DNA from: Lentisphaeria bacterium
GTDB lineage: Bacteria > Verrucomicrobiota > Lentisphaeria > JABSQK01
Length of the DNA stretch: 58,539 nucleotides
Direction of reading: 5' to 3'
Assembly: GCA_013215875.1 (NCBI GenBank)
Contig: JABSQK010000029.1
Location: 1-58,539 of the forward strand
Below the pieces are notes generated by a model. The model searched no databases. It had not been told where the DNA came from and saw nothing but the letters and a program-made list of their open reading frames with translations. Numbering within the stretch: position 1 is the stretch's first letter; each line of letters begins with the position of its first letter. Shown piece after piece: positions 1 to 58,539 of the stretch. The translations under genes and the position numbers were made by a program.

Positions 1-874
1 CGGTCTCAAGTCCATCGGTAGATATGCCTTCGTCTTTCAAATTCTGAATGACAATCTCACGGCACTTCTCGATACCATAATTGTGTACGACGTATTTCAG
101 ACGGGCCATTGTACGATCACGGCGATTGCCATGGTCGCGGAATAAGAGGGCAATTGCACGAGACATTCTTACCATACGATCTGCGGGTATAAAGGAGAAG
201 AGCTCCTGCCCAACAAATGCTGTCCAGCCCATGCCGCCACCAATGATGACTTTGAAACCGAATTCATCATTCCCGTCTTTATCTTTACGAACAACGGCTA
301 TGGCACCAATGCAGTTGATGAACGGTTGGGCACAGCCAGCGCCACATCCGGAAAAGGTAATCTTAAATTTACGCGGCAGGTTATCGAGGTCGCGACAACT
401 GGCGAGATAGTCAGAGACTTCCTGAGAGATGGTGCGCACGTTAAAGCGTTTGTATTTACAGGTTTCTGCCAGGGGGCATGATGCAACATTACGGTTTACA
501 TCGCCACAGCCGTGTAGGGTTGATAATGAATCTTCGGCTAGCATGCGTAGCATATCTGCCAGTGCACCGGCTTTGAGCCAGTGCAGCTGTATTGCCTGGC
601 GTGTGGTTATTGAAACTTTACCCTGTCCATAGGTTTCTGCTACTCGAGCAACATTACGCGCCTGGCTCGAAGTAAGTACACCACCGGCAATAACGATACG
701 AGCCATGTGATTGCCTGGATGACGGGACGCATAAATTCCATACCATTTGGCAATACTTTTCTCTTCAGCGGTCATTGCACCTTTGCGGGCAATTTCATCA
801 AAGTCGAGTATCAGGCCCTGGTCTTTTATGAGCTCGTCTTCACTGACAAAGTTTTTTTCTAATTTCCATTGCAT
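1..874 (-). CDS. Sulfite/nitrite reductase hemoprotein, N-terminal half (partial)
   Basis: The product is a siroheme and [4Fe-4S] sulfite or nitrite reductase, probably acting in assimilation of sulfate to sulfide. About 291 residues are visible; the C-terminal half with the cluster-binding cysteines lies beyond the window start. Visible hallmarks are the ferredoxin-like half domain with TTRQAIQLHWL, the substrate-site signature HGCGDVNRNV, the linker LPRKFKITF and the GGGMGW / HGNRRDR blocks typical of NIR_SIR proteins. The ATG is preceded by AAAGGA at a 10-nt spacing. It lies 14 nt behind the cysK stop on the same strand, so an operon delivering sulfide to cysteine synthase is likely. Sulfite rather than nitrite as the substrate is inferred from this neighbour. 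Confidence 0.85.
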   Translation of the reverse strand, partial: MQWKLEKNFVSEDELIKDQGLILDFDEIARKGAMTAEEKSIAKWYGIYASRHPGNHMARIVIAGGVLTSSQARNVARVAETYGQGKVSITTRQAIQLHWLKAGALADMLRMLAEDSLSTLHGCGDVNRNVASCPLAETCKYKRFNVRTISQEVSDYLASCRDLDNLPRKFKITFSGCGAGCAQPFINCIGAIAVVRKDKDGNDEFGFKVIIGGGMGWTAFVGQELFSFIPADRMVRMSRAIALLFRDHGNRRDRTMARLKYVVHNYGIEKCREIVIQNLKDEGISTDGLET

Positions 875-888
875 ATCTATCGGGTCCT

Positions 889-1815
889 TTAGTCTTTATA
901 AAAGAGTAGGGTTGAAATGTAGCGTTCGCCAGTATCGGGTAAAATACAGACAATATTTTTGTCCTGGTTTTCCGGGCGTTTGGCAATAACAATTGCTGCC
1001 AATAATGAAGCACCGGATGAAATTCCACCTAGAATACCCTCTACCTTGGCAAGCTTCTGGGCGCATTCTATAGATTCCCGGCTTTCCACAGTGATGACTT
1101 CATCGACATATTGAGCATGATAATTTTCCGGAATAAAGCCTGCGCCAATTCCCTGTATCATATGCGGGCCCATTTTTCCACCCGTGAGTACTGGGGATTC
1201 GATGGGCTCAATAGCGACGATCTGAATGTCTTTATTTTGTTACTTAAGATATTTACCCGTACCGGAAATTGTTCCGCCAGTACCAACACCTGCAACAAAT
1301 ATATCGACTTTACCGTCGGTTGCTTCCCAGATTTCCGGGCCAGTTGTATCATAGTGAACCTGAGGATTGGCTGGATTGTTAAATTGTTGTGGCATGATCG
1401 AACCGGGGATCTGCTCAATGAGCATCTCTGCTTCTTCGATGGCCCCTGGCATTCCTTCTTCTGAATCTGTCAGAACGATCTCGGCGCCGAGCTGCATGAG
1501 CAGTTTGCGGCGCTCAATACTCATTGATGCTGGCATAGTGAGAATGAGGTGATAACCCTTAATGGCGGCATTCAATGCCAGACCGATGCCGGTATTACCG
1601 GATGTAGGCTCGATAATTGTACCGCCGGGTTTTAAGCTGCCATCTTTCTCTGCAGCCTCAATCATCGCCTTGCCAATACGGTCTTTTACACTCTGGCCAG
1701 GGTTGAAAGATTCCATCTTGGCAATGATATTGCCGGGTAAATCTTTACTGATTTTATTCAGCCGAACCAATGGGGTGTTACCAATTAATTCACTCAGGTC
1801 GTCTACTATATTCAT
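889..1815 (-). pseudogene. cysK: Cysteine synthase A interrupted by an in-frame TAA
   Basis: This is O-acetylserine sulfhydrylase, a PLP enzyme that makes cysteine from O-acetylserine and sulfide. Read through, it gives about 307 residues, the normal family length. It has the PLP lysine in [13 protein letters not shown] (K44), the substrate loop TSGNTG, the phosphate-binding [10 protein letters not shown] and the C-terminal ILPDTGERY block. Codon 192 is TAA (1242-1240), directly after GTGKYLK and before [12 protein letters not shown]. The frame is unchanged on both sides, and families normally carry E or K there, so a single substitution explains it. I start at the ATG at 1815; an upstream TTG at 1845 is possible but lacks a ribosome site. 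It may be a nonsense mutation, a base-call error or a readthrough site. Confidence 0.85.
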
Positions 1816-2033
1816 ATGTGATTCTATTCTATGGTTTACGTTCAAAAACGGAGGTCCAAAGATACTGATAAATGCTTGAAGATCAAGCGCTCAGACAAGG
1901 AATTGGCTTCTTGAGAATGGTTCTCATTAATTTGCGCCAAAAGGAGCCCTGACAGAGCTAAATAATCAGTCATTTTTCGATCAAATCTTGTGCCTATTCA
2001 TGAACTAAAACTATAGTATGAACAGGAGCTGAA

Positions 2034-2572
2034 ATGAAAACAGATGAGTTAATACATGACTTGGTTAAAGATCTCGATGTTTTAATCAAGTTTTACGAAA
2101 GCCTGAAATTTCTGGATCCATTGATCGTACAGAAAATTCCAAATCTTGGGCCTGGTCTATTCTACAAGTAGCTGAGCACCTGCATATCACCGGAACTCTT
2201 TATATGCCCAAATTAGAAAGTGCTTTGGAAGCATTGCCCAAAGCCGTGGTGGATTATAAGCAAGGATTTGTGATCAAACGCTTTATTCGATTTGCCTCGC
2301 CAGAAAATAAACTAAAGCTTAAAGCACCGAAATTATTTAAGCCTGTGGATCAGGAAAATCCGGCTGCTTCAATAATTGATAAATTGATTCAGCAACAGAA
2401 AAAATTAACTAAGCTGATGAATCAGGCAATGGGTCTGAATCTAAATCATGGAAAATTTCCCAGTCCCATAACAACGCTTTTGAAATTCACACCCGGACAG
2501 GCATTCTTATTATTGGTACGCCATCAGCAACGTCATTGTCTACAGATTGAGCGATTGCTGCCAGCCGAATAA
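2034..2572 (+). pseudogene. DinB-like four-helix protein with a frameshift
   Basis: A DinB/YfiT-type metal-binding helical bundle is suggested by SWAWSILQVAEHLHITG, a tryptophan followed by a conserved Glu-His-Leu. The start ATG has a good AGGAGC site. The first frame reads about 45 codons and ends in TAG at 2169. The second frame carries the rest, with residues matching the family fold, to the stop at 2572. The frames join naturally near 2105-2115 if one T was lost from the run after TTT (a K-F-S-G-S reading). Function is unknown; DinB-like proteins are usually thiol-dependent transferases. The frameshift is clear from the sequence, but whether it is real or a homopolymer error cannot be told. 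Confidence 0.6.
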
Positions 2573-2630
2573 TCCCAACCTTGAATGATCCCCATCAATA
2601 ATAACTATCTACTTTTAACTATAAACGAAA

Positions 2631-3731
2631 TCAGGTACTGACTCTGAAGAAAACAACATCCCCGTCTTTCATGATATAGTCTTTGCCCTCAACGCCCATT
2701 TTACCGGCTTCCTGGGCTGCCTTTGATGAACCAAGTTCATTGATTACATCGAAGGGTGTGACCTCAGCGCGAATAAATCCTTTTTCGAAATCTGTATGAA
2801 TGACGCCTGCAGCCTGAGGAGCTTTGGTTCCTTGAGCGATCGTCCAGGCACGGACTTCCTGTTCTCCGGATGTAAGATATGTAATAAGACCAAGAGTCGA
2901 ATAGCTTGTTTTAATTAAGCGGTCGAGACCGGACTCTTCGAGACCCAGGTCTTCAAGAAACTCTTTTGCTTCATCATTCTCCAATTGCCCAATCTCTTCT
3001 TCGATCTTCGCACAGATGGGTACCACAACCGAGCCTTCAGCTTCAGCAAATTCTTTTACGAGTTTTACATAGTCGTTATCCATGTCCGGCAAATCATCCT
3101 CGCCGACATTGGGTGCGTAGATGACGAGCTTGCTGGTGATGAAGCGGTATTCGCTGATCTTACTCCAGTCATCTTCTGTAAGCTCAATTGTCCGTAGCGG
3201 TTTCTCATCATTGAAATGCTCAACGACTTTGTTTAATACGTCGATGGATGCAATGGCATCCTTATCACCGCTCTTGGTTTTCTTTCCCAGATGCTCAATG
3301 GCATTTGTCGCAAGATCGAGGTCGGCTAGAATTAATTCGAGGTTGATTGTTTGTATATCGGCTATGGGATCGACTTTTCCATCTACATGAACGACCTGGC
3401 CATCATCGAAACAGCGTACGACATGCACGATGGCATTTGTATGGTGGATGTTTTCGAGAAATTGATTGCCCCGGCCTTCACCTTGAGATGCACCCTTTAC
3501 CAAACCGGCGATATCGACAAACTCAATGGTTGCATAAATTTTTGAATGGGGTGCCTCGATTTCGACTAATCGATCGACGCGGGGATCTGGCACCGTAACG
3601 ATACCGATATTGGGTTCGATTGTGCAGAATGGATAATTCGCTGCTTCTGCACCGGCTTTGGTGATCGCATTAAACAATGTAGATTTACCCACGTTGGGCA
3701 ATCCGACTAAACCACAGGATAGGCCTGCCAT
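2631..3731 (-). CDS. ychF: Ribosome-associated ATPase YchF/OLA1
   Basis: This is an Obg-family P-loop protein that binds ATP and associates with ribosomes. The P-loop GLPNVGKST sits near residue 10, with FVDIAGLVKGASQGEG as switch II. NAIVHVVRCF and a C-terminal TGS domain containing IHTDFEKGFIRAEV follow. At 366 residues it has the usual length. The start has an excellent AAGGAG site. It is a single-gene unit convergent with the DinB-like gene and not obviously co-transcribed with the zinc-ribbon gene upstream. No oddities are seen. Confidence 0.96.
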   Translation of the reverse strand: MAGLSCGLVGLPNVGKSTLFNAITKAGAEAANYPFCTIEPNIGIVTVPDPRVDRLVEIEAPHSKIYATIEFVDIAGLVKGASQGEGRGNQFLENIHHTNAIVHVVRCFDDGQVVHVDGKVDPIADIQTINLELILADLDLATNAIEHLGKKTKSGDKDAIASIDVLNKVVEHFNDEKPLRTIELTEDDWSKISEYRFITSKLVIYAPNVGEDDLPDMDNDYVKLVKEFAEAEGSVVVPICAKIEEEIGQLENDEAKEFLEDLGLEESGLDRLIKTSYSTLGLITYLTSGEQEVRAWTIAQGTKAPQAAGVIHTDFEKGFIRAEVTPFDVINELGSSKAAQEAGKMGVEGKDYIMKDGDVVFFRVST

Positions 3732-3836
3732 AATAACTCCTTAAAAATTAAGGGACTAAGTTTAGAGCATTGCTCATAATAGTCAAGTAGTCTGTTCGGA
3801 GCTAAGTACTGTTTAACAAAGGGGCATTAAACTTTC

Positions 3837-4961
3837 TTATAAAACTGTGGTCGTCAGTTCTAAGAGCTCCCCATAATTTTCATTTGAAGAGCCCATAAAA
3901 ATTAATACAATCACGCCTATGATGAGAATGAGTGCTGCCAGGACGGCCAAAGTAATTTTCACCCAGCTCCATGGTCGTTCACCCTGCACTTCACCTGTCC
4001 GGGCATTTATCATCGTACGATAAAGTTTTTCATTATAACGATAGGGGCTGATCCATACGGGTAAGAGAATGTGTTTAAACGTCAAATTTTGGTAATCTGT
4101 ATTTGTGGAATGTATGCGTTGGTGATCGCCACCAATGTCCCACCTGATCTTGTCCCTTATGGGGTCCTGCATATCGTCTTTGGCATTTTCGAATCCATCA
4201 ACGACACCCAGCTGGTAGCTCTCTGTACGAAAACCAGTGAGGTAATCCGTATTATGCTCTGTGAGATTCCCCAGGTCCCATGGCTCGAGTTCCTTCAATA
4301 ATTTATAGGGCAGGGATGTGCTTGCGGGTATGAGGATGTCATCGAAATTATTATAGACGGTACCTGAACATCTGTGCCAACGGGTTTTACGGACCTGCCT
4401 GGTTCTGGTTACGCTATTTCCTTTACTGTCTGTAGTTGTATAGGTTTCAGTCGTCCAATAATCCTCTCCGCGTTCACCCGTATAAAATGTGACAGTAAAT
4501 GAATCAAATGTCCAGAAGGGCATATACATACCATGAATGCCATTCAAACGCGCCCGCTTTTTCAAATTATTTGGGGCAAACCATAAACTGTCAATCCATT
4601 TCAGGTGCAAGTCATCTGCTTCGCTCATTTCAATTTTAAATGGCAGCAGTGATTTCGGTTTGATTTGTTTTTTGCTTTTCTTTTCAGTACTCAATGGCGA
4701 GGCGCAATAGGGACATTCATCGGAACTAATAGAGCTGTCGAAAGTTGCTTCAGCACCACAGACACCGCACTTAACAGTAATGTCCTCTGTACTTTCCTCA
4801 CGTGATTCAAGTTTCGCTATATGGCCCTCAAAATCGAGTTCTTTGATGTCCTCTTCGCTTTGTGGAATGATATTTTCAAAACCACAGTATTCACATTTCA
4901 GGTTGGCAGTACCCGGATTAAAAACCAGCGATGCGCCACATTGGCCGCAAGGATATTTCAT
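3837..4961 (-). CDS. Double zinc-ribbon membrane protein
   Basis: The 374-residue protein begins with two rubredoxin-like zinc ribbons: Cys5/Cys8/Cys23/Cys26 and Cys65/Cys68/Cys83/Cys86. A large central domain rich in aromatic residues (HGMYMPFWTFDSFT, WTTETYTTT) follows. It ends in one membrane helix at about residues 345-365 and a short tail. The architecture resembles conserved zinc-ribbon membrane proteins of unknown function that are often misannotated as helicase or primosomal proteins because of the ribbon. Nothing in it supports a nuclease or helicase activity. It stands alone between ychF and a divergent esterase. Confidence 0.75.
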   Translation of the reverse strand: MKYPCGQCGASLVFNPGTANLKCEYCGFENIIPQSEEDIKELDFEGHIAKLESREESTEDITVKCGVCGAEATFDSSISSDECPYCASPLSTEKKSKKQIKPKSLLPFKIEMSEADDLHLKWIDSLWFAPNNLKKRARLNGIHGMYMPFWTFDSFTVTFYTGERGEDYWTTETYTTTDSKGNSVTRTRQVRKTRWHRCSGTVYNNFDDILIPASTSLPYKLLKELEPWDLGNLTEHNTDYLTGFRTESYQLGVVDGFENAKDDMQDPIRDKIRWDIGGDHQRIHSTNTDYQNLTFKHILLPVWISPYRYNEKLYRTMINARTGEVQGERPWSWVKITLAVLAALILIIGVIVLIFMGSSNENYGELLELTTTVL

Positions 4962-5208
4962 TGAATCTGAGATATGGATTCCTTTTTCATTTCATTGTTT
5001 AATAAACCAGAAGGCATGAGCAGTGCACAAAGCCGAACGCATAATAACCCCATGGTATTCATTGGCAATACCTGTTTAACTTAGAGCTTAAGATGCTACT
5101 GTGCTAGTGTTCTGTCAACTTTTAAATCTCTCTTGCCAACGCGTAATTTAGTGTTGACAAAGCACGTGTGGAATTTTGCAGAACATTGAAAAATAAATAA
5201 GGACTGAT

Positions 5209-5958
5209 ATGAGCACTATTTACGGGAATCTGGAGGCATCCACCACCGACGCATCTCCACAGATTGATTGTTATATTGCAGAAAAAAATGACCAGGCCAT
5301 TGCTGTTATTATATTCCCCGGTGGCGGTTATGGCAAACTGGCAGCTCACGAAGGCAGCGACTATGCTGAATTTTTTAATGCGCATAATATCTCTGCATTT
5401 GTAGTAAAATACCGCCTTGGTACAGAAGGGTATAAACACCCGGCAATGCTTGAAGATGCCTTAGCAGCAATTGAAACTGTGCGAAAATCCGCAGATGAAT
5501 TCGGCATTAACTCAAATAAAATTGGCATTATGGGATCCTCTGCCGGTGGTCACCTGGTTTCTCATGCGATGACCGCATATGACCGCTACAAAAGCTCAGT
5601 ATCATTGCGGCCGGATTTTGCTATCCTTTGTTACCCGGTGATTACTATGTCGGGTGAATTTATACATATGGGCTCGCGCACTAATTTAATTGGCGACAAC
5701 CCGACTGAAGATTTAATTCATGAGGTGAATTCTTTGGCACATGTGACTGCTGATACGCCACCGGCATTTATATGGCACACCTGGGAAGACCAAAGTGTGC
5801 CAGTAGAAAATGCCATACTCTTCGCCAGCGCATTGAGAAAACATAATGTGAAACTGGAGCTGCATATATATGAAAAAGGATCACACGGACTCGCACTGAA
5901 TGCAGATTTTTCATGGAGTCAGGATTGCCTGCGCTGGATAAAACTGCAGTTTAGTTAA
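5209..5958 (+). CDS. Alpha/beta-hydrolase, esterase/acetylxylan-esterase-like
   Basis: A 249-residue serine hydrolase of the BD-FAE/HSL type. It has an oxyanion loop IIFPGGGYG, the nucleophile elbow GSSAGGH, a predicted acid in WHTWEDQSVP and a catalytic His in EKGSHGLAL. There is no signal peptide, so it is cytoplasmic. Such enzymes usually remove acyl groups from imported sugars, which suits a genome rich in glycosidases, but the substrate is inferred only. The start ATG follows AAGGA at 5-nt spacing. A TTGACA hexamer lies at 5154-5159, but no convincing -10 partner is seen. Confidence 0.85.
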   Translation: MSTIYGNLEASTTDASPQIDCYIAEKNDQAIAVIIFPGGGYGKLAAHEGSDYAEFFNAHNISAFVVKYRLGTEGYKHPAMLEDALAAIETVRKSADEFGINSNKIGIMGSSAGGHLVSHAMTAYDRYKSSVSLRPDFAILCYPVITMSGEFIHMGSRTNLIGDNPTEDLIHEVNSLAHVTADTPPAFIWHTWEDQSVPVENAILFASALRKHNVKLELHIYEKGSHGLALNADFSWSQDCLRWIKLQFS

Positions 5959-6114
5959 AATACACAAATACATAAGTCATCGCTGATTAGGCTATGCTCC
6001 AAAACCCCCTTCCACAATTTCTCACAAATAGTTTTTTTGCAATTTCTGTGAATAAAGACTTTTCTCCGTCGTTTTAGAGATGAACAAGTTAAATCAAATA
6101 ACGAGGAATTGAAA

Positions 6115-6906
6115 ATGAAATTAAAGGCACTTAAATTTATCGTAGCAGTTGCAGCATTTTTAGCAGCTACAAGTAGCCAAGCAGGCGATTGGAGCATCAG
6201 TATAGATTGGGATTTCCCAGTTTATAAATCACACAGGGCACATGTCCACCACTCACGATGTGGCCATCACTACAAACGAAGTAATCATCATACTAAACGT
6301 CGCGATCATCATACTAAGCGTCGTACTCATCACAGTTCATATAAATATACATACAGACGTAAACCAGTCGTTGTCTACAGACAGCGTGTTGTTTATAAAA
6401 GACCCGTTGTTAAAACAGTCTATAAAAAACCTGTATCATATAGGGATAGGGATCATCATGTGAAAGTCTCTGCAGCACATTGCGAAAGTACAAGTAAGAC
6501 TGCATGGGCTGCTCTGAATAATCAACACTACAACAAAGCACAATCCATATTTGCTGTCTTGTATCATCAGGATAAAACAGATATCAATATTGCCACGGGC
6601 TATGCCAGCGCCCTATATCTCAATGGCAAAGCCCGTGAATCATTCAAAGTCATGCAGAACCTGTTTCGATGTGAAAATGTTACGACCAGGAATGTGAATA
6701 CACAGGCTTTTACTGCAGCAAAATTACTGATAAAGCGCCTTCAAAAAGTAAGATGTCTGAGCAAAGGACAGAATTATTTTATGCAGGCGTCTTTAAGTTT
6801 CATAGTGAGCGATTTTTGTACTGCAAAATCTGCAGCACATAAAGCACGACATTTCGGATATACAGACAGAAGTATTCGATTGTTGGAATCAATGATTATC
6901 ATTTGA
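6115..6906 (+). CDS. Secreted His/Lys/Arg-rich protein with a helical repeat tail
   Basis: The product has 263 residues. A signal peptide of about 24 residues ends in SSQA. A strongly basic, histidine-dense stretch follows (roughly residues 40-80, with HH-xx-RR-type repeats such as NHHTKRRDHHTKRR), then a Val/Tyr/Lys/Arg-rich linker. A C-terminal half of about 130 residues looks like degenerate TPR helices and holds several cysteines. I do not recognise the family. The His-rich segment could bind metal or polyanions outside the cell. The start was chosen because GAGG lies 8 nt before the ATG; an upstream TTG is too close to it. A strong terminator follows the gene. Confidence 0.75.
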   Translation: MKLKALKFIVAVAAFLAATSSQAGDWSISIDWDFPVYKSHRAHVHHSRCGHHYKRSNHHTKRRDHHTKRRTHHSSYKYTYRRKPVVVYRQRVVYKRPVVKTVYKKPVSYRDRDHHVKVSAAHCESTSKTAWAALNNQHYNKAQSIFAVLYHQDKTDINIATGYASALYLNGKARESFKVMQNLFRCENVTTRNVNTQAFTAAKLLIKRLQKVRCLSKGQNYFMQASLSFIVSDFCTAKSAAHKARHFGYTDRSIRLLESMIII

Positions 6907-6968
6907 GTTTGGGTTAAAGATTTCTGGATGCAATTAGTTGTGACGGGCTAGAAAGGTGATGGAGAAGT

Positions 6969-6997
6969 AAGCGCTGCATTAAATGCAGCGCTTTTTT
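6969..6997 (+). terminator. Rho-independent terminator
   Basis: A perfect 11-bp stem (AAGCGCTGCAT / ATGCAGCGCTT) with a 3-nt TAA loop is followed directly by further T residues. It lies 62 nt past the stop of the His-rich protein gene. The opposite strand lacks a T tract after the stem, so it acts mainly on plus-strand transcripts. Confidence 0.85.
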
Positions 6998-7020
6998 ATC
7001 ACCTGGATTGGTTGATCAAG

Positions 7021-7809
7021 CTAAAGAAGCGTAGCCATTGCTGAGCTTAGAATTTTGGTTCCTTGAGCTTGTACTGCAATCGCAATATTGGATCTGACGC
7101 CTGCCGAACTCATTTCAGTTAAGGCGCGCGCAAAATCCGTATCCACTTGTTTCGAACCGGCTTCGCGCAGTGCGACTTCAGCATCCATATTTGCACCATA
7201 GCGATGCTTCATCATGTTTTGTTCCGCTCCTAAAGTTGAACGGTGCTGGCTCACTTTCTCACCAGCAGCATCTAATGATTCGATGGCCTGGTCAATGTTT
7301 GACATATCTCTGAGATCCAAATCGTCCAAACCCAGCTCGCTTAAACTTAGATCTGGAGTGGATAATGATACAGACTCGCCATCTGGACTGACTGCTACTT
7401 TCACATCGCCACCTTGCAGAATCTCTTTGCCATTGTAGTTGGCCGTTCTGTTGTTCAAAGAAATATGCTTAATTATTTCCTGAGCTTCGGTATTGAGTGA
7501 TTCCCTGTCTGCATCTGTCATTGTTCCATCGCCGGAGCGCACAGCAAGCTCTTTCAAGCGTGTTATACTGTCATTGGTATCCGCCAAACAGGCATCTACC
7601 GTATGAGATCTGGACATTGCAGACTGGATATTTTGATTTGCCATATTGCTGCGTTTTGCTTGATTGAGCAGACGCTCGCCTATTTGCAATAGGGCGGGAC
7701 TATGTTCGCTGGAGCTGCGTTGCCCGGAAGCAAGCTCTCCAAATTTTGTTGTGAGCGCATTATGATTACTGCTAATGGCGCTCGATAAATCGAGACTAAT
7801 ACTATTCAT
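7021..7809 (-). CDS. Flagellin (short form)
   Basis: A filament protein of 262 residues with only the D0/D1 core. The N-terminal half holds the LASGQR motif, heptad-rich helices and RLKELAVRSGDGTMTDADR. The C-terminal helix holds DTDFARALTEMSSAGVRSNIA and ends AMATLL. The variable outer domains of longer flagellins are absent. Residue 73 is a Cys (VDACLADTND), unusual because bacterial flagellins rarely contain cysteine. No other flagellar gene lies in the window, so it is a distant member of a flagellar regulon. The ATG follows AGGTG. A sigma-28 promoter and a 5'-UTR hairpin precede it. Confidence 0.93.
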   Translation of the reverse strand: MNSISLDLSSAISSNHNALTTKFGELASGQRSSSEHSPALLQIGERLLNQAKRSNMANQNIQSAMSRSHTVDACLADTNDSITRLKELAVRSGDGTMTDADRESLNTEAQEIIKHISLNNRTANYNGKEILQGGDVKVAVSPDGESVSLSTPDLSLSELGLDDLDLRDMSNIDQAIESLDAAGEKVSQHRSTLGAEQNMMKHRYGANMDAEVALREAGSKQVDTDFARALTEMSSAGVRSNIAIAVQAQGTKILSSAMATLL

Positions 7810-7824
7810 ATGATCACCTGGTTT

Positions 7825-7844
7825 GTAGAGTTTTTATGCTCTAC
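7825..7844 (-). promoter_or_regulatory. 5'-UTR hairpin of flagellin mRNA
   Basis: A 6-bp stem GTAGAG / CTCTAC with an 8-nt loop lies at the predicted 5' end of the flagellin transcript, about 15 nt before the start codon. It could protect the mRNA 5' end or tune translation. The pairing is exact in the sequence; the role is inferred. Confidence 0.45.
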
Positions 7845-7850
7845 ACAGTT

Positions 7851-7877
7851 CTATCGACAATTTACCTAGAAAATTTA
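7851..7877 (-). promoter_or_regulatory. Sigma-28 (FliA) promoter of flagellin
   Basis: On the minus strand the sequence reads TAAA, 15 nt, then GTCGATAG. The FliA consensus is TAAA-N15-GCCGATAA, so the spacing is exact and 10 of 12 defined bases match. It lies 42 nt upstream of the flagellin ATG, which places the transcription start near 7843. Confidence 0.88.
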
Positions 7878-7987
7878 AGAAAAGTTGTTTAAAAATGTGT
7901 ATGCAGGCTCAATTTTATGGAATAAATTTGCAGTTTTGCTTCGCTCTGATGAAAGTAATCGGCATTTAAGCCGCATATTATATGCGA

Positions 7988-8968
7988 TTAAAATTCGATT
8001 TCGATGACGACAGGCAGATGATCTGAATAGAGATCCGGCCCGATTTTACGTGAAATCACATTGATAGACGGACTGAGCAAACAATGATCGATAGGAATGC
8101 GAATGAGAGAATTTCCTGATGGCCAGCTTGCCTGATTTCCATAGCCCTGCCGACTATCATACAGATTGGCATCCGTTAATAAATCCTTGAAATAGGGCGA
8201 CCAGGGAACTGTATTAAGATCACCAATAATGACCGTATTTGAACCTGCAACAACTTTGTTGGCCAGAAATTTGAGTTGTTTATTGCGGTTAATGGAGTAA
8301 TCCAGGCGTCGTGGCGGCAAAGGATGCGTTCCCCATATACAAAGCTTTTTATTAAACAGCAAGGCACGAATGCTTGGCACTCCCCGGTTACCTCTTTTAA
8401 CAATAGCCGCCTCATCGAATGGAATGCGGCTGAGCATCGCAATACCAAAGTTATCATCACGCAAGGACTCTTTATGATGTGGATAATCAGTTCGCAACTC
8501 AGCAAGCGCATTCCACCATTTATAGTTTACTTCCGCTAATACAATGATATCCGGATTTTCGCTTTTTACGTAGTCCATAAAACGGTTGTAGTTTCTATTT
8601 CCTGAGTAAACATTGAAAAACAGCAGCTTCAGCTTTTTGTTTTCGACGAGAGCCACTTTTGTCCTCGGCACATAACCTGGGACAATTTGTGTTAGTAAAA
8701 AGAGAATTGGCAGTGTAATGAATGCAGCCTTCTTCCAGCTCTTAGCTAACAGTGCAACTATTAGCGCCACTGCATAGCAAACTAGGTACTGCATGTAAAA
8801 ACTATTTAATAAATCGAATATATAAAAAACCCGACCCAGAAATGAGCCGCATAATATGAGTGTTAGAAGGACTGTCGAGGCATCAACCAGCCCGATGAAG
8901 CTGAAAAGATTTCGTCGCTTCTTTGCATTTTTGCGTTCGTCGACTGTAGATACGTTTGCGATTCTCAA
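7988..8968 (-). CDS. Membrane-anchored endonuclease/exonuclease/phosphatase (EEP) protein
   Basis: About 326 residues with three N-terminal membrane helices (roughly residues 23-115) and an extracytoplasmic EEP domain. The catalytic motifs are all present: NVYSGN, LAEVN (metal-binding Glu), GDLNT and the final SDHLPV. The layout resembles YafD-type membrane EEP proteins, which act on phosphoesters of unknown identity. The best start is a TTG that overlaps the end of the HMG-CoA synthase gene by 86 nt. No ATG or GTG exists before the first membrane helix, so translation coupled to the upstream gene is likely. The exact start is uncertain. Confidence 0.85.
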   Translation of the reverse strand: MRIANVSTVDERKNAKKRRNLFSFIGLVDASTVLLTLILCGSFLGRVFYIFDLLNSFYMQYLVCYAVALIVALLAKSWKKAAFITLPILFLLTQIVPGYVPRTKVALVENKKLKLLFFNVYSGNRNYNRFMDYVKSENPDIIVLAEVNYKWWNALAELRTDYPHHKESLRDDNFGIAMLSRIPFDEAAIVKRGNRGVPSIRALLFNKKLCIWGTHPLPPRRLDYSINRNKQLKFLANKVVAGSNTVIIGDLNTVPWSPYFKDLLTDANLYDSRQGYGNQASWPSGNSLIRIPIDHCLLSPSINVISRKIGPDLYSDHLPVVIEIEF

Positions 8969-10064
8969 TACCTTCTAAAAAATGTTTGCCCGAAAATAAA
9001 TTGCTGTCTATTCGACCCGGAAAAAATGAACAGTGCCATTCATGCCACTCTGTGTATTGCTCATGATCAACCTCAATGCGACCCTCTAAATGAGCAGTAT
9101 TTTTCTCCTGATTTGTTCTTAACTGATTTATTCGTCCATTAAAAAATACTGCAGTACTACCTGAGCCATAACTATAAAACCCCAGCTTTTCCAAAGGAAT
9201 TTCCGCATGATCCATTAGCGATATGAATCCTAAATACAAGGAGGCAGTATAGCTATTACCAATCATCCGTGAATAAATCTTACTGGAATCTATTGTGTCT
9301 TTAAAGTCAAGATCTTTCCCGTTCTTTCGCAAAACATTAAGTACTTTTCGGCTAATACCATTATAAGGCAGGTGCAGCAGGATTGCGCTTAAATCATCCA
9401 AAGAATTGCTCTGTGAATACCGCTCGATACTTTGCTCAAATAATTTCAGATAAGTTTTGATCGATAACTTACCATCAACGCAGGCCGTTTTGCAATACGA
9501 GGGTCGCCAGAAATCCATTTGGTCATCCAGCAGGGTGACATAGTCTGGACTGATGTGCAAAAGCCTTGGATCTTCTTTTATGATCATGGCGACTGCAGCG
9601 GCACCCTGTGTCGCTTCTGCCGGGCTGCCAGCCGGGTAGAGGGCATGGTCTGAACAAATGACCAATACCTCACGTTCGGGATTCATATGCACGAATGCTT
9701 GAGCGGTTAAGAGTGCATAAGTCCCGCCACAGCATGCCTGCTTGATATCAAATGCCATGCAATCCTCAGGTAAACCAAGCAGCGTTTTTATATGAATTGC
9801 TCCCGACTTCGCTTGGTCGACAAAGGATTCACTGGCAAAAATAATCGGCGAAATTTTAGATTTATCGCAGTTTTTAAATAATGCTTCTGCAGCATTTGCA
9901 GCCATCGTAATAATGTCTTCATTGGGTGGCATCACAGCCATTTTTTCTTGCTCCAGTCCGATAGCAAACTTTTGCGGATCTACACCATAGCTCTGTGCCA
10001 GATTTTTCAAATCCATATAATAGCGCGGTGTATAAAACGCTATGTCATCAATTCCAGTTTTCAT
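8883..10064 (-). CDS. Hydroxymethylglutaryl-CoA synthase family protein
   Basis: A thiolase-fold enzyme that would condense acetyl-CoA with a 3-oxoacyl thioester. The 393-residue protein keeps the full catalytic triad at the positions known from MvaS: Glu79 in FASESFVDQ, Cys111 in DIKQACCGGT and His231 in LLHLPYNG. The C-terminal block GIENRKRIY matches the family end. The ATG has an ideal AAGGAGGG site. It may serve the mevalonate pathway, but no other mevalonate gene is nearby. Its partners are a di-iron protein and an EEP phosphatase, so a beta-branching or specialised lipid role is equally possible. Confidence 0.9.
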   Translation of the reverse strand: MKTGIDDIAFYTPRYYMDLKNLAQSYGVDPQKFAIGLEQEKMAVMPPNEDIITMAANAAEALFKNCDKSKISPIIFASESFVDQAKSGAIHIKTLLGLPEDCMAFDIKQACCGGTYALLTAQAFVHMNPEREVLVICSDHALYPAGSPAEATQGAAAVAMIIKEDPRLLHISPDYVTLLDDQMDFWRPSYCKTACVDGKLSIKTYLKLFEQSIERYSQSNSLDDLSAILLHLPYNGISRKVLNVLRKNGKDLDFKDTIDSSKIYSRMIGNSYTASLYLGFISLMDHAEIPLEKLGFYSYGSGSTAVFFNGRINQLRTNQEKNTAHLEGRIEVDHEQYTEWHEWHCSFFPGRIDSNLFSGKHFLEGIENRKRIYSRRTQKCKEATKSFQLHRAG

Positions 10065-10082
10065 ATTACCCTCCTTATTTTT

Positions 10083-10871
10083 CTATACTTCAGCTCGAAT
10101 AGTCACTTGATTCCATCGTGTCGTTTTCTTGAACAATTTTGCATGTTCTTTGAGGTCACTTTGCAGTGCCTGCCATTCGCGCATGCATAATTTATGAAAG
10201 CCAAAAATAGATAATCCAGATGATTTTAATACAGAACGGTGATCCATCCAAACTACCGCAATTGCTGCATTATATACACGATAGTGAAAAAAATGTGCCA
10301 ATGATTGCCGCATGGGGTCTTTTGCTGATTTCGCCAAGGCCAGTGCCTGCCCTTGAAATTGCACATGGTAGTCTTCGTCATGCATGATCTGTCGGCAGAT
10401 AGTTTTCAAGGCAGGCGAATGACTGGCATCATAAAGGGAGTGATAATAAACTTTGGCGATTAACTCAGCACAAATTAACACACGTATTTCGATTTCAAGA
10501 TCCAGGCATTTTCGCAAAAAACGAAAGCAGCTATCTGTCCATTGTTTGCGAAGGACTGGAATCTTCTGCTGATTCATAAATGTTTTCAGATTATCCGCAT
10601 GGCGATGTTCCTCTTTGATAAATAAGTCGAGGCATTTCATATAGGCTTGATTGCCGTTTCGTGCTACAAATTCACGGGCTTTATTGATAAAGGTACGGCC
10701 CTCTGAACTCTCACCAAGTTGAAATATTGCTACGGATTGCCCGATGCAGAGCTTTGTTTGCAGGGAGATAATATCATCATCAGCAAAGGTGATATCCAGC
10801 AGACAGTCTTTGTTCGTTTCAAAATAATCAAACCAGTCATTCCAGTTTTCAGGATAATCTCTTTTATACAT
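10083..10871 (-). CDS. Ferritin-like di-iron protein
   Basis: The 262-residue, mostly helical protein has a full carboxylate-bridged di-iron ligand set: a Glu in GESSEG (54 or 57), Glu88/His91 in EEHRH, Glu136 in CAEL and Glu166/His169 in HDEDYH. This E / ExxH / E / ExxH order fits ferritin-like oxidases or N-oxygenases. The fold family is supported, the substrate is unknown. It is the first gene of an operon with the HMG-CoA synthase (19-nt gap) and EEP gene. A strong AGGAG site precedes the ATG, and an operator palindrome lies 30 nt upstream of the start. Confidence 0.75.
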   Translation of the reverse strand: MYKRDYPENWNDWFDYFETNKDCLLDITFADDDIISLQTKLCIGQSVAIFQLGESSEGRTFINKAREFVARNGNQAYMKCLDLFIKEEHRHADNLKTFMNQQKIPVLRKQWTDSCFRFLRKCLDLEIEIRVLICAELIAKVYYHSLYDASHSPALKTICRQIMHDEDYHVQFQGQALALAKSAKDPMRQSLAHFFHYRVYNAAIAVVWMDHRSVLKSSGLSIFGFHKLCMREWQALQSDLKEHAKLFKKTTRWNQVTIRAEV

Positions 10872-10900
10872 TGCTAACTCCTTTCTATATGTGTCTACTC

Positions 10901-10917
10901 ACTTTGCAATGCAAAGT
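10901..10917. promoter_or_regulatory. Operator of the winged-helix regulator (copy 1)
   Basis: A perfect inverted repeat ACTTTGC-AAT-GCAAAGT. It extends outwards as GTCTA/TAGAC arms to 10893-10925, giving a 33-bp imperfect palindrome. It begins 30 nt before the start codon of the ferritin-like gene. The near-identical site before the regulator's own operon makes autoregulation plus control of this operon the simplest reading. Confidence 0.75.
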
Positions 10918-10934
10918 AGATAGACAAAAAAATA

Positions 10935-11288
10935 TTAAATTGTTTTTGCTTTCCTTATGTCACCATTTTCCATGGCAGTTGATGCTTGTCTCAATACTTC
11001 CTCAAGGGTCGTGAGGTAGTTTAGGAAATTTTTGCGCCCATTTGCAGTGAGTTTTATAGTGGTCAGCGGTTTTACGCCAGCAAATGATTTGTTAACTTTT
11101 ATAGCCTTTGCTTCTTCGAGCATGTGTAAATGCCGGTTTAGATTGCCATCGGTAATTTCGCAGTTCTTTTTTATTTCTGAAAAGCTGATGCCATCGCTGT
11201 GTTGGGCAAGCAGAGACATGATTGCCAGGCGTTTCGGCTCATGAAATATTTTTGATAAGTCATTAAAAACATTTTCCGATTTACTCAT
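10935..11288 (-). CDS. Winged-helix transcriptional regulator (HTH_34/ArsR-MarR-like)
   Basis: A 117-residue DNA-binding protein. The sequence FHEPKRLAIMSLLAQ, then FSEIKKNCEITDGNLNRHL (recognition helix) and the wing VKPLTTIKLTANGR, match the small HTH_34 winged-helix family often encoded beside a membrane protein. Its ATG shares one base with the stop of the upstream membrane-protein gene (TAATG), so the two are translationally coupled. It most likely binds the two ACTTTGC-type palindromes in this region as a dimer. No cysteine cluster or other sensor motif is visible, so the signal is unknown. Confidence 0.88.
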   Translation of the reverse strand: MSKSENVFNDLSKIFHEPKRLAIMSLLAQHSDGISFSEIKKNCEITDGNLNRHLHMLEEAKAIKVNKSFAGVKPLTTIKLTANGRKNFLNYLTTLEEVLRQASTAMENGDIRKAKTI

Positions 11289-11872
11289 TATAGTTTCCTT
11301 GTTTTGTCTAAATGTAAAATGATGGCAGTCGCCGTTTCACCTATAAGAATAATGCTGCCGGGAACAATGCTGTGATAAAAACTAATTCCAGGGATGATGA
11401 GCAAGCTTACTCCAGCAATCAGGTAGCTCACATTAACATAGAAAAGCTGCCTGGGCAAAAAGTGCCTGGAGCTAAAGCCCAGCATTCCGTATAGGGCAAT
11501 CCAGCTGCCAAATAGCATGTCGTAACTGCCATTGCGGAGCAGGGCGATGCTTATGCCGGCTGCAAGCAAGAGCGATGGCAGACATGTCGATAAGGGGATT
11601 AATCGATTCCAGTCGCGCTCGGTATCTTTAATAAACCAGCGTAATACCGCGACGGCATTGAATAATGCACCGAGTGATATGGCGAGCATCCAATAAGAAA
11701 AATGCAGGATAAATGAGTGTTCGCAGCTCATGAGATAGAGGCAGATCAGAAACGTACTGATGCCGCCGGCAAAACGGGCCGGCGCACTGACACCCTCTAT
11801 GCGCTGGTTTAAGACGATCTGCGAACGAATGTTTTGTATCTGATTAATCGTATCTTTTATATTGTGTTCCAT
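11288..11872 (-). CDS. Membrane protein partnered with the winged-helix regulator
   Basis: The 194-residue protein has a short amphipathic N-terminus and about five to six membrane helices. Family unknown. HTH_34 regulators are commonly co-encoded with such integral membrane proteins, which may relay a signal or modulate the regulator. Its stop overlaps the regulator start by one base, and its promoter contains the regulator's predicted operator. Confidence 0.75.
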   Translation of the reverse strand: MEHNIKDTINQIQNIRSQIVLNQRIEGVSAPARFAGGISTFLICLYLMSCEHSFILHFSYWMLAISLGALFNAVAVLRWFIKDTERDWNRLIPLSTCLPSLLLAAGISIALLRNGSYDMLFGSWIALYGMLGFSSRHFLPRQLFYVNVSYLIAGVSLLIIPGISFYHSIVPGSIILIGETATAIILHLDKTRKL

Positions 11873-11886
11873 AGTATTATGAATAA

Positions 11887-11927
11887 CTCATTAAATTTAC
11901 TTTGCAATACAAAGTATGTAAATATTT
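11887..11927 (-). promoter_or_regulatory. Promoter with embedded operator (copy 2)
   Basis: On the minus strand, TTTACA is followed after exactly 17 nt by TAAATT, a plausible sigma-70 promoter. The spacer holds the palindrome TACTTTG-n5-CAAAGTA (11898-11916), which differs from copy 1 at one of 17 core bases. An operator placed between -35 and -10 is the classic layout for a repressor. It lies 27 nt upstream of the membrane-protein start. Confidence 0.7.
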
Positions 11928-12048
11928 TGTAAAGAGCACGGATTTTTAATTTGCTTTGTCATTGCTTCAATTAAATAAGTAGTTGGAGATATACAATCGT
12001 GCACATAACGGTATAGTTCTAGAAATAAACAGAGTAAATAAAATACGA

Positions 12049-13275
12049 ATGAAAACACTTTATCTAAATCCCTACAGCGGCATAGCAGGCGATATGACTG
12101 TCGCTGCATTGCTTGACCTAGGTGCAGATTGCGACGCGTTTTGGGCTGAATTGAAAAGTATTCCACTTCCTGCAGATGAATGGCACTGCCATGTGGAAAC
12201 TGTTATGCGCCATGGCATAAAAGCGCAAAAATTTAATGTGCACTTTCATGAACATGGTGAGTCTCATACTCATGAGCACTCAGAGGACGATGACCATTCA
12301 GATGATCATGCGCATCCTGGTCGTCATTTGCCAGAAATCATTTCCTTAATTGAAGAATCTAAAATGTCCGATACTGCGAAAACAAATGCCAAGCAATGTT
12401 TTCAGCACTTAGCAGAAGCAGAGGCGAGTGTACATAATTCGACACCAGACGAAATCCATTTTCATGAAGTCGGCGCGGTCGATGCGATTGTGGATATTTG
12501 CGGTGCAGCGATAGGGATGGCAATTTTAGAGGTCGACCGGGTGGTATCTGCGGCACCATTGCTGGGCTCTGGAACAGTGAAATGCGCTCATGGAATTATG
12601 CCTGTACCTGTTCCGGCTGTGTGCAAATTGCTGGAGGGTGTGCCAAGTAAAGCGGGTGAATTTAAGACAGAAATGACAACCCCTACAGGTGCGGCAATTT
12701 TGAAAACCTACGTTGATGAATTTGAGGCTGCAGTAAGCGGTAAGATTCTCAGCAGTGGATTTGGTGCGGGAACGAAAGATTTTGAAAATCATGCCAATGT
12801 TTTGTCAGTGGTTTTATATGAATCAGATGAGCAAGATGTGGCTGACAGTGTGCTTGTTATTGAAACAAATATCGATGATATGTCGGGTGAATTACTGGCT
12901 CACGCCTGTGGCAAGCTTCTGGAATTGGGCGCCTTGGATTATACCATCTTACCATGTACCATGAAAAAAGGGCGCCCGGGTCAGCTCTTGTCAGTCATTG
13001 TTAGACACGAAGACTTTACTGTAATCTCCGATTACCTATTACGATTTACCACTACCTTTGGTTTGCGCTATCAGACCTGGCAGCGCAAAATACTTAAGCG
13101 TGAAATTATTCAAGTGGAAACTGAATATGGGCCCGTGGACTGCAAGGTGGCATATGATGAAGAGGGTGAAGAAATTAAGCGATCAGCAGAGTATGAAAGT
13201 TGCCGGAAGCTGGCAGATGAAAATGGTATCGATATTTCCATTTTGTATACGGCCGTGCAAAATAGAAAATCCTAA
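12049..13275 (+). CDS. larC: Nickel-pincer cofactor synthase LarC
   Basis: LarC inserts nickel into the pyridinium-bis-thiocarboxylate cofactor used by lactate racemase and related epimerases. The product has 408 residues. Hallmarks are the N-terminal YLNPYSGIAGDM, a His-rich metal loop (about residues 62-85, many H-E-H and D-D-H), EIHFHEVGAVDAIVDI, the TPTGAAIL block and the C-terminal IETNIDDMSGE plus TMKKGRPG. It is one uninterrupted frame, whereas in Lactiplantibacillus it is made by a ribosomal frameshift. No larA, larB or larE is in the window. I start at the ATG before KTLYL; longer upstream reading lacks family similarity. Its stop overlaps the convergent carboxypeptidase stop by 4 nt. 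Confidence 0.95.
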   Translation: MKTLYLNPYSGIAGDMTVAALLDLGADCDAFWAELKSIPLPADEWHCHVETVMRHGIKAQKFNVHFHEHGESHTHEHSEDDDHSDDHAHPGRHLPEIISLIEESKMSDTAKTNAKQCFQHLAEAEASVHNSTPDEIHFHEVGAVDAIVDICGAAIGMAILEVDRVVSAAPLLGSGTVKCAHGIMPVPVPAVCKLLEGVPSKAGEFKTEMTTPTGAAILKTYVDEFEAAVSGKILSSGFGAGTKDFENHANVLSVVLYESDEQDVADSVLVIETNIDDMSGELLAHACGKLLELGALDYTILPCTMKKGRPGQLLSVIVRHEDFTVISDYLLRFTTTFGLRYQTWQRKILKREIIQVETEYGPVDCKVAYDEEGEEIKRSAEYESCRKLADENGIDISILYTAVQNRKS

Positions 13276-14303
13276 CAGTGCAACTGTTCGAGTCCTGAAC
13301 AAATCATCGCCCATTGCAGTCGCATTTGATCCTCAAGATCCATTGCCTTAATACCCAAATCAGCGGCCCATTCATTTATTTCAGGCTCAGAGATATCTGT
13401 CGTCGCGAGTTTAAGCTGCAAGTCTGCGAGATTTTCTTTCCACTGATTGTAAGCAGGATCCGGATCTATCTCATTTCCCACCCCGGGTATAATAAATAAA
13501 GGCATTTCACTTACCATGGTTAATGCTTCTGGTGAATAAGACCGTATCCATTGCATAGAACTCGGGAGAAATTTATCGGCCATCTCATGATCATTTAATT
13601 GCATAAAATGTTCGCGCATGGATATGGAATCCGGCCGTGTGCAAAAGCCACGGGCAATACGTTGAAACCCTTTTTCCCCATGGCGTTCAATATCATGCAG
13701 ACTATAGCCCAAGGTTTTGGATGTAGTGGAGCAGACATTTTGCATATGGGTAGAGCGACTTATCCAGTCCTTATCGATTAAAAACCACGGACCGCCTGAA
13801 AATCCCATGCCGTGCATAGAGGCATGTAAAACAAATTCATTTTCAGATGTATTCCACCAATTAATTGCTGCCAGTGCTTCGGGCCGGGCACGGCTGGCTT
13901 CTTCTTGAGAAATGGGAAAGCCAAATTCAATATCATCGCCGGGTAGTTCCCGTTTCACATGACGTAAATAATTGGCGATTGTATACTGGCAATCTTCATC
14001 ATACCAGGATCTGTTAATCGCCTCTCCATCCGGGTTGATATGCGGGATAATCCACCATTCATACTGCATGAGCGGATGATCTGTTTTTAATTCGGCAAGA
14101 AAATTGACCAGTTTTCTTAGCAAGTGTGGACCGATGGGTTCATCCGCATGGCAACCGCCGATGAGAGAAATGCGTTTTTTGGAATGGCCAATACGCGCTG
14201 CTTGTATGAGCCGATCGTCTCGGGAAAAACCAATCGGTCCAAGGTTTTCAGTATCATGGGGGCATTTGAGGATATGATCCATCAGTGAATACGTATCAGG
14301 CAT
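13272..14303 (-). CDS. M14-family zinc carboxypeptidase-like protein
   Basis: The 343-residue protein has the zinc-binding HxxE in GGCHADEPIG, an Asn/Asp block WIIPHINPDG and a third zinc-ligand His candidate in LHASMHGMG. This matches succinylglutamate-desuccinylase/carboxypeptidase M14 enzymes. There is no signal peptide, so it acts in the cytoplasm, perhaps on peptides or amidated amino acids. Its start overlaps the end of the upstream membrane-protein gene by 8 nt, so they form an operon. Confidence 0.85.
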   Translation of the reverse strand: MPDTYSLMDHILKCPHDTENLGPIGFSRDDRLIQAARIGHSKKRISLIGGCHADEPIGPHLLRKLVNFLAELKTDHPLMQYEWWIIPHINPDGEAINRSWYDEDCQYTIANYLRHVKRELPGDDIEFGFPISQEEASRARPEALAAINWWNTSENEFVLHASMHGMGFSGGPWFLIDKDWISRSTHMQNVCSTTSKTLGYSLHDIERHGEKGFQRIARGFCTRPDSISMREHFMQLNDHEMADKFLPSSMQWIRSYSPEALTMVSEMPLFIIPGVGNEIDPDPAYNQWKENLADLQLKLATTDISEPEINEWAADLGIKAMDLEDQMRLQWAMICSGLEQLHC

Positions 14304-14733
14304 ATTTGAGCAGGTAGATAACCAGGCTTACGACATAAAATGAGAGGCCGATGACAATGAGAAATAATTCGGCTATATACCAGCGCGTTTTTTTGTTACG
14401 ATATTGCAGGGCACGAATCAGGCTTGTGGCACTACTGTTACTCTCAACCAGTTGCGTGATCCAGTTTACTCTCAGTGTGCCAATGAGCATGACAATGATG
14501 GAAGCGAGTACAATAACAACTCCAATAGACAGCATGATGGCAGCTACATTGTGTGATTTAGCAATAGCAGGGCCGGAGAAACCGGTGATGGTTAATGTGA
14601 TGGTCGCAAGTGACAGCAGTAGTTGTGAACGAGACTGAAGAACGCTAAACTGATGGTGCAAAGTATCCAGGCAGGCCTTGAGGTCACCATTATGCAATTT
14701 GTATAATTCTTTTGATTCGTCTTCTTCTGTCAT
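14296..14733 (-). CDS. Small membrane protein of unknown function
   Basis: A 145-residue protein with an acidic N-terminus, an amphipathic helix (ACLDTLHHQFSVLQSRSQ) and three or four membrane helices. The arrangement, helix then paired membrane segments then cytosolic stretch then a last helix, resembles small two- to four-helix effector-like membrane proteins, but no specific family is recognised. It is translationally coupled to the carboxypeptidase gene. Confidence 0.6.
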   Translation of the reverse strand: MTEEDESKELYKLHNGDLKACLDTLHHQFSVLQSRSQLLLSLATITLTITGFSGPAIAKSHNVAAIMLSIGVVIVLASIIVMLIGTLRVNWITQLVESNSSATSLIRALQYRNKKTRWYIAELFLIVIGLSFYVVSLVIYLLKYA

Positions 14734-14811
14734 TTCAATTTTAAATCCTTAAATATATGATAGAATATCTTACTAGAAGCGTTAATCAATTTAAAAATGG
14801 AAATAGCAATT

Positions 14812-15189
14812 ATGTCAGATAAAGAAATAGGGGATATTTCGGATGAAGAGGTGAGCCGAGAAGAAAAGCAGTGGGCCATGCTTATTCATTTTAGTACTCT
14901 TGCCATGCTTCCATTTCCTCTTCTGGGAATTATTGTCCCTATTGTTTTATGGCAGGTGAAAAAATATGAATCTGACTATGTGGACCGGCATGGAAAAATC
15001 GCCACCAATTTCGTCATCTCATATACTATTTGGCTAATTATTTCTGCATTGCTTATACTTGTATTTATCGGATTTCTCACGACCCCGATTTTAACCATTT
15101 TAGTAATTGTCTTTGCTATTATTGCAGGCCTTAGAGCAAATGAAGGCAAATTTTGGGACTATCCTCTGACCATTGAATTCATAAAGTAG
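14812..15189 (+). CDS. DUF4870 (Tic20-like) membrane protein
   Basis: 125 residues with an acidic N-terminus, then EKQWAMLIHFSTLAMLPFPLLG, a central VDRHGKIATNFVISY and a third and fourth hydrophobic stretch. This is the conserved pattern of DUF4870 proteins, whose role is unknown. I chose the second ATG because GGAA lies 8 nt before it; the ATG at 14797 would add five residues. Confidence 0.75.
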   Translation: MSDKEIGDISDEEVSREEKQWAMLIHFSTLAMLPFPLLGIIVPIVLWQVKKYESDYVDRHGKIATNFVISYTIWLIISALLILVFIGFLTTPILTILVIVFAIIAGLRANEGKFWDYPLTIEFIK

Positions 15190-15243
15190 TAGATGAATAT
15201 GTCACTGGATTGCAAACGTTTTTAAGTGAATACTTTTATACGA

Positions 15244-17472
15244 CTAGATACTTTTTACTGCGCTAACTAAATTTTCTTTTGTCAGACCAAAGTGTTCCCA
15301 GACCTCATCGTGCCCTTCAGCAGGTGCAATACGAGGATCATTTATTCCTACATGAGCAAGTGAAATGCGGTTGGTAGCATTTGTTGCAACAAGTGCGGCA
15401 AAGCCCCGTAAGCCACTCATGCAGTCACCAATGAGCCCGTCTTCAATCGTAACAATTCCGTCGCTGTATTCATCTAACAATGAATCGAGCTGTCCTTCGT
15501 TGAATGGTAAACCGTTTACAATGAGAACATCGACATTATTTTCTAATTCCTCGGCGGCTTCGATCGCGAGAAATGCTGGTGCACCAAAAGCAAGTATTGC
15601 TTTTTTAGAGCCATTATTTCGAATAACTGTGACGGGCTCCCAGGCATCGGTATTTTTCCAAAGCACCGAGCCATCCTCTTTTTGGAGGATAGGCAGATTA
15701 TCGCGAGGGATACCGATGATATGGGCACCGTAATGTGCCGCCTGGTCGCGTACTGCGATAAATGCTGATCGTGCATCTGATGGCGCATAGAAACGATGGA
15801 GAAATGGCAGGTAACCTATAGCCAGATTAATCCAGTCGAGTGACCAGCCGGCAAAGTGGTCACGGCCTGTACACGCACCCACATGCGACATATGCATAAC
15901 AACATTGAGCCCTTCGTTTACGCCGTTGAGGTTGCGTTGATAGCGCCACATTTCGAAACCTTCACGGGCAATGCCTTCAAAGAATGCGGCAAATGTGGAA
16001 AAGATGTTCAGGGTACGCGGTTGGCCGCTCATTGCCAGGCCATTGGCCATCATGGTGGCAACCTGCTCTTCGATACTTAGCTCGAATTTATGATCGTCGG
16101 CAAGATGTGATTTTGCCTTATCCAGTTTTGTGGATGGGTCTAGATCGCAACTTAAGATATAAACATTATTTGGGTATGTTTTGGCAATGAGTTCGTAGGC
16201 TTTTTGTACGCCAGCCCTGGCACTGGTACTTGTGCCTGCTTCCGGTAATTCAATTTCGGCCACTGCATTGTCTTCTAAAATAAGGTTGTCACTACCCGGT
16301 GCCGGCCGTGCTTCTGTAACGACCTTGCGGGGGCTGGCAGATCGCAATGCCTTGAGTGCGGATTGCTCCTCGTCGGTAAAACTCATCATGGGATTGCTGT
16401 GAACGTCGTCTTCATCACGGCCCTTCATATGACCGTCATGATGTCCCTCTCCGCCCGGTAATTCGTTAACCAGGAAAATACATTCGAGCATCGGGACGAT
16501 ATCTCGATAGCCCATGAGAGCACCCGGCAGCCAAATCTTTTGATCCATAGCCACGCTGTTTGATTCGGCAATCTCGTTGACATAGCTAGCGATATTAAAT
16601 TTATCTGCAAGGTCCTGTAGTGTGGTTTCCTCACCCATTGGGTAGATTAGACTGGGACGGCCATTTTGGGAGAGTTCAAAAGCTTTGCGGTATGCGGCAT
16701 AAGTTTCACGGTGGTCATAGAGCGATTTTATCTCGAGGATTTCGATACCCATGGCGGCGATAATTGGCCGGGGATCTTTATCCATAACTGCTTTATTTGA
16801 GCCACTGAGCTGTATGCCATTGCGATGCATGACAAAAGTGATTGGGGCATTGTGTAAATCGGCAGCATTAAATCCGTTGAGCGCCTGGCCAGATATCCAG
16901 CCCGCATCGCCAGTGTGACAGACGACAAATGAATTGTCTCCGAAAAAAGCTTTTTTACCGAGGGCCTGGCCAACGGCAACAGGTATCATTACACCCAGGC
17001 GTCCGCCATTGAGCTGTGTGCCTCCTGGTAACCAGGAAACATGCCCAGGTATATCCAAACCGCGCCGAAACTTCTCAATAACATCGTCATTCTGAATAAA
17101 GCCATATGCAGCTAAGAGGCTGAAATAACCAATAGAGCAATGGGCATTTTCGATGGTATATTCGATGCCATGATAGTTTGAAATGGCCAGGGAGATATTG
17201 AGTGCTGGTATAAGATCCAGGCCCCCTCCAAGATGGTCAAGCTCACCGATCTTTGCCAGAGAAGCCAGCGAGCTGATCGAAATACGAGCGGCTTCCTTAT
17301 CGAGTGCTTGCAAACCAAGTAGCGTATCATTGCTGAGCTCTCTGTCTTCAGCAATATCGATTGTGAGTGGTAAAACAGAAGACTCAATGCGTTCGCGCAT
17401 GTAATTTGACTGGCCAACCAGATTAATATTTCGTTCCTGTTGTGAGCGAATATTATGCTTAAGGTGGCTCAT
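15244..17472 (-). CDS. Transketolase-like thiamine diphosphate enzyme
   Basis: The 742-residue protein has two stacked TPP domains and a C-terminal transketolase domain. Domain 1 holds LGVMIPVAVGQALG and the cofactor motif GDAGWISGQALNGFNAADLHN (GD-G...N). The pyrimidine-binding domain starts near residue 430 and contains the activating Glu in FELSIEEQVATM, then HVGACTGRDHFAG. The overall length suits transketolase or a DXS/PDH-E1-like relative. It diverges from canonical Tkt around the active-site loop, so the substrate is not certain. It is a single gene with an AGGAG start site. Confidence 0.8.
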   Translation of the reverse strand: MSHLKHNIRSQQERNINLVGQSNYMRERIESSVLPLTIDIAEDRELSNDTLLGLQALDKEAARISISSLASLAKIGELDHLGGGLDLIPALNISLAISNYHGIEYTIENAHCSIGYFSLLAAYGFIQNDDVIEKFRRGLDIPGHVSWLPGGTQLNGGRLGVMIPVAVGQALGKKAFFGDNSFVVCHTGDAGWISGQALNGFNAADLHNAPITFVMHRNGIQLSGSNKAVMDKDPRPIIAAMGIEILEIKSLYDHRETYAAYRKAFELSQNGRPSLIYPMGEETTLQDLADKFNIASYVNEIAESNSVAMDQKIWLPGALMGYRDIVPMLECIFLVNELPGGEGHHDGHMKGRDEDDVHSNPMMSFTDEEQSALKALRSASPRKVVTEARPAPGSDNLILEDNAVAEIELPEAGTSTSARAGVQKAYELIAKTYPNNVYILSCDLDPSTKLDKAKSHLADDHKFELSIEEQVATMMANGLAMSGQPRTLNIFSTFAAFFEGIAREGFEMWRYQRNLNGVNEGLNVVMHMSHVGACTGRDHFAGWSLDWINLAIGYLPFLHRFYAPSDARSAFIAVRDQAAHYGAHIIGIPRDNLPILQKEDGSVLWKNTDAWEPVTVIRNNGSKKAILAFGAPAFLAIEAAEELENNVDVLIVNGLPFNEGQLDSLLDEYSDGIVTIEDGLIGDCMSGLRGFAALVATNATNRISLAHVGINDPRIAPAEGHDEVWEHFGLTKENLVSAVKSI

Positions 17473-17623
17473 TTATATCTCCTGAAATGTTCGATTAAAT
17501 TGCGTTTTCTACTCTGCTTTACTATAGTTCCTGGCGGATAAAGATCAATAATTCAGATTTGGATGCAGTGCTTAAAATAGGGTTATTCGGGAGGGCTGTA
17601 CAAATGAAAAAAAGCGTTACAGA

Positions 17624-19114
17624 TTATTTTTTTGGAGCCTCGGGTTCTGGCGCTTTATCGATATCTTTAAATGCATCTTCCATCGCTTTTTTCTGCTTCG
17701 CTTCAAGCTGCTTAATTTCTTGATCAATATATTTCTTATCGTTATCTGTTTCTACTTTATCACGAAGGACCTTGAGATTTCGGATTGCTTTAATAATATA
17801 TCTCGGATCTGAATTCGCTCTTCTGGTTTGCGCATTCACTTTTTGAATAATTGTCCTGGGTATGGTCGTCCTGTTTTTAGGGGCCGAATTCTTTTTAGGC
17901 GACGTATTCTTTTTGGGGGCAGTATTCTTTTTCTTTCCACTACGGATTTCTGTACCAATCACCTTTGGCTTTTTAATCTTGCTTTGAGTATTTGGCTTTT
18001 TAGGGGGAGTAGGTAGTGGATCTTTTTTGCCAACGATCAGGGCCAGTGCGATCATACCCAGTAGAAAACCAATGATCACCAAAGCAATTATTACAGGTTT
18101 TTTGCTGCTTTTGCTTTCTTCTACAAGCATATCCAAATTTGTTTGGCTGCCTACTTTTCCACGTTTCAGTAATGGTTTTATACGGGAGCCAAGCTCCACC
18201 CAGTCTAAGATACGTTCGTCGGGATCTTTGGCCATCATATCATAAATTAAATCGACACAGTCGTCAGAGATTTCTGTATTATGCTCAAGAATGTCCGGCA
18301 CTGGTGCAGAGAGGTGCTGTTCGAGAATCTGAGTTGTATCAGTTCCTGTATACGGTGTTTGGCCAGTCAAAAGATAAAAGAGCGTCACACCTAAAGAATA
18401 AATATCTGAACGGCAGTCGAGCTCGTTAAAGCCTTTTGCCTGTTCTGGACTCATGAAGTCTGCAACCGTTCCTGAATGGTTCATTCCGTCTAGCGTGATG
18501 CCACCAGCAGCGAGTAGTCGTTTATTATTGCAAAAATCAATTAGAAAAACATTTCCATCATCATCGACTTTAATATTTGATGGCTTAACTGCACCGTGTA
18601 CGGTATTGAATTCCTCCCAGACATAACGAAGTGGACGGGTTGCTTTGATGATTATTTTGAGAGCGTCCTTTTCTTCCATGGGGCCCTCGTCGTGTATCAA
18701 GTCATTTAGTGAATGTGCATCGACATAAGCGAAAGCAATAAACGGGTGTTCGGACATCATGCCACTATCCAGGGCAGGAATAATATTTGGATGTTGAAAT
18801 TGTCTACTCACAAGCAACTGACTTATGTAGGAATCAGCCGCCTGATTATTACCACTAACAGCAGGGCTGAGGAATTTCATGAATATTTTTTCTTTATTGG
18901 ATGTTTGCTGGGCAATAAATACTTCGCTCACGTCACCACGCCCAATATATTTCTGGATCCAAAATCCGCTATCAACCATTCCCGAGGTAACAGATGTCAT
19001 GGGCACGTTAAATACCGAGCCGCATTCTCTGCATCCCATTTGTGATCCTATGGTCAGAGGATCTATGCTCAGACGCTCCCCACAAATCTCGCATTTTATG
19101 TTATATGTATTCAT
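17624..19114 (-). CDS. Zinc-ribbon Ser/Thr pseudokinase, membrane anchored
   Basis: 496 residues. An N-terminal zinc ribbon (Cys8, Cys11, Cys28, Cys31) is joined to a Hanks-type kinase domain at about 50-320, a membrane helix near 345-370 and a Lys/Pro/Asn-rich tail ending in a coiled coil. The fold motifs are recognisable: GRGDVSEVF, K80 in IFMKFL, SPEQAKG and DIYSLGVTLFYLLTG. The catalytic loop reads HGAVKPSN instead of HRDxKPxN, so the catalytic Asp is Ala175. DFG is DFC (193-195), and the alpha-C Glu appears to be Gln99. This indicates a pseudokinase that binds partners or nucleotide rather than phosphorylating. Hanks-type kinases are numerous in PVC bacteria. Confidence 0.85.
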   Translation of the reverse strand: MNTYNIKCEICGERLSIDPLTIGSQMGCRECGSVFNVPMTSVTSGMVDSGFWIQKYIGRGDVSEVFIAQQTSNKEKIFMKFLSPAVSGNNQAADSYISQLLVSRQFQHPNIIPALDSGMMSEHPFIAFAYVDAHSLNDLIHDEGPMEEKDALKIIIKATRPLRYVWEEFNTVHGAVKPSNIKVDDDGNVFLIDFCNNKRLLAAGGITLDGMNHSGTVADFMSPEQAKGFNELDCRSDIYSLGVTLFYLLTGQTPYTGTDTTQILEQHLSAPVPDILEHNTEISDDCVDLIYDMMAKDPDERILDWVELGSRIKPLLKRGKVGSQTNLDMLVEESKSSKKPVIIALVIIGFLLGMIALALIVGKKDPLPTPPKKPNTQSKIKKPKVIGTEIRSGKKKNTAPKKNTSPKKNSAPKNRTTIPRTIIQKVNAQTRRANSDPRYIIKAIRNLKVLRDKVETDNDKKYIDQEIKQLEAKQKKAMEDAFKDIDKAPEPEAPKK

Positions 19115-19274
19115 TATCCCAATAGAAAATTATATATTCTGAAATCCCTGAATAAACTAGCTTGAAATTGGGGTGGTTTCAAGTGCAGAATCAAAATCCA
19201 ATCGATATAAATTGTTAGCCGAAAAGAGCTTGCCACATTTTTTTTGGGAGACCAAGTAGTAAGTTATTGCCCAA

Positions 19275-19802
19275 TTATAGACTGGGTTGTACAAAAATAA
19301 CCATGTTCTTTTTAAGCGGTATCTCATGGATGAGCCAGTTCGTTTTATCCATCCTTTTGAGGGGGACAACGACCGAAATACCATTAATAGAAATGCTTGC
19401 TTTAAAGGTATTAAAATCGAATGGGCCAAGTTTTACTTCAACGCTCTTAAATTTATGTTCTGAATCTATCGTGAGGTTAAATCGCTGCCCTTTTCCTTTT
19501 GTTAGGGTATAGGATATATTTTGTTTTTGGTTTTTATCGTCGAAATTGTGAAAAACCGGCCAATCTTTTACAACTATTTTGTTCCAGTCATCCGGAAGTT
19601 TCGGGCTTATTTTAAGCTGATTGGGGTCTTTGTCAGATATGCCTGCCATGAGCCTGGAAAATTTCATGGCATTTACCAGTGTGCGAATATTGAGGTCATC
19701 CCGGTTTGGTCCTTTATTGTAGCCTTTTTTGGTCACGCGCAGGTTTTGTTCAAATGTGTAAGGGGATAATTCACAATTACTCTTGCTGGGAATTTCCATG
19801 AA
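19275..19802 (-). pseudogene. C-terminal part of the secreted glycosidase, cut off by TAA
   Basis: This reading frame continues the upstream glycosidase without any shift after TAA at 19805-19803. It begins FMEIPSKSNCELSPYTFEQNL and includes LKISPKLPDDW and WPVFHNF. These are typical of the end of an (alpha/alpha)6 barrel and the following beta-sandwich in six-hairpin glycosidases. The ATG at 19799 has no ribosome site, so it is unlikely to be translated as its own protein of 174 residues. Confidence 0.7.
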
Positions 19803-22451
19803 TTAATCAAAATGGTATTCGGTGAATGTTTTTATTAGTGTTGAAGCGCCTTTTGTATTATGGCTCAGCAAATATGCCATGGCCATCCACAGCCCTGTTT
19901 CAGATTCGCCATAACTCATGAGATTGTGCTGGGCATAGGCACGAAATTTACCCAGGGGGCTTTTTTTGTTGATATATTGTAAAGTATTGCTTATTCGCTT
20001 TTGAGCATCAAAAGAGATGTAATAGCCATTTCCGTCCATATACAAACCAAGGCCCGAGAGAAGATAAGGTGTATCAAAAGTACGCACGCCATTCACATAT
20101 GGCATGACATTGGCACTTCGATTTAATGCATAAAGGTAGACATCTTTTTCGATAATCGTACGGATACCTTTTTCAGCCCGGATACCAAATGAAGCAGGAA
20201 ATTGTACACTGGACTGGTTTATTGGCTTGCCTTTAAAACCAGAGCTAAATTTAATATTGGTATTCTTCTTCAATCGGTCATGAGCTTTTTTCAGGCGATT
20301 AACATAGTCTGTTTTATGTACTAATTTTGCCATTTCCATGCCATCGCTCAGGGCATGTAGAACTGCCCAGCATAATGGTAATGATGAGCCAATACCCGTA
20401 TCATCGGTAAAGTCGCCTGTACCGCCTACGAGGCCGAGACCATTCGAACCAATATTTTGAAGAATTTTTTCAAGGGGCTGGCGGACAAATATATCCCAAT
20501 GCTCCTGGAGCCAAGTCTCGTTTCTTTTAATTCGCCAATAATGATAAATTGCTGAAACCAAAATGGCATCTCCCAATTCAAGTTTCTTATCACCATGACG
20601 CTTTTTTAACTTGGGAAGACTCGAGATCAATTTATGGGCCTCCTTAGTGAACCCCCATTCGGAAAATTCATAGAGCAGCATTACATGGTCTGTGATGTTT
20701 AATTTGTCTGATGACCCACCTGGCATAGAGGGGTAACTTAGACCATTTTTATCGACAAGATACTGCCGTGCAAGTTCGGTACTGGTGGTCAACAATTTAC
20801 TAAATTGCTTTGCATGTTCAGAACCGCTCACAATGATTCTACCACTTGGTTTCTTAGCTTCTGCACCAGCAAATGCGGCAATAAAGTCGATTTCAAATTT
20901 TGTTGAATCATCACCGGTATTTTCAATGATAAGCGCATGGTCATCTTTGTTCAGCCAGAGCCGTAGAATGTAGGCATGCCGTTTGCTTTTTTCGTTAAAT
21001 ACAGGCTTCAACTTCTCTTGCAGGATGATGCGTTTTTTTGTTTTTATTTGTATATTTGGGGAGCTGCCGGCGGCATTGGACTCATGCAGGATGCCAAGCA
21101 AAACAAGGTAATGTGAATCAGCTTGCTTCTCTTTAGCTTCTTTACTTATACTCTTAAAGTTGGGTATCTCCGGTTTCAGACGTTTCTTGCCTTTAAATAT
21201 GGTCGAAAAATCCAGGGTCAAGGGTTCATTCATACCATCGAGCATATTTAAGCCACCAAATACAGCCCAGGGGATATCCTCATTCTTAGTTGATTCACCC
21301 AGCTCTAGTTTGTAAGACGTGAACGAACGATAATTTTCAGGAAACTCATTGGAGCTACCATTATAGTATCCGCGACGCCAAATGAGCTCACCTTGTCCTG
21401 CAAGTAACTCCAGCATTCGATCTTGAGTCTGCTTGCTTTTATCCAGATCAAGCGGACGATTTTCAAAAGCAGTTCTTTTTTCAGTAAAATCTGTAAAAAA
21501 GATGTAATCTTTTCCAGCTACAGATGTTTTTCGTATCTGCAGACTCACAGAATCGAAATAGGTATCATATTTGCAACGCACTGAATACACCTTTCCCGGG
21601 GCGAGATCAGAAAAGCTGTAGCTAAGTTTTTTGTTTGCATCAAAGGTTTTCTTCGGAAGGGAAAGCAACTCTTTCGCCTTTTTAATTTCGATGCCCTTTT
21701 CATCGAAGATACTCAATGACACCGTGCGGGTGCCCAATGTGAAATTGCCATAACTCAAGATAAATTCAACATCCGTACCTAAATAGAGTGCCTTAATAGG
21801 TTTGATCGTTGCCCATAGGTCGTCAACAAAAAAGATGTAGTTCTCAGGATTATGAGACAAGGTCATTTTGCTACGCAATTTCCCCTTTTTATCCATGTCG
21901 TGAAACTCAAAGTTGAACAGCATTTTTTTGCTGTGCCTCGGTTTGCTCTCCCAGTCCCCATGAGGTATCTCGACTAACAAGACATAAGATGTTTTTTTAA
22001 TATCGCTTATTTTTACTGTGGCATTCGGAGCTAGAGCAGATTCAATTCTGCAGTTTGTACGCTTCGTATCCGGAAATAATAAAATTTCGGTATTTTTTTC
22101 CGGGCCAACATGTTGTTTTTTGAATGAGAGCTTTATATAATCGCCCAAAGTTTCAAGGCGATCCATGGACTCCGTTTTTATCAGCTTATTGTCAGTCACC
22201 TCGATTCGCAAGAGAAGTGATTTGTCAGACCATGTCATCTGCACGCTTGCATTGAAATCTTTTTTATTCTTCCAGCGTCCTGCCTTTAGCTGCTGAATGG
22301 ACCCAATTGTATATTTGGGGCATTTGTTAAACAGTTCTGCTGCCTTGCTGCTGCCTGTATGTGGACAGATGTTACTTTGGGGTTCAATTTCTGCAGCGTT
22401 CATCCTGCAGGTGATAAAAATTGCTAAAAGAAAAAATTGTAATAGTTTCAT
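19803..22451 (-). CDS. Secreted CBM9-like / six-hairpin glycosidase (truncated by in-frame stop)
   Basis: 882 residues. It starts with a signal peptide (about 20 residues, CRMNAA) and a carbohydrate-binding-like beta-sandwich (VQMTWSDKSLLLRIEVTDN). A linker region follows, then an (alpha/alpha)6 toroid from about residue 560 with LGLVGGTGDFTDDTGIGSS and GVRTFDTPYLLSG. It probably degrades a marine polysaccharide outside the cytoplasm. The exact GH or PL family is not recognised. The frame ends in TAA just before the missing last 175 codons described at 19275-19802, so the protein is short by one sixth if the stop is real. The gene lies divergently from a sugar dehydrogenase. Confidence 0.75.
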   Translation of the reverse strand: MKLLQFFLLAIFITCRMNAAEIEPQSNICPHTGSSKAAELFNKCPKYTIGSIQQLKAGRWKNKKDFNASVQMTWSDKSLLLRIEVTDNKLIKTESMDRLETLGDYIKLSFKKQHVGPEKNTEILLFPDTKRTNCRIESALAPNATVKISDIKKTSYVLLVEIPHGDWESKPRHSKKMLFNFEFHDMDKKGKLRSKMTLSHNPENYIFFVDDLWATIKPIKALYLGTDVEFILSYGNFTLGTRTVSLSIFDEKGIEIKKAKELLSLPKKTFDANKKLSYSFSDLAPGKVYSVRCKYDTYFDSVSLQIRKTSVAGKDYIFFTDFTEKRTAFENRPLDLDKSKQTQDRMLELLAGQGELIWRRGYYNGSSNEFPENYRSFTSYKLELGESTKNEDIPWAVFGGLNMLDGMNEPLTLDFSTIFKGKKRLKPEIPNFKSISKEAKEKQADSHYLVLLGILHESNAAGSSPNIQIKTKKRIILQEKLKPVFNEKSKRHAYILRLWLNKDDHALIIENTGDDSTKFEIDFIAAFAGAEAKKPSGRIIVSGSEHAKQFSKLLTTSTELARQYLVDKNGLSYPSMPGGSSDKLNITDHVMLLYEFSEWGFTKEAHKLISSLPKLKKRHGDKKLELGDAILVSAIYHYWRIKRNETWLQEHWDIFVRQPLEKILQNIGSNGLGLVGGTGDFTDDTGIGSSLPLCWAVLHALSDGMEMAKLVHKTDYVNRLKKAHDRLKKNTNIKFSSGFKGKPINQSSVQFPASFGIRAEKGIRTIIEKDVYLYALNRSANVMPYVNGVRTFDTPYLLSGLGLYMDGNGYYISFDAQKRISNTLQYINKKSPLGKFRAYAQHNLMSYGESETGLWMAMAYLLSHNTKGASTLIKTFTEYHFD

Positions 22452-22540
22452 GTTATACCCTTTTATAAATTAAACTAAAGTGTATTTAAAATATAGCATT
22501 TGTATGCATAAAATCAAAAGGATAAATAAAGGAAGACCGA

Positions 22541-23638
22541 ATGATAAATCTGGGAATAATTGGCGTCGGCGGCATGGGTGCTGGTCATTGTAAAAATGCC
22601 TCTGAGTTGGAACATATTAAACTTGCCGCAGTTTGCGATTTGAGCCAGGAAACAGCAGATACACGCGCTAAAGAATACGATTGCACCCCATTTACAAGCT
22701 TTGAAGAAATGCTCGATTCCGGCCTGGTCGATTCAATCCTCATCGCCGTACCCCACTTTTTTCACACCCCAATTGCCATTGCGGCTTTAGAAAAGGGCAT
22801 TCATGTGCTGGTTGAAAAACCCATTGCAGTACATAAGGCAGATGCCGAACGCATGATTGCCGCTCATTCAGATACGTCTGTAATTTTTTCAGCCATGTTT
22901 AACCAGCGGACAAACCCCTTATATATCGAGGCAAAACGTCTGGTGGAAAGTGGCGAACTTGGCGAAATCATCCGCACAAATTATATTGTCAGTGACTGGT
23001 TTCGTTCCCAGGCATATTACGATTCCGGTTCCTGGCGTGCCACCTGGAAAGGTGAGGGCGGTGGCGTATTGGTAAATCAATGCCCGCACAGCCTCGATTT
23101 ATTCCAATGGATTTGCGGCATGCCCACTAAAATCCGTGCCTGGTGTACATTTGGAAAATACCATGATATCGAAGTGGAAGACGAAGTAAATGCCTACATG
23201 GAATATGCCAATGGCGCTACGGGCCTCTTTTATACCACCACTGGCGAAGCTCCGGGAACGAACCGCATGGAAATCAGTGGGGACAAGGCCCAGTTGATTA
23301 TTGAAAATGGCACCCTCACACTAAGGCGAAACAGCCCCTCAACCAGCGAACACATCAAAAACGGGCCATTCTGGGGCGGTCCTGAAACAACGAAGATAGA
23401 TTATACGTTTTCAAGTGAGGGCGGTATGCATAAAGAAATGATTGAAAACTTTGCCAATGCGATACTAAATGGTGCCGATTTAATTGCCCCTGCTGAAGAA
23501 GGCTTGCATTCAGTAGAGCTTGCAAATGCGATGATCTACTCAAGTCTCACCGAAACAACAGTCAACCTGCCTCTGGATTCAGCTGCATATGAGGAAAAAC
23601 TTAACGAATTAATGGCCGGGTCAAGTTTTCAGCCGTAA
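22541..23638 (+). CDS. Gfo/Idh/MocA-family sugar dehydrogenase
   Basis: NAD(P)-dependent oxidoreductase of 365 residues. The Rossmann motif is GVGGMGAGH, and VLVEKPIAV is the conserved lysine loop. GEGGGVLVNQCPHSLDL holds the catalytic Asp/His region. The C-terminal alpha/beta domain completes the fold. It probably oxidises a sugar or sugar acid. The gene diverges from the secreted glycosidase gene across 89 nt, so a shared role in sugar catabolism is plausible. GGAAGA precedes the ATG. Confidence 0.93.
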   Translation: MINLGIIGVGGMGAGHCKNASELEHIKLAAVCDLSQETADTRAKEYDCTPFTSFEEMLDSGLVDSILIAVPHFFHTPIAIAALEKGIHVLVEKPIAVHKADAERMIAAHSDTSVIFSAMFNQRTNPLYIEAKRLVESGELGEIIRTNYIVSDWFRSQAYYDSGSWRATWKGEGGGVLVNQCPHSLDLFQWICGMPTKIRAWCTFGKYHDIEVEDEVNAYMEYANGATGLFYTTTGEAPGTNRMEISGDKAQLIIENGTLTLRRNSPSTSEHIKNGPFWGGPETTKIDYTFSSEGGMHKEMIENFANAILNGADLIAPAEEGLHSVELANAMIYSSLTETTVNLPLDSAAYEEKLNELMAGSSFQP

Positions 23639-23660
23639 AAAAAAGGGGAGCAAAAGCCCC
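23637..23660 (-). terminator. Rho-independent terminator for the small secreted peptide gene
   Basis: On the minus strand GGGG-CTTTTGCT-CCCC is followed by a run of eight T residues. It lies 10 nt after the stop of the minus-strand gene at 23671 and overlaps the stop codon of the convergent dehydrogenase gene. Confidence 0.75.
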
Positions 23661-23670
23661 CATGAATGAA

Positions 23671-23868
23671 TCAGTGCCGAAAGCTAAATAGACCGGCACT
23701 TCCTACATGACGGAAGTAAAATGCACCGCCACTTCTATGGTGAAATACCATTGCACTGCTTCCGCCATGCCAAAAATTGTATGTTCCTGCACGCTTTTCA
23801 ACGCTTGAGGGTCCTGCTTGAAGACTGAGACTAAATCCCAGAACTGAAATTAGAATTAATTTTTTCAT
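23671..23868 (-). CDS. Small secreted Gly/His/Phe-repeat peptide
   Basis: 65 residues with a signal peptide of about 18 residues ending LSLQA. After a short polar start, the mature part repeats an aromatic pattern about every 10 residues: GGSSAMVFHH, RSGGAFYFRH, VGSAGLFSFRH. Alternating small and aromatic residues suggest short beta strands. I do not recognise the family. AAGGAG precedes the chosen ATG by 5 nt; an ATG one codon earlier is too close. The strong start site and terminator support a real gene. Confidence 0.65.
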   Translation of the reverse strand: MKKLILISVLGFSLSLQAGPSSVEKRAGTYNFWHGGSSAMVFHHRSGGAFYFRHVGSAGLFSFRH

Positions 23869-23969
23869 CATTTCTCCTTGGCTGATTTCAGCTAAGCTAT
23901 AACAAATTTGTTGAAAACACAAGATCTCATACTCAGTTTTGAATCCCCCTGTCTTAATCGTCCGGTATA

Positions 23970-25853
23970 TCAGTCCAAGCGGCTGAATATCCGGGCATCC
24001 GAAATACCTTTTACCCGTTGCCGAATCTGTTCTTTTTTTAGCTCAGTCACTTTCAACAATAAGGGCGGTAAAAAAATGCCATATTGCAGATTTTCCATAC
24101 AATGCTTCTTTCGTTGAATATCATTAAATTTTCCAAAATCAATTAAGATTATATGTGAAGGTGATTCAGGATACATTTCGACATGTTTTTGAACAAGCCA
24201 GCACTCTTTTACGAGGAAGTTATTTCGGCAAAATTCGATAATAATTTTTATGATATAAGCATCTAGTTGTGCAGCTTGGATTTTATCATTTATTCGTATT
24301 TCAGAGCGTTCCTTTGTGGCAGCTTTAATTTCTTTTTGAAATTGCCCATAACGCTTCATGAAAATATCCGCTTCTTCGAGTCGTCCCCAATCTTCCATGT
24401 AGTTATAAAGAAAAGGATAAATAGCATCGGCTAGAGAGATATCGTATCGTAATGCCTCTTCCATGTGATAGATGCAGTCATCATTGCTGTTATTAAGCAA
24501 TTCGATACCGAGTAAATAGTGGGCCCAGGCATGACTTGGATTTTGTTCTACAAAATGAGTCATGGCATCTAACTTATCCGGTGAATTTGTATACCATATT
24601 TCGGCGACAAGCCTCAACCAGTCAACTTCCACACTTTCCATGCCTTGAGGAATTCGATTGGCTTCATCTTTTGCTACTTTTGCCTGAGTGTGATTGAGTC
24701 TCCATAATGGCAGCAGATCATTGCGATAATCACGCTCAAGAGCAGCAAGTATTTCTTCCCGGTCATGTTTGAACAATTCCAGGGATGATGAGGATTGCTC
24801 GTGAAGCTCGAGGGCTGAGTTTAACAGAAGCTCTTTAGCATTTTTTAAGTCAAAGCCCAGAGCCTGCAGCCTTTGTTCCATACTTGGGTGGCTGTGAAAT
24901 GCCTTGCCGGTTTGCTTCATTAATTTATCGCTGACAATGTCCAGGTAGTCTCTGTCGGGCACCTGTGAGATAAATTTCTGTATCTCAAGAAGTATTTTTT
25001 TCGGTGGCGATTCTTCAAGATAAGCTCTGTGAAAAAACTCCGTTTCCATTTTTTTAGATACACAATCTGACAGTAAATGGAAAAGGAAAAGGGAATAGGC
25101 CACTGCTTCAGAACCATATAAATTTGCCGCAGTCTTGTCCGCAAAGAATTCCTCCTGCTGGATATTTTCATATATTATGCTATCGAGAGAGGGTAGGTAA
25201 TAGCGGTAAATTAAATTGTAGAATGCATTATCATGGGTAGCCTTTGCCATTTGTTCAGCAATCCGGCTGCGCAAATGTGCGCCATCCCAGAATCCCTGTT
25301 TTCTTAATAAATGGCCATACTCATGTGCAAGCACTCCCTTAAGTGAATGGGTCGGCAGACTATCCATTAAAGGTACACCTATTCTTAGGCTGTTTTCCGT
25401 TTTGCCAAGTCCGCAGTAGCGATGTAAACGATGTACGGATGCATTTAGCGATTCATCAAGATATACCTTCGAAAAGCCTGGAGCATCAAGCTGCGTTGCG
25501 ATATCATCCAGTATCTTAAACAGTTCCGGCATGTTTTTACTTGTTACTTCAAAACCAGATGAAGGAAGATTGGATTTTAACAAAAATCTAAATGAAAATC
25601 CTGTTAAAGCGATTGAGGCAAAGAAAGCAAGAACCAAAAAAAATATACCTTCGAATTCAGCGGACTGGTACACGTAGGCAAAACAAATAATAACACTCAC
25701 GAAAAACAGCAGCGAAAAGAAAAACGGAATTGCCATACAAAAGTAGCCGATAAGGATAAGCACATATTTCCTGCTCTTAGATGAACTTTTCTCTGAACAT
25801 TTACTTACCCGCTGCTGGTACTCGTATGGTGCTAATGGCTTAAAGGAGATCAT
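23970..25853 (-). CDS. M48-family membrane metallopeptidase with TPR-like tail
   Basis: 627 residues. Two membrane helices at about 30-62 and 68-92 are followed by an M48 (HtpX/Ste24-like) peptidase domain with zinc motif HEYGH (177-181) and third ligand Glu235 in EEFFAD. A helical C-terminal half contains TPR-type repeats (HAWAHYLLGIELLNN). The active site faces the cytoplasm or the membrane surface in known M48 enzymes. It overlaps the upstream zinc-ribbon TPR gene by ATGA, so the pair is translationally coupled and probably forms one complex. Confidence 0.88.
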   Translation of the reverse strand: MISFKPLAPYEYQQRVSKCSEKSSSKSRKYVLILIGYFCMAIPFFFSLLFFVSVIICFAYVYQSAEFEGIFFLVLAFFASIALTGFSFRFLLKSNLPSSGFEVTSKNMPELFKILDDIATQLDAPGFSKVYLDESLNASVHRLHRYCGLGKTENSLRIGVPLMDSLPTHSLKGVLAHEYGHLLRKQGFWDGAHLRSRIAEQMAKATHDNAFYNLIYRYYLPSLDSIIYENIQQEEFFADKTAANLYGSEAVAYSLFLFHLLSDCVSKKMETEFFHRAYLEESPPKKILLEIQKFISQVPDRDYLDIVSDKLMKQTGKAFHSHPSMEQRLQALGFDLKNAKELLLNSALELHEQSSSSLELFKHDREEILAALERDYRNDLLPLWRLNHTQAKVAKDEANRIPQGMESVEVDWLRLVAEIWYTNSPDKLDAMTHFVEQNPSHAWAHYLLGIELLNNSNDDCIYHMEEALRYDISLADAIYPFLYNYMEDWGRLEEADIFMKRYGQFQKEIKAATKERSEIRINDKIQAAQLDAYIIKIIIEFCRNNFLVKECWLVQKHVEMYPESPSHIILIDFGKFNDIQRKKHCMENLQYGIFLPPLLLKVTELKKEQIRQRVKGISDARIFSRLD

Positions 25854-28384
25854 TTTGCATTAAATAATTGATCTAAATACAGATGAGGCCCAATCAGGGA
25901 ATAGTTAAGTTTTCTGGCTAGCTTACGATACTTGCGTGCTTCTTTGGGGTGTTTCCGGGCAAGGATTTCGAGATTTACAGCCATGTCTATGGTTCCGTCA
26001 GATAACATAGCTAATTCACTGATATTGATTTTTTTGCCTTCAAATAATGTTAACAACTGCTTGCTGCTCGCGGTTTTACTATTCTCTTGAATTTTTTTCA
26101 TTGTTTCTTGCGATTCTTTTAGTAACTTTTTATCTTCTTGAAGGAAGTAGAGAAGTTTCAGGTTGAAGAGTGTTTCCTGTGTTACAATACTGGTTTTTGC
26201 TAGATCAATATTGCCAGTCGCCAGGGCGATAGGGAAATTAGCACTATGGTCTTTGCTAACTATTTTTTGGGCTTCAAGCACCTTGCCCTTTAAAAGTAGC
26301 ATTTGCGTATCAATCGGAACGCTAATTGAAGCAATATTTTCTTTGCCAACGTGCTTTTCCCAACAGACGAGCCATTTCTTTCGTATTTTGTCGCACTCAG
26401 CCATTTTGTTTTGTAGAGTCAAAATGTGAATGTAATGAAACCACCATTCATTTGCAGGCTCTCTATTTATTTGAGACTTCGCCAATGCCTCTGCTTCTGC
26501 CCATTTCTTATTTGCCATCAACACATTAAAATGAACAGCATCATAGAGTGCTGTACCTGCCGTTTTCTTATGCATTTTTTCTGATAGTACCAGAGACTCT
26601 GTAAATAAACCTTCATTCATCTTATGCAGTATTAGTGCACGGAATATGTATGGCGTACACTCTTTCATCTCAACTGCTTTGCTCCACAGTTCGAGCTTCA
26701 ATTTTACGGAGATTGCGGCACGGCCTGCGAGGTAGATTCGGTCTGTATTTTCAGGCTCTTCAGCTAAATACTTCTTATAGCGTTTAAATAGTTCCTCACC
26801 CTTTTCCGGTTTGATAATACGAAACGCATTTTGGTAATATCTGTGAAAATTAATATTGTAGGGCAGGGTAGAATTCCAAACCTTACTGGTAAATGCCAAC
26901 TGTTCTTCAATTGACACATGCCCATTAAAGTACCACCAGGCAGTATCATCATCAGGATTAAATGACAAATAGCGCATTAAATGATCAGCCACCTTTTTGG
27001 GATTTTTACTATTGCTGCTTATAAAATGCTGAAATTCCAGTTGTGTGTTTGGAATCATGACAAGTGTGGTTCTGGATGCAGTCTCAGTTTCACTGCTGAG
27101 TGACAAGGTATCGGGATAGGGTTCAAATGGGAAATCAATACTCTCAAATTCATAGAAAAATTCACCACGATAATCCGTATTTTCAGATTGTGGAGCAGAA
27201 TCACCCACTGCATAAAAAAATTTCAACCAGCGTACCCCGGCCAGCCGGTCCGGGTTTACAACAAAGTCTCGAAAATCGAAAATTCGAATGACCGGCAAGG
27301 ATTTAATTGTGAATGTTTGAGCTGGTATATTTAGGTTTTTCGTTTCACAGAGGACCTCTATATCCCCCTCTTTTACACGAACTTCGAGAGGGACATTGGG
27401 TATGAGCGTATATGTTTTTCCTGAGACATTTATCTCATATTTTTGTTTTGTTCCATTAACAAAAAATACTTTTCGATTGTGTTCAACATATAGAGATGAC
27501 AGCAGAATAATTGATAATATGATAAAATAAATTAGCGGGCTGGACAGTGCTGCCATCTTTGCGCCAAAACTCAAGTTCGGATTATTATGGATCGTTATAC
27601 CTTTTGCTATTCGATCACTCTTGAAAGTTCCCGGATTTTTACTCTTCAAATTACTGTTAATTTTTTGGATGGCAGGGAAATTTTTCGATTCGGGATGTAA
27701 TTTTAGACAGTGGTCGGTGTATTCACGACCCTTACCTTTATTATTTTCCAACATGAAAGCTTCAGCGAGAAGACATATATAATATACCCTGTCAGATAAC
27801 TCATCACCGATTATATGTGACAGGTACTCCTCTGCTTCATTAGCTTTTCCATTATGGATAAGTATTTCAGCAAGAAATTCTCTGTTTGCATGACAATCGT
27901 TTATCTGTACGACACGTTTCAAGCACCTTTCTGCTTCGTCCAGCTCATGAAAATAATAGAAACCTCTGCTCGCCGCAAGCTGGACCTTTTCATCGAGGGG
28001 AAATGATTCAGCAATTTCATACACGTCTTCAGAATAATTTTCATAGTATTCATAGATGTGCAAAGTTTCAATCAGGCGAATTGCTTCCTCAGAATTTTGA
28101 GGCTTGGCCTGATAAGCAGTTTGGGCCTCATGGCGCATTTGCAATTTTTGTTCCGTCCATTCCTTTAGAGGAATAAGTGTATGCTGTTGGCATACAGAAC
28201 ATTGTTGACTTATATGCAATTTTGTTAGTGGGATCACAGGCACGTAAAACAAAACTGCATACTTTCTGGTATCATATGAAGAGAGAATTGTGTCCGACTG
28301 GCACCAGGTACATTCGCCGTATCTTTCAATCAGGTTTTGTTTACCATAGTACCACGTTCCCACACCATTTACGGTTCCAGCCAT
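25850..28384 (-). CDS. Zinc-ribbon, transmembrane TPR protein
   Basis: 844 residues. An N-terminal zinc ribbon (Cys25/Cys28 and Cys62/Cys65) is followed by TPR-type helices (about 80-250). A single membrane segment near 280-305 (IILSIILLSSLYV) leads to a beta-rich extracytoplasmic stretch and further TPR repeats to the end. It has no recognised enzymatic motif. Coupled to the M48 peptidase by a 4-nt overlap, it may act as a substrate adaptor or assembly scaffold. The family is not recognised. Confidence 0.75.
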   Translation of the reverse strand: MAGTVNGVGTWYYGKQNLIERYGECTWCQSDTILSSYDTRKYAVLFYVPVIPLTKLHISQQCSVCQQHTLIPLKEWTEQKLQMRHEAQTAYQAKPQNSEEAIRLIETLHIYEYYENYSEDVYEIAESFPLDEKVQLAASRGFYYFHELDEAERCLKRVVQINDCHANREFLAEILIHNGKANEAEEYLSHIIGDELSDRVYYICLLAEAFMLENNKGKGREYTDHCLKLHPESKNFPAIQKINSNLKSKNPGTFKSDRIAKGITIHNNPNLSFGAKMAALSSPLIYFIILSIILLSSLYVEHNRKVFFVNGTKQKYEINVSGKTYTLIPNVPLEVRVKEGDIEVLCETKNLNIPAQTFTIKSLPVIRIFDFRDFVVNPDRLAGVRWLKFFYAVGDSAPQSENTDYRGEFFYEFESIDFPFEPYPDTLSLSSETETASRTTLVMIPNTQLEFQHFISSNSKNPKKVADHLMRYLSFNPDDDTAWWYFNGHVSIEEQLAFTSKVWNSTLPYNINFHRYYQNAFRIIKPEKGEELFKRYKKYLAEEPENTDRIYLAGRAAISVKLKLELWSKAVEMKECTPYIFRALILHKMNEGLFTESLVLSEKMHKKTAGTALYDAVHFNVLMANKKWAEAEALAKSQINREPANEWWFHYIHILTLQNKMAECDKIRKKWLVCWEKHVGKENIASISVPIDTQMLLLKGKVLEAQKIVSKDHSANFPIALATGNIDLAKTSIVTQETLFNLKLLYFLQEDKKLLKESQETMKKIQENSKTASSKQLLTLFEGKKINISELAMLSDGTIDMAVNLEILARKHPKEARKYRKLARKLNYSLIGPHLYLDQLFNAK

Positions 28385-28531
28385 TTTTACTCTCCACTAA
28401 TATTTGCTTAAATTGTCGTATTACTATTTATCACATATCAGGAACCAAGATAAGCTGAAAAACGATTGATTTCAAGCGCTTTAAAATATACCAACAACTT
28501 GTTTAAGAACCAGTGGAAGATCTAATTAAGC

Positions 28532-29038
28532 TCAAGTTATAAAAAAAAGAACGCTGCATTTTGTAATTGCTAAAAAAAAGTGTGTGCCAATAAGGATAAT
28601 GCCAAGTTTACGACGAAAACTGATATCTTTATGGCCATTCATGGCAATAAGAGACAGAAAAAACAACGAGGATAAAGTAATGATAGCAATAATGAGCATT
28701 CGCATCGATAGAGTAAAGAACTGTTTTAATTCACCCATCAAATATAATCCTGAGATACAGTATATGAATGCCGTATATAGGGTAAGAAAATTTGCGATGA
28801 GTAAATCTTTGTTCGTACAGTCTTTCCTGAAAAAAATCAATGGGAGTAATAGGAGGGAGAAACTGCTAAAGATAAAACATTTATTCATGAACATGGAGAC
28901 TGGATTAAAATTGGGCCTCCAATTCCCTGCACACAAACATGAAATATAACCATATCCAATGATCCACACTGCGTAGGTTAGCAAGGCGGTGATAATGCCA
29001 ATTTCATACCAGGATTCATATTTTAATTTAACTTCCAT
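28532..29038 (-). CDS. Four- to five-helix membrane protein of unknown function
   Basis: 168 residues, with at least four hydrophobic stretches and short loops (WRPNFNPVSMFMNK, RKDCTNKDLL). I do not recognise the family. It lies between the zinc-ribbon TPR gene and a divergent toxin-antitoxin module, with no operon link visible. Codon use looks ordinary. Confidence 0.6.
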   Translation of the reverse strand: MEVKLKYESWYEIGIITALLTYAVWIIGYGYISCLCAGNWRPNFNPVSMFMNKCFIFSSFSLLLLPLIFFRKDCTNKDLLIANFLTLYTAFIYCISGLYLMGELKQFFTLSMRMLIIAIITLSSLFFLSLIAMNGHKDISFRRKLGIILIGTHFFLAITKCSVLFFIT

Positions 29039-29140
29039 ATAGACAACTCACTATTAAAACTTTATAAAGTCAATATGAATTAAACTGAGAATATAGCAAG
29101 AGCTAAAATAGTTTATCTCAGAATTTGAGCGTAGAACTTG

Positions 29141-29172
29141 ACTATTTAAACTAGTTGACTAGTTTAAATAGT
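29141..29172. promoter_or_regulatory. Toxin-antitoxin operator, 15-bp arm palindrome
   Basis: ACTATTTAAACTAGT, a 2-nt spacer, then its exact reverse complement. It lies 18 nt upstream of the antitoxin ATG and overlaps a TTGACT -35-like element at 29138-29143. Type II antitoxins usually repress their own promoter through such sites. Confidence 0.85.
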
Positions 29173-29190
29173 GAGAAAGGAAGACGAAAT

Positions 29191-29439
29191 ATGAAGACGA
29201 TTGGATTGTTCGAAGCAAAAACAAAATTATCAGAAATTTGCCTAACGGTAGAGCTTACCAAAGAACCTGTATTGATTACTAAACATGGTAAACCATTAGT
29301 GAAAATAGAGCCTATAGATTTAGATGATTCATCAACAAATATTTTTGAAGAAGCCGCAGAATATCACCTGGACAATGATGAGGATTTTGAAACACCTGAA
29401 CGAAATCTTGATACGAACAAAAACGTTTTGGAATTGTGA
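29191..29439 (+). CDS. Phd/YefM-family antitoxin
   Basis: 82 residues. The N-terminal KTIGLFEAKTKLSEICLTVE and PVLITKHGKPLVKIEP are the classic Phd/YefM DNA-binding fold. An acidic C-terminal tail should wrap the toxin. AAAGGAAG gives a good ribosome site for the chosen ATG. It overlaps the PIN-domain toxin by 4 nt. Confidence 0.92.
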   Translation: MKTIGLFEAKTKLSEICLTVELTKEPVLITKHGKPLVKIEPIDLDDSSTNIFEEAAEYHLDNDEDFETPERNLDTNKNVLEL

Positions 29440-29840
29440 AGTATTTGCTTGATACCTCTGTGTATAGCCAGGCCTTAAGAAGGCAACCTTTGCAATCTGT
29501 AATGGATCGCTGGACATCACTAAGCGAGCAGGACATATGCATATCTGTTATTTGCGAAATGGAAGTACTGCAGGGTTTGGAGAAAAAAGGCAGTGAGCGG
29601 CTTTGGGCTCTGTATTACAATGTATTGCGCAATCGTTATCCTGTATATAATGTGGATCTTGCCGTTGCTGAGACCTATGCGAGTCTGAGCATCATAATGC
29701 AAAATAAAGGCCTCATTCGCCCGTCTTTCGACTTATTGATAGCAGCAACTACGATCACACATAATATGACTTTGGTTACCTGCAACTTTAAAGACTTCAA
29801 AGATATAGATGGCTTGGATCTTGAGGACTGGCTTGTCTAA
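29436..29840 (+). CDS. PIN-domain toxin (VapC family)
   Basis: 134 residues of a Mg-dependent RNase. Acidic active-site residues are seen in KYLLDTSVYS, CEMEVLQG and SFDLLIAATTITHNM. The start is GTG within the GTGA overlap with the antitoxin stop. VapC enzymes typically cleave tRNA or rRNA. The module sits alone between a membrane-protein gene and lysine aminomutase. Confidence 0.92.
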   Translation: MKYLLDTSVYSQALRRQPLQSVMDRWTSLSEQDICISVICEMEVLQGLEKKGSERLWALYYNVLRNRYPVYNVDLAVAETYASLSIIMQNKGLIRPSFDLLIAATTITHNMTLVTCNFKDFKDIDGLDLEDWLV

Positions 29841-29908
29841 ACAAGACATTTTACGAATCCACTAAACCCTTTCTACAGCAATTTCCTATTTGCCAATATG
29901 CGTGTAAA

Positions 29909-31012
29909 TTGATGCCCATGAATACACCTGAACATAGAGCTCCTGATGTGGATGACTGGAAATGGCAAATGCAAAATCGTCTAAGAACAGCAGAGGATTT
30001 TGACCATTGCTTTAACTTGACTGATAGTGAACGCAGTGCACTGACTGATAGCGAGCGTCCATTCCCTGTAAGCATCACGCCGTATTATGCCGGGCTAATT
30101 GATCCACAGGATGCAGATGACCCTTTGCGTAAAACAATGATCCCGCGACTGGATGAATTTGTCGCAGGCGAAGGGGAGTATGACGATCCATTGGCCGAAG
30201 ATGTAAACAGTCCTGTGCCCGGGCTGGTGCATCGCTATGAAGACAGGGTGCTATTTCTTATGACAGACCATTGTCCGGTCTATTGCCGCTATTGCACACG
30301 TTCACGTTTGGTGGGCGGCAACGCCGATTTCGAAATGACAAAACGACGCTGGCAGCAATCGATTGAGTATATTCAGGCGCATACTGAGATTCATGATGTA
30401 CTGATTTCGGGCGGCGATCCGCTGACATTTTCCGATGAAAAACTTGAATGGCTTTTATCACGACTCGCTGATATCAAACATCTGGACTTTATTCGCATCG
30501 GTACAAAAGTACCGGTTGTCATGCCACAGCGCATAACGACAAAGCTTTGTGAAATGCTGAAAAAATATCACCCTGTCTTTATGAGTATTCATGTGATTCA
30601 CCCAAATGAAATTACCGACGAATCGTCGGCAGCATTTAAAAAACTTGCAGATGCGGGTATTCCGCTCGGCAGTCAGACAGTCTTGTTGAAAGGGGTGAAT
30701 GATACGAGTGCCTGCATTCTAAAACTGATGCGCCTGTTGCTCAAAAACCGGGTACGGCCCTATTATTTATTGCAATGCGATCCGATAAAAGGCTCGGCAC
30801 ATTTTCGCACAAAAGTAGAGAAGGGCATTGAAATCATAAAAGATTTGCGCGGGCATTTATCGGGCTATGGCATCCCGCAATTTATTCTCGATGTGCCAAA
30901 TGGCGGAGGCAAGATTCCGCTGGTGCCGGATTATATTACGGGTCGAGAAAACGATTATTTAAAAATTACTAATTACAAAGGCGAGACAGGGTATAGTTAT
31001 TATGACGGATGA
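29909..31012 (+). CDS. kamA: Lysine 2,3-aminomutase family radical SAM enzyme
   Basis: 367 residues. The radical-SAM cluster is Cys122, Cys126 and Cys129 in CPVYCRYC. The glycine-rich SAM region is LISGGDPLTFSD. The PLP lysine is in VPNGGGKIP, a loop characteristic of KamA/AblA. It interconverts alpha- and beta-lysine, either as the first step of lysine fermentation or to make the osmolyte N-acetyl-beta-lysine. No acetyltransferase partner is nearby. It is about 50 residues shorter than clostridial KamA at the C-terminus. An internal 24-bp tandem duplication gives LTDSERSA/LTDSERPF. No clear ribosome site precedes the start; the ATG at 29918 is an alternative. Confidence 0.88.
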   Translation: MMPMNTPEHRAPDVDDWKWQMQNRLRTAEDFDHCFNLTDSERSALTDSERPFPVSITPYYAGLIDPQDADDPLRKTMIPRLDEFVAGEGEYDDPLAEDVNSPVPGLVHRYEDRVLFLMTDHCPVYCRYCTRSRLVGGNADFEMTKRRWQQSIEYIQAHTEIHDVLISGGDPLTFSDEKLEWLLSRLADIKHLDFIRIGTKVPVVMPQRITTKLCEMLKKYHPVFMSIHVIHPNEITDESSAAFKKLADAGIPLGSQTVLLKGVNDTSACILKLMRLLLKNRVRPYYLLQCDPIKGSAHFRTKVEKGIEIIKDLRGHLSGYGIPQFILDVPNGGGKIPLVPDYITGRENDYLKITNYKGETGYSYYDG

Positions 31013-32123
31013 ATTTGAACTTCGAATCGATGATATTTCTTATGGTGGCGATGGCGTGGGGCGCAGAGATGGTATGGCAGTATTCGTGCCGTTTACGGCA
31101 ATCGGAGATCTGCTGCGGGTAAAAGTTACCAAACAAAAAAAGCGTTTTGCCATTGCAGAAATAGTCGAAATACTCGAGCCAGGCGAATCACGTAGAGAGT
31201 CGGTCTGCCCACTGTATCAGGGTTGTGGCGGTTGTCAGTATCAGCACTTGGACTTTGCCGAGGAAAATCGTGTGAAGCAGAAACAACTGGTAGAAGTTCT
31301 GCAGCGCATTGGCAAACGTGATGATCTACCGGAAATCGAATCACCAATTGAATCACAAGCTGAATATGCCTATCGAAACAAAATAACGCTACAATCATCC
31401 AATGGTGCAGCAGCGTATACCGGGGTAAACAAGAATGAAAAAATTACCGTGGATCATTGTCCGATTGCAAAAGATGAGATAAATGAAAAGCTGAAGGGTT
31501 TAGCGATTGATTCACGAACAATAATCAAAGTGGATAATCGCGGTATCGTTTTTGTTGATAGCACTGGCACAGTAGAAGAGAAAATTTTGCATCAAACAAT
31601 TGAGCTGCCATTTGATTCTTTCTTTCAGATAAACCCGGAAGTGATACACGCGATCTTAGAGTGGTTAACAAAAACTGTCGAGGATGATTTTGCCTGCTTG
31701 ATCGATGCCTATTGCGGCGTGGGGGTATTTAGTTTTGCCTTGTCGGATAAAGCACCCAGGAAGATTGGCATTGAGTTTTCGCCCAAGAGTATCAAGGCAG
31801 CAAAACGACATTCAAAAATGCATTTTAGTTATGAGAATTTTGAGTTTATTCAGGGCAAAACAGAAGATGTATTGCCAGAGCTAAAACTGCTCGGTAAAAG
31901 TTTGATTATTCTGGATCCGCCGCGGTCGGGCTGTTCTGAAAAGGATTTGCACAGCATCGAAGCCCAGGAGATAGACAGTATTGTCTATGTTTCTTGCAAC
32001 CCGGCAAGCCTGGCGCGTGATTTGGCATTGCTGAAATCATACACAGTAAAACGCATGGCCTACTTTAATATGTTTCCTCGCACGGCGCATTTTGAAACAG
32101 TATTAATATTAGAAAGAGAATGA
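31002..32123 (+). CDS. 23S rRNA (uracil-5-)-methyltransferase, RlmD/RumA type
   Basis: 373 residues with an N-terminal TRAM RNA-binding domain. A [4Fe-4S] cluster uses Cys69, Cys75, Cys78 and a Cys in DHCPIAK. The SAM-binding motif is DAYCGVGVFSFAL. A catalytic base block LDPPRSG and the nucleophile VSCNPASLARD complete the RumA/RlmD/TrmA signature. It overlaps the aminomutase by 11 nt, so the two are co-transcribed. Which uridine it methylates cannot be decided from sequence alone. Confidence 0.93.
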   Translation: MTDEFELRIDDISYGGDGVGRRDGMAVFVPFTAIGDLLRVKVTKQKKRFAIAEIVEILEPGESRRESVCPLYQGCGGCQYQHLDFAEENRVKQKQLVEVLQRIGKRDDLPEIESPIESQAEYAYRNKITLQSSNGAAAYTGVNKNEKITVDHCPIAKDEINEKLKGLAIDSRTIIKVDNRGIVFVDSTGTVEEKILHQTIELPFDSFFQINPEVIHAILEWLTKTVEDDFACLIDAYCGVGVFSFALSDKAPRKIGIEFSPKSIKAAKRHSKMHFSYENFEFIQGKTEDVLPELKLLGKSLIILDPPRSGCSEKDLHSIEAQEIDSIVYVSCNPASLARDLALLKSYTVKRMAYFNMFPRTAHFETVLILERE

Positions 32124-32124
32124 T

Positions 32125-33294
32125 TTACCAAAGAGCAATTTCCATTGCTATAATCGCATACGATGTACAAAGAACAGGATCGTTTTCGAGCCAAAGTTTA
32201 TTTTGATTCACCCAGTTGCCATCGCCTTTTTGTTTGCCCAGTAACTCAATAAGCAATTGCTTCCGCCAATTCGATTTGTTGATATATTTTACAGTGTATT
32301 TATTCATGGTCGAAGACAGCATATAATAGTAATAATAGAGCCCGCCATCTTTCAGGCCGCTATTTTCTTTGACGCTGAAATTCTTATTAAACCAGTCGAA
32401 GCCTTTTTTTATTTCTACTGAATCCTTTTTGGCTGAAGCATGATTTAGACTTTTCAAGGCACCCAGACTGAGGCTGGCAATTTCCTTTTGAACAAGTTCG
32501 GGGTGTTCCGGATTTTCGGGTCTTTTATCGACGGGGTAGTAAGTGAAGGCGCCACTCTCGAGCTGACAACTTTTTACGAAGGCGCGAATCTTTTTCCAGA
32601 AAATTGGGTTTTGTTTACTTTTACTATCGCGGGTTTCTTGCAAGGCGATTGCTTCAATGGCCCAATGGGTATTGGACAAGTCGGAATCCTTAGCTGCAGC
32701 GTAACTGAATCCACTGCTTTGTGTGCTTCTCACTAAATACCCGGATAACTTGTTTATCTGTTCGGCATCTTCTTTTTTATTGTCAATGAGCAATGCATAG
32801 AGGCAGACTGCACTGGAGTATAAATCCTCCTCAGCTTTATATTGCACCGCGCCTTTCTTCGAAATCTTACTACGGATAAAGTCGAATGCCTTTTCAAATA
32901 CGGCTTGGTCGATGCCTGCGCGTTCATTTAACAGGGCGACACAGGCCATTGCAGTGATTCCAGGATGATCCGACCAGGAGCCGTTTTTCTTTTGGCTTTC
33001 GAGTAGGTACAAGCGCCCGCGGTCGAGCGATGCCAGGGATTCCAGTCGAGTGGATTGATCCACCAGACTTTTAAATGTTTTTGCTTTCTCTGGTACTTTT
33101 GCTTCTTTGTCAGCTCCAGCCTCTTTGTCTTTATCAACAGGCCCTTCCTTCTCAGTAGCGGCATCTTTGGGCTCTTCTTTGGCTGGCTGTGGCGCTTCTT
33201 TGTTAATAGGATTTTTGGCTTCGGGCTGATCAACTTTCTTTTTAGAACATGAAAATAAGCAGAGACAGATAATCGATAAGAAAATGTGTTTCAT
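32125..33294 (-). CDS. Lipoprotein with a prenyltransferase-like toroid
   Basis: 389 residues. The signal ends in a lipobox LFSC with Cys16, followed by a long Lys/Glu/Pro/Ala-rich tether (20-75). After it comes an (alpha/alpha)-toroid like the squalene-cyclase/prenyltransferase fold: GSWSDHPGITAMACVALL, VQYKAEEDLYSSAVCLYAL and a repeated Tyr-rich helix. It lacks the DCTA- or DDTA-type acids of cyclases, so it is probably a binding or scaffold module. Such lipoproteins are common in planctomycetes and Lentisphaera, but this one's role is unknown. Its stop lies 2 nt from the RlmD stop. Confidence 0.75.
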   Translation of the reverse strand: MKHIFLSIICLCLFSCSKKKVDQPEAKNPINKEAPQPAKEEPKDAATEKEGPVDKDKEAGADKEAKVPEKAKTFKSLVDQSTRLESLASLDRGRLYLLESQKKNGSWSDHPGITAMACVALLNERAGIDQAVFEKAFDFIRSKISKKGAVQYKAEEDLYSSAVCLYALLIDNKKEDAEQINKLSGYLVRSTQSSGFSYAAAKDSDLSNTHWAIEAIALQETRDSKSKQNPIFWKKIRAFVKSCQLESGAFTYYPVDKRPENPEHPELVQKEIASLSLGALKSLNHASAKKDSVEIKKGFDWFNKNFSVKENSGLKDGGLYYYYYMLSSTMNKYTVKYINKSNWRKQLLIELLGKQKGDGNWVNQNKLWLENDPVLCTSYAIIAMEIALW

Positions 33295-33314
33295 TGTTTT
33301 ACTCCTGTGAACGA

Positions 33315-34427
33315 TTATGAGAAAAATTCATTTACTGTTGCGGCAACATAGTCGCGTTGTTCATTGCCTAGTTCTGGAAAGATTGGCAATGCGAGCGTTT
33401 CGCGAGCAGCCTTTTCACTTTCCGGCATATCTCCTTCCACATATCCTAACTCTTTAAAGCAATCTTGTACATGCAGGGGAACAGGATAATAAATTTCACA
33501 ACCAATGCCTTTATCAAGCAGGTAGCTCTTTAAGGCATCGCGATCCGGGCTGCGAACAATGTATTGGTTGTAAATGTGCCGCCGGTTTTCGAGTGCTGTG
33601 GGCGGAAAAAGCTTGCCTTTTGCAGCTAGGTCGGCAAATGCCTCATTGTAGAATAGTGCATTTTCTTTACGGCCATCTGACCAGTCATCCAGATACTTCA
33701 GCTTCACGGTTACAACGGCCGCTTGTACCGCATCGATGCGGAAATTTCCGCCGATAAATTTATGATAATATTTTGGCTCCATCCCATGCATACGGAATAT
33801 TTTTAATTGTTCGGCTTTTGCTTCATCATTTGTAACTACCATACCGGCATCACCAAAGGCACCGAGGTTTTTGCTCGGAAAAAAAGAATAGCAGCCATAG
33901 TCGCCGATGGAACCCGAGCGTTTGCCATTGTACTCAGAACCAATCGACTGGGCTGAATCTTCAATGACAATGAGTTTATGATTCCTGGCAATTTCCATGA
34001 TAGGGTCCATATCGGCCATTTGTCCATAGAGGTGTACCGGGATGATTGCTTTGGTACGCGGGGTGATCTTGGCTTCAATTTGTGCCGGGTCAATATTATA
34101 AGTATCGGGATCGATATCAACAAAAACGGGTGTGGCTTCTGTACGGCTTATGCAGCCGGCGGTGGCAAAAAATGTGTAGGGACTGGTGATGACTTCATCG
34201 CCTTCGCCAATGTTTTCTGCCATTAAGGCAATGAGCAGGGCATCTGTGCCCGATGCTACACCGATTGCATGCTCACAAGTCGAATAGGCTGCAATAGCAG
34301 CCTCACATTCGGCGACTTTTGGGCCCAAAATGAAGTATTGTGACTCATAAATCTCGTTCAAAATCGGCAGAATTTCGTCTTTATATTGCTTATATTGGAG
34401 CTTTAGATCTAAAAGTGCTACATTCAT
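33315..34427 (-). CDS. DegT/DnrJ/EryC1-family sugar aminotransferase
   Basis: PLP aminotransferase of 370 residues. Signatures are ASGTDALLIAL, VHLYGQMADMDPI, IEDSAQSIG and the PLP lysine in SFFPSKNLGAFGDAG. These enzymes add an amino group to nucleotide-activated keto-sugars for surface glycans. AGGA stands 13 nt before the chosen ATG; longer reading upstream has no family similarity. It is read divergently from the tandem KAS III gene across 225 nt. Confidence 0.92.
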   Translation of the reverse strand: MNVALLDLKLQYKQYKDEILPILNEIYESQYFILGPKVAECEAAIAAYSTCEHAIGVASGTDALLIALMAENIGEGDEVITSPYTFFATAGCISRTEATPVFVDIDPDTYNIDPAQIEAKITPRTKAIIPVHLYGQMADMDPIMEIARNHKLIVIEDSAQSIGSEYNGKRSGSIGDYGCYSFFPSKNLGAFGDAGMVVTNDEAKAEQLKIFRMHGMEPKYYHKFIGGNFRIDAVQAAVVTVKLKYLDDWSDGRKENALFYNEAFADLAAKGKLFPPTALENRRHIYNQYIVRSPDRDALKSYLLDKGIGCEIYYPVPLHVQDCFKELGYVEGDMPESEKAARETLALPIFPELGNEQRDYVAATVNEFFS

Positions 34428-34576
34428 TAAATTATTTCCTGTATCGTTACTATTGAGGCTGACAATGACAACTGACAACCGGGGCAAAGGTAATTGAAAT
34501 TTGCTCAAAGTCAATGAACTTATTCGCTTGTCGACAGGCTCTTTTACATATAGAAACAGTAAATTTCCATGCACTG

Positions 34577-34605
34577 TTGAGGGACTTTCTAATCTTATGC
34601 ATAAT
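34577..34605 (+). promoter_or_regulatory. Putative sigma-70 promoter of the tandem KAS III gene
   Basis: TTGAGG, 17 nt, then CATAAT. This matches four of six and five of six bases of the consensus hexamers at the ideal spacing. It lies 48 nt upstream of the start codon. Confidence 0.4.
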
Positions 34606-34652
34606 CTTGTATTAGAGCTATTTATGGGTATTTTAAGTCAGGAATTTTATTT

Positions 34653-36680
34653 ATGGAAGAAAAGGAAAAAGGCGTGTATTCTGCCAACTCAATAATCGAA
34701 AGCATGGGGGTTTATTTCCCCGAGCGTACAGTAACGACGAAAAATATTCTGGAATCCTGCAAAAATCTGGTGATGTACCCGCTGGAGCGTATTACAGGCA
34801 TTGAGAGTCGTCGCATGGCTGGACAGACGGAATTTTCCATCGACCTAGCAAAAAATTCGATTGCCGAATGTCTGCGTCGCTCCAAATACCGTCCCGAAGA
34901 TATCGACTTACTTATTTGCTGCAACATTTCCCGTTACGACGAAAAAGGCGCAGTCAGTTTCGAACCCAGTACAGCAGTGCAACTCAAACATCACTTTTCT
35001 CTCAGCAATGCGATTTGTTTCGATATTTCAAATGCCTGCGCCGGCATGTTCACTGGTGTGAATATTGCCGATAGCTTTCTCAAGGCGGGTGTTGCCAATC
35101 GGGCCCTGGTTGTCAGTGGCGAATATATCACCCATCTAACCAATACGGTGCAAAAAGAAATTTCAGATCAAAAAGATGACAACCGCATGGCTTGTTTGAC
35201 ACTTGGCGATTCCGGCGCGGCAGTGATTCTTGAACGCTCAACAAACAATGACTACGGCTTTCACGATATCGATATGTTAACTTTAGGTGATTACAGCGAC
35301 CTGTGCATAGCCGAACCTACCAGCGAAGATCATGGCGGTTTCGTCATGATTACCAATGCCAGCAAACTGCACCATGTGGCAATCACTGAATCAATAAAAA
35401 TGACAGTCGATAAAATTCGCAAGTACAAATTACAGGGTTCATTAAACCATTTTCTTATGCATCAGACTGCCAGCTCAGCAATCAAACAAACCTACCGCGG
35501 TATAAATCAATTACTCGGCGGCCAGTTATGGAATTCCAATAACGTCATCGATAACCTGCGTTACCGTGGCAATACCAGCACAACATCTCACTTTGTTGCT
35601 CTATGGGATAAGATTCACGACGATACCATTCAAAACTATGAGTCGGTAATGTTTACCGTGCAGGCATCCGGTATTACCCTGGGGGTTATGCCTTATACAT
35701 TGGACGATCTGCCCGAACGCATTCGCAATGATAAAACGCCGCAAAAACTACTCGAAGCAGCAAAGCTCTCAGATAAACCAGAGCAGAAAACAGAACGAAT
35801 TACCATTCGTGCGAGTGGCTTGGATGTGCATCGCAGCGGTAAAGCAGATTCGCTTGTGCTCGCCACCAATGCAGTAAAAAATGCCTTGGGCGAAACAGAT
35901 GTCGATCTTTCCGAATACGACTTAATGATCAATGCCGGAGTATACCGTAACAATTATCTCGCAGAACCCGCAGTGGCGACAATGGTTGCCGGAAATATTA
36001 AGCTCAATTCAGATGTGGAAGACTGGCAAAAATCAAAAACATTTGCCTTCGATATAATCAATGGAGCCTGTGGTTTTCTTTATACCTGCTTCACTGCAGA
36101 GTCAATGCTCAAGTCCGGTAAGTTCAATAAGGCAATCTGTGTCACTTCCGAAATCGAAAACAATAAACAATCAGTTTCCGATAAGATGGTTGGAATAAAA
36201 GAAAGCGGCGCGGCACTGCTCCTTGAAAAGACTAAAGAAAACCAGGGATTTATCGATTACCATTTCAGTAGCTTCACAGATCACCTCAACAAATTCCGCT
36301 CCAAGGTAATCACAGTCGATAAAAATTCCTATCTCGATTTCAAGCGGGATGATAAATTTGAAGAAAGCTTAATCAACTGTATCGATACATCATGCGAAGA
36401 ATTTTTAGCGAAGCACAATTTGAGCTTCGATGATATCGCCCTGGTTTTTCCTCCGCAAATGTGTACTGAGTGGATTCGCAATCTCGGCAAAAAGTTAAAT
36501 CTTAACTCAGATAAACTGATCATTGTAGAAGAAGATAATACCGAAAACTATTACACTACATCCATTCCATTCTGCTTACGTCATGTCGAGTCAAAAGGCC
36601 TCGCAAAAGAAGGCGAAATCGCCTTAATGATCGAAGCCGGTTCCGGAATAAACGTCGCTCTCGCACTCTACCAGTTTTAG
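34653..36680 (+). CDS. Tandem 3-oxoacyl-ACP synthase III (KAS III) fusion
   Basis: 675 residues made of two KAS III/FabH folds. The first (about 10-350) keeps the active-site triad: Cys129 in SNACAGMF, His270 in LMHQTASS and Asn307 in GNTSTTS. The second (about 385-675) keeps Cys473 in NGACGFLY and an NTEN...TTSIP stretch. The His position reads FPPQMC, so the catalytic His is lost and the half is degenerate. Condensation of an acyl-CoA with malonyl-ACP is the family reaction. The dead second half may act as a chain or partner dock. This resembles a covalently fused dimer. Neighbours point to lipid or envelope chemistry. Confidence 0.8.
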   Translation: MEEKEKGVYSANSIIESMGVYFPERTVTTKNILESCKNLVMYPLERITGIESRRMAGQTEFSIDLAKNSIAECLRRSKYRPEDIDLLICCNISRYDEKGAVSFEPSTAVQLKHHFSLSNAICFDISNACAGMFTGVNIADSFLKAGVANRALVVSGEYITHLTNTVQKEISDQKDDNRMACLTLGDSGAAVILERSTNNDYGFHDIDMLTLGDYSDLCIAEPTSEDHGGFVMITNASKLHHVAITESIKMTVDKIRKYKLQGSLNHFLMHQTASSAIKQTYRGINQLLGGQLWNSNNVIDNLRYRGNTSTTSHFVALWDKIHDDTIQNYESVMFTVQASGITLGVMPYTLDDLPERIRNDKTPQKLLEAAKLSDKPEQKTERITIRASGLDVHRSGKADSLVLATNAVKNALGETDVDLSEYDLMINAGVYRNNYLAEPAVATMVAGNIKLNSDVEDWQKSKTFAFDIINGACGFLYTCFTAESMLKSGKFNKAICVTSEIENNKQSVSDKMVGIKESGAALLLEKTKENQGFIDYHFSSFTDHLNKFRSKVITVDKNSYLDFKRDDKFEESLINCIDTSCEEFLAKHNLSFDDIALVFPPQMCTEWIRNLGKKLNLNSDKLIIVEEDNTENYYTTSIPFCLRHVESKGLAKEGEIALMIEAGSGINVALALYQF

Positions 36681-36769
36681 ACAGTTGTTCGTTTAAGAGT
36701 ATGAAACACAGCAAATAATCCAAGACATAATACTTAGTTATCCTCGTTTAATATATAAAGGAGAACTTT

Positions 36770-37009
36770 ATGGAAATGTTTGGACTTCTTCTATTTATAT
36801 TTGGAATGATTTTATGTATACTCTGTTGGGTCAGATTAATACAGCTAGCTTTTAATGAATCTCTTGAATGGGGTCTGGGCTTTGTTTTTGTTCCTTTTGT
36901 ATCACTCATTTTTATCGTAAAATTCTGGCCTGTCACCAAGAAACCATTTCTATGCAGCCTGGCTGCATATGTTTCAATGCTTCTTGCAAAGAGTGTTAGC
37001 AATCTTTAA
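36770..37009 (+). CDS. Small two- to three-helix membrane protein
   Basis: 79 residues, mostly two hydrophobic stretches (about 3-25 and 35-55) and a third weaker one. AAAGGAG precedes the ATG at good spacing, which supports expression. No family is recognised. It follows the KAS III gene by 90 nt and precedes a hairpin. Confidence 0.55.
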   Translation: MEMFGLLLFIFGMILCILCWVRLIQLAFNESLEWGLGFVFVPFVSLIFIVKFWPVTKKPFLCSLAAYVSMLLAKSVSNL

Positions 37010-37014
37010 AATAC

Positions 37015-37043
37015 AACAGGCCCGGAGGATTTCCGGACCTGTT
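37015..37043. terminator. Bidirectional terminator-like hairpin between convergent genes
   Basis: AACAGG and CCGG arms pair with CCGG and CCTGTT across one mismatch. It is followed on the plus strand by a T-rich stretch (CTTTTTAATTTTT begins 10 nt later) and on the minus strand by TTGTATTTT. It sits between the small membrane-protein gene and the convergent acyltransferase gene. Confidence 0.5.
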
Positions 37044-37064
37044 AGATTCTCCTTTTAATTTTTA

Positions 37065-38897
37065 TTAGGCAATTTTTACTTCGAGCTGTTCTACTTCTAC
37101 ATCCTCCATTTCCAGTTGCTTAATTTTTTCTCTATAGAGCACAACATTTTCTTTGCCCATAAGTTTGTTCATGCTCTTTTCATTAATATTATAAAAATCC
37201 ATTAAGAGCAAACCATCAGCAGTTTCATTAAATGCCTTGTCGATATTGAAGGCGATAATTTTTCCTCCGAGTTTAAGATATTGTTTTACCAGTATCGGGA
37301 TGCTCTTGTGATCGATCTCAATATCACGAATCATTTCAGAGAGCTCGGTAATGTCCTCTGGAAACTCAAGTTCGGCATAGGGGCTGATGGAGCGCTCCGA
37401 TTTGAAATTCATTGGAACCCGTGCATGCACAAGGTCCTGCAATTCATCATCGCCATATGTATCCAGGAGAAAGCGGCACATGAGCTGCCTGGAAATTGCC
37501 GTGTAATCACTGCTGATGCTGACGGGCCCGTAGAGGTAGCGATACTGCGGATTGCGCAGAAGGTACTGAGAAATACCTCTCCATAAACTCAACAGAGATA
37601 GGTATTGTCCTTGATAGTCTTTGACGATAAATGAACGGCCAAGCTCCAAACTGCCGGGACGCAGCTTCTCAAAAAACTCAGCTTTGTAATCAAAGAGCTC
37701 ACTACTGTAGACACCATCGATGCCATATTTTTCGATAATTTCATCTGTCTTGCCGAGGCGGTAGGCCCCGACGATGCGCTTCTTTTCTCGGTCCCAGCTG
37801 AACAGATGCAGGTAGTATGCATCGTGTGAGGTAATATCGATCACATCGCCAGTGCCTTCGCCAACCGCCCGAAATGTTTCCTCGCGCAAACGTCCCAGCT
37901 CTAGAAGTAGATGGGGAATCTGATGCGACTCGGCAACATAAACATCGAAATTACCAATGCTGAGCATTTTGTCATCCGCTTTTAACTTGGCAATTTCCCT
38001 GCTCAATACAGACGGTGCGACAGGTGCACTGATTGTTTTGAGTTTGCGGTTTTTCATACGGTTTTTGAAAAGCCTGTTCATTAAACGGTCGCGTAACATG
38101 TATGTTTTAGAGCGCAAGTAAGCCATCACCTCTTCATCCGTTGAAAAGCCCCGCAGCTTCTCCGCCATTACAGGATAGCCTATCCGCACTGTTACTTTGC
38201 GACCCACCTGGCGAGTTAGCATACGGGGCATCATTGCGATGCGTACGGATGGACTAAAAAATGAAGCAATCTGAAAAAGCGGTCCACTATTGCCATCGAT
38301 GTGAAGGGGTAAAACCGGTGCATTGGTTTTACGTATTATGCGGGCAACACCGTTTTGCCATTGCGGATCGCATATACGCCCTTTCTTAAGATTGATTTTA
38401 GAGACTGCGCCGGCAGGGAAGATCAATAGCATGCCACCATTCTTCACATGTTTGATGGCTCTAACAAGGCCTCTTACATTGCCATTTCCATTGGCGTTCT
38501 CGCCCATCGTATCAACATGGATAAATAAATCATCTAATTCCGGTACAAGCTCCACGCGGCTATTGGCAAGAATTTTCATATCTGGACGCATTGTTTTGAA
38601 AAGTCGAGCCAGGATTAATCCTTCTAATGTTCCGGTCGGGTGATTGCAGGTGACAACACAGGGACCTTCTTTAGGAATCAGGGAATAATCTGCATCGCTT
38701 AGATTCACATCTATTTTCATTGTCTTTAAGACGCGGTCGATAAATTCCACATCGCTTAAGCCCGGTTCTGTAATTCGCTGATAAACATCATTTAGCTTAT
38801 TCAGATGAAGCACCCGGGATAAAACAGGATCCATCAATTTATGGATAGGGCTCTTGGCGCCAGTTAATTCGTAAAAACTCAGTTTCTTAGTATTCAT
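37065..38897 (-). CDS. OlsF-like bifunctional acyltransferase (PlsC-type + GNAT-type)
   Basis: 610 residues. The N-terminal part (about 60-290) is an acyltransferase of the PlsC superfamily with the motif variant CNHPTGTLEG in place of HxxxxD, and FPAGAVS. The C-terminal part (about 310-600) resembles ornithine N-acyltransferase OlsB (LREETFRAVGEGTGDVID, YDHDAYYLHLF-type, ELGRSFIV). In Serratia OlsF the two domains make ornithine lipids alone. Analogous amino-acid-lipid synthesis is inferred, and the head group is not fixed by sequence. The ATG follows GAGAGGAC. It is a single-gene unit at the edge of the KAS III cluster. Confidence 0.82.
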   Translation of the reverse strand: MNTKKLSFYELTGAKSPIHKLMDPVLSRVLHLNKLNDVYQRITEPGLSDVEFIDRVLKTMKIDVNLSDADYSLIPKEGPCVVTCNHPTGTLEGLILARLFKTMRPDMKILANSRVELVPELDDLFIHVDTMGENANGNGNVRGLVRAIKHVKNGGMLLIFPAGAVSKINLKKGRICDPQWQNGVARIIRKTNAPVLPLHIDGNSGPLFQIASFFSPSVRIAMMPRMLTRQVGRKVTVRIGYPVMAEKLRGFSTDEEVMAYLRSKTYMLRDRLMNRLFKNRMKNRKLKTISAPVAPSVLSREIAKLKADDKMLSIGNFDVYVAESHQIPHLLLELGRLREETFRAVGEGTGDVIDITSHDAYYLHLFSWDREKKRIVGAYRLGKTDEIIEKYGIDGVYSSELFDYKAEFFEKLRPGSLELGRSFIVKDYQGQYLSLLSLWRGISQYLLRNPQYRYLYGPVSISSDYTAISRQLMCRFLLDTYGDDELQDLVHARVPMNFKSERSISPYAELEFPEDITELSEMIRDIEIDHKSIPILVKQYLKLGGKIIAFNIDKAFNETADGLLLMDFYNINEKSMNKLMGKENVVLYREKIKQLEMEDVEVEQLEVKIA

Positions 38898-39367
38898 TGC
38901 TCTGTCCTCTCGTTTGATGATTTGTATTTGAGATCTATATAACAGAGTCCTTGCCAAAAATAAGACTTAATGGTTAAAGTATTAACAATGAGTATCTTGT
39001 GGCTATTTAAGAAAGGCGGGGTGATTACATTAAGGCATCCTGTGTATAGCTATGTACAAAGGATGTATGCCGTATATTAGAGAAAATCCCAATAAAGGAC
39101 GTTTTGTGAAAAACTCCTGGGAACGCTGAGCTCCAGCTCGGCAATACTCTCCGCTTCACTGCCTCGCTGAACCTAGGAACCACACCAGGATACATCTAAT
39201 GTCTGTATCAGGGCAACGGCCTTTTAATTTTTGCTATTGAACGCAGCACTCAAGCACGAGGTATTCACCTTTCGACTCGCAAGCTCATTGCTCAGTAGCG
39301 GCGACACACCTTGGTGCGGAATCCTCATAATCCTCTTGCAATGCGTGGTTGATGCCGAGCTGGAGCT

Positions 39368-39412
39368 TAAAGATACTTACATGCTCGTTCGCTTGCAGCT
39401 CACCAAGCACTT
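39368..39412 (+). mobile_element. 45-bp insert, copy 1
   Basis: The insert runs from TAAAGAT to AAGCACTT and splits the module CGAGCT-GGRGCT-CAGCG, giving GGAGCT on the left and GGGGCT on the right. The uninterrupted module occurs at 52912 and, inverted, at 39116, so the empty site is known. Copy 2 at 52515 differs at 3 of 45 bases. Confidence 0.65.
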
Positions 39413-39438
39413 GGGGCTCAGCGTTCCCAGGATCACAT

Positions 39439-39578
39439 CACGCCGTGGTGTGTAATAGCGGTCCAACATTCAGTAGGTCGGGCTCTCCGACCGCGATCCA
39501 ACATTCCGTAGGCACGACACGCCGTGGTGTGTAATAGTGGTCCAACATTCAGTAGGTCGGGCTCTCCGAGCGCGATCC
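39439..39578. repeat. Tandem 79-bp-period repeat
   Basis: Two units of about 61 bp repeat at 39439-39499 and 39518-39578, both running from CACGCCGTGGTG through AGTAGGTCGGGCTCTCCGA to GCGATCC. They differ at only a few bases, including CCG/GCG. The AGTAGG...GATCC motif recurs at 50844, 51051 and 52441. Confidence 0.8.
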
Positions 39579-39648
39579 CAGAAGTTTAGTAATTTTTAGA
39601 AGTTTTTTCTGCACCACGGCGTGTCGCAGCTACTATAATCGCAAGAAC

Positions 39649-39676
39649 TTGTTTAATTTGTCCCCATACTTATAAT
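39649..39676 (+). promoter_or_regulatory. Putative sigma-70 promoter of glnS
   Basis: TTGTTT, 16 nt, then a perfect TATAAT, 41 nt upstream of the glnS ATG. The -10 hexamer is exact, the -35 is weak. Confidence 0.45.
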
Positions 39677-39717
39677 ATAGCCTTACTTTATTTGAACAAT
39701 TCCAACAGGATTATCTA

Positions 39718-41391
39718 ATGAGCGAAGAAGAAGAGAGCGATACCTCCCGGCATTTTATCCGGCAAATTATTGAGGCCGACCTGGCGAACAAGAAAAATGA
39801 TGGTGCTGTGGTTACCCGTTTTCCGCCTGAACCAAATGGCTACCTGCATATCGGCCACGCAAAATCCATGTGCCTCAATTTCGGCATGGCAGAAAAATTC
39901 GATGGTCGTTGCCATCTGCGCTTTGATGATACCAATCCGGAAAAAGAAAGTGTTGAATTTGTCGACTCGATTAAAGCCGATATAAGCTGGCTTGGATTTA
40001 CCTGGAATGAACATGAATATTATGCCTCAGATTATTATGATCACCTATATGAACTTGCAGCCCAGCTCATAAAAGATGGCAAGGCATATGCCTGTACCTT
40101 GGATATCGATGAATTTAAAGAATACCGCGGCACACCGTCCGAGCCCGGAACAAATTCGCCATCCCGCGATCGCTCCATAGAGGAAAACGCGAAAATTTTT
40201 GCTGAGATGAAAAATGGCGAGCATCAGGAAGGGGACTATGTCATTCGTGCAAAGATCGATATGACTCATGACAATATTCATATGCGTGACCCGGTAATCT
40301 ATCGTATTCGCTACACCAGTCATTACCGCACTGGCGATACCTGGTGTCTCTATCCCATGTATGATTTTACCCACTGTCTGTCGGATGCAAAAGAAGGTGT
40401 GACACATTCATTGTGTACCATGGAATTTGAAGTGCATCGTCCATTATACGACTGGTTTATCAAAGAGACCAATCAAGCCTTTGTCTCTGAGCAAACAGAG
40501 TTTGCCCGCTTGAACATGACCTATACAGTCTTGAGTAAACGCAAGCTGCAATTACTTGTCGAGGGCAATCATGTGGATGGCTGGGAAGATCCGCGCATGC
40601 CCACACTCAGCGGCCTGCGTCGTCGTGGTTATACCCCGGAAGCAATTCGCAACTTTTGCGATAAAATAGGTATTTCAAAGTTTAACAGTTTAACAGATGT
40701 GAGCCTGCTCGAGCATTGTCTACGTGATGATCTCAATGCAAGCTCCCCCCGTACCATGGCTGTGCTCAATCCGCTCAAGCTGGTGATTACCAACTATCCG
40801 GAAGGCGAAGAGGAAAACTTTACTGCCTCACTGAATCAAAATGATCCAGATGCTGGCACCCGCGATGTAACATTCTCTCGCACACTTTATATTGAACGCG
40901 AAGACTTTATGGAAGATCCACCAAAGAAATTCTTCCGTATGGGGCCTGGCCGTGAAGTACGTTTACGTTATGCTTGCCTGGTTACTTGTACAGATGTTAT
41001 TAAAGATGATGCCGGAAACATCATGGAGATACATGCTGAATGGGACCCTGAAAGCCGTGGTGGTTCTGCTCCTGATGGTCGTAAAGTGAAAGGAACGATT
41101 CACTGGGTGTCTGAAAAACACAGTGTTGATGCAGATGTTTATCTATACGATCGCTTGTTTAATGTGGAACAACCTGACGGCGATAAAGATGTGGACTTCA
41201 TTGAGCACCTCAATCCTGAGTCATTGAGTTGTGCAAAAGCAAAAATTCCAACTGAGCTTGCCAAAGCCGAAGCGGGCAGTCGTTTTCAGCTTGAACGTCT
41301 CGGGTATTTTTGTATCGATATAAATTCCACAGAAGCAGATGTACGGATCAACCGCACAGTTCCTCTACGCGATAGCTGGGCAAAAAAGTAG
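39718..41391 (+). CDS. glnS: Glutaminyl-tRNA synthetase
   Basis: 557 residues charging tRNA-Gln. The class I signatures are the HIGH motif in GYLHIGHAKSM and the KMSKS equivalent VLSKRKL. FPPEPNGYL and TRFPPEPN confirm the Glx-RS subclass, and RFDDTNPEKE is the glutaminyl type. A C-terminal anticodon-binding beta-barrel completes a standard length. AGGA precedes the ATG. Direct glutaminylation rather than the GatCAB route is implied. Confidence 0.97.
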   Translation: MSEEEESDTSRHFIRQIIEADLANKKNDGAVVTRFPPEPNGYLHIGHAKSMCLNFGMAEKFDGRCHLRFDDTNPEKESVEFVDSIKADISWLGFTWNEHEYYASDYYDHLYELAAQLIKDGKAYACTLDIDEFKEYRGTPSEPGTNSPSRDRSIEENAKIFAEMKNGEHQEGDYVIRAKIDMTHDNIHMRDPVIYRIRYTSHYRTGDTWCLYPMYDFTHCLSDAKEGVTHSLCTMEFEVHRPLYDWFIKETNQAFVSEQTEFARLNMTYTVLSKRKLQLLVEGNHVDGWEDPRMPTLSGLRRRGYTPEAIRNFCDKIGISKFNSLTDVSLLEHCLRDDLNASSPRTMAVLNPLKLVITNYPEGEEENFTASLNQNDPDAGTRDVTFSRTLYIEREDFMEDPPKKFFRMGPGREVRLRYACLVTCTDVIKDDAGNIMEIHAEWDPESRGGSAPDGRKVKGTIHWVSEKHSVDADVYLYDRLFNVEQPDGDKDVDFIEHLNPESLSCAKAKIPTELAKAEAGSRFQLERLGYFCIDINSTEADVRINRTVPLRDSWAKK

Positions 41392-41425
41392 AGATACGGT
41401 CTCAAAATAGTGCAAAGCCAGAGTC

Positions 41426-41721
41426 TTATCCTATCTCATCTAAGGGTAATATTTGTTTGTAATTTCTTACAGTTAAGATGAAAACCGTGTCTGTATTAAT
41501 TCGATAAATAATTCGGTAGTTTCCAAAAATTAATTCTCGATAATTTTTTAGTGAGCTAAGTTCCGGGATTTGTCTGCCGCTTTCAGGAAACTCAGCTAAT
41601 CGTTCTACTGCATGATAGATACGATCTACCCATTTCTCGGCTTCGTTTAAACTATCGATGGCAATATATGCAGCAATTTCGTAAACCCGATCTTCTGTTA
41701 TTCGGTCCACTCAAGATTCAT
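41426..41721 (-). pseudogene. ParE/RelE-type toxin, probably frameshifted at its start
   Basis: The readable frame gives 94 residues from GTG (41710): ITEDRVYEIAAYIAIDSLNE, ESGRQIPEL and NYRIIYRINTDTVFI, a complete ParE fold without its first strand. An ATG at 41721 in another frame reads MNLEWTE, exactly the usual ParE start. Adding one A to the run ACCGAATAA would join both as MNLEWTEITEDRVYE. So one base is probably missing. The GTG directly after the antitoxin stop might still allow translation of a form lacking strand one. Confidence 0.8.
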
Positions 41722-41998
41722 TTTTTAGACGAGATAGAACATTTTCTTTTGACTGCTTGTGTGGAGTCGTTTCACCGCTCTTAATTTGCTCTTCAGCAGT
41801 ATGTATATCCTGCAAGAACTCTATACGTTCCTGCATCGCTTCATATTCATGGATATCCAATAATACAGCAACACCTTTTCCGCGTTGTGTGATCAACATA
41901 GGCCGTTTAGTATTGTGGATATGCTTTATGCAGCTCGAAGCTTCAGCTCGAAAATCAGATAAAGGCCGAATGTCGCTCGACAAATCAATTCTTTCCAT
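41711..41998 (-). CDS. Phd/YefM-family antitoxin
   Basis: 95 residues. DIRPLSDFRAEASSCIKHI and RPMLITQRGKGVAVLLDIHE are a typical Phd/YefM DNA-binding domain. The C-terminal tail ENVLSRLKNES is toxin-binding. Its last codons overlap the predicted original toxin start by 11 nt. A perfect palindrome lies upstream. Confidence 0.92.
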   Translation of the reverse strand: MERIDLSSDIRPLSDFRAEASSCIKHIHNTKRPMLITQRGKGVAVLLDIHEYEAMQERIEFLQDIHTAEEQIKSGETTPHKQSKENVLSRLKNES

Positions 41999-42010
41999 TT
42001 TTTATAACCT

Positions 42011-42028
42011 CTTAAATGTACATTTAAG
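42011..42028. promoter_or_regulatory. Toxin-antitoxin operator palindrome
   Basis: CTTAAATGTACATTTAAG is a perfect 18-bp palindrome beginning 13 nt upstream of the antitoxin start codon, where autorepression by the Phd-type antitoxin would act. Confidence 0.7.
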
Positions 42029-42053
42029 CGTACAACTAACGTGTATTAAAAGC

Positions 42054-42173
42054 TTAATTTTGCAAGGTAATTGATTCACGGGCATCGAGTCGTACCAGTG
42101 CAAGTGGAAACTGTGAGAGGGCAGGGAAGAAGTCGGTTCCCTGGTCCAGAAGTTCAGTGATTGCCAGTATCAT
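42054..42173 (-). CDS. Possible 39-residue peptide coupled to a glycosyltransferase
   Basis: ATG overlaps the preceding glycosyltransferase stop as ATGA. The reading MILAITELLDQGTDFFPAL and on to ESITLQN has plausible composition. It may be a small real protein or the relic of a larger one. There is no independent support. Confidence 0.25.
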   Translation of the reverse strand: MILAITELLDQGTDFFPALSQFPLALVRLDARESITLQN

Positions 42174-43129
42174 TTATTTTGATCTGTATTTTCTCGTAAT
42201 AATTTATAATCATGTTTAAGGTCTATACCATATACTACAGAGAATCTAATAACAAAATCAAAATATAATCTCCTTAATAATATATAAATAACGCTCACTC
42301 GTTGCATTATCCCTACTAAGTTCTGATTAGCTAAAATATCTAATGTTTGGGAATAAAATTTACGAAGATGCGGTGTTTTAATTATCCATCTTAAACGCGT
42401 TCTAATTGATGATAAAGGTTTCTTCTGAATTGCTTTGCGATAGCGAGATAGCCTAATTCTTGCTTGTTTTAAAGACAATTGTCTCCAGTTGTGTCTGGCT
42501 GGGTGAAGAATTTGTACATCGTCTGCATAAACCTGCTGATAACCCTTGGAATACACCTCATTTCCCCACTCATTATCACTGCCAGTATACGAACTCTTCT
42601 TGAATAGCCCTACGTCGTTAAATAGAGACTTACGAGTAAAAAGATTTGCAGTTGTACTAAACCTCTGTTCCTCAATGTACTTCTTCTGTGGAAAGGCATA
42701 GATATATTCATAAAGTTCACAAGCTGTTGGTTTTTCTGGTTTTTGGAAAAAAACAGTGATCTTACCACCTAGATATTTGCAGTCGGGAATACGAAGGAGT
42801 TGATCCACGCCTTTTTCCAGCCAATCCAATGCAGGAATACAATCGGAGTCCGTGAATGCGATGATATCTCCTTTTGCATTTATAATTCCTTTGTTGCGTG
42901 CTGCGGCTTGTGATGGGTAGTCTTCGAATAATAATCTAGTCTGGCTGTATCCCTTTGTCACTTCTTGAATGTTATCTTTTGAACCATTATCGATGACTAG
43001 AACTTCATAAGCGTCTTTTGGATAACTTTGGAGATCCAGTGCATTCAGGCATTTTATTATACCAAGCGCGTTATTTAAAACAGGTATGACAACAGTAACA
43101 AATGGTTTTTCTGGATTATGCGATTTCAT
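42170..43129 (-). CDS. Family 2 glycosyltransferase
   Basis: 319 residues. A GT-A fold starts TVVIPVLNNALGIIKCLNAL, with DNGSKDN, the metal-binding FTDSDCIPALDW and GSDNEWGNEVYSKG. It transfers a nucleotide-sugar residue in surface glycan synthesis. The second glycosyltransferase gene lies 83 nt upstream, so the pair may be co-transcribed. Confidence 0.9.
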   Translation of the reverse strand: MKSHNPEKPFVTVVIPVLNNALGIIKCLNALDLQSYPKDAYEVLVIDNGSKDNIQEVTKGYSQTRLLFEDYPSQAAARNKGIINAKGDIIAFTDSDCIPALDWLEKGVDQLLRIPDCKYLGGKITVFFQKPEKPTACELYEYIYAFPQKKYIEEQRFSTTANLFTRKSLFNDVGLFKKSSYTGSDNEWGNEVYSKGYQQVYADDVQILHPARHNWRQLSLKQARIRLSRYRKAIQKKPLSSIRTRLRWIIKTPHLRKFYSQTLDILANQNLVGIMQRVSVIYILLRRLYFDFVIRFSVVYGIDLKHDYKLLRENTDQNK

Positions 43130-43212
43130 AAGTGCTTATAAATTGATCTTATCGATTGACATGTGGGTTATTCTATTTGTAATGTAAGGAAATACCACTG
43201 CAAAGTAGGATC

Positions 43213-44208
43213 TTACTGCTTTTGTTCCTTATCATAACAAAAGCTTAGAAACCGATTTATCAATCTATCAAGCGAGACTAGAATCTTCGTTGATTTCTTT
43301 TTTAATTTCTTTTTAGACCTGATTAATGGAATTTTTTCAACTAATGGCGCAATGTAGGCTCTCTCTCTGCGAAAGCCAGGCTTCTTATATTTAACTTCAT
43401 CAAGTTCCCATTTGGTTTTAAATCGCTTCATACTGGCATAATGTCTTTTGTCACTCCAGCGTAGCATAAAAAAAAGCATATCTGACTTTTCCGGAGGGCC
43501 GGGTATATAAGTCACTATTGAATTTGGCTCCATGTAAATTGTGCCCCCAAATTGAGTCACTGTCATACAAAAATCAATGTGCTCGCGTGTGCTCATCAGC
43601 CCTTCATCTAGCAGGCCAGTAGATTTGAATATCTCGGTGCGAACCATCATACAGTGAAACTCCACATAATCCCAGTTTCCCCTGTGAATTTGACCCCTTA
43701 ATTGGGATAGTTTACCTTCATACTTACTACCTCCATGCTCGTCTTTGTTGCTAAAATGGCGTATGAGCTTTTCTCCACTTTTTTCTTCTGTAATATGAAT
43801 GCTCCCACCACCATTGTGTAAACTTTCGTGAAGCGGTTTGCCAATACAAATAAGTGGTGACAATACTGTAGCACCTGTTTCTTCTGCACACTTCAACAAG
43901 GGTGCCAGCCATCCAGAAGATACCACAACATCGTTATCTATAAAAATCGCATACTTTGTGTCTACTTTGGATAAACCAATATTGCGTGCTTTATTAGGAA
44001 ATAGGTAGTGATTATTCCGTACTAATGAATACCCTTTTTTTCCTGCCTGAGATTCAAGATAGCGTCGGATGTGAGTTGGTGAATTCCCATCGACATAAAT
44101 CAGCTTAAAGGGCGATTTAGTATGCTCATATATGCTTTCAAGTGATTCTTGAGTAAAGCTAAAACGCTCACGTTGGGTAACAATAATTGTAACTTGAGGG
44201 GATTTCAT
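43213..44208 (-). CDS. Family 2 glycosyltransferase
   Basis: 331 residues. The N-terminal core has VTIIVTQRERFSFTQESLE, IYVDGNSPTH, NKARNIGLSKVDTKYAIFID and the metal-binding DND (FIDNDVVVSSGW). CMTVTQFGGTIYMEPNS fits an inverting transferase. A basic Lys-rich C-terminus (KKLKKKSTK) may bind membrane. It pairs with the family 2 gene downstream. Confidence 0.88.
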   Translation of the reverse strand: MKSPQVTIIVTQRERFSFTQESLESIYEHTKSPFKLIYVDGNSPTHIRRYLESQAGKKGYSLVRNNHYLFPNKARNIGLSKVDTKYAIFIDNDVVVSSGWLAPLLKCAEETGATVLSPLICIGKPLHESLHNGGGSIHITEEKSGEKLIRHFSNKDEHGGSKYEGKLSQLRGQIHRGNWDYVEFHCMMVRTEIFKSTGLLDEGLMSTREHIDFCMTVTQFGGTIYMEPNSIVTYIPGPPEKSDMLFFMLRWSDKRHYASMKRFKTKWELDEVKYKKPGFRRERAYIAPLVEKIPLIRSKKKLKKKSTKILVSLDRLINRFLSFCYDKEQKQ

Positions 44209-44247
44209 TGATATACATTGTGTTTTGATTCGTAATCTACCTGTTTT

Positions 44248-44445
44248 TTATTTAGTGTCAATTCTTCTATTATATTGCAAAGAACTCATTTGGAGAACTC
44301 GGGGCATTGTTTGGATTTGCTGATCCGGTTCTTTTGCGTCATCGCTGGCATTTAGTGCCTGATTCATTTTGGACAGAGACCAGCTTTTACTCAGTTTGAG
44401 ATTATCGCGTTTTTGATTTTGTATAAGCAGTTGATTCGATCTCAT
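44248..44445 (-). CDS. Possible 65-residue hypothetical protein
   Basis: A small reading frame between the second glycosyltransferase gene and the GH127 gene, same strand. AAAGAG lies 6 nt before the ATG. The product is rich in Gln, Asn and Lys. There is no similarity I recognise, so support is weak. Confidence 0.3.
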   Translation of the reverse strand: MRSNQLLIQNQKRDNLKLSKSWSLSKMNQALNASDDAKEPDQQIQTMPRVLQMSSLQYNRRIDTK

Positions 44446-44503
44446 TGTTTTCTCTTTCAGGAGACTTTCTTACCCTAGGGTTAATTTCGTATCATCCCAG
44501 GCT

Positions 44504-46429
44504 TTATCTGGTGTTCATAAAGACAGTCATTTCGCCTGGTTTTCGATTTCCCCAGAGGAAGTAGGGAACCGCTACGATCTCACGCTTGACCATTTTGTTT
44601 TTATCTGTTCTATAGAGATCGTCTTTCCATGCAGCCATATCTTGCATGGACGCTTTGGCAGTAAGAACGGGTACCTTGCCCAATGATGCCGGACCAGTCG
44701 AAATCTTAAAGCGCGTTTTATCATTTACATAGGTATTGGCAAGACCTTGTGAATTATCGACTTCTTCAAGACAATATACGACAGGTCCGCGCTGAAGGGC
44801 GACTTTGCCGACAACCTGGCGGGCCAGGGGATGAACCGCTATTTGTTCGACGGGCATCTCCATATCCAATTGCACTTTATCACCTTTTTTCCACTCGCGC
44901 TTGATCAGAATGAAGCCTTTGCTCTGCTTCTGTTGAACTTTTTTCCCATTCACTTTTACAGTCACTTTTTGGCACCAGCCCGGATTCCGTAAGGCCAGGG
45001 TCCAACTTTCTTCGCTATCTGGATTCACTTTAATCGTCACTTTGCCATTCCATGGATAGTCGGTAGTCTGAGTTAAAGTCACATTGGTTTTTCCCACAGC
45101 AATCTGTGATGTGGCATCGGCATATAGAGCTACAAAAACGGTTTTGTTTTTTACTGCGTGCATGTATCCCGGAAACTGAGCGATCATGCGTGCGAGGTTT
45201 GGCGGGCAACAGGCGCAGCCAAACCAGCCTTCACGGCGATAGTGATATGTTTTTCGAACACGGTAATTATCATTGCCATCAAATCGGGGATGCGATGCTA
45301 ATGGATTACCATAAAAGAACTCCGAACCACTGGGATCGACCCCGCTAATTGTACCGTTATAAAGAGCCCGTTCCATTGTATCAAGGTAGGTAGCATCGCC
45401 GGTTGCTAGAAAGAGACGATGGCTCCAGAAGACCAGGCCAACCGCTGCGCACGTTTCCAGGTAGGCACCTTCGGCTGGTAGATCGTAATCAACTGTCATG
45501 CCTTCATTGCCCGCCCGCGGGCCAAGACCACCTGTTACGGCAATGCGTTTTGAGTGCAATCCTTTCCATAGATTTTTGCAGGCTTTAAGAAGACTTGTAT
45601 CCTTTGTATACGCTGCGATATCTGCCATGCCACTATACAAGTACATGGCACGCACTGCGTGGCCCACCACCTCTGTCTGCTCTCGCACAGGCATATGGCT
45701 TTGGCTGTATTCATGAGTGCCAAATTCATAAGACCCTTCTTCATCACCTCTGTCGATCGCCTCTTGGTCAAAATAAAGAGGCTTTCCCCGGCCGCTTTGG
45801 CCGCGCTCATTAATAAAAAAAGTAGCGAGATTGAGATAGCGCTTTTCATCAGTGACTTCGTAGAGTTTGATTAAGGCCAGTTCGATTTCCTGGTGGCCGG
45901 AATAGCCCTGCATTTTTCCCTTCTCTGGGCCAAAGAGCGAATCAATAAGATCCGCATAGCGCATCATCACATCTAAAAAGCGGCGCTTGCCTGTCGCTTG
46001 ATAGTATGCAGCAGCGGCTTCCATCAGATGGCCTGCACAATAAAGTTCGTGATTGTCGCGCAGATTTGACCAGCGTTTCTTTTTTGGGAAGGTCTGATAA
46101 TGGCTGTTGAAATAACCATCTGGGGCCTGGGTCTTTTCGATGTCGAGTATGACGCGATCGACTTTTTTCTCGAGGGATTTATCCGGGTGAGAAGCGAGAG
46201 AGTAGGCCGCTGCTTCAATCCATTTTGCCACATCACTGTCCCAGAAAATATGCGGTTGACCACAGCCTTTTCGTTCCTTTAATTTGAGTGCGTCTAAACG
46301 TCCGGTTTTCTGCAGCTGTGAATGTTGAATAGGCAGGGTGGCATTGCGGTTGGAATCCATCAAGGTCTTCCAGATTCCACCGGTGATCACGACGGCCGTA
46401 AACGGTACTTTCTCTAAGTGAGCAGGCAT
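44504..46429 (-). CDS. GH127 beta-L-arabinofuranosidase (DUF1680)
   Basis: 641 residues. A six-hairpin barrel has DSDVAKWIEAAAYSL and QDPDGYF-like QAPDGYFNS. The catalytic/zinc cysteines lie in GCACCPPNLARMI, where GH127 uses a Cys nucleophile bound to zinc. A C-terminal beta-sandwich with ALRNPGWC and VVGKVALQRGPVVYC completes it. It removes beta-L-arabinofuranose from plant or algal glycoproteins and polysaccharides. No signal peptide is seen, so it acts on imported oligosaccharides. Confidence 0.92.
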   Translation of the reverse strand: MPAHLEKVPFTAVVITGGIWKTLMDSNRNATLPIQHSQLQKTGRLDALKLKERKGCGQPHIFWDSDVAKWIEAAAYSLASHPDKSLEKKVDRVILDIEKTQAPDGYFNSHYQTFPKKKRWSNLRDNHELYCAGHLMEAAAAYYQATGKRRFLDVMMRYADLIDSLFGPEKGKMQGYSGHQEIELALIKLYEVTDEKRYLNLATFFINERGQSGRGKPLYFDQEAIDRGDEEGSYEFGTHEYSQSHMPVREQTEVVGHAVRAMYLYSGMADIAAYTKDTSLLKACKNLWKGLHSKRIAVTGGLGPRAGNEGMTVDYDLPAEGAYLETCAAVGLVFWSHRLFLATGDATYLDTMERALYNGTISGVDPSGSEFFYGNPLASHPRFDGNDNYRVRKTYHYRREGWFGCACCPPNLARMIAQFPGYMHAVKNKTVFVALYADATSQIAVGKTNVTLTQTTDYPWNGKVTIKVNPDSEESWTLALRNPGWCQKVTVKVNGKKVQQKQSKGFILIKREWKKGDKVQLDMEMPVEQIAVHPLARQVVGKVALQRGPVVYCLEEVDNSQGLANTYVNDKTRFKISTGPASLGKVPVLTAKASMQDMAAWKDDLYRTDKNKMVKREIVAVPYFLWGNRKPGEMTVFMNTR

Positions 46430-46587
46430 TATTAGTCTCTTTATTTGAAGTTTGTCGAAGGTAACTGTAATAGGTTAAATGTAAAGATGAATCGGGAGTC
46501 TCTACAGTAAATTTGCAGTACGGGGAAGGCATAGGAGAGTTTTAATATTAGCTTGAAAAAAAACTTAAAACACATAATATCGTGTAT

Positions 46588-47361
46588 ATGCATAAAAATA
46601 AACATAAATTTACTTTAATAGAATTACTGGTTGTGATTGCGATAATTTTAATATTAGCAGCAATGCTTTTACCGGTTCTTGGTCGTGCTCGGGAGGAAGC
46701 TCGAAAGGCACTTTGCAAAAACAACTTAAAACAACAGGCTATGGCCTATCAATTATATGCATCTGAGCATGATGGCATATTTCCCTGGCATGCGGTGAAC
46801 TCACCTCAGTGGCACGGGACCTACGCTGGCGTTGAAACCAATGTATCAAATTGTGTGGCGGACTGGCGTGGTGAACTGGAAACCTATATCGGTGATCCTT
46901 CAATCATGTTTTGCCCAACCTGGGTCTATAATAGAAACCTTGGCATGGGTGCTGCCGTAGAAAGATGGTGGGATGATACTGATAGCTTTTACCCCAATAC
47001 TGGTTACAATGTCTATATCGCCTTTTATCGCTTTGATTCCTGTCCTGGCAATACCCCAGGGCCTGTATCAACTTTTCAATATACCCATTCCTATGATTGC
47101 CCATCATATTGCACTGGAAATGTTCCAGATGGCCATGTGGGTGGTTGGAAATCGCCACGTAAAACGCATCTCATCTTTTACCCAACGAGGGAAGTTTGGG
47201 CTGGCGGCAGAATTAATGGTGATTCAGGAGGCAATGTCACCGGCTATAATGGACATCCCGATGGGAATTCCATATTATTAGCTGATGGCCATGTAGAATG
47301 GCGCTCGGAAGACCAATATCTCGTACGAATATCGCCCGGTGGCTGGTTTTTAATGTGGTAA
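46588..47361 (+). CDS. H-X9-DG type pseudopilin (DUF1559)
   Basis: 257 residues. A prepilin leader ends at [19 protein letters not shown], giving the class III methylation and hydrophobic helix. The rest, including [20 protein letters not shown], a [12 protein letters not shown]-like core and the C-terminal [12 protein letters not shown], fits the H-X9-DG family common in Lentisphaerota and Planctomycetota. It may act in a type II secretion-like pseudopilus or as a surface protein. The ATG was preferred over the GTG six nt upstream. Neither has a clear ribosome site. Confidence 0.9.
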
Positions 47362-47845
47362 ACCCATAATGCCTATACTGTTTGTTAGAACGCAGCCTCA
47401 TAGCGGCCGCGCTACACATGAAGCAAAACAGGCAAGGATGCCTTAACTACATAGAAATTCAGATTGCAGTAAACACTCTATGTAGTGAGCCCATTATTGG
47501 GCGTTTCGCAGCTTTGAAAGCGACCGCCGAAGGCAGAGGCGAAGCTTGCTTCGCAAGGAGCCTGCGACTGGCAACGATCGCTTATCTACATAGAAAAAAC
47601 GTCCTTTTCACACAGCCTCGGCTCGGGGGCACTCGCTGTTTGTAGGTGCGACATGCCGTGATACGCTCGATGATAAGTAGGCCTCTTTCTCCGAAAGTGG
47701 CTAGCACCTTACACCCATTTTAATCACTTTCGGCTAAAGTGACCCTTTAACTAAAATGCCCCCCGGGCGCGATTCCAGCAATAGTTTCAGATTAAAGATA
47801 AAAACTAATTTCTGCCATTCGGCGACTGGCAGCTACTAAAATCTC
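47362..47845. repeat. Gene-free gap with 79-bp and other repeat modules
   Basis: A 79-bp repeat starts 28 nt after the pseudopilin stop. Then come a 9-bp arm inverted repeat (ACTACATAG at 47446-47454 and CTATGTAGT at 47478-47486), the palindrome GCGAAGCTTGCTTCGC, and GC-rich modules ending near the aldo/keto reductase stop. Shared parts recur at 52737-52873. No gene is supported. Confidence 0.7.
47389..47467 (+). repeat. 79-bp intergenic repeat, copy 1
   Basis: Runs from AACGCAGCCTCATAGCGG to AAATTCAGATTGC. Copy 2 at 49093 matches at 75 of 79 bases, and a 48-bp partial copy lies at 49003. It contains the hairpin GGCAAGGATGCC. Confidence 0.85.
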
Positions 47846-48793
47846 TCAATCAAGAATTCCCTTAATCTTTTCCATCACCTCATCCGTGAGCGCTTCTACC
47901 TTATCTGCGGCGGCGGCATTTTCGGTGACCTGTTCTGCTTTAGTTGCACCAATAATACATGTGCTGACATTCGGATTCTTAAGACACCAGGCCAATGCAA
48001 GTTGAGACGTCTTCATGTCCAGCTCTTCGGCAAGGGCACTTAACTGACGGGTTTTAGCCAGGTTTTCATCAGAGAGAATCGACTGCATCCATTCGCCACC
48101 TTCGCCAATGGCACTGCGTTCTGGAACACCGTCGTTATATTTTCCTGTTAACATGCCGATGGCAAGAGGGGAATAAATTGTCGTGCCCAGACCATGTTCT
48201 TCATAGATCGGAAGCAATTCACCTTCGACGCGTTTGCGATTGAGCATGCTGTGATTGGTCTGTTCCATAGTCGGTCCAACGAGTCCATCACGAGCAGCAA
48301 TAGCATACATCTCACTCAAGTCTTCCGCGCTAAATTCACTGGTACCCCAGTAAAATATTTTGCCGCGCTGGATAAGTTCGTTCATCGTATGAACAATTTC
48401 TTCGAGACCCGTATCGGGATCTGGGCGATGACAAAAAAACAGATCAACATAGTCCAGGTGCATGCGCTTCAATGCAGCATCGCAGGCTTCGACCAAATGT
48501 TTGCGTGACAAACCGGATTGCGTTGCTTTCTCACCCACACGAACAACTTTACTGGAAATCACCAGAGTATCACGGTCCCAGTTTTTTGCTTTAAATACTT
48601 TACCCATGGCGAGTTCAGCAGCACCATTACCGTAGGCTTCGGCACCGTCAAAAAAGTTTATCCCGGCATCGTAGGCAGCAGACATACAGGCGTCAGTAGT
48701 GGCGTCGTCAACGGTTTGGCCAAAGGTTCGCCAGGAACCGATAGAGATTGCGCTTACTTTTAGTCCGGCTTTTCCTAATGTGCGATATAACAT
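47846..48793 (-). CDS. Aldo/keto reductase (YghZ/Kv-beta-like)
   Basis: 315 residues of an NADPH-dependent (beta/alpha)8 reductase. The catalytic set is seen in FFDGAEAYGNG (Asp, Tyr), VISSKVVRVG (Lys) and FFCHRPDPDTG (His). The C-terminal cofactor block IIGATKAEQVTENAAA is standard. It probably reduces or oxidises small carbonyl compounds or sugars. Its 3' end borders a repeat region shared with the convergent pseudopilin gene. Confidence 0.93.
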   Translation of the reverse strand: MLYRTLGKAGLKVSAISIGSWRTFGQTVDDATTDACMSAAYDAGINFFDGAEAYGNGAAELAMGKVFKAKNWDRDTLVISSKVVRVGEKATQSGLSRKHLVEACDAALKRMHLDYVDLFFCHRPDPDTGLEEIVHTMNELIQRGKIFYWGTSEFSAEDLSEMYAIAARDGLVGPTMEQTNHSMLNRKRVEGELLPIYEEHGLGTTIYSPLAIGMLTGKYNDGVPERSAIGEGGEWMQSILSDENLAKTRQLSALAEELDMKTSQLALAWCLKNPNVSTCIIGATKAEQVTENAAAADKVEALTDEVMEKIKGILD

Positions 48794-49241
48794 ATATACC
48801 CCTTATCTTTGTGTAGATGTAAACCAAAAAGCAGTGCGTCGTGCACCTGCTTGAATACACGGTAGTATAGATTCTCAATTTGGAAAGGTGTAAAATAGTA
48901 TTTTATTAAAATTAAACAAAAAAGGGCTTAATACTGTTCACCCCAAATATCGCGTCGAATGGCACTGCCTACGGAAAAAATAGCGATTTCATCCTTATTT
49001 TTGGCCGCGCTACAAATGAAGTAAAACAGGCAAGGATGCCTTAACTACATGAATCATATGAAGTAAAACAGGCGCTATGAGCCTGTTAAAAAAACGCAGC
49101 CTCATAGCGGCCGCGCTACACATGAAGTAAAACAGGTAAGGATGCCTTAAACACATAGAAATTCAGATTGCTAAACCCTATATGATTGTATCGATTATGC
49201 ATAACCCTTTGTTTTATGAAAAAATAAGCCTACTTTTCGGT
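48794..49241. repeat. Gene-poor gap holding 79-bp repeat copies
   Basis: From the aldo/keto reductase start to the first likely start of the small protein. It contains a partial 79-bp repeat at 49003-49050, an AACAGGC/GCCTGTT hairpin near 49067-49087 and a full copy at 49093-49171. Nothing else is recognised. Confidence 0.65.
49093..49171 (+). repeat. 79-bp intergenic repeat, copy 2
   Basis: Same orientation as copy 1 at 47389, with four base differences. It ends 11 nt before a potential start codon of the downstream small-protein gene, so it may supply that promoter region. Confidence 0.85.
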
Positions 49242-49397
49242 ATGGAAATAAAGAATAAAGATAGTGATGAAAACGGTATAGATTTAACGCAAATTAGAGA
49301 AAACCTTGCATTAACTCATACAGAGCGCTTACGAAAACTTCAGAGAAATGTTGATTCCATGCAGTCTCTTCTTAAAAATTCCAAAAAAGTGAATTAA
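49242..49397 (+). CDS. Small helical protein paired with a nucleotidyltransferase
   Basis: 51 residues if started at the ATG in frame before EIKNKD; 71 residues if started at 49182. The core IDLTQIRENLALTHTERLRK is a helical pattern found in small partner proteins that precede nucleotidyltransferase-like genes. The next gene begins directly at the stop codon, so the two are coupled. It may be an antitoxin-like partner, which is inference. Confidence 0.6.
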   Translation: MEIKNKDSDENGIDLTQIRENLALTHTERLRKLQRNVDSMQSLLKNSKKVN

Positions 49398-49889
49398 TTG
49401 AATTTTGAACATATCATCCAGGAACTTCACTTCGCTGAAATCGATTTCATTTTAATAGGTGGCGTGTGTGCAGCTTTGCATGGAGCAAGTATCACGACTT
49501 ATGACATTGATTTTTTGTATAGAAATAGTGAAGAGAATAATCAGAAAATCTTAGATTTTTTACTTACTGTAAATGCATCTCATCGGGGACAAGCTGGAAA
49601 AGTAATATTACCTGATATTAAACAACTAAATAAAGGCGGGCAATTCTTATTTAAAACTGACCTTGGCGAAATAGATATGCTCAGTTTTATCGGAAATACA
49701 AATAAGGTATATTATGAATACGATTACTACATTCAAAACAAATTGGTAGATGAGATCGAAATTCTTAATAGCAAAATTTGTATGTTGAGTTTAGACGGAC
49801 TGATTGGTTCTAAGCAAGTTGCCAATCGTAAAAAGGATGAATTGCACCTACTTCATCTCAAGGCTTTGAAGGATCAAGAGAACCAATAA
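49398..49889 (+). CDS. Nucleotidyltransferase-fold protein (possible toxin-antitoxin partner)
   Basis: 163 residues. GGVCAALHGASITTYDIDFLY is the nucleotidyltransferase GG...DxD-type motif, and EIDMLSFIG may supply the third acidic residue. Start is TTG immediately after the previous stop. Such pairs act as toxin-antitoxin or NTP-transfer modules in other bacteria; the function here is inferred only. Confidence 0.7.
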   Translation: MNFEHIIQELHFAEIDFILIGGVCAALHGASITTYDIDFLYRNSEENNQKILDFLLTVNASHRGQAGKVILPDIKQLNKGGQFLFKTDLGEIDMLSFIGNTNKVYYEYDYYIQNKLVDEIEILNSKICMLSLDGLIGSKQVANRKKDELHLLHLKALKDQENQ

Positions 49890-49985
49890 TCAATATTCGT
49901 ATCCAAAAAATTAACCCGCTCCTTAAAAAATTATTGACTTTCTATATGCACAGATCATTGTGAGCAAAACAAAAGGAATTTGAAA

Positions 49986-50837
49986 ATGGCATTTGAATAC
50001 TGCGACTCGATGCGGCACCACTACTACAAGGAAGGCTATATTATTTTTCGAGATATTCTGCCGCCTTCATTGATTAAAGACCTGCGTCATGCGGCGCGGG
50101 ATGTGCCGAGAATTGCCCGGGAAATACACAAGGATCCACAAGCTCAGCGTTTGCAGCCTGTTTGTAATTACGATATTGATTTAAAATCATTCGAGGACTA
50201 CTCCCAGTTACCAGTACTAGTTGAAGCTATTGGTAAAATTTTAACACCGGAGCATCTGCTTGGGCGCACCGGCCTTGGCCGTATGGGACTATTTGTTGAA
50301 CCCTTGAATAAACCCTATTGCACCGATTGGCATCGGGATATTACCGAAGGGTCAAATCCACCAGACGATGAAGAATTCGAACGGATAAGATATGACCCTC
50401 TGTGGTTCAACCAGATTAATTGTCCGCTCTATGAAGATAATTGCACCTGGCTAGTTCCGGGCAGTCACCTGCGCTCGAACATAGAAGGTGAGAAAGAGGC
50501 ATCCGGATCACCCCGTCCCGATAAAGATGCGAGCTACGAAGAATTGGAACGTGGCAACCTAGCTTATTGTCGCGGCATGCCGAATGCTGTCCGTGCATGC
50601 ATGGATGCCGGAGACCTTGTTCTTTACCAACCGCTAGGTTGGCACATCGGCAATTACCTTCCCGATCAGCAACGATTGACCATCCACGATTATGCCCCAA
50701 CAGAGTTTCTATTGGACTGGTATGAACGCTGGCAGGGCGGGGCATCACCAGGAAAAAAGAAGAAAGAAGAAAAGAAGAAAGCGAAAGCTAAACCAAAGAA
50801 GAAATCAAAAGCGAAAGCGGTTAAGAAGAAGTCGTAA
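49986..50837 (+). CDS. PhyH-like Fe(II)/2-oxoglutarate dioxygenase with a lysine-rich tail
   Basis: 283 residues. The iron ligands are His116 and Asp118 (DWHRDI) and His220 (LGWHIG), and the 2-oxoglutarate Arg is at 230. WLVPGSHLRS is the conserved PhyH strand. The last 28 or so residues are almost only Lys, Ala, Glu and Pro (KKKKEEKKKAKAKPKKK and on), resembling histone-H1-like tails and unlike the compact family. It may bind nucleic acid or anionic surfaces. AAAGGAA precedes the ATG; an in-frame TTG two codons earlier is weaker. A repeat region starts 6 nt past the stop. Confidence 0.85.
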   Translation: MAFEYCDSMRHHYYKEGYIIFRDILPPSLIKDLRHAARDVPRIAREIHKDPQAQRLQPVCNYDIDLKSFEDYSQLPVLVEAIGKILTPEHLLGRTGLGRMGLFVEPLNKPYCTDWHRDITEGSNPPDDEEFERIRYDPLWFNQINCPLYEDNCTWLVPGSHLRSNIEGEKEASGSPRPDKDASYEELERGNLAYCRGMPNAVRACMDAGDLVLYQPLGWHIGNYLPDQQRLTIHDYAPTEFLLDWYERWQGGASPGKKKKEEKKKAKAKPKKKSKAKAVKKKS

Positions 50838-51194
50838 GTTTAAAGTAGGCCGGGCTCTCCGAGCGCGGTCACAGCAAACGTATGGTCGCGTTCGCTATTC
50901 GTAGGAACCTGTCGCCGACAGGTTTAGTTTGGTCGCTTCGCATTCTACTGGGCCTCGTGGCCTCCGGCCCGAAATCTTCATTTGCTATTCCGCAGCAAAT
51001 CGCTTTTCTGCACCACGGCGTGTCGCAGCTACTTTAGCGGCATGTTGTTTAGTAGGTCGGGCTCTCCGAGCGCGATCCAGGATTGACTTTTCTGCCACGG
51101 CTGATAAAACTGGGCCTCGTGGCCTCCGGCCCGAAATCTTCATTTGCTATTCCGCAGCAAATCGCTTTTCTGCACCACGGCGTGTCGCAGCTAC
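50838..51194. repeat. Gene-free gap with an exact 87-bp duplication
   Basis: Copies of AGTAGGYCGGGCTCTCCGAG at 50844-50871 and 51051-51078 alternate with two identical 87-bp units (separate entry). The gap lies between convergent genes. Hairpins such as ATTTGCT-n7-AGCAAAT occur in each unit. No gene is supported. Confidence 0.75.
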
Positions 51195-51195
51195 T
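50947..51195. repeat. Exact 87-bp direct repeat, two copies
   Basis: Copies at 50947-51033 and 51109-51195 are identical over all 87 bases. Each runs from ACTGGGCCTCGTGGCC to GTGTCGCAGCTACT. The second copy ends on the first base of the beta-propeller stop codon complement. Partial versions lie at 39608-39634 and near 56911-56945. Confidence 0.9.
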
Positions 51196-52388
51196 CAAAC
51201 AGTTAATACTTTCATCCACTGAGGCGTTCCGGGAAGATCGATGCGTTTGATTTCTTTAAGATTTTTTACATCGAGTATGGACAGTGTTTTTTGTGGCGGG
51301 TTTGTCACAAAGACGAATCGCCGGTTTTTTGAAAAGCCGATATCCCGATCAAAAAAACCATCCCCGCCTTTTCCTGCTTTTATTTTTCCAAGGTACTTAT
51401 TGTTTTTTATATCGAAGATAGACACATTCTTTGAGTTGTGTGAGCCGGCACAGCCAATCACCCCATCAGGCGATACAGCCAGTGTTCCCAAGGCTTCACC
51501 TTTTGAAGCGACTTTTAGTAACTCATTCTTCTCAGTATCGATCACGGTTAATTCATCTGAAAAACTATCACCGTCATTCCAATTCCACGTTTGGTCATGG
51601 CTATATCGTCCGCCTTGTGGTGTCCAGCAGAACCAGGAACGTTGTCCTTTCTTTGTGGGTGCGATTCGCCCGAGATGTTTGCCGATATTTTTTTCACTTA
51701 GATCGACCATGTGCACACCATCATTCGCCCAGACAAAGGCGCGTTGCATTTTATGATTCACTGTAATACCGTGGCCCCAGCCACCAACAGCAGTTGCACT
51801 CAAGACAGAATTCTTATCACGATCAATTATTCGTAAGGTCGTGCCGCCTCTGAGCCGATCGGTCGCAAGCAGCCATTTGTTTTGATTAAAAAATGCCATG
51901 TTGGAATGCACCCCACCACCGGCATAGGTTTTTAGTTTTAAAGTTTTTGTGTCGAGGACGTGCAGATTCTTTGCACCGATGCAATTATATTGGATTAAAG
52001 TCTGTTCAGGATTCGGCTGCCAGTGCAGTGGTGTTCCGCCTTTCAAAACAACTTTGGCAATTTGCTTGGCGGTTTCTTTTTTTGGATCAACCTGAAAAAC
52101 AAGTACAGCCCCGTCTTTGTCTTTTCTAAACTTACCGTGAATAAAAAATCGATTTAATGCTTCTACTGGAACCACTGCATGCGAAGCAAAGAAGTCGTTT
52201 ATTGTTGAAATGATTTTGCCCGTTTTTAATGAGAGTAAGTCAATGCGGTTTCCAGAGGTGACCATGATAAGCCCGGATGGCAGGGTAGAATCCTCTGCCC
52301 CGTAAACGACAGATGGAAGAGACAATGATAAAGCCGCTGATGTTTTGATAAAGCCCTTTCGGCTAATTGGGTAATTACGTTTGCTCAT
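51195..52388 (-). CDS. Tat-exported seven-bladed beta-propeller protein
   Basis: 397 residues. The N-terminus ISRKGFIKTSAALSLSL is a twin-arginine signal (S-R-K-x-F-I-K, Arg-Lys instead of Arg-Arg). The rest is a YncE-like propeller with repeats such as SGNRIDLLSLKTGK, LHVLDTKTLKLKTY, VSIFDIKNNKYLGKI and LSILDVKNLKEIKRI. It probably binds a ligand or partner in the periplasm. It lies alone, convergent with the PhyH gene. Confidence 0.82.
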   Translation of the reverse strand: MSKRNYPISRKGFIKTSAALSLSLPSVVYGAEDSTLPSGLIMVTSGNRIDLLSLKTGKIISTINDFFASHAVVPVEALNRFFIHGKFRKDKDGAVLVFQVDPKKETAKQIAKVVLKGGTPLHWQPNPEQTLIQYNCIGAKNLHVLDTKTLKLKTYAGGGVHSNMAFFNQNKWLLATDRLRGGTTLRIIDRDKNSVLSATAVGGWGHGITVNHKMQRAFVWANDGVHMVDLSEKNIGKHLGRIAPTKKGQRSWFCWTPQGGRYSHDQTWNWNDGDSFSDELTVIDTEKNELLKVASKGEALGTLAVSPDGVIGCAGSHNSKNVSIFDIKNNKYLGKIKAGKGGDGFFDRDIGFSKNRRFVFVTNPPQKTLSILDVKNLKEIKRIDLPGTPQWMKVLTV

Positions 52389-52959
52389 GATAGTATAGTC
52401 TAAGTCAGATACGAATTATGTCAATTTTGGAATGCTTTGAAGTAGGCTGGGCTCTCCGAGCGCGTATCCTCCTTATCTGCTAATGGTCGCTGTTCTCCGG
52501 GTACGCAGGCGGCCTAAAGATGCTTACATGCTTGTTCGCTTGCAGCTTACCAAGCACTTCTGGCCCGCCTGCATTAATACATTAGATATTATGTTCTTGA
52601 TAAGGCCATCGTTCATTAGTTTTGTAATTCAACACTCAACAATCATAACAAAACACTATCTCTCTGATGCCCCCGAGCCGAGGCCGTGTGAAAAACACAT
52701 AGAACTTTCCAAATAGTGCTAGACTGCAGTAAGCGCGCTATGTAGTGAGCCCATTGTTGCCACTACGTTCTCATGGCGTCGCCATTCGCTTTGCCTTTGG
52801 CTGCTGGGCGTTTCGCAGCTTTGACAGCGAAGAATCGCTTAACTACATAGAAAAACGTCCTTTTTTACACACTCTGGAGCCGGGCGCGTTCCCAGGGAAT
52901 ACTGGACTAATGCCGAGCTGGGGCTCAGCGTTCCCAGGGAATATTAAAAACTAAGCAGT
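52389..52959. repeat. Gene-poor gap with repeat modules
   Basis: Holds an AGTAGG repeat at 52441-52468, a second 45-bp insert at 52515, and a block shared with 47478-47620 that carries extra DNA (CCACTACGTTCTCATGG onward, about 47 bp) in the middle. The module GAGCTGGGGCTCAGCG ends it. No gene is supported. Confidence 0.7.
52515..52559 (+). mobile_element. 45-bp insert, copy 2
   Basis: The same 45-bp unit as at 39368 with three substitutions. It interrupts a palindromic unit, leaving GCAGGCGGCC on the left and GGCCCGCCTGC on the right, so a 4-bp GGCC flank is duplicated. In the longest frame both copies read YMLVRLQLTKH, and two of the three differences are synonymous. Confidence 0.65.
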
Positions 52960-55548
52960 CTATTTCTTTTCTGCTTTCTGCTTTTTCTGTTTCACGCGTT
53001 TGTCATTGAGGTTGATGATGACTGAAAATTGTGTGGCATACCAGCCGTTTTCCAGACGCAGAAGAATTTTATTTCGACCCTTTTTGAAATGGACCCGTCG
53101 CAGGCCTTCGCCAATTTCCCAGGCCTTCAGGCGGTTACTGCTTTGCCAGACATGATATCCATTGATCCAGATATCGGCCCGGTCATCACTACCGACTGCG
53201 AGCCAGCGGTCTTGGGCTTCCTCACACCACAATTCCGTATAGCCGTAATAGATAACATACATTTGTGCATCGGGTGGGTGGATCTGCGAATTTTCGAGGC
53301 GCCTTTGATTATTCCTGGCGTATTTCCTGTCGATGACTGATGGGGATGAAACGTATTGCCACTTTACAGACTTGCCATCCTTTCCTTTATACACAGCATT
53401 TAAATCTATGATTGATTGAGGCGGAAATACAGCCGTGAGATTTTTCCGTCCCTTATTTGGAAAGGGGCCAATGATATACCAGTTGTTGAGATGAAACCAT
53501 GTTGCACCTTTTCCGACTTTCATAATTTTCTGCGCCCCAAATCCCTTATAGGTCAGGCTTACTTCAGGCGGTCCCTTATAGTTTTGTCCGCCCTTTCCCC
53601 GGCGTCCCTTGACGTTTCTCCTGCTGGCTTTTCGCCAACCCGGCATGCCATGTCCTTTGCCCTTTTTCTTTTTCACCATGTATCTGGATACATCTACCAT
53701 TAAGCCATAGTCTGCTTTTGACATCATCTCAAGTTCTTGTTCCTCGGACATAGGTCCTTCGCCTTCACCATGCTCTTCTCCCTCATGCTCTTCACCCTCA
53801 TGCTCAAAGGGCTCCTTATCTTCAAGAACCCCAGCTTCATCGAGGGCCACTGCTTTTTCAAGACTTTTCATTAAGGCCTCTTCTGCTTTTTTGGCAAGGG
53901 GTTGCTCTTTCTTTTGATCGGCCTTTTTCATGGCCTTACGACTTTTTTTGGTTCGGGCAATTGCCTCATCCAGGGTGTCGAGAATGTTAGCATCCTTCTC
54001 TTTGAGCTCTTTGGCAGCAACACGAATAATTTTTATGGCAAATTCAGTCGCCTCTGTTGCCTCAATTTCCACAAGACGCTTTTTCTTTACTAGGTCCTGT
54101 ATCGCACGCGCTTCTGTCATCGCCTGGAGGGCAATGGCGATCGCCTCTTCAGCATCTTCCAGCATATTGGCGACATCCTCATCGGTCATCGGCCTGTCCT
54201 CTTCGAAGTCTTCATATTCATCGGAAGGCAAGGCCAGGTCGATATGTGGATCTAGAGCATCGAGCATGGCTAGGGTAATAGCGATCATGCCATCCATTTC
54301 TATTCCCGCTTTTTTTACGGCCTTTTTTAGACGTTTGATATCATCTGCATTAACCGCAGCCGCGCTAAGTTCATCGGCTGATATTTTTGGGCGCAGCGAA
54401 TAGGGAACGATGGTATCTTTCAGAGATCGCTCAATAATCTGCCGTTGTATAACCGAAATCATCGCAGCTCTGGCTTCCTTAAATATTTTGGTCATATGAA
54501 ATTCCAGAGCAACTGCTTCATCATAGAGTTCTTTCATACCGAGCGTATCGAGGACCCGATTTTCCTTAGCCGGTATCATGGTGTGGGCTCCGGACTTGAA
54601 TTTACCTGTAGCAATGGTGCTTTCGATACTTTTGCTATGTTTAGCAAATAATGCCATAAAGGCTGTATGTGCCTTCCTGGCTTTAAGTACCTGTGCTAAT
54701 ATTTTTCTTGGTTCGACAATTACGCCTAAGGTAAAGTTGATTTTTTGCCTGTTTAGGCCCTCTTTGCTGCTGAGTTTTTTCTTACCCTTTATAGCTCCCA
54801 GAAATTGTTTCCAAGTACTGGCATCTTTTTCGATATGTGCCGAGGCCTTTTTTATGCGCACTGCCGGGCCATAATCGAGAACTTGATAACCTTTTTCAAT
54901 CTCCTTCTTGGCGAGAAGCTGTTTATCCTGAAAGCCATCCCAGTCAATGTCTGTACCAACCCAGCCTAGAGAGTTTTTTGCTGTGGCCAATCGCTGAGAG
55001 AGATTCGCATGTTCGGATCTGTCGAGAAAGGCTTGTGTTTCGAACCAGGTCTTAAAGTAGTCTTTGGTCAGGACCTTTAGTTTGATGTAATCCTTATTTT
55101 TTACGACTGTTCGTAATTGCGCTTCAAGAGCATGCATTTTCTTTGCAGATTTTTCGGCATCCTTTAAGCGTATATCAATTTTCTGAAGGGATTCATTTAT
55201 CTGCTTTAGCCGTTTTGTGAGCATGGGTTTTAGGTTCTTGGAATGGCTCTTTTCAAATTTCAGATAGGCGGTCCATTTTTCATCGCGCTTCGATACCATC
55301 TTGGTCTTAATGTTTTGAAGCTGGCCGACTTTTTTACGGAAATCCTCAACCTTTAAATCTTTGATGAGCTCATTTATTTCCTTAGCCTGTTCTGTACCGA
55401 TAACTTGTTCCCGTCTCTCTGGAACTTCGACCGGGGTGTCTGGTTGATTATAGACATAATAACCAAGAGCAATGTGAAGTATAAGTGAAGGTACCAGCCA
55501 GAGGTACAGGCTTATACCAGACTTATTAGATGGTGACTCAGCTGCCAT
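52960..55548 (-). CDS. Giant periplasmic coiled-coil and jelly-roll protein of an Exb system
   Basis: 862 residues. An N-terminal membrane helix (about 14-34) places the rest in the periplasm, as in TonB. A long coiled coil of charged heptads (60-220) is followed by helical segments, an acidic stretch (EGEEHEGEEHGEGEG near 590) and a basic Gly/Lys/Arg region. A C-terminal beta-sandwich (WYIIGPFPNKG, WLAVGSDDRADIWING, FKKGRNKILLRLENG) resembles sugar-binding jelly-rolls. It lies 2 nt from exbD and replaces TonB as the third gene, so force transfer across the periplasm is likely. The family is not recognised. Confidence 0.75.
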   Translation of the reverse strand: MAAESPSNKSGISLYLWLVPSLILHIALGYYVYNQPDTPVEVPERREQVIGTEQAKEINELIKDLKVEDFRKKVGQLQNIKTKMVSKRDEKWTAYLKFEKSHSKNLKPMLTKRLKQINESLQKIDIRLKDAEKSAKKMHALEAQLRTVVKNKDYIKLKVLTKDYFKTWFETQAFLDRSEHANLSQRLATAKNSLGWVGTDIDWDGFQDKQLLAKKEIEKGYQVLDYGPAVRIKKASAHIEKDASTWKQFLGAIKGKKKLSSKEGLNRQKINFTLGVIVEPRKILAQVLKARKAHTAFMALFAKHSKSIESTIATGKFKSGAHTMIPAKENRVLDTLGMKELYDEAVALEFHMTKIFKEARAAMISVIQRQIIERSLKDTIVPYSLRPKISADELSAAAVNADDIKRLKKAVKKAGIEMDGMIAITLAMLDALDPHIDLALPSDEYEDFEEDRPMTDEDVANMLEDAEEAIAIALQAMTEARAIQDLVKKKRLVEIEATEATEFAIKIIRVAAKELKEKDANILDTLDEAIARTKKSRKAMKKADQKKEQPLAKKAEEALMKSLEKAVALDEAGVLEDKEPFEHEGEEHEGEEHGEGEGPMSEEQELEMMSKADYGLMVDVSRYMVKKKKGKGHGMPGWRKASRRNVKGRRGKGGQNYKGPPEVSLTYKGFGAQKIMKVGKGATWFHLNNWYIIGPFPNKGRKNLTAVFPPQSIIDLNAVYKGKDGKSVKWQYVSSPSVIDRKYARNNQRRLENSQIHPPDAQMYVIYYGYTELWCEEAQDRWLAVGSDDRADIWINGYHVWQSSNRLKAWEIGEGLRRVHFKKGRNKILLRLENGWYATQFSVIINLNDKRVKQKKQKAEKK

Positions 55549-55550
55549 TG

Positions 55551-55988
55551 TTATTTACCTTTAGGTTTCTTAGGTATATCCTCAGGTGTTTTTGTATGAA
55601 TATTATAATTTGTCAGACCTTCAAAAGCACAGAGATCGAGGACTTGAATGAGATAACTACTCGGTGCCTGTTGATCCACATCAAAGCGAACATAAGCGGC
55701 CTTATTTCGTTTCGCGATTGAGATTATCTTTTTGTGGATTTCTGCCTGTCCTACGGGTATCGCATCGAGATAGAATGTGCCATCGGGCCCAATACCAATC
55801 ACATGTGCCTGGGCGATATCACTTTTAACTGCTGCTACGGCTGGCTCCGGTAAATTAATCGGCAATTCCTCTTCGGGCTTTTTCAATATCGTCGCGACGA
55901 GAAAGAAAATGAGCAGTAGAAATACGCAGTCGAGCAAGGGCCCCATGTCGACGTTTATTTCATCATTATCATCAAGGTTTAATCGCAT
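55551..55988 (-). CDS. ExbD/TolR-family biopolymer transport protein
   Basis: 145 residues. One membrane helix (MGPLLDCVFLLLIFFLVA) contains the proton-path Asp. A periplasmic domain carries NLPEP and a conserved IGIGPDGTFYLDAIPV strand. It couples with ExbB to the giant periplasmic protein. Gene gaps on either side are 2 and 6 nt. Confidence 0.93.
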   Translation of the reverse strand: MRLNLDDNDEINVDMGPLLDCVFLLLIFFLVATILKKPEEELPINLPEPAVAAVKSDIAQAHVIGIGPDGTFYLDAIPVGQAEIHKKIISIAKRNKAAYVRFDVDQQAPSSYLIQVLDLCAFEGLTNYNIHTKTPEDIPKKPKGK

Positions 55989-55994
55989 GATTGA

Positions 55995-56792
55995 TTATGC
56001 CTTATCAGTTTGAGTTTCAGCTGGGAACCAGCGGGTCACGGTATTGCCAGCAAGTTCTTCAAGATTTAGCGCGTAGATTGTTGTCCGAACTTTAAAGAAA
56101 TGGTAGGCTGCCAGAGAGGGTACAGCAATTACCAAACCAATCGCTGTGGTAATCAGGGCAAAGGCAATGTCACCAGCCATCAGGCTGGGATCACCCATTT
56201 CGCCAGCGACTGCGACGGTTTCAAAAGCACCAATCATACCAACAATTGTACCAAATAATCCAAGCAGAGGACTGATCGTCGCACAGACTGCCAAGGGGTA
56301 AGCCCGTTGCAAATGATGACGAATTTCTCGTGAGGCAACATCACCAGCGAGCATAGAAACAATTTCGAGTTTACGAGATCGTTGCATAACGATCTCAACG
56401 AGAACCTTTGAAAGTGCACTTTTTTTATTTGCGCAAAGTTTAAGAATGCCATCGTAGTCTTTGGCTTCCCATAATGTATCCGCAGATTCAAACAATCCCT
56501 TAGGACTGATCCTTGAACGACGCAAATTCACCAGGCGCTCTAGCATGAAGGTGAGGGCAGCAATTGAAATCAACAGCAAGGCTATACCTGTTCTGCCTGT
56601 ATCTTTTAATTTAGTGAACAGTGCGCTGGTTTCAGAAATTTCGGCTGGAGCAGATTTCTTGCTTACTGCTGATTCAGTCGCTGGCGCTTTAGCTGGTTCA
56701 GTTTTCTTAACTGCTGTTCCTGGGTCCTGAGCACCCAAAGGCGATACGAAAATACAAAGGGTGACAATAATAAATACGAGATTACGATACAT
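55995..56792 (-). CDS. ExbB/TolQ/MotA-family proton channel protein
   Basis: 265 residues. A cleavable signal-like N-terminus (VSPLGAQ) precedes an Ala/Lys/Ser-rich linker and three membrane helices. ISPLLGLFGTIVGMIGAFE and GDIAFALITTAIGLVIAVPSL are the TolQ/ExbB signatures. It forms a pentameric proton channel with ExbD. It opens the three-gene operon. AAGGA precedes the ATG. Confidence 0.93.
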   Translation of the reverse strand: MYRNLVFIIVTLCIFVSPLGAQDPGTAVKKTEPAKAPATESAVSKKSAPAEISETSALFTKLKDTGRTGIALLLISIAALTFMLERLVNLRRSRISPKGLFESADTLWEAKDYDGILKLCANKKSALSKVLVEIVMQRSRKLEIVSMLAGDVASREIRHHLQRAYPLAVCATISPLLGLFGTIVGMIGAFETVAVAGEMGDPSLMAGDIAFALITTAIGLVIAVPSLAAYHFFKVRTTIYALNLEELAGNTVTRWFPAETQTDKA

Positions 56793-57171
56793 AAGGGTTC
56801 CTTAATTAATTTAATAGATCTAAAACAAAGTAGTAAAATGCATTCAGGAGGTATTTTTTCAAGAGGAAACTGCCAAACTCGCTTTGTTCGAGCTCTCCGA
56901 GTGTGATCTTAGAGGGCCGTATGGCCTCTGGGCCGAAATCTTAATTTGCTAAATATGCCTGCCGGCGGCCATAAGATTCACAAATATGCCTGCCGGCGGC
57001 CATAAGACATGATGTCTTATGTATCTCAATTATTTTACTGGGCATCACCAACATACTCGGTGAGTCGAAGACAAACGAATATGTTCTTAAATTCGGCCTC
57101 TGGCCCGAAAATATTAGTTTTACAAATATGCCTGCTGGCGGCCATAAGACATGATGTCTTATGTATCTCAA
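56793..57171. repeat. Gene-free gap with repeats
   Basis: Contains AGCTCTCCGAG fragments near 56890, a GGCCTCTGGGCCGAAATC block related to the 87-bp unit, and three copies of AAATATGCCTGCYGGCGGCC at 56951, 56982 and 57124. It also holds the 55-bp duplication described separately. Nothing codes convincingly. Confidence 0.7.
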
Positions 57172-57178
57172 TTATTTT
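56982..57178. repeat. 55-bp duplication that runs into a coding sequence
   Basis: Units at 56982-57036 and 57124-57178 match except for one base (GCCGGCGG versus GCTGGCGG). Each includes the palindrome ATAAGACAT-G-ATGTCTTAT. The second unit covers the stop codon and last two codons of the mannosidase gene. Confidence 0.85.
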
Positions 57179-58539
57179 TCCGTTTCAATAATTAATGTTG
57201 CAATTTCAAAGGGGTTCATTTTTAGAAATATTTTGTTCTTTTTCGAGATCAGTTTCTTTCCCTTTGGTCGCTCGATTATATCCGCTTGCTCTACGGAGAC
57301 AATATTTCCAAGACTCTCTTTGTTAATGCTTAAGGATCCCTGTGCTTTTTTACCGGCAGTTTCAATAAGGCGAATGACAAAAGCATCACGGCCTTCAGCT
57401 TTTTTAAAGGCACTGACGATTACATTATTCATAGATAGTTCGAAGGCTGTGACATCAGCGGGCAGTGTGCCTTTGTGGCTGTCTGTACCGCAGACGCGCA
57501 AGGGTTGGGTTATCGTCTGAGCGGCCTGACAGGCTTCCGCTTCGCTCGGTGCATCGGCAAATGCTTGAATGGAAAGTTCCATGGTATGTTCTCCTGCTTC
57601 TGGCAGCGGATCTGGCCAATAGCTGGCACGCAGCAGATCGACTCTGAAGATATTGTCGGTGACAGATTGTCCATGTTTGCAGTGATTTAAAATAAGCAGT
57701 CCGGCCTTTGCCTTGCCTTGTTTTCCAGTGAGCATGGTCCAGCGCAGTGTTGGTACCACCACGCCTGGAACCGTATCGCGAACAATGCTGCCAAAGGGAA
57801 TTTCGTAACGCGGCTTTATATTTTCGAGATTTAGCGGGAATGCAATGTTCATTGCTGGCATGCCTTTTACTTCATCGCCCCATTCACGCCAGAGACCTTC
57901 GATGCGAATATAGATCTTTGGATCATTGTGCCGCAGTTCATATGTGGTGGTGAATTTGGAATCGCGAAAGCGCCATTCCGTAGCGATCCTGGCGATATAA
58001 GGCCCGTGCGCAGTGGCGGATACGTTTGTTACTTCGACATCTTCTGCAGGCCTGCGTTCGCCAATTTCCCAGGCCGAAAAGTCCATGGGTTTTTCATCAC
58101 AGATTTCGATACGTCCCAGCGGCTGTTCGGCAAACTCACGCTTCGTAGCAGTCTCCACCATTGAATGAATCAAACCATCGCTATTTGAAATTTGTATGCT
58201 CACCTTGCTGTTCGACATCTGCCAGCCATGATTTTCTATATCGTGACTGCCATCCGTTTGATGCATGCGTTTCACGCTTACTGGATTTTTTACAGTTGCT
58301 TTGGCTTCTTCAGGGAAACAGGTGTAAATACTGTAGCCGCCGGCAGCCAGTTCTTCAATGGGGAAGGCCAGGCGTGCACAGCGTGTCATCCAGTAGGGTT
58401 GGGCATCTATTACCTGGGCGGGAATAATTTTACCACTCGGCGTGCGGATGGAGAAGGGGGTCGCTGGCAAGTTGGTATTGAAGTCTGGATCGCCCATAGG
58501 CATTTCACGGAACTGACACCACATGTCTGTTTCCCAGAC
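57172..58539 (-). CDS. GH38 alpha-mannosidase, C-terminal part (partial)
   Basis: Runs off the window end, with 455 codons visible. The beta-sandwich domains of GH38 enzymes are seen: SKVSIQISNSDGLIHSMVE, GPYIARIATEWRFRDSKF, IPFGSIVRDTVPGVVVP and the C-terminal ELSMNNVIVSAFKKAE. The catalytic barrel lies outside the window. It would release mannose from glycans. Its stop codon lies inside a 55-bp repeat, so the natural C-terminus may have been altered by repeat expansion. Confidence 0.85.
   Translation of the reverse strand, partial: VWETDMWCQFREMPMGDPDFNTNLPATPFSIRTPSGKIIPAQVIDAQPYWMTRCARLAFPIEELAAGGYSIYTCFPEEAKATVKNPVSVKRMHQTDGSHDIENHGWQMSNSKVSIQISNSDGLIHSMVETATKREFAEQPLGRIEICDEKPMDFSAWEIGERRPAEDVEVTNVSATAHGPYIARIATEWRFRDSKFTTTYELRHNDPKIYIRIEGLWREWGDEVKGMPAMNIAFPLNLENIKPRYEIPFGSIVRDTVPGVVVPTLRWTMLTGKQGKAKAGLLILNHCKHGQSVTDNIFRVDLLRASYWPDPLPEAGEHTMELSIQAFADAPSEAEACQAAQTITQPLRVCGTDSHKGTLPADVTAFELSMNNVIVSAFKKAEGRDAFVIRLIETAGKKAQGSLSINKESLGNIVSVEQADIIERPKGKKLISKKNKIFLKMNPFEIATLIIETEK

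Follow-up and report, generated by a model that had tools for sequence, protein, structure and literature searches.

To our knowledge, the mevalonate and MEP pathways of isoprenoid biosynthesis have no enzymes in common before IPP and DMAPP. A bacterial HMG-CoA synthase gene in a regulator-linked operon occurs in the alternative isovaleryl-CoA pathway of myxobacteria, where mvaS is combined with aibA, aibB, aibC and aibR. In the locus described here and its relatives, one unnamed di-iron protein and one regulator-operator pair adjoin enzymes of either isoprenoid pathway. The literature on ferritin-like proteins with IspH or HMG-CoA synthase, on IspH fusions and on isoprenoid regulators yielded no description of this set, in agreement with an earlier note on this DNA that knew of no pathway with such genes, and a MEP-pathway survey (PMC10663253) gave no passage on such an operon for the terms searched. 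The window (the whole 58,539-bp stretch of DNA analyzed) probably carries a repressor-controlled isoprenoid operon. Its di-iron protein, termed FER, would be an oxidase or oxygenase of a kind not yet described and would serve the isoprenoid pathway.

The arrangement of the operon genes, read leftward on the minus strand, is MEM, REG, FER, HMGS and EEP. The earlier note had named the last three, and all are present as window open reading frames on that strand: FER (10083-10871), a ferritin-like di-iron carboxylate protein of 262 amino acids; HMGS (8883-10064), a 3-hydroxy-3-methylglutaryl-CoA synthase of 393 amino acids; and EEP (7988-8968), an endonuclease/exonuclease/phosphatase-family protein of 326 amino acids counted from TTG 8968. 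The operon exceeds these three genes, as REG (10935-11288), a winged-helix regulator of 117 amino acids (HTH_34, ArsR/MarR-like), and MEM (11288-11872), a membrane protein of 194 amino acids with seven predicted helices and no curated family, are also members. REG and MEM overlap by 1 base, an 18-bp gap separates FER from HMGS, and with TTG 8968 as the start of EEP, which is uncertain, EEP and HMGS would share 86 bp. A flagellin gene (7021-7809, minus strand) adjoins the operon.

The operator that the earlier note assigned to this shared operon is real and is accompanied by a second copy. In the gap between REG and FER the core ACTTTGCAATGCAAAGT at 10901-10917 is an inverted repeat with perfectly matched 8-bp arms on either side of a single base, and lies inside a 33-bp imperfect palindrome (10893-10925, no strand assigned). 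The other copy, ACTTTGCAATACAAAGT at 11899-11915 (no strand assigned), has one mismatch and is placed 27 bp ahead of the MEM start, so that the window holds two sites compared with 0.32 expected. This MEM-side copy falls in the spacer of a weak σ70-like site (11922-11894) whose score is not above chance. The general form is a 17-bp palindrome, ACTTTG-N5-CAAAGT, which in relatives from two phyla recurs both before MEM and in the gap that follows REG. In Acidobacteriota and Planctomycetota it also precedes FER genes that stand alone. The 1.65 Mb of fetched loci, a set enriched for these operons, contain 35 exact and 65 one-mismatch sites compared with 0 and 2.4 in mononucleotide shuffles, and a control of 1.6 Mb elsewhere in one genome (G214) contains three one-mismatch sites, one of them a poorer match. 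The other two of these G214 sites lie in tandem (L222:9746-9784) just before two membrane-protein genes without a known family, which are possibly further members of the regulon.

REG scores 79.4 bits against PF13601 (HTH_34; cut-off 27) and is 50% identical to the copy in G005, a genome of the same order. As an ArsR/SmtB metalloregulator it reaches 29.6 bits against the NF033788 cut-off of 55, and its sequence has a single cysteine. Among curated families MEM gives only a sub-threshold match to DUF981, and its AlphaFold model (pLDDT 87.3) has no match in the PDB with E ≤ 0.001; homologues stand beside REG in relatives. REG, most likely a repressor, would bind ACTTTG-N5-CAAAGT at two places, ahead of MEM-REG and ahead of FER-HMGS-EEP. 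MEM would be its membrane partner or sensor, and this regulation would raise one isoprenoid-precursor enzyme jointly with FER. In the same order MEM-REG is located ahead of HMGS directly in two genomes (G001 and G002) and with a DUF4153 gene between in G005. The MEM-REG-linked HMGS is a second copy beside another in G002 and G005 and the only copy found in G001. In the G005 locus (L025, contig C37) HMGS is split over two frames, as is the intervening DUF4153 membrane protein interrupted, indicating that this copy is decayed or mis-assembled.

HMGS passes the model of prokaryotic HMG-CoA synthase (TIGR01835) narrowly, with 361.6 bits against a cut-off of 360.35, and its closest solved structures are bacterial HMG-CoA synthases. 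Alignment with nine homologues and with solved HMG-CoA synthases places the catalytic residues at Glu-79, Cys-111 and His-231, the last presumably equivalent to His-233 in Staphylococcus aureus numbering. The retention of Glu, Cys and His claimed in the earlier note is thus borne out, and the enzyme looks active. No mevalonate gene follows it in the window, again as claimed, and the search of the genome covered HMG-CoA reductase, mevalonate-diphosphate decarboxylase and IPP isomerase. HMG-CoA reductase and a type 2 IPP isomerase cut by the contig end are encoded on contig C399 and the decarboxylase on contig C357. The TIGR01835 search identifies the window HMGS as the only mevalonate-type match in the genome, a draft of 876 contigs (92.7% complete, 5% contaminated) in which a second copy is possible; two further matches are weak and of the KAS III type, one of them in the window. 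No IspH is found in this genome or in five other genomes of the same order. Because the reductase, decarboxylase and partial isomerase lie on other contigs with no IspH and no other mevalonate-type HMGS, the protein is most likely the ordinary mevalonate-pathway enzyme of this bacterium, and would supply HMG-CoA to a reductase and later enzymes encoded elsewhere in the genome.

The identity of HMGS to copies in the same order is 34-41%, the HMGS tree has mostly open forks on whether the MEM-REG-linked copies form a single clade, and no relatives emerged when contigs were scanned with only the HMGS protein. A role as the β-branching HMG-ACP synthase of a polyketide cluster is extremely improbable and was dropped. 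Homologues of this type do occur in the same order, as in G005 (C410; L026:7044-13957), where a cassette assigned by eye comprises HMGS, two enoyl-CoA hydratase-like (ECH) genes, ACP, KS and acyltransferases; the window HMGS is only 26% identical to that copy, scores as the mevalonate type, and has none of the β-branching partners (ACP, decarboxylating KS, ECH) nor any other PKS gene near it among the window ORFs. Elsewhere in the window (34653-36680, plus strand) a 675-amino acid protein is composed of two tandem KAS III-like (ACP_syn_III) halves, with a DegT aminotransferase gene and a gene having GNAT and acyltransferase domains as neighbors. In three genomes of the order a conserved-looking protein of ~700 amino acids is encoded immediately ahead of HMG-CoA reductase (L075:1539-3644, L077:10940-13039 and L078:7737-9827).

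EEP is, as the earlier note had it, a phosphatase-type gene with membrane character: it matches Exo_endo_phos (PF03372) with 90.6 bits, the EEP-family motifs N, E, GDLN and SDH are intact, and its hydrophobic N terminus resembles, by eye, about three membrane helices. It is not found beside FER or HMGS at any other locus examined, which makes it most likely a lineage-specific passenger. The earlier note had combined the three genes into condensation, oxidation and phosphoester hydrolysis, a dedicated route to an unusual lipid or signal apart from the mevalonate pathway. The genes are indeed contiguous, with tight or overlapping boundaries and intact active-site motifs in all three. The note had itself set this proposal against a mevalonate pathway elsewhere in the genome without another hmgS, and the latter is what is seen for the reductase, decarboxylase and isomerase searched. 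Since HMGS most likely works in the mevalonate pathway and the operons of relatives lack EEP, a three-enzyme pathway is unsupported; with IspH in place of HMGS in homologous operons (described below), we regard it as very improbable.

The di-iron character of FER proposed in the earlier note is supported by a full set of ligands, Glu-54, Glu-88xxHis-91, Glu-136 and Glu-166xxHis-169, which is invariant in 57 relatives. The confident structural model (pLDDT 92.8) has the predicted helical bundle with E, ExxH, E and ExxH expected of a ferritin-like di-iron carboxylate protein, and its nearest solved folds are the R2-like ligand-binding oxidase (R2lox) and aldehyde-deformylating oxygenase (ADO), both remote with a best E of 2e-3. 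No Pfam or NCBIfam family is matched above cut-off, the PDB gives no trustworthy match by sequence, and the first FER alignment offered no stretch conserved enough for scanning. Against the ADO families PF11266/TIGR04059 the window FER has no match and one of the 57 homologues matches with E of about 0.002-0.005, and against rubrerythrin (PF02915) FER reaches 16.5 bits, below the cut-off of 22.8. MiaE is absent from the top 50 fold matches, so FER was dropped as a MiaE-like tRNA hydroxylase, and COQ7 matches are only weak, so it was dropped as a quinone hydroxylase. BioE, described as ADO-like (PMC12915131), was set aside because it differs in ligand spacing (34/48/30 in FER compared with 27/72/30 for the ligands listed in that paper) and in genomic context.

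In Verrucomicrobiota and Planctomycetota the order MEM-REG-IspH-FER is found on one strand with the same two operators, and IspH takes the place of HMGS. Downstream of MEM-REG in the planctomycete G1158, IspH and FER are joined in a single open frame of 591 amino acids with LYTB at residues 44-324 and FER after it. On the mevalonate side there are three cases, the window and two Anaerolineae loci, and FER is incomplete in two of the three: in-frame stops interrupt the FER of L199 (HMGR-FER-HMGS-thiolase), and the FER of L210 (HMGR-AHSA1-FER) is lost at the contig end. The L199 FER (12442-12987) has its stops after about residue 135 and is either a pseudogene or an assembly error. One more FER, likewise truncated by its contig end, came from 250 additional relatives of the Anaerolineae genome. 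The earlier note proposed looking for the three genes side by side in other genomes. EEP was found beside FER or HMGS at no other locus, and FER adjoins HMGS only in the window and in L199 with its disrupted FER; FER with isoprenoid-precursor enzymes recurs.

Of the 22 FER loci fetched from public genomes of Verrucomicrobiota, 18 have IspH beside FER and 16 of these also have REG; of the 15 from Planctomycetota, 11 have REG and 4 of these also have IspH. The set is biased, since the alignment used for fetching consisted mostly of operons of the MEM-REG-IspH-FER type. Samples selected otherwise have MEM-REG-IspH-FER at five FER loci among the 12 FER-bearing genomes of the window's own phylum (388 searched), and MEM-REG before FER in three of the seven FER-bearing Planctomycetota genomes (392 searched). 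Several Verrucomicrobiaceae have another IspH besides that of the operon, and the planctomycete G394 has the operon copy alone. The tabulated operon copies keep all listed Fe-S cysteines and active-site residues (canonical IspH rows L192-L194 are left out of this table), as does the G1158 fusion except for Ser replacing Thr at one site. LytB/IspH-like proteins lacking the Fe-S cysteines and most active-site residues are encoded in G271 and G207 (L207:8120-8977 and L206:8006-8950), the one in L207 behind MEM-REG; these are possibly pseudo-enzymes serving as sensors.

In the FER tree the window FER, those of the Verrucomicrobiota operons and those of the Planctomycetota operons occupy separate parts, and the REG label, placed on the IspH-operon and Planctomycetota rows, changes at least six times on starred branches. 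The placement of REG-linked FERs in separate parts means that the link is not an accident of a single clade and was repeatedly retained or established anew. FER is often alone in cyanobacteria, Actinomycetota and Proteobacteria, with no isoprenoid neighbor found at the loci examined. Two associations are conserved in gene order: FER pairs with an enzyme for isoprenoid precursors (IspH, HMGS or HMG-CoA reductase), and MEM-REG pairs with IspH, HMGS or FER. The unusual element is therefore FER and its regulon and not a new use of HMG-CoA synthase. A looser association, with MEM-REG as a general stress regulator that captured unrelated genes and FER without an isoprenoid tie, would fit the MEM-REG-FER operons without an isoprenoid gene in Gemmata-like planctomycetes and the additional G214 operator before two membrane-protein genes. 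The IspH-FER fusion, the HMGR-FER pairing in Anaerolineae with no MEM-REG found nearby, and the occupation of one slot by HMGS and IspH, which are analogous and not homologous, argue against it and make it quite unlikely.

The main rival is protection of labile enzymes. FER would then be no biosynthetic enzyme but a rubrerythrin- or ferritin-like protein for redox defense or iron handling. It would shield or repair isoprenoid enzymes, chiefly IspH with its sensitivity to O2, as part of an oxidative-stress or iron regulon. Such a function accounts well for the association with IspH, a 4Fe-4S enzyme fused to FER in one genome, and agrees with the weak rubrerythrin matches in 24 of the 57 FER members. 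It accounts poorly for HMGS and HMG-CoA reductase, both without an Fe-S cluster and also found with FER; FER has no rubredoxin domain, and its predicted model is closer to substrate oxidases than to ferritins. On balance we consider it unlikely, if less so than a loose association.

The preferred reading of FER as an oxidase or oxygenase draws on its ties to enzymes of the mevalonate pathway (HMGS and HMG-CoA reductase) and of the MEP pathway (IspH, once in the same polypeptide), which suggest that it most likely acts on what both routes share. The substrate would most likely be the C5 diphosphates IPP and DMAPP or a prenyl product derived from these, on which FER would act as an O2-using di-iron enzyme. 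The sequences themselves show the gene layout and linkage, the fusion frame, the conserved operator, the catalytic motifs and the pathway content; repression by REG, the function of MEM and the chemistry of FER are inferred. More tentatively, and at a level of confidence somewhat short of even, FER may found a new di-iron oxidase/oxygenase family whose substrate is a shared C5 diphosphate or prenyl product. Its membrane-coupled repressor (MEM-REG, ACTTTG-N5-CAAAGT) would then govern isoprenoid supply throughout Verrucomicrobiota and Planctomycetota and perhaps Acidobacteriota, where operator-like sites precede FER. The occurrence of FER and the regulator-operator pair beside enzymes of either pathway makes FER a concrete, testable candidate for a new redox step, or a protective function, in isoprenoid metabolism. 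Through the operator the control of isoprenoid genes becomes accessible in phyla for which no such regulator was found described, and the IspH-FER fusion opens a direct biochemical test.

HMGS resembles MvaS, the bacterial mevalonate HMG-CoA synthase (TIGR01835), in its full-length match above cut-off, its catalytic Glu, Cys and His and the partly found pathway in the genome; it differs in being diverged, barely above the cut-off, and situated behind MEM-REG and FER. The myxobacterial alternative isovaleryl-CoA pathway likewise has a bacterial hmgS in a regulator-linked operon, whereas the window operon has no glutaconyl-CoA decarboxylase-like or reductase genes. IspH (LytB), the last enzyme of the MEP pathway, stands next to REG and FER where HMGS would be in the Verrucomicrobiota and Planctomycetota operons, and keeps its tabulated active-site residues, but is unrelated to HMGS, belongs to the other isoprenoid pathway and is absent from the window genome. 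FER has the ligand type of rubrerythrin, ferritin and encapsulin ferritin-like cargo and weak profile matches to them, but stays below their cut-offs, has no rubredoxin domain, and no encapsulin gene was noticed alongside. With cyanobacterial ADO, BioE and the R2-like ligand-binding oxidase the FER model shares the ferritin-like di-metal fold and the E/ExxH/E/ExxH ligands (TM by target mostly 0.63-0.70 for cyanobacterial ADO), and FER is distinguished from this group by the lack of a significant sequence match, a ligand spacing unlike that of BioE and a different genomic context.

Follow-up and report, generated by a model that had tools for sequence, protein, structure and literature searches.

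In Bacillus subtilis, the autorepressor SdpR is sequestered by the polytopic membrane protein SdpI (PMC1626106). The locus analysed here has a similar arrangement, in which a small winged-helix regulator and a polytopic membrane protein are combined in one operon with the logic of autorepression, and SdpR/SdpI is a candidate model for the way in which the membrane partner might relieve repression. Here, however, the gene order is reversed, no toxin is present, the regulon includes metabolic genes and the regulator scores far below the SdpR model. RmaH of Lactococcus lactis, a MarR-family protein that directly controls mvk and hmgA and is linked to undecaprenyl phosphate (PMC13277315), is also a winged-helix regulator with mevalonate-pathway genes as its targets. 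Unlike the present regulator, RmaH belongs to another family, uses another motif, activates those genes and acts globally. In the CreBC-CreD envelope response, a two-component system drives CreD (PMC4689548). In some relatives, CreD also appears among the neighbours in the regulon, but the regulator here is a one-component protein and the genome studied lacks CreD. The HTH_34 (PF13601) domain of the regulator is shared with PH1061 (PDB 1ub9), which was deposited as a hypothetical protein.

The pairing of this regulator with a palindrome recurs in several phyla and appears to represent a real, apparently undescribed regulon: in the open-access papers searched, no description was found of the motif, of PF13601 operators or regulons, or of the membrane-protein/regulator gene pair.

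The locus and its putative operators

The window, that is, the whole stretch of 58,539 nucleotides that was analysed (contig JABSQK010000029.1 of a Lentisphaeria bacterium), contains the following features, all on the minus strand.

7988..8968, minus strand: membrane-anchored endonuclease/exonuclease/phosphatase-family (EEP) protein, PF03372 (E 1.6e-25), last gene of the block
8883..10064, minus strand: HMG-CoA synthase (HMGS), 393 aa, TIGR01835 (361.6 bits), catalytic E79/C111/H231
10083..10871, minus strand: ferritin-like di-metal protein, 262 aa, with E54, E88xxH91, E136 and E166xxH169 and an R2lox/ADO-like fold in the model
10901..10917, minus strand: operator O1, ACTTTGCAATGCAAAGT, palindrome ACTTTGCATTGCAAAGT perfect at 14 of 14 positions, between the regulator stop and the ferritin-like start
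10935..11288, minus strand: winged-helix regulator, 117 aa, PF13601 HTH_34 (E 2.2e-22)
11288..11872, minus strand: membrane protein, 194 aa, modelled with an amphipathic helix at the start and roughly six membrane helices
11899..11915, minus strand: operator O2, ACTTTGCAATACAAAGT, ACTTTGTATTGCAAAGT, before the membrane-protein start, in the gap that separates this gene from the divergent larC

The original prediction of one palindrome 30 nt before the ferritin-like gene and a one-mismatch copy 27 nt before the membrane-protein/regulator pair agrees with the sequence. O1 matches ACTTTGC-n3-GCAAAGT without mismatch and is separated by 29 nt from the ferritin-like ATG (10869-10871), while O2 has one mismatch and lies 26 nt from the membrane-protein ATG (11870-11872). 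The core ACTTTGN5CAAAGT is expected about 0.006 times per window from the window composition and is observed twice. The best of the other palindrome matches in the window has two mismatches and the remainder have three, as expected by chance (4.1 at three or fewer). Neither palindrome is followed by a T tract in either direction.

A longer dyad, TGTCTA-n3-operator-n3-TAGACA (10886-10926), surrounds O1; it folds as RNA with -17 kcal/mol (z -5.2) and has no T tract; an outer dyad of the TGTCTA/TAGACA type is not seen at O2 or at the third genomic site described below. O2 lies in the gap shared with larC (12049-13275; nickel pincer cofactor protein, Ni_insertion), which diverges from the membrane-protein gene, and O2 could in principle also affect larC.

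The regulator and its membrane partner

The stop of the membrane-protein gene overlaps the start of the regulator gene. The regulator passes the PF13601 model over residues 20-98 (79.4 bits, cut-off 27), and its aligned family is homologous to the solved winged-helix structure of PH1061 (E 1.3e-11). Two other assignments were rejected. As an ArsR/SmtB metalloregulator the protein scores 29.6 bits with NF033788 (cut-off 55), and its lone Cys is not conserved in relatives; as part of an SdpR/SdpI pair it scores 20.5 bits with NF033789 (cut-off 100), and the membrane protein has no SdpI match. The membrane protein is modelled with a pLDDT of 91. No curated family was found for it, and a fold search of the model against the PDB gave nothing significant, with weak SatP-like matches. 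The two genes are paired in 83 of 85 loci, and the membrane-protein gene almost always stands immediately before that of the regulator.

Distribution of the motif in the genome

ACTTTGN5CAAAGT occurs at three sites in the 5.49-Mb genome, compared with none for the backward-read control and about 0.5 expected per genome from the window composition. All three lie less than 40 nt from a start codon, and two are less than 1 kb apart and flank the same regulator operon, which is not chance. The possibility raised with the original prediction, that the motif might be scattered densely through the genome, is thus answered by three sites in total, two that flank the regulator operon and a third ahead of the start of a different gene. 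This third site (C217:194-210) lies 36 nt upstream of the start of a hydrophobic protein, whose frame leaves the contig end after 52 residues. Near-matches with three mismatches number 15 genome-wide, against nine for the backward control, and are thus near control level. No operator with two or fewer mismatches was found near the HMG-CoA reductase gene. One further candidate, C340:1759, has one core mismatch and was rejected as a chance match, since it lies within a coding frame.

The gene at the third site (C217, 1-157) is weakly like DUF4153 N-termini (E 0.003-0.007 in single comparisons). DUF4153 genes carry the operator at L034/L091, L093 and L127; searches for DUF4153 and CreD in the window's own genome gave no match.

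Conservation of the operator with the regulator

The comparison covers 80 named loci and four order or class relatives, chosen by the regulator protein and not by the motif, together with the window. The 80 loci come from Verrucomicrobia/Kiritimatiellae/Lentisphaerae, Planctomycetota, Calditrichota, Deltaproteobacteria and Alphaproteobacteria, with single Chromatiales and Anaerolineae records. The operator was searched from -150 to +90 of the membrane-protein start, with controls of matching length taken from the loci themselves. Sites with no more than one mismatch are present at 55 of the 81 testable membrane-protein starts and in none of 848 control stretches. With two mismatches allowed, the counts are 60 of 81 loci and 0.5% of the 848 controls, and the remaining 21 membrane-protein starts have no site at this threshold. 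The operator is therefore found at the start of the regulator's own operon and is conserved with the regulator, as expected for autoregulation. Aligned, the sites give the consensus tACTTTGYATTGCAAAGTaCTTTG. In 23 of 60 loci, compared with 0.3 expected, the operator is directly followed by a third half-site, ACTTTG; O1 lacks it and O2 has a degenerate form.

Among genomes of the class, the exact strict site occurs in 7 of 20 that have the regulator and in 12 of 177 that lack it (Fisher p = 9e-4), and in the regulator-bearing genomes eight of nine sites are no more than about 1.9 kb from the regulator gene. Given this co-occurrence and the 55 positive loci among the 81 testable ones, the regulator and the operator travel together.

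Two Cerasicoccus genomes (G201 and G202; loci L066 and L071) contain exact ACTTTGN5CAAAGT 27 and 123 times, with 0 and 1 matches for the backward control, and in G202, 16 of 23 inspected sites fall in long open frames. In this genus the motif appears to be a dispersed palindrome, more than an operator alone. Since the Cerasicoccus copies are largely inside genes, a lone match does not prove an operator in every genome. In G018, a class relative that lacks the regulator, there are six exact strict sites, five of which share the centre ACTTTGCGTAGCAAAGT; these look like a repeat and not a regulon.

The genes downstream of O1

The ferritin-like protein falls under every curated profile cut-off, the best being Pfam Rubrerythrin (16.5 bits, cut-off 22.8). 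It nevertheless has the four-helix bundle with the E, ExxH, E, ExxH ligands of R2lox/ADO/AurF-like oxidases, and all of E54, E88xxH91, E136 and E166xxH169 are invariant in six homologues. Its model matches R2lox with E 9e-4 and ADO with a TM of up to 0.73. Because the ligands are conserved and the model is similar to R2-like oxidases and to aldehyde-deformylating oxygenases, the description as a 'di-iron' (or Mn/Fe) protein seems reasonable.

HMGS passes the bacterial model narrowly (cut-off 360.35 bits), its catalytic Glu, Cys and His are invariant among four homologues, and the window copy is the single match in the genome. HMG-CoA reductase is present, while DXP reductoisomerase was not found in the assembly, which is 92.7% complete and may lack it for that reason. 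The presence of the one and the absence of the other point to a predicted mevalonate route to isoprenoids. The EEP gene overlaps the HMGS gene by 86 nt and is called with a TTG start; its true start is uncertain.

Putative targets in relatives

A second operator is found before the next gene, just after the regulator gene, in many loci. The recurrent neighbours are cis-prenyltransferase (PF01255), CreD, DUF4153, B12-type radical SAM proteins, HMG-CoA synthase, the ferritin-like family and an unnamed membrane family. In L100, L104, L105 and L132, the genes for relatives of the ferritin-like protein are each preceded, at a few tens of nt, by a separate operator. HMGS has a perfect operator upstream in L131 and directly follows the regulator in L033, L036 and L117, with no operator between the two in L033 and L036. 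The PF01255 neighbours are seen in Alphaproteobacteria, Calditrichota and one deltaproteobacterium. Among the genomes checked, the regulon prenyltransferase is the sole PF01255 gene in two from Calditrichota and in the deltaproteobacterial one; in those from Alphaproteobacteria, it is one of at least two. The common theme of these regulons may be isoprenoid and carrier-lipid supply together with envelope proteins.

At 11 alphaproteobacterial loci (L083, L087, L089, L106, L107, L109, L115, L118, L126, L129 and L136), the operator overlaps, or lies very close to, the presumed start of a second cis-prenyltransferase gene, beside the regulator. Large membrane proteins without a Pfam match (cluster c4; L057, L060, L069, L074, L101, L103 and others) directly follow the regulator; this family recurs in many Verrucomicrobia/Lentisphaerae loci, and some members have the operator.

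Promoter geometry and the sense of control

The exact hexamer TTGCAA, at operator positions 8-13 (0-based), is present in 31 of 60 aligned operators. In 14 of 60 loci, compared with 0.8 expected, a -10-like hexamer is found at operator offset 31, which corresponds to a 17-nt spacer after TTGCAA. Since TTGCAA sits 17 nt before a -10-like hexamer in relatives, the operator often supplies the -35 box, and a protein bound there would exclude the polymerase. In the window itself, the -10 box at this distance is poor or absent at both O1 and O2. The original prediction placed O2 exactly between -35 and -10 boxes. Such a pair is present (TTTACA-17-TAAATT, 11922-11894) and the operator fills its spacer, but it is one of 14 promoter-like pairs in the region, where shuffled sequence gives 12.6. 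The window's own boxes are thus no better than chance, and TTTACA-17-TAAATT is a possible promoter that carries no weight alone.

This geometry bears on whether the regulator might bind the sites as an activator or dual regulator of the downstream genes, which we consider improbable. Both O1 and O2 precede start codons and the TTTACA/TAAATT boxes do not reach significance, so the operators' position in the window would by itself permit activation. In relatives, however, the operator holds the -35 hexamer 17 nt from a -10-like hexamer, which is the position of a repressor, and small HTH_34/ArsR-like proteins without an additional domain are repressors in most cases. Because of the operator-promoter overlap in relatives, repression is preferred over activation; it appears well supported for the family, and at the O1 and O2 promoters it is what we infer. 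Still less credible is a reading of the palindromes as intrinsic terminators or as a dispersed repeat, which we regard as highly implausible. They can form short hairpins, and the Cerasicoccus genomes carry up to 123 copies, but the terminator scan lists neither palindrome and this genome has only three copies, all before start codons. The missing T tract after either palindrome leads us to reject an intrinsic terminator.

The division of the block into transcripts is less clear, and there is a nearly even chance that the membrane protein, regulator, ferritin-like, HMGS and EEP genes form one five-gene transcript from O2, with O1 as an internal operator or an RNA hairpin tuning the distal genes. 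The five genes are on the same strand, with 63 nt from the regulator stop to the ferritin-like start. L033 and L036, where no operator separates HMGS from the regulator ahead of it, and the many loci with a second operator just past the regulator gene are consistent with such a transcript, as is the folded dyad around O1. On the other hand, the ferritin-like genes of L104 and L105 are more than 0.5 kb from the regulator and have separate operators, which indicates that a target can own a promoter. The original prediction, that the winged-helix protein represses both its own operon and a di-iron/HMGS/EEP operon, is upheld by the scarcity of the motif, its co-occurrence with the regulator, its place at the start of the membrane-protein/regulator operon across phyla and the operators on ferritin-like and HMGS relatives. 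Repression is the likelier sense of control, and the di-iron/HMGS/EEP genes may or may not form an operon of their own; the third, distant site lay outside the sequence on which the prediction was based.

Proposed function of the regulon

The explanation that we favour, and consider probable, is that the HTH_34 regulator binds the palindromes and represses its own operon and the ferritin-like/HMGS/EEP genes, and would thereby steer entry into the mevalonate pathway. The sites, gene content, conservation, co-occurrence and promoter overlap in relatives are directly supported; from these we infer a mechanism in which the protein, as a dimer, would bind ACTTTGYATTGCAAAGT at O2, O1 and the third genomic site. 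Binding would block RNA polymerase, the -35 box lying in the operator in many relatives, and would repress the membrane protein and regulator operon and the adjoining ferritin-like/HMGS/EEP genes. Since a membrane partner is near-universal beside the regulator, a membrane-coupled switch is suggested, in which the membrane protein probably senses membrane or lipid state and relieves repression. The output would be control of mevalonate-pathway entry, that is, of isoprenoid and carrier-lipid supply. That the regulon probably controls this supply follows from the single copy of HMGS, the presence of HMG-CoA reductase and the lack of a detected DXP reductoisomerase.

A broader and quite tentative idea, which we think unlikely to hold in full, is that the two genes form a widely conserved module, a polytopic membrane sensor with an HTH_34 repressor, that would monitor the state of the membrane or of carrier lipids and adjust isoprenoid supply. 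Its targets would be HMGS in this lineage, cis-prenyltransferase in Calditrichota and Alphaproteobacteria, and the envelope proteins CreD and DUF4153. If true, the module would be a bacterial counterpart, by analogy only, of the lipid-feedback control of the mevalonate pathway. The PF13601 regulator family gains a functional lead and a defined operator linked to mevalonate and polyprenyl genes, and this link makes the control of carrier-lipid supply in these bacteria directly testable.
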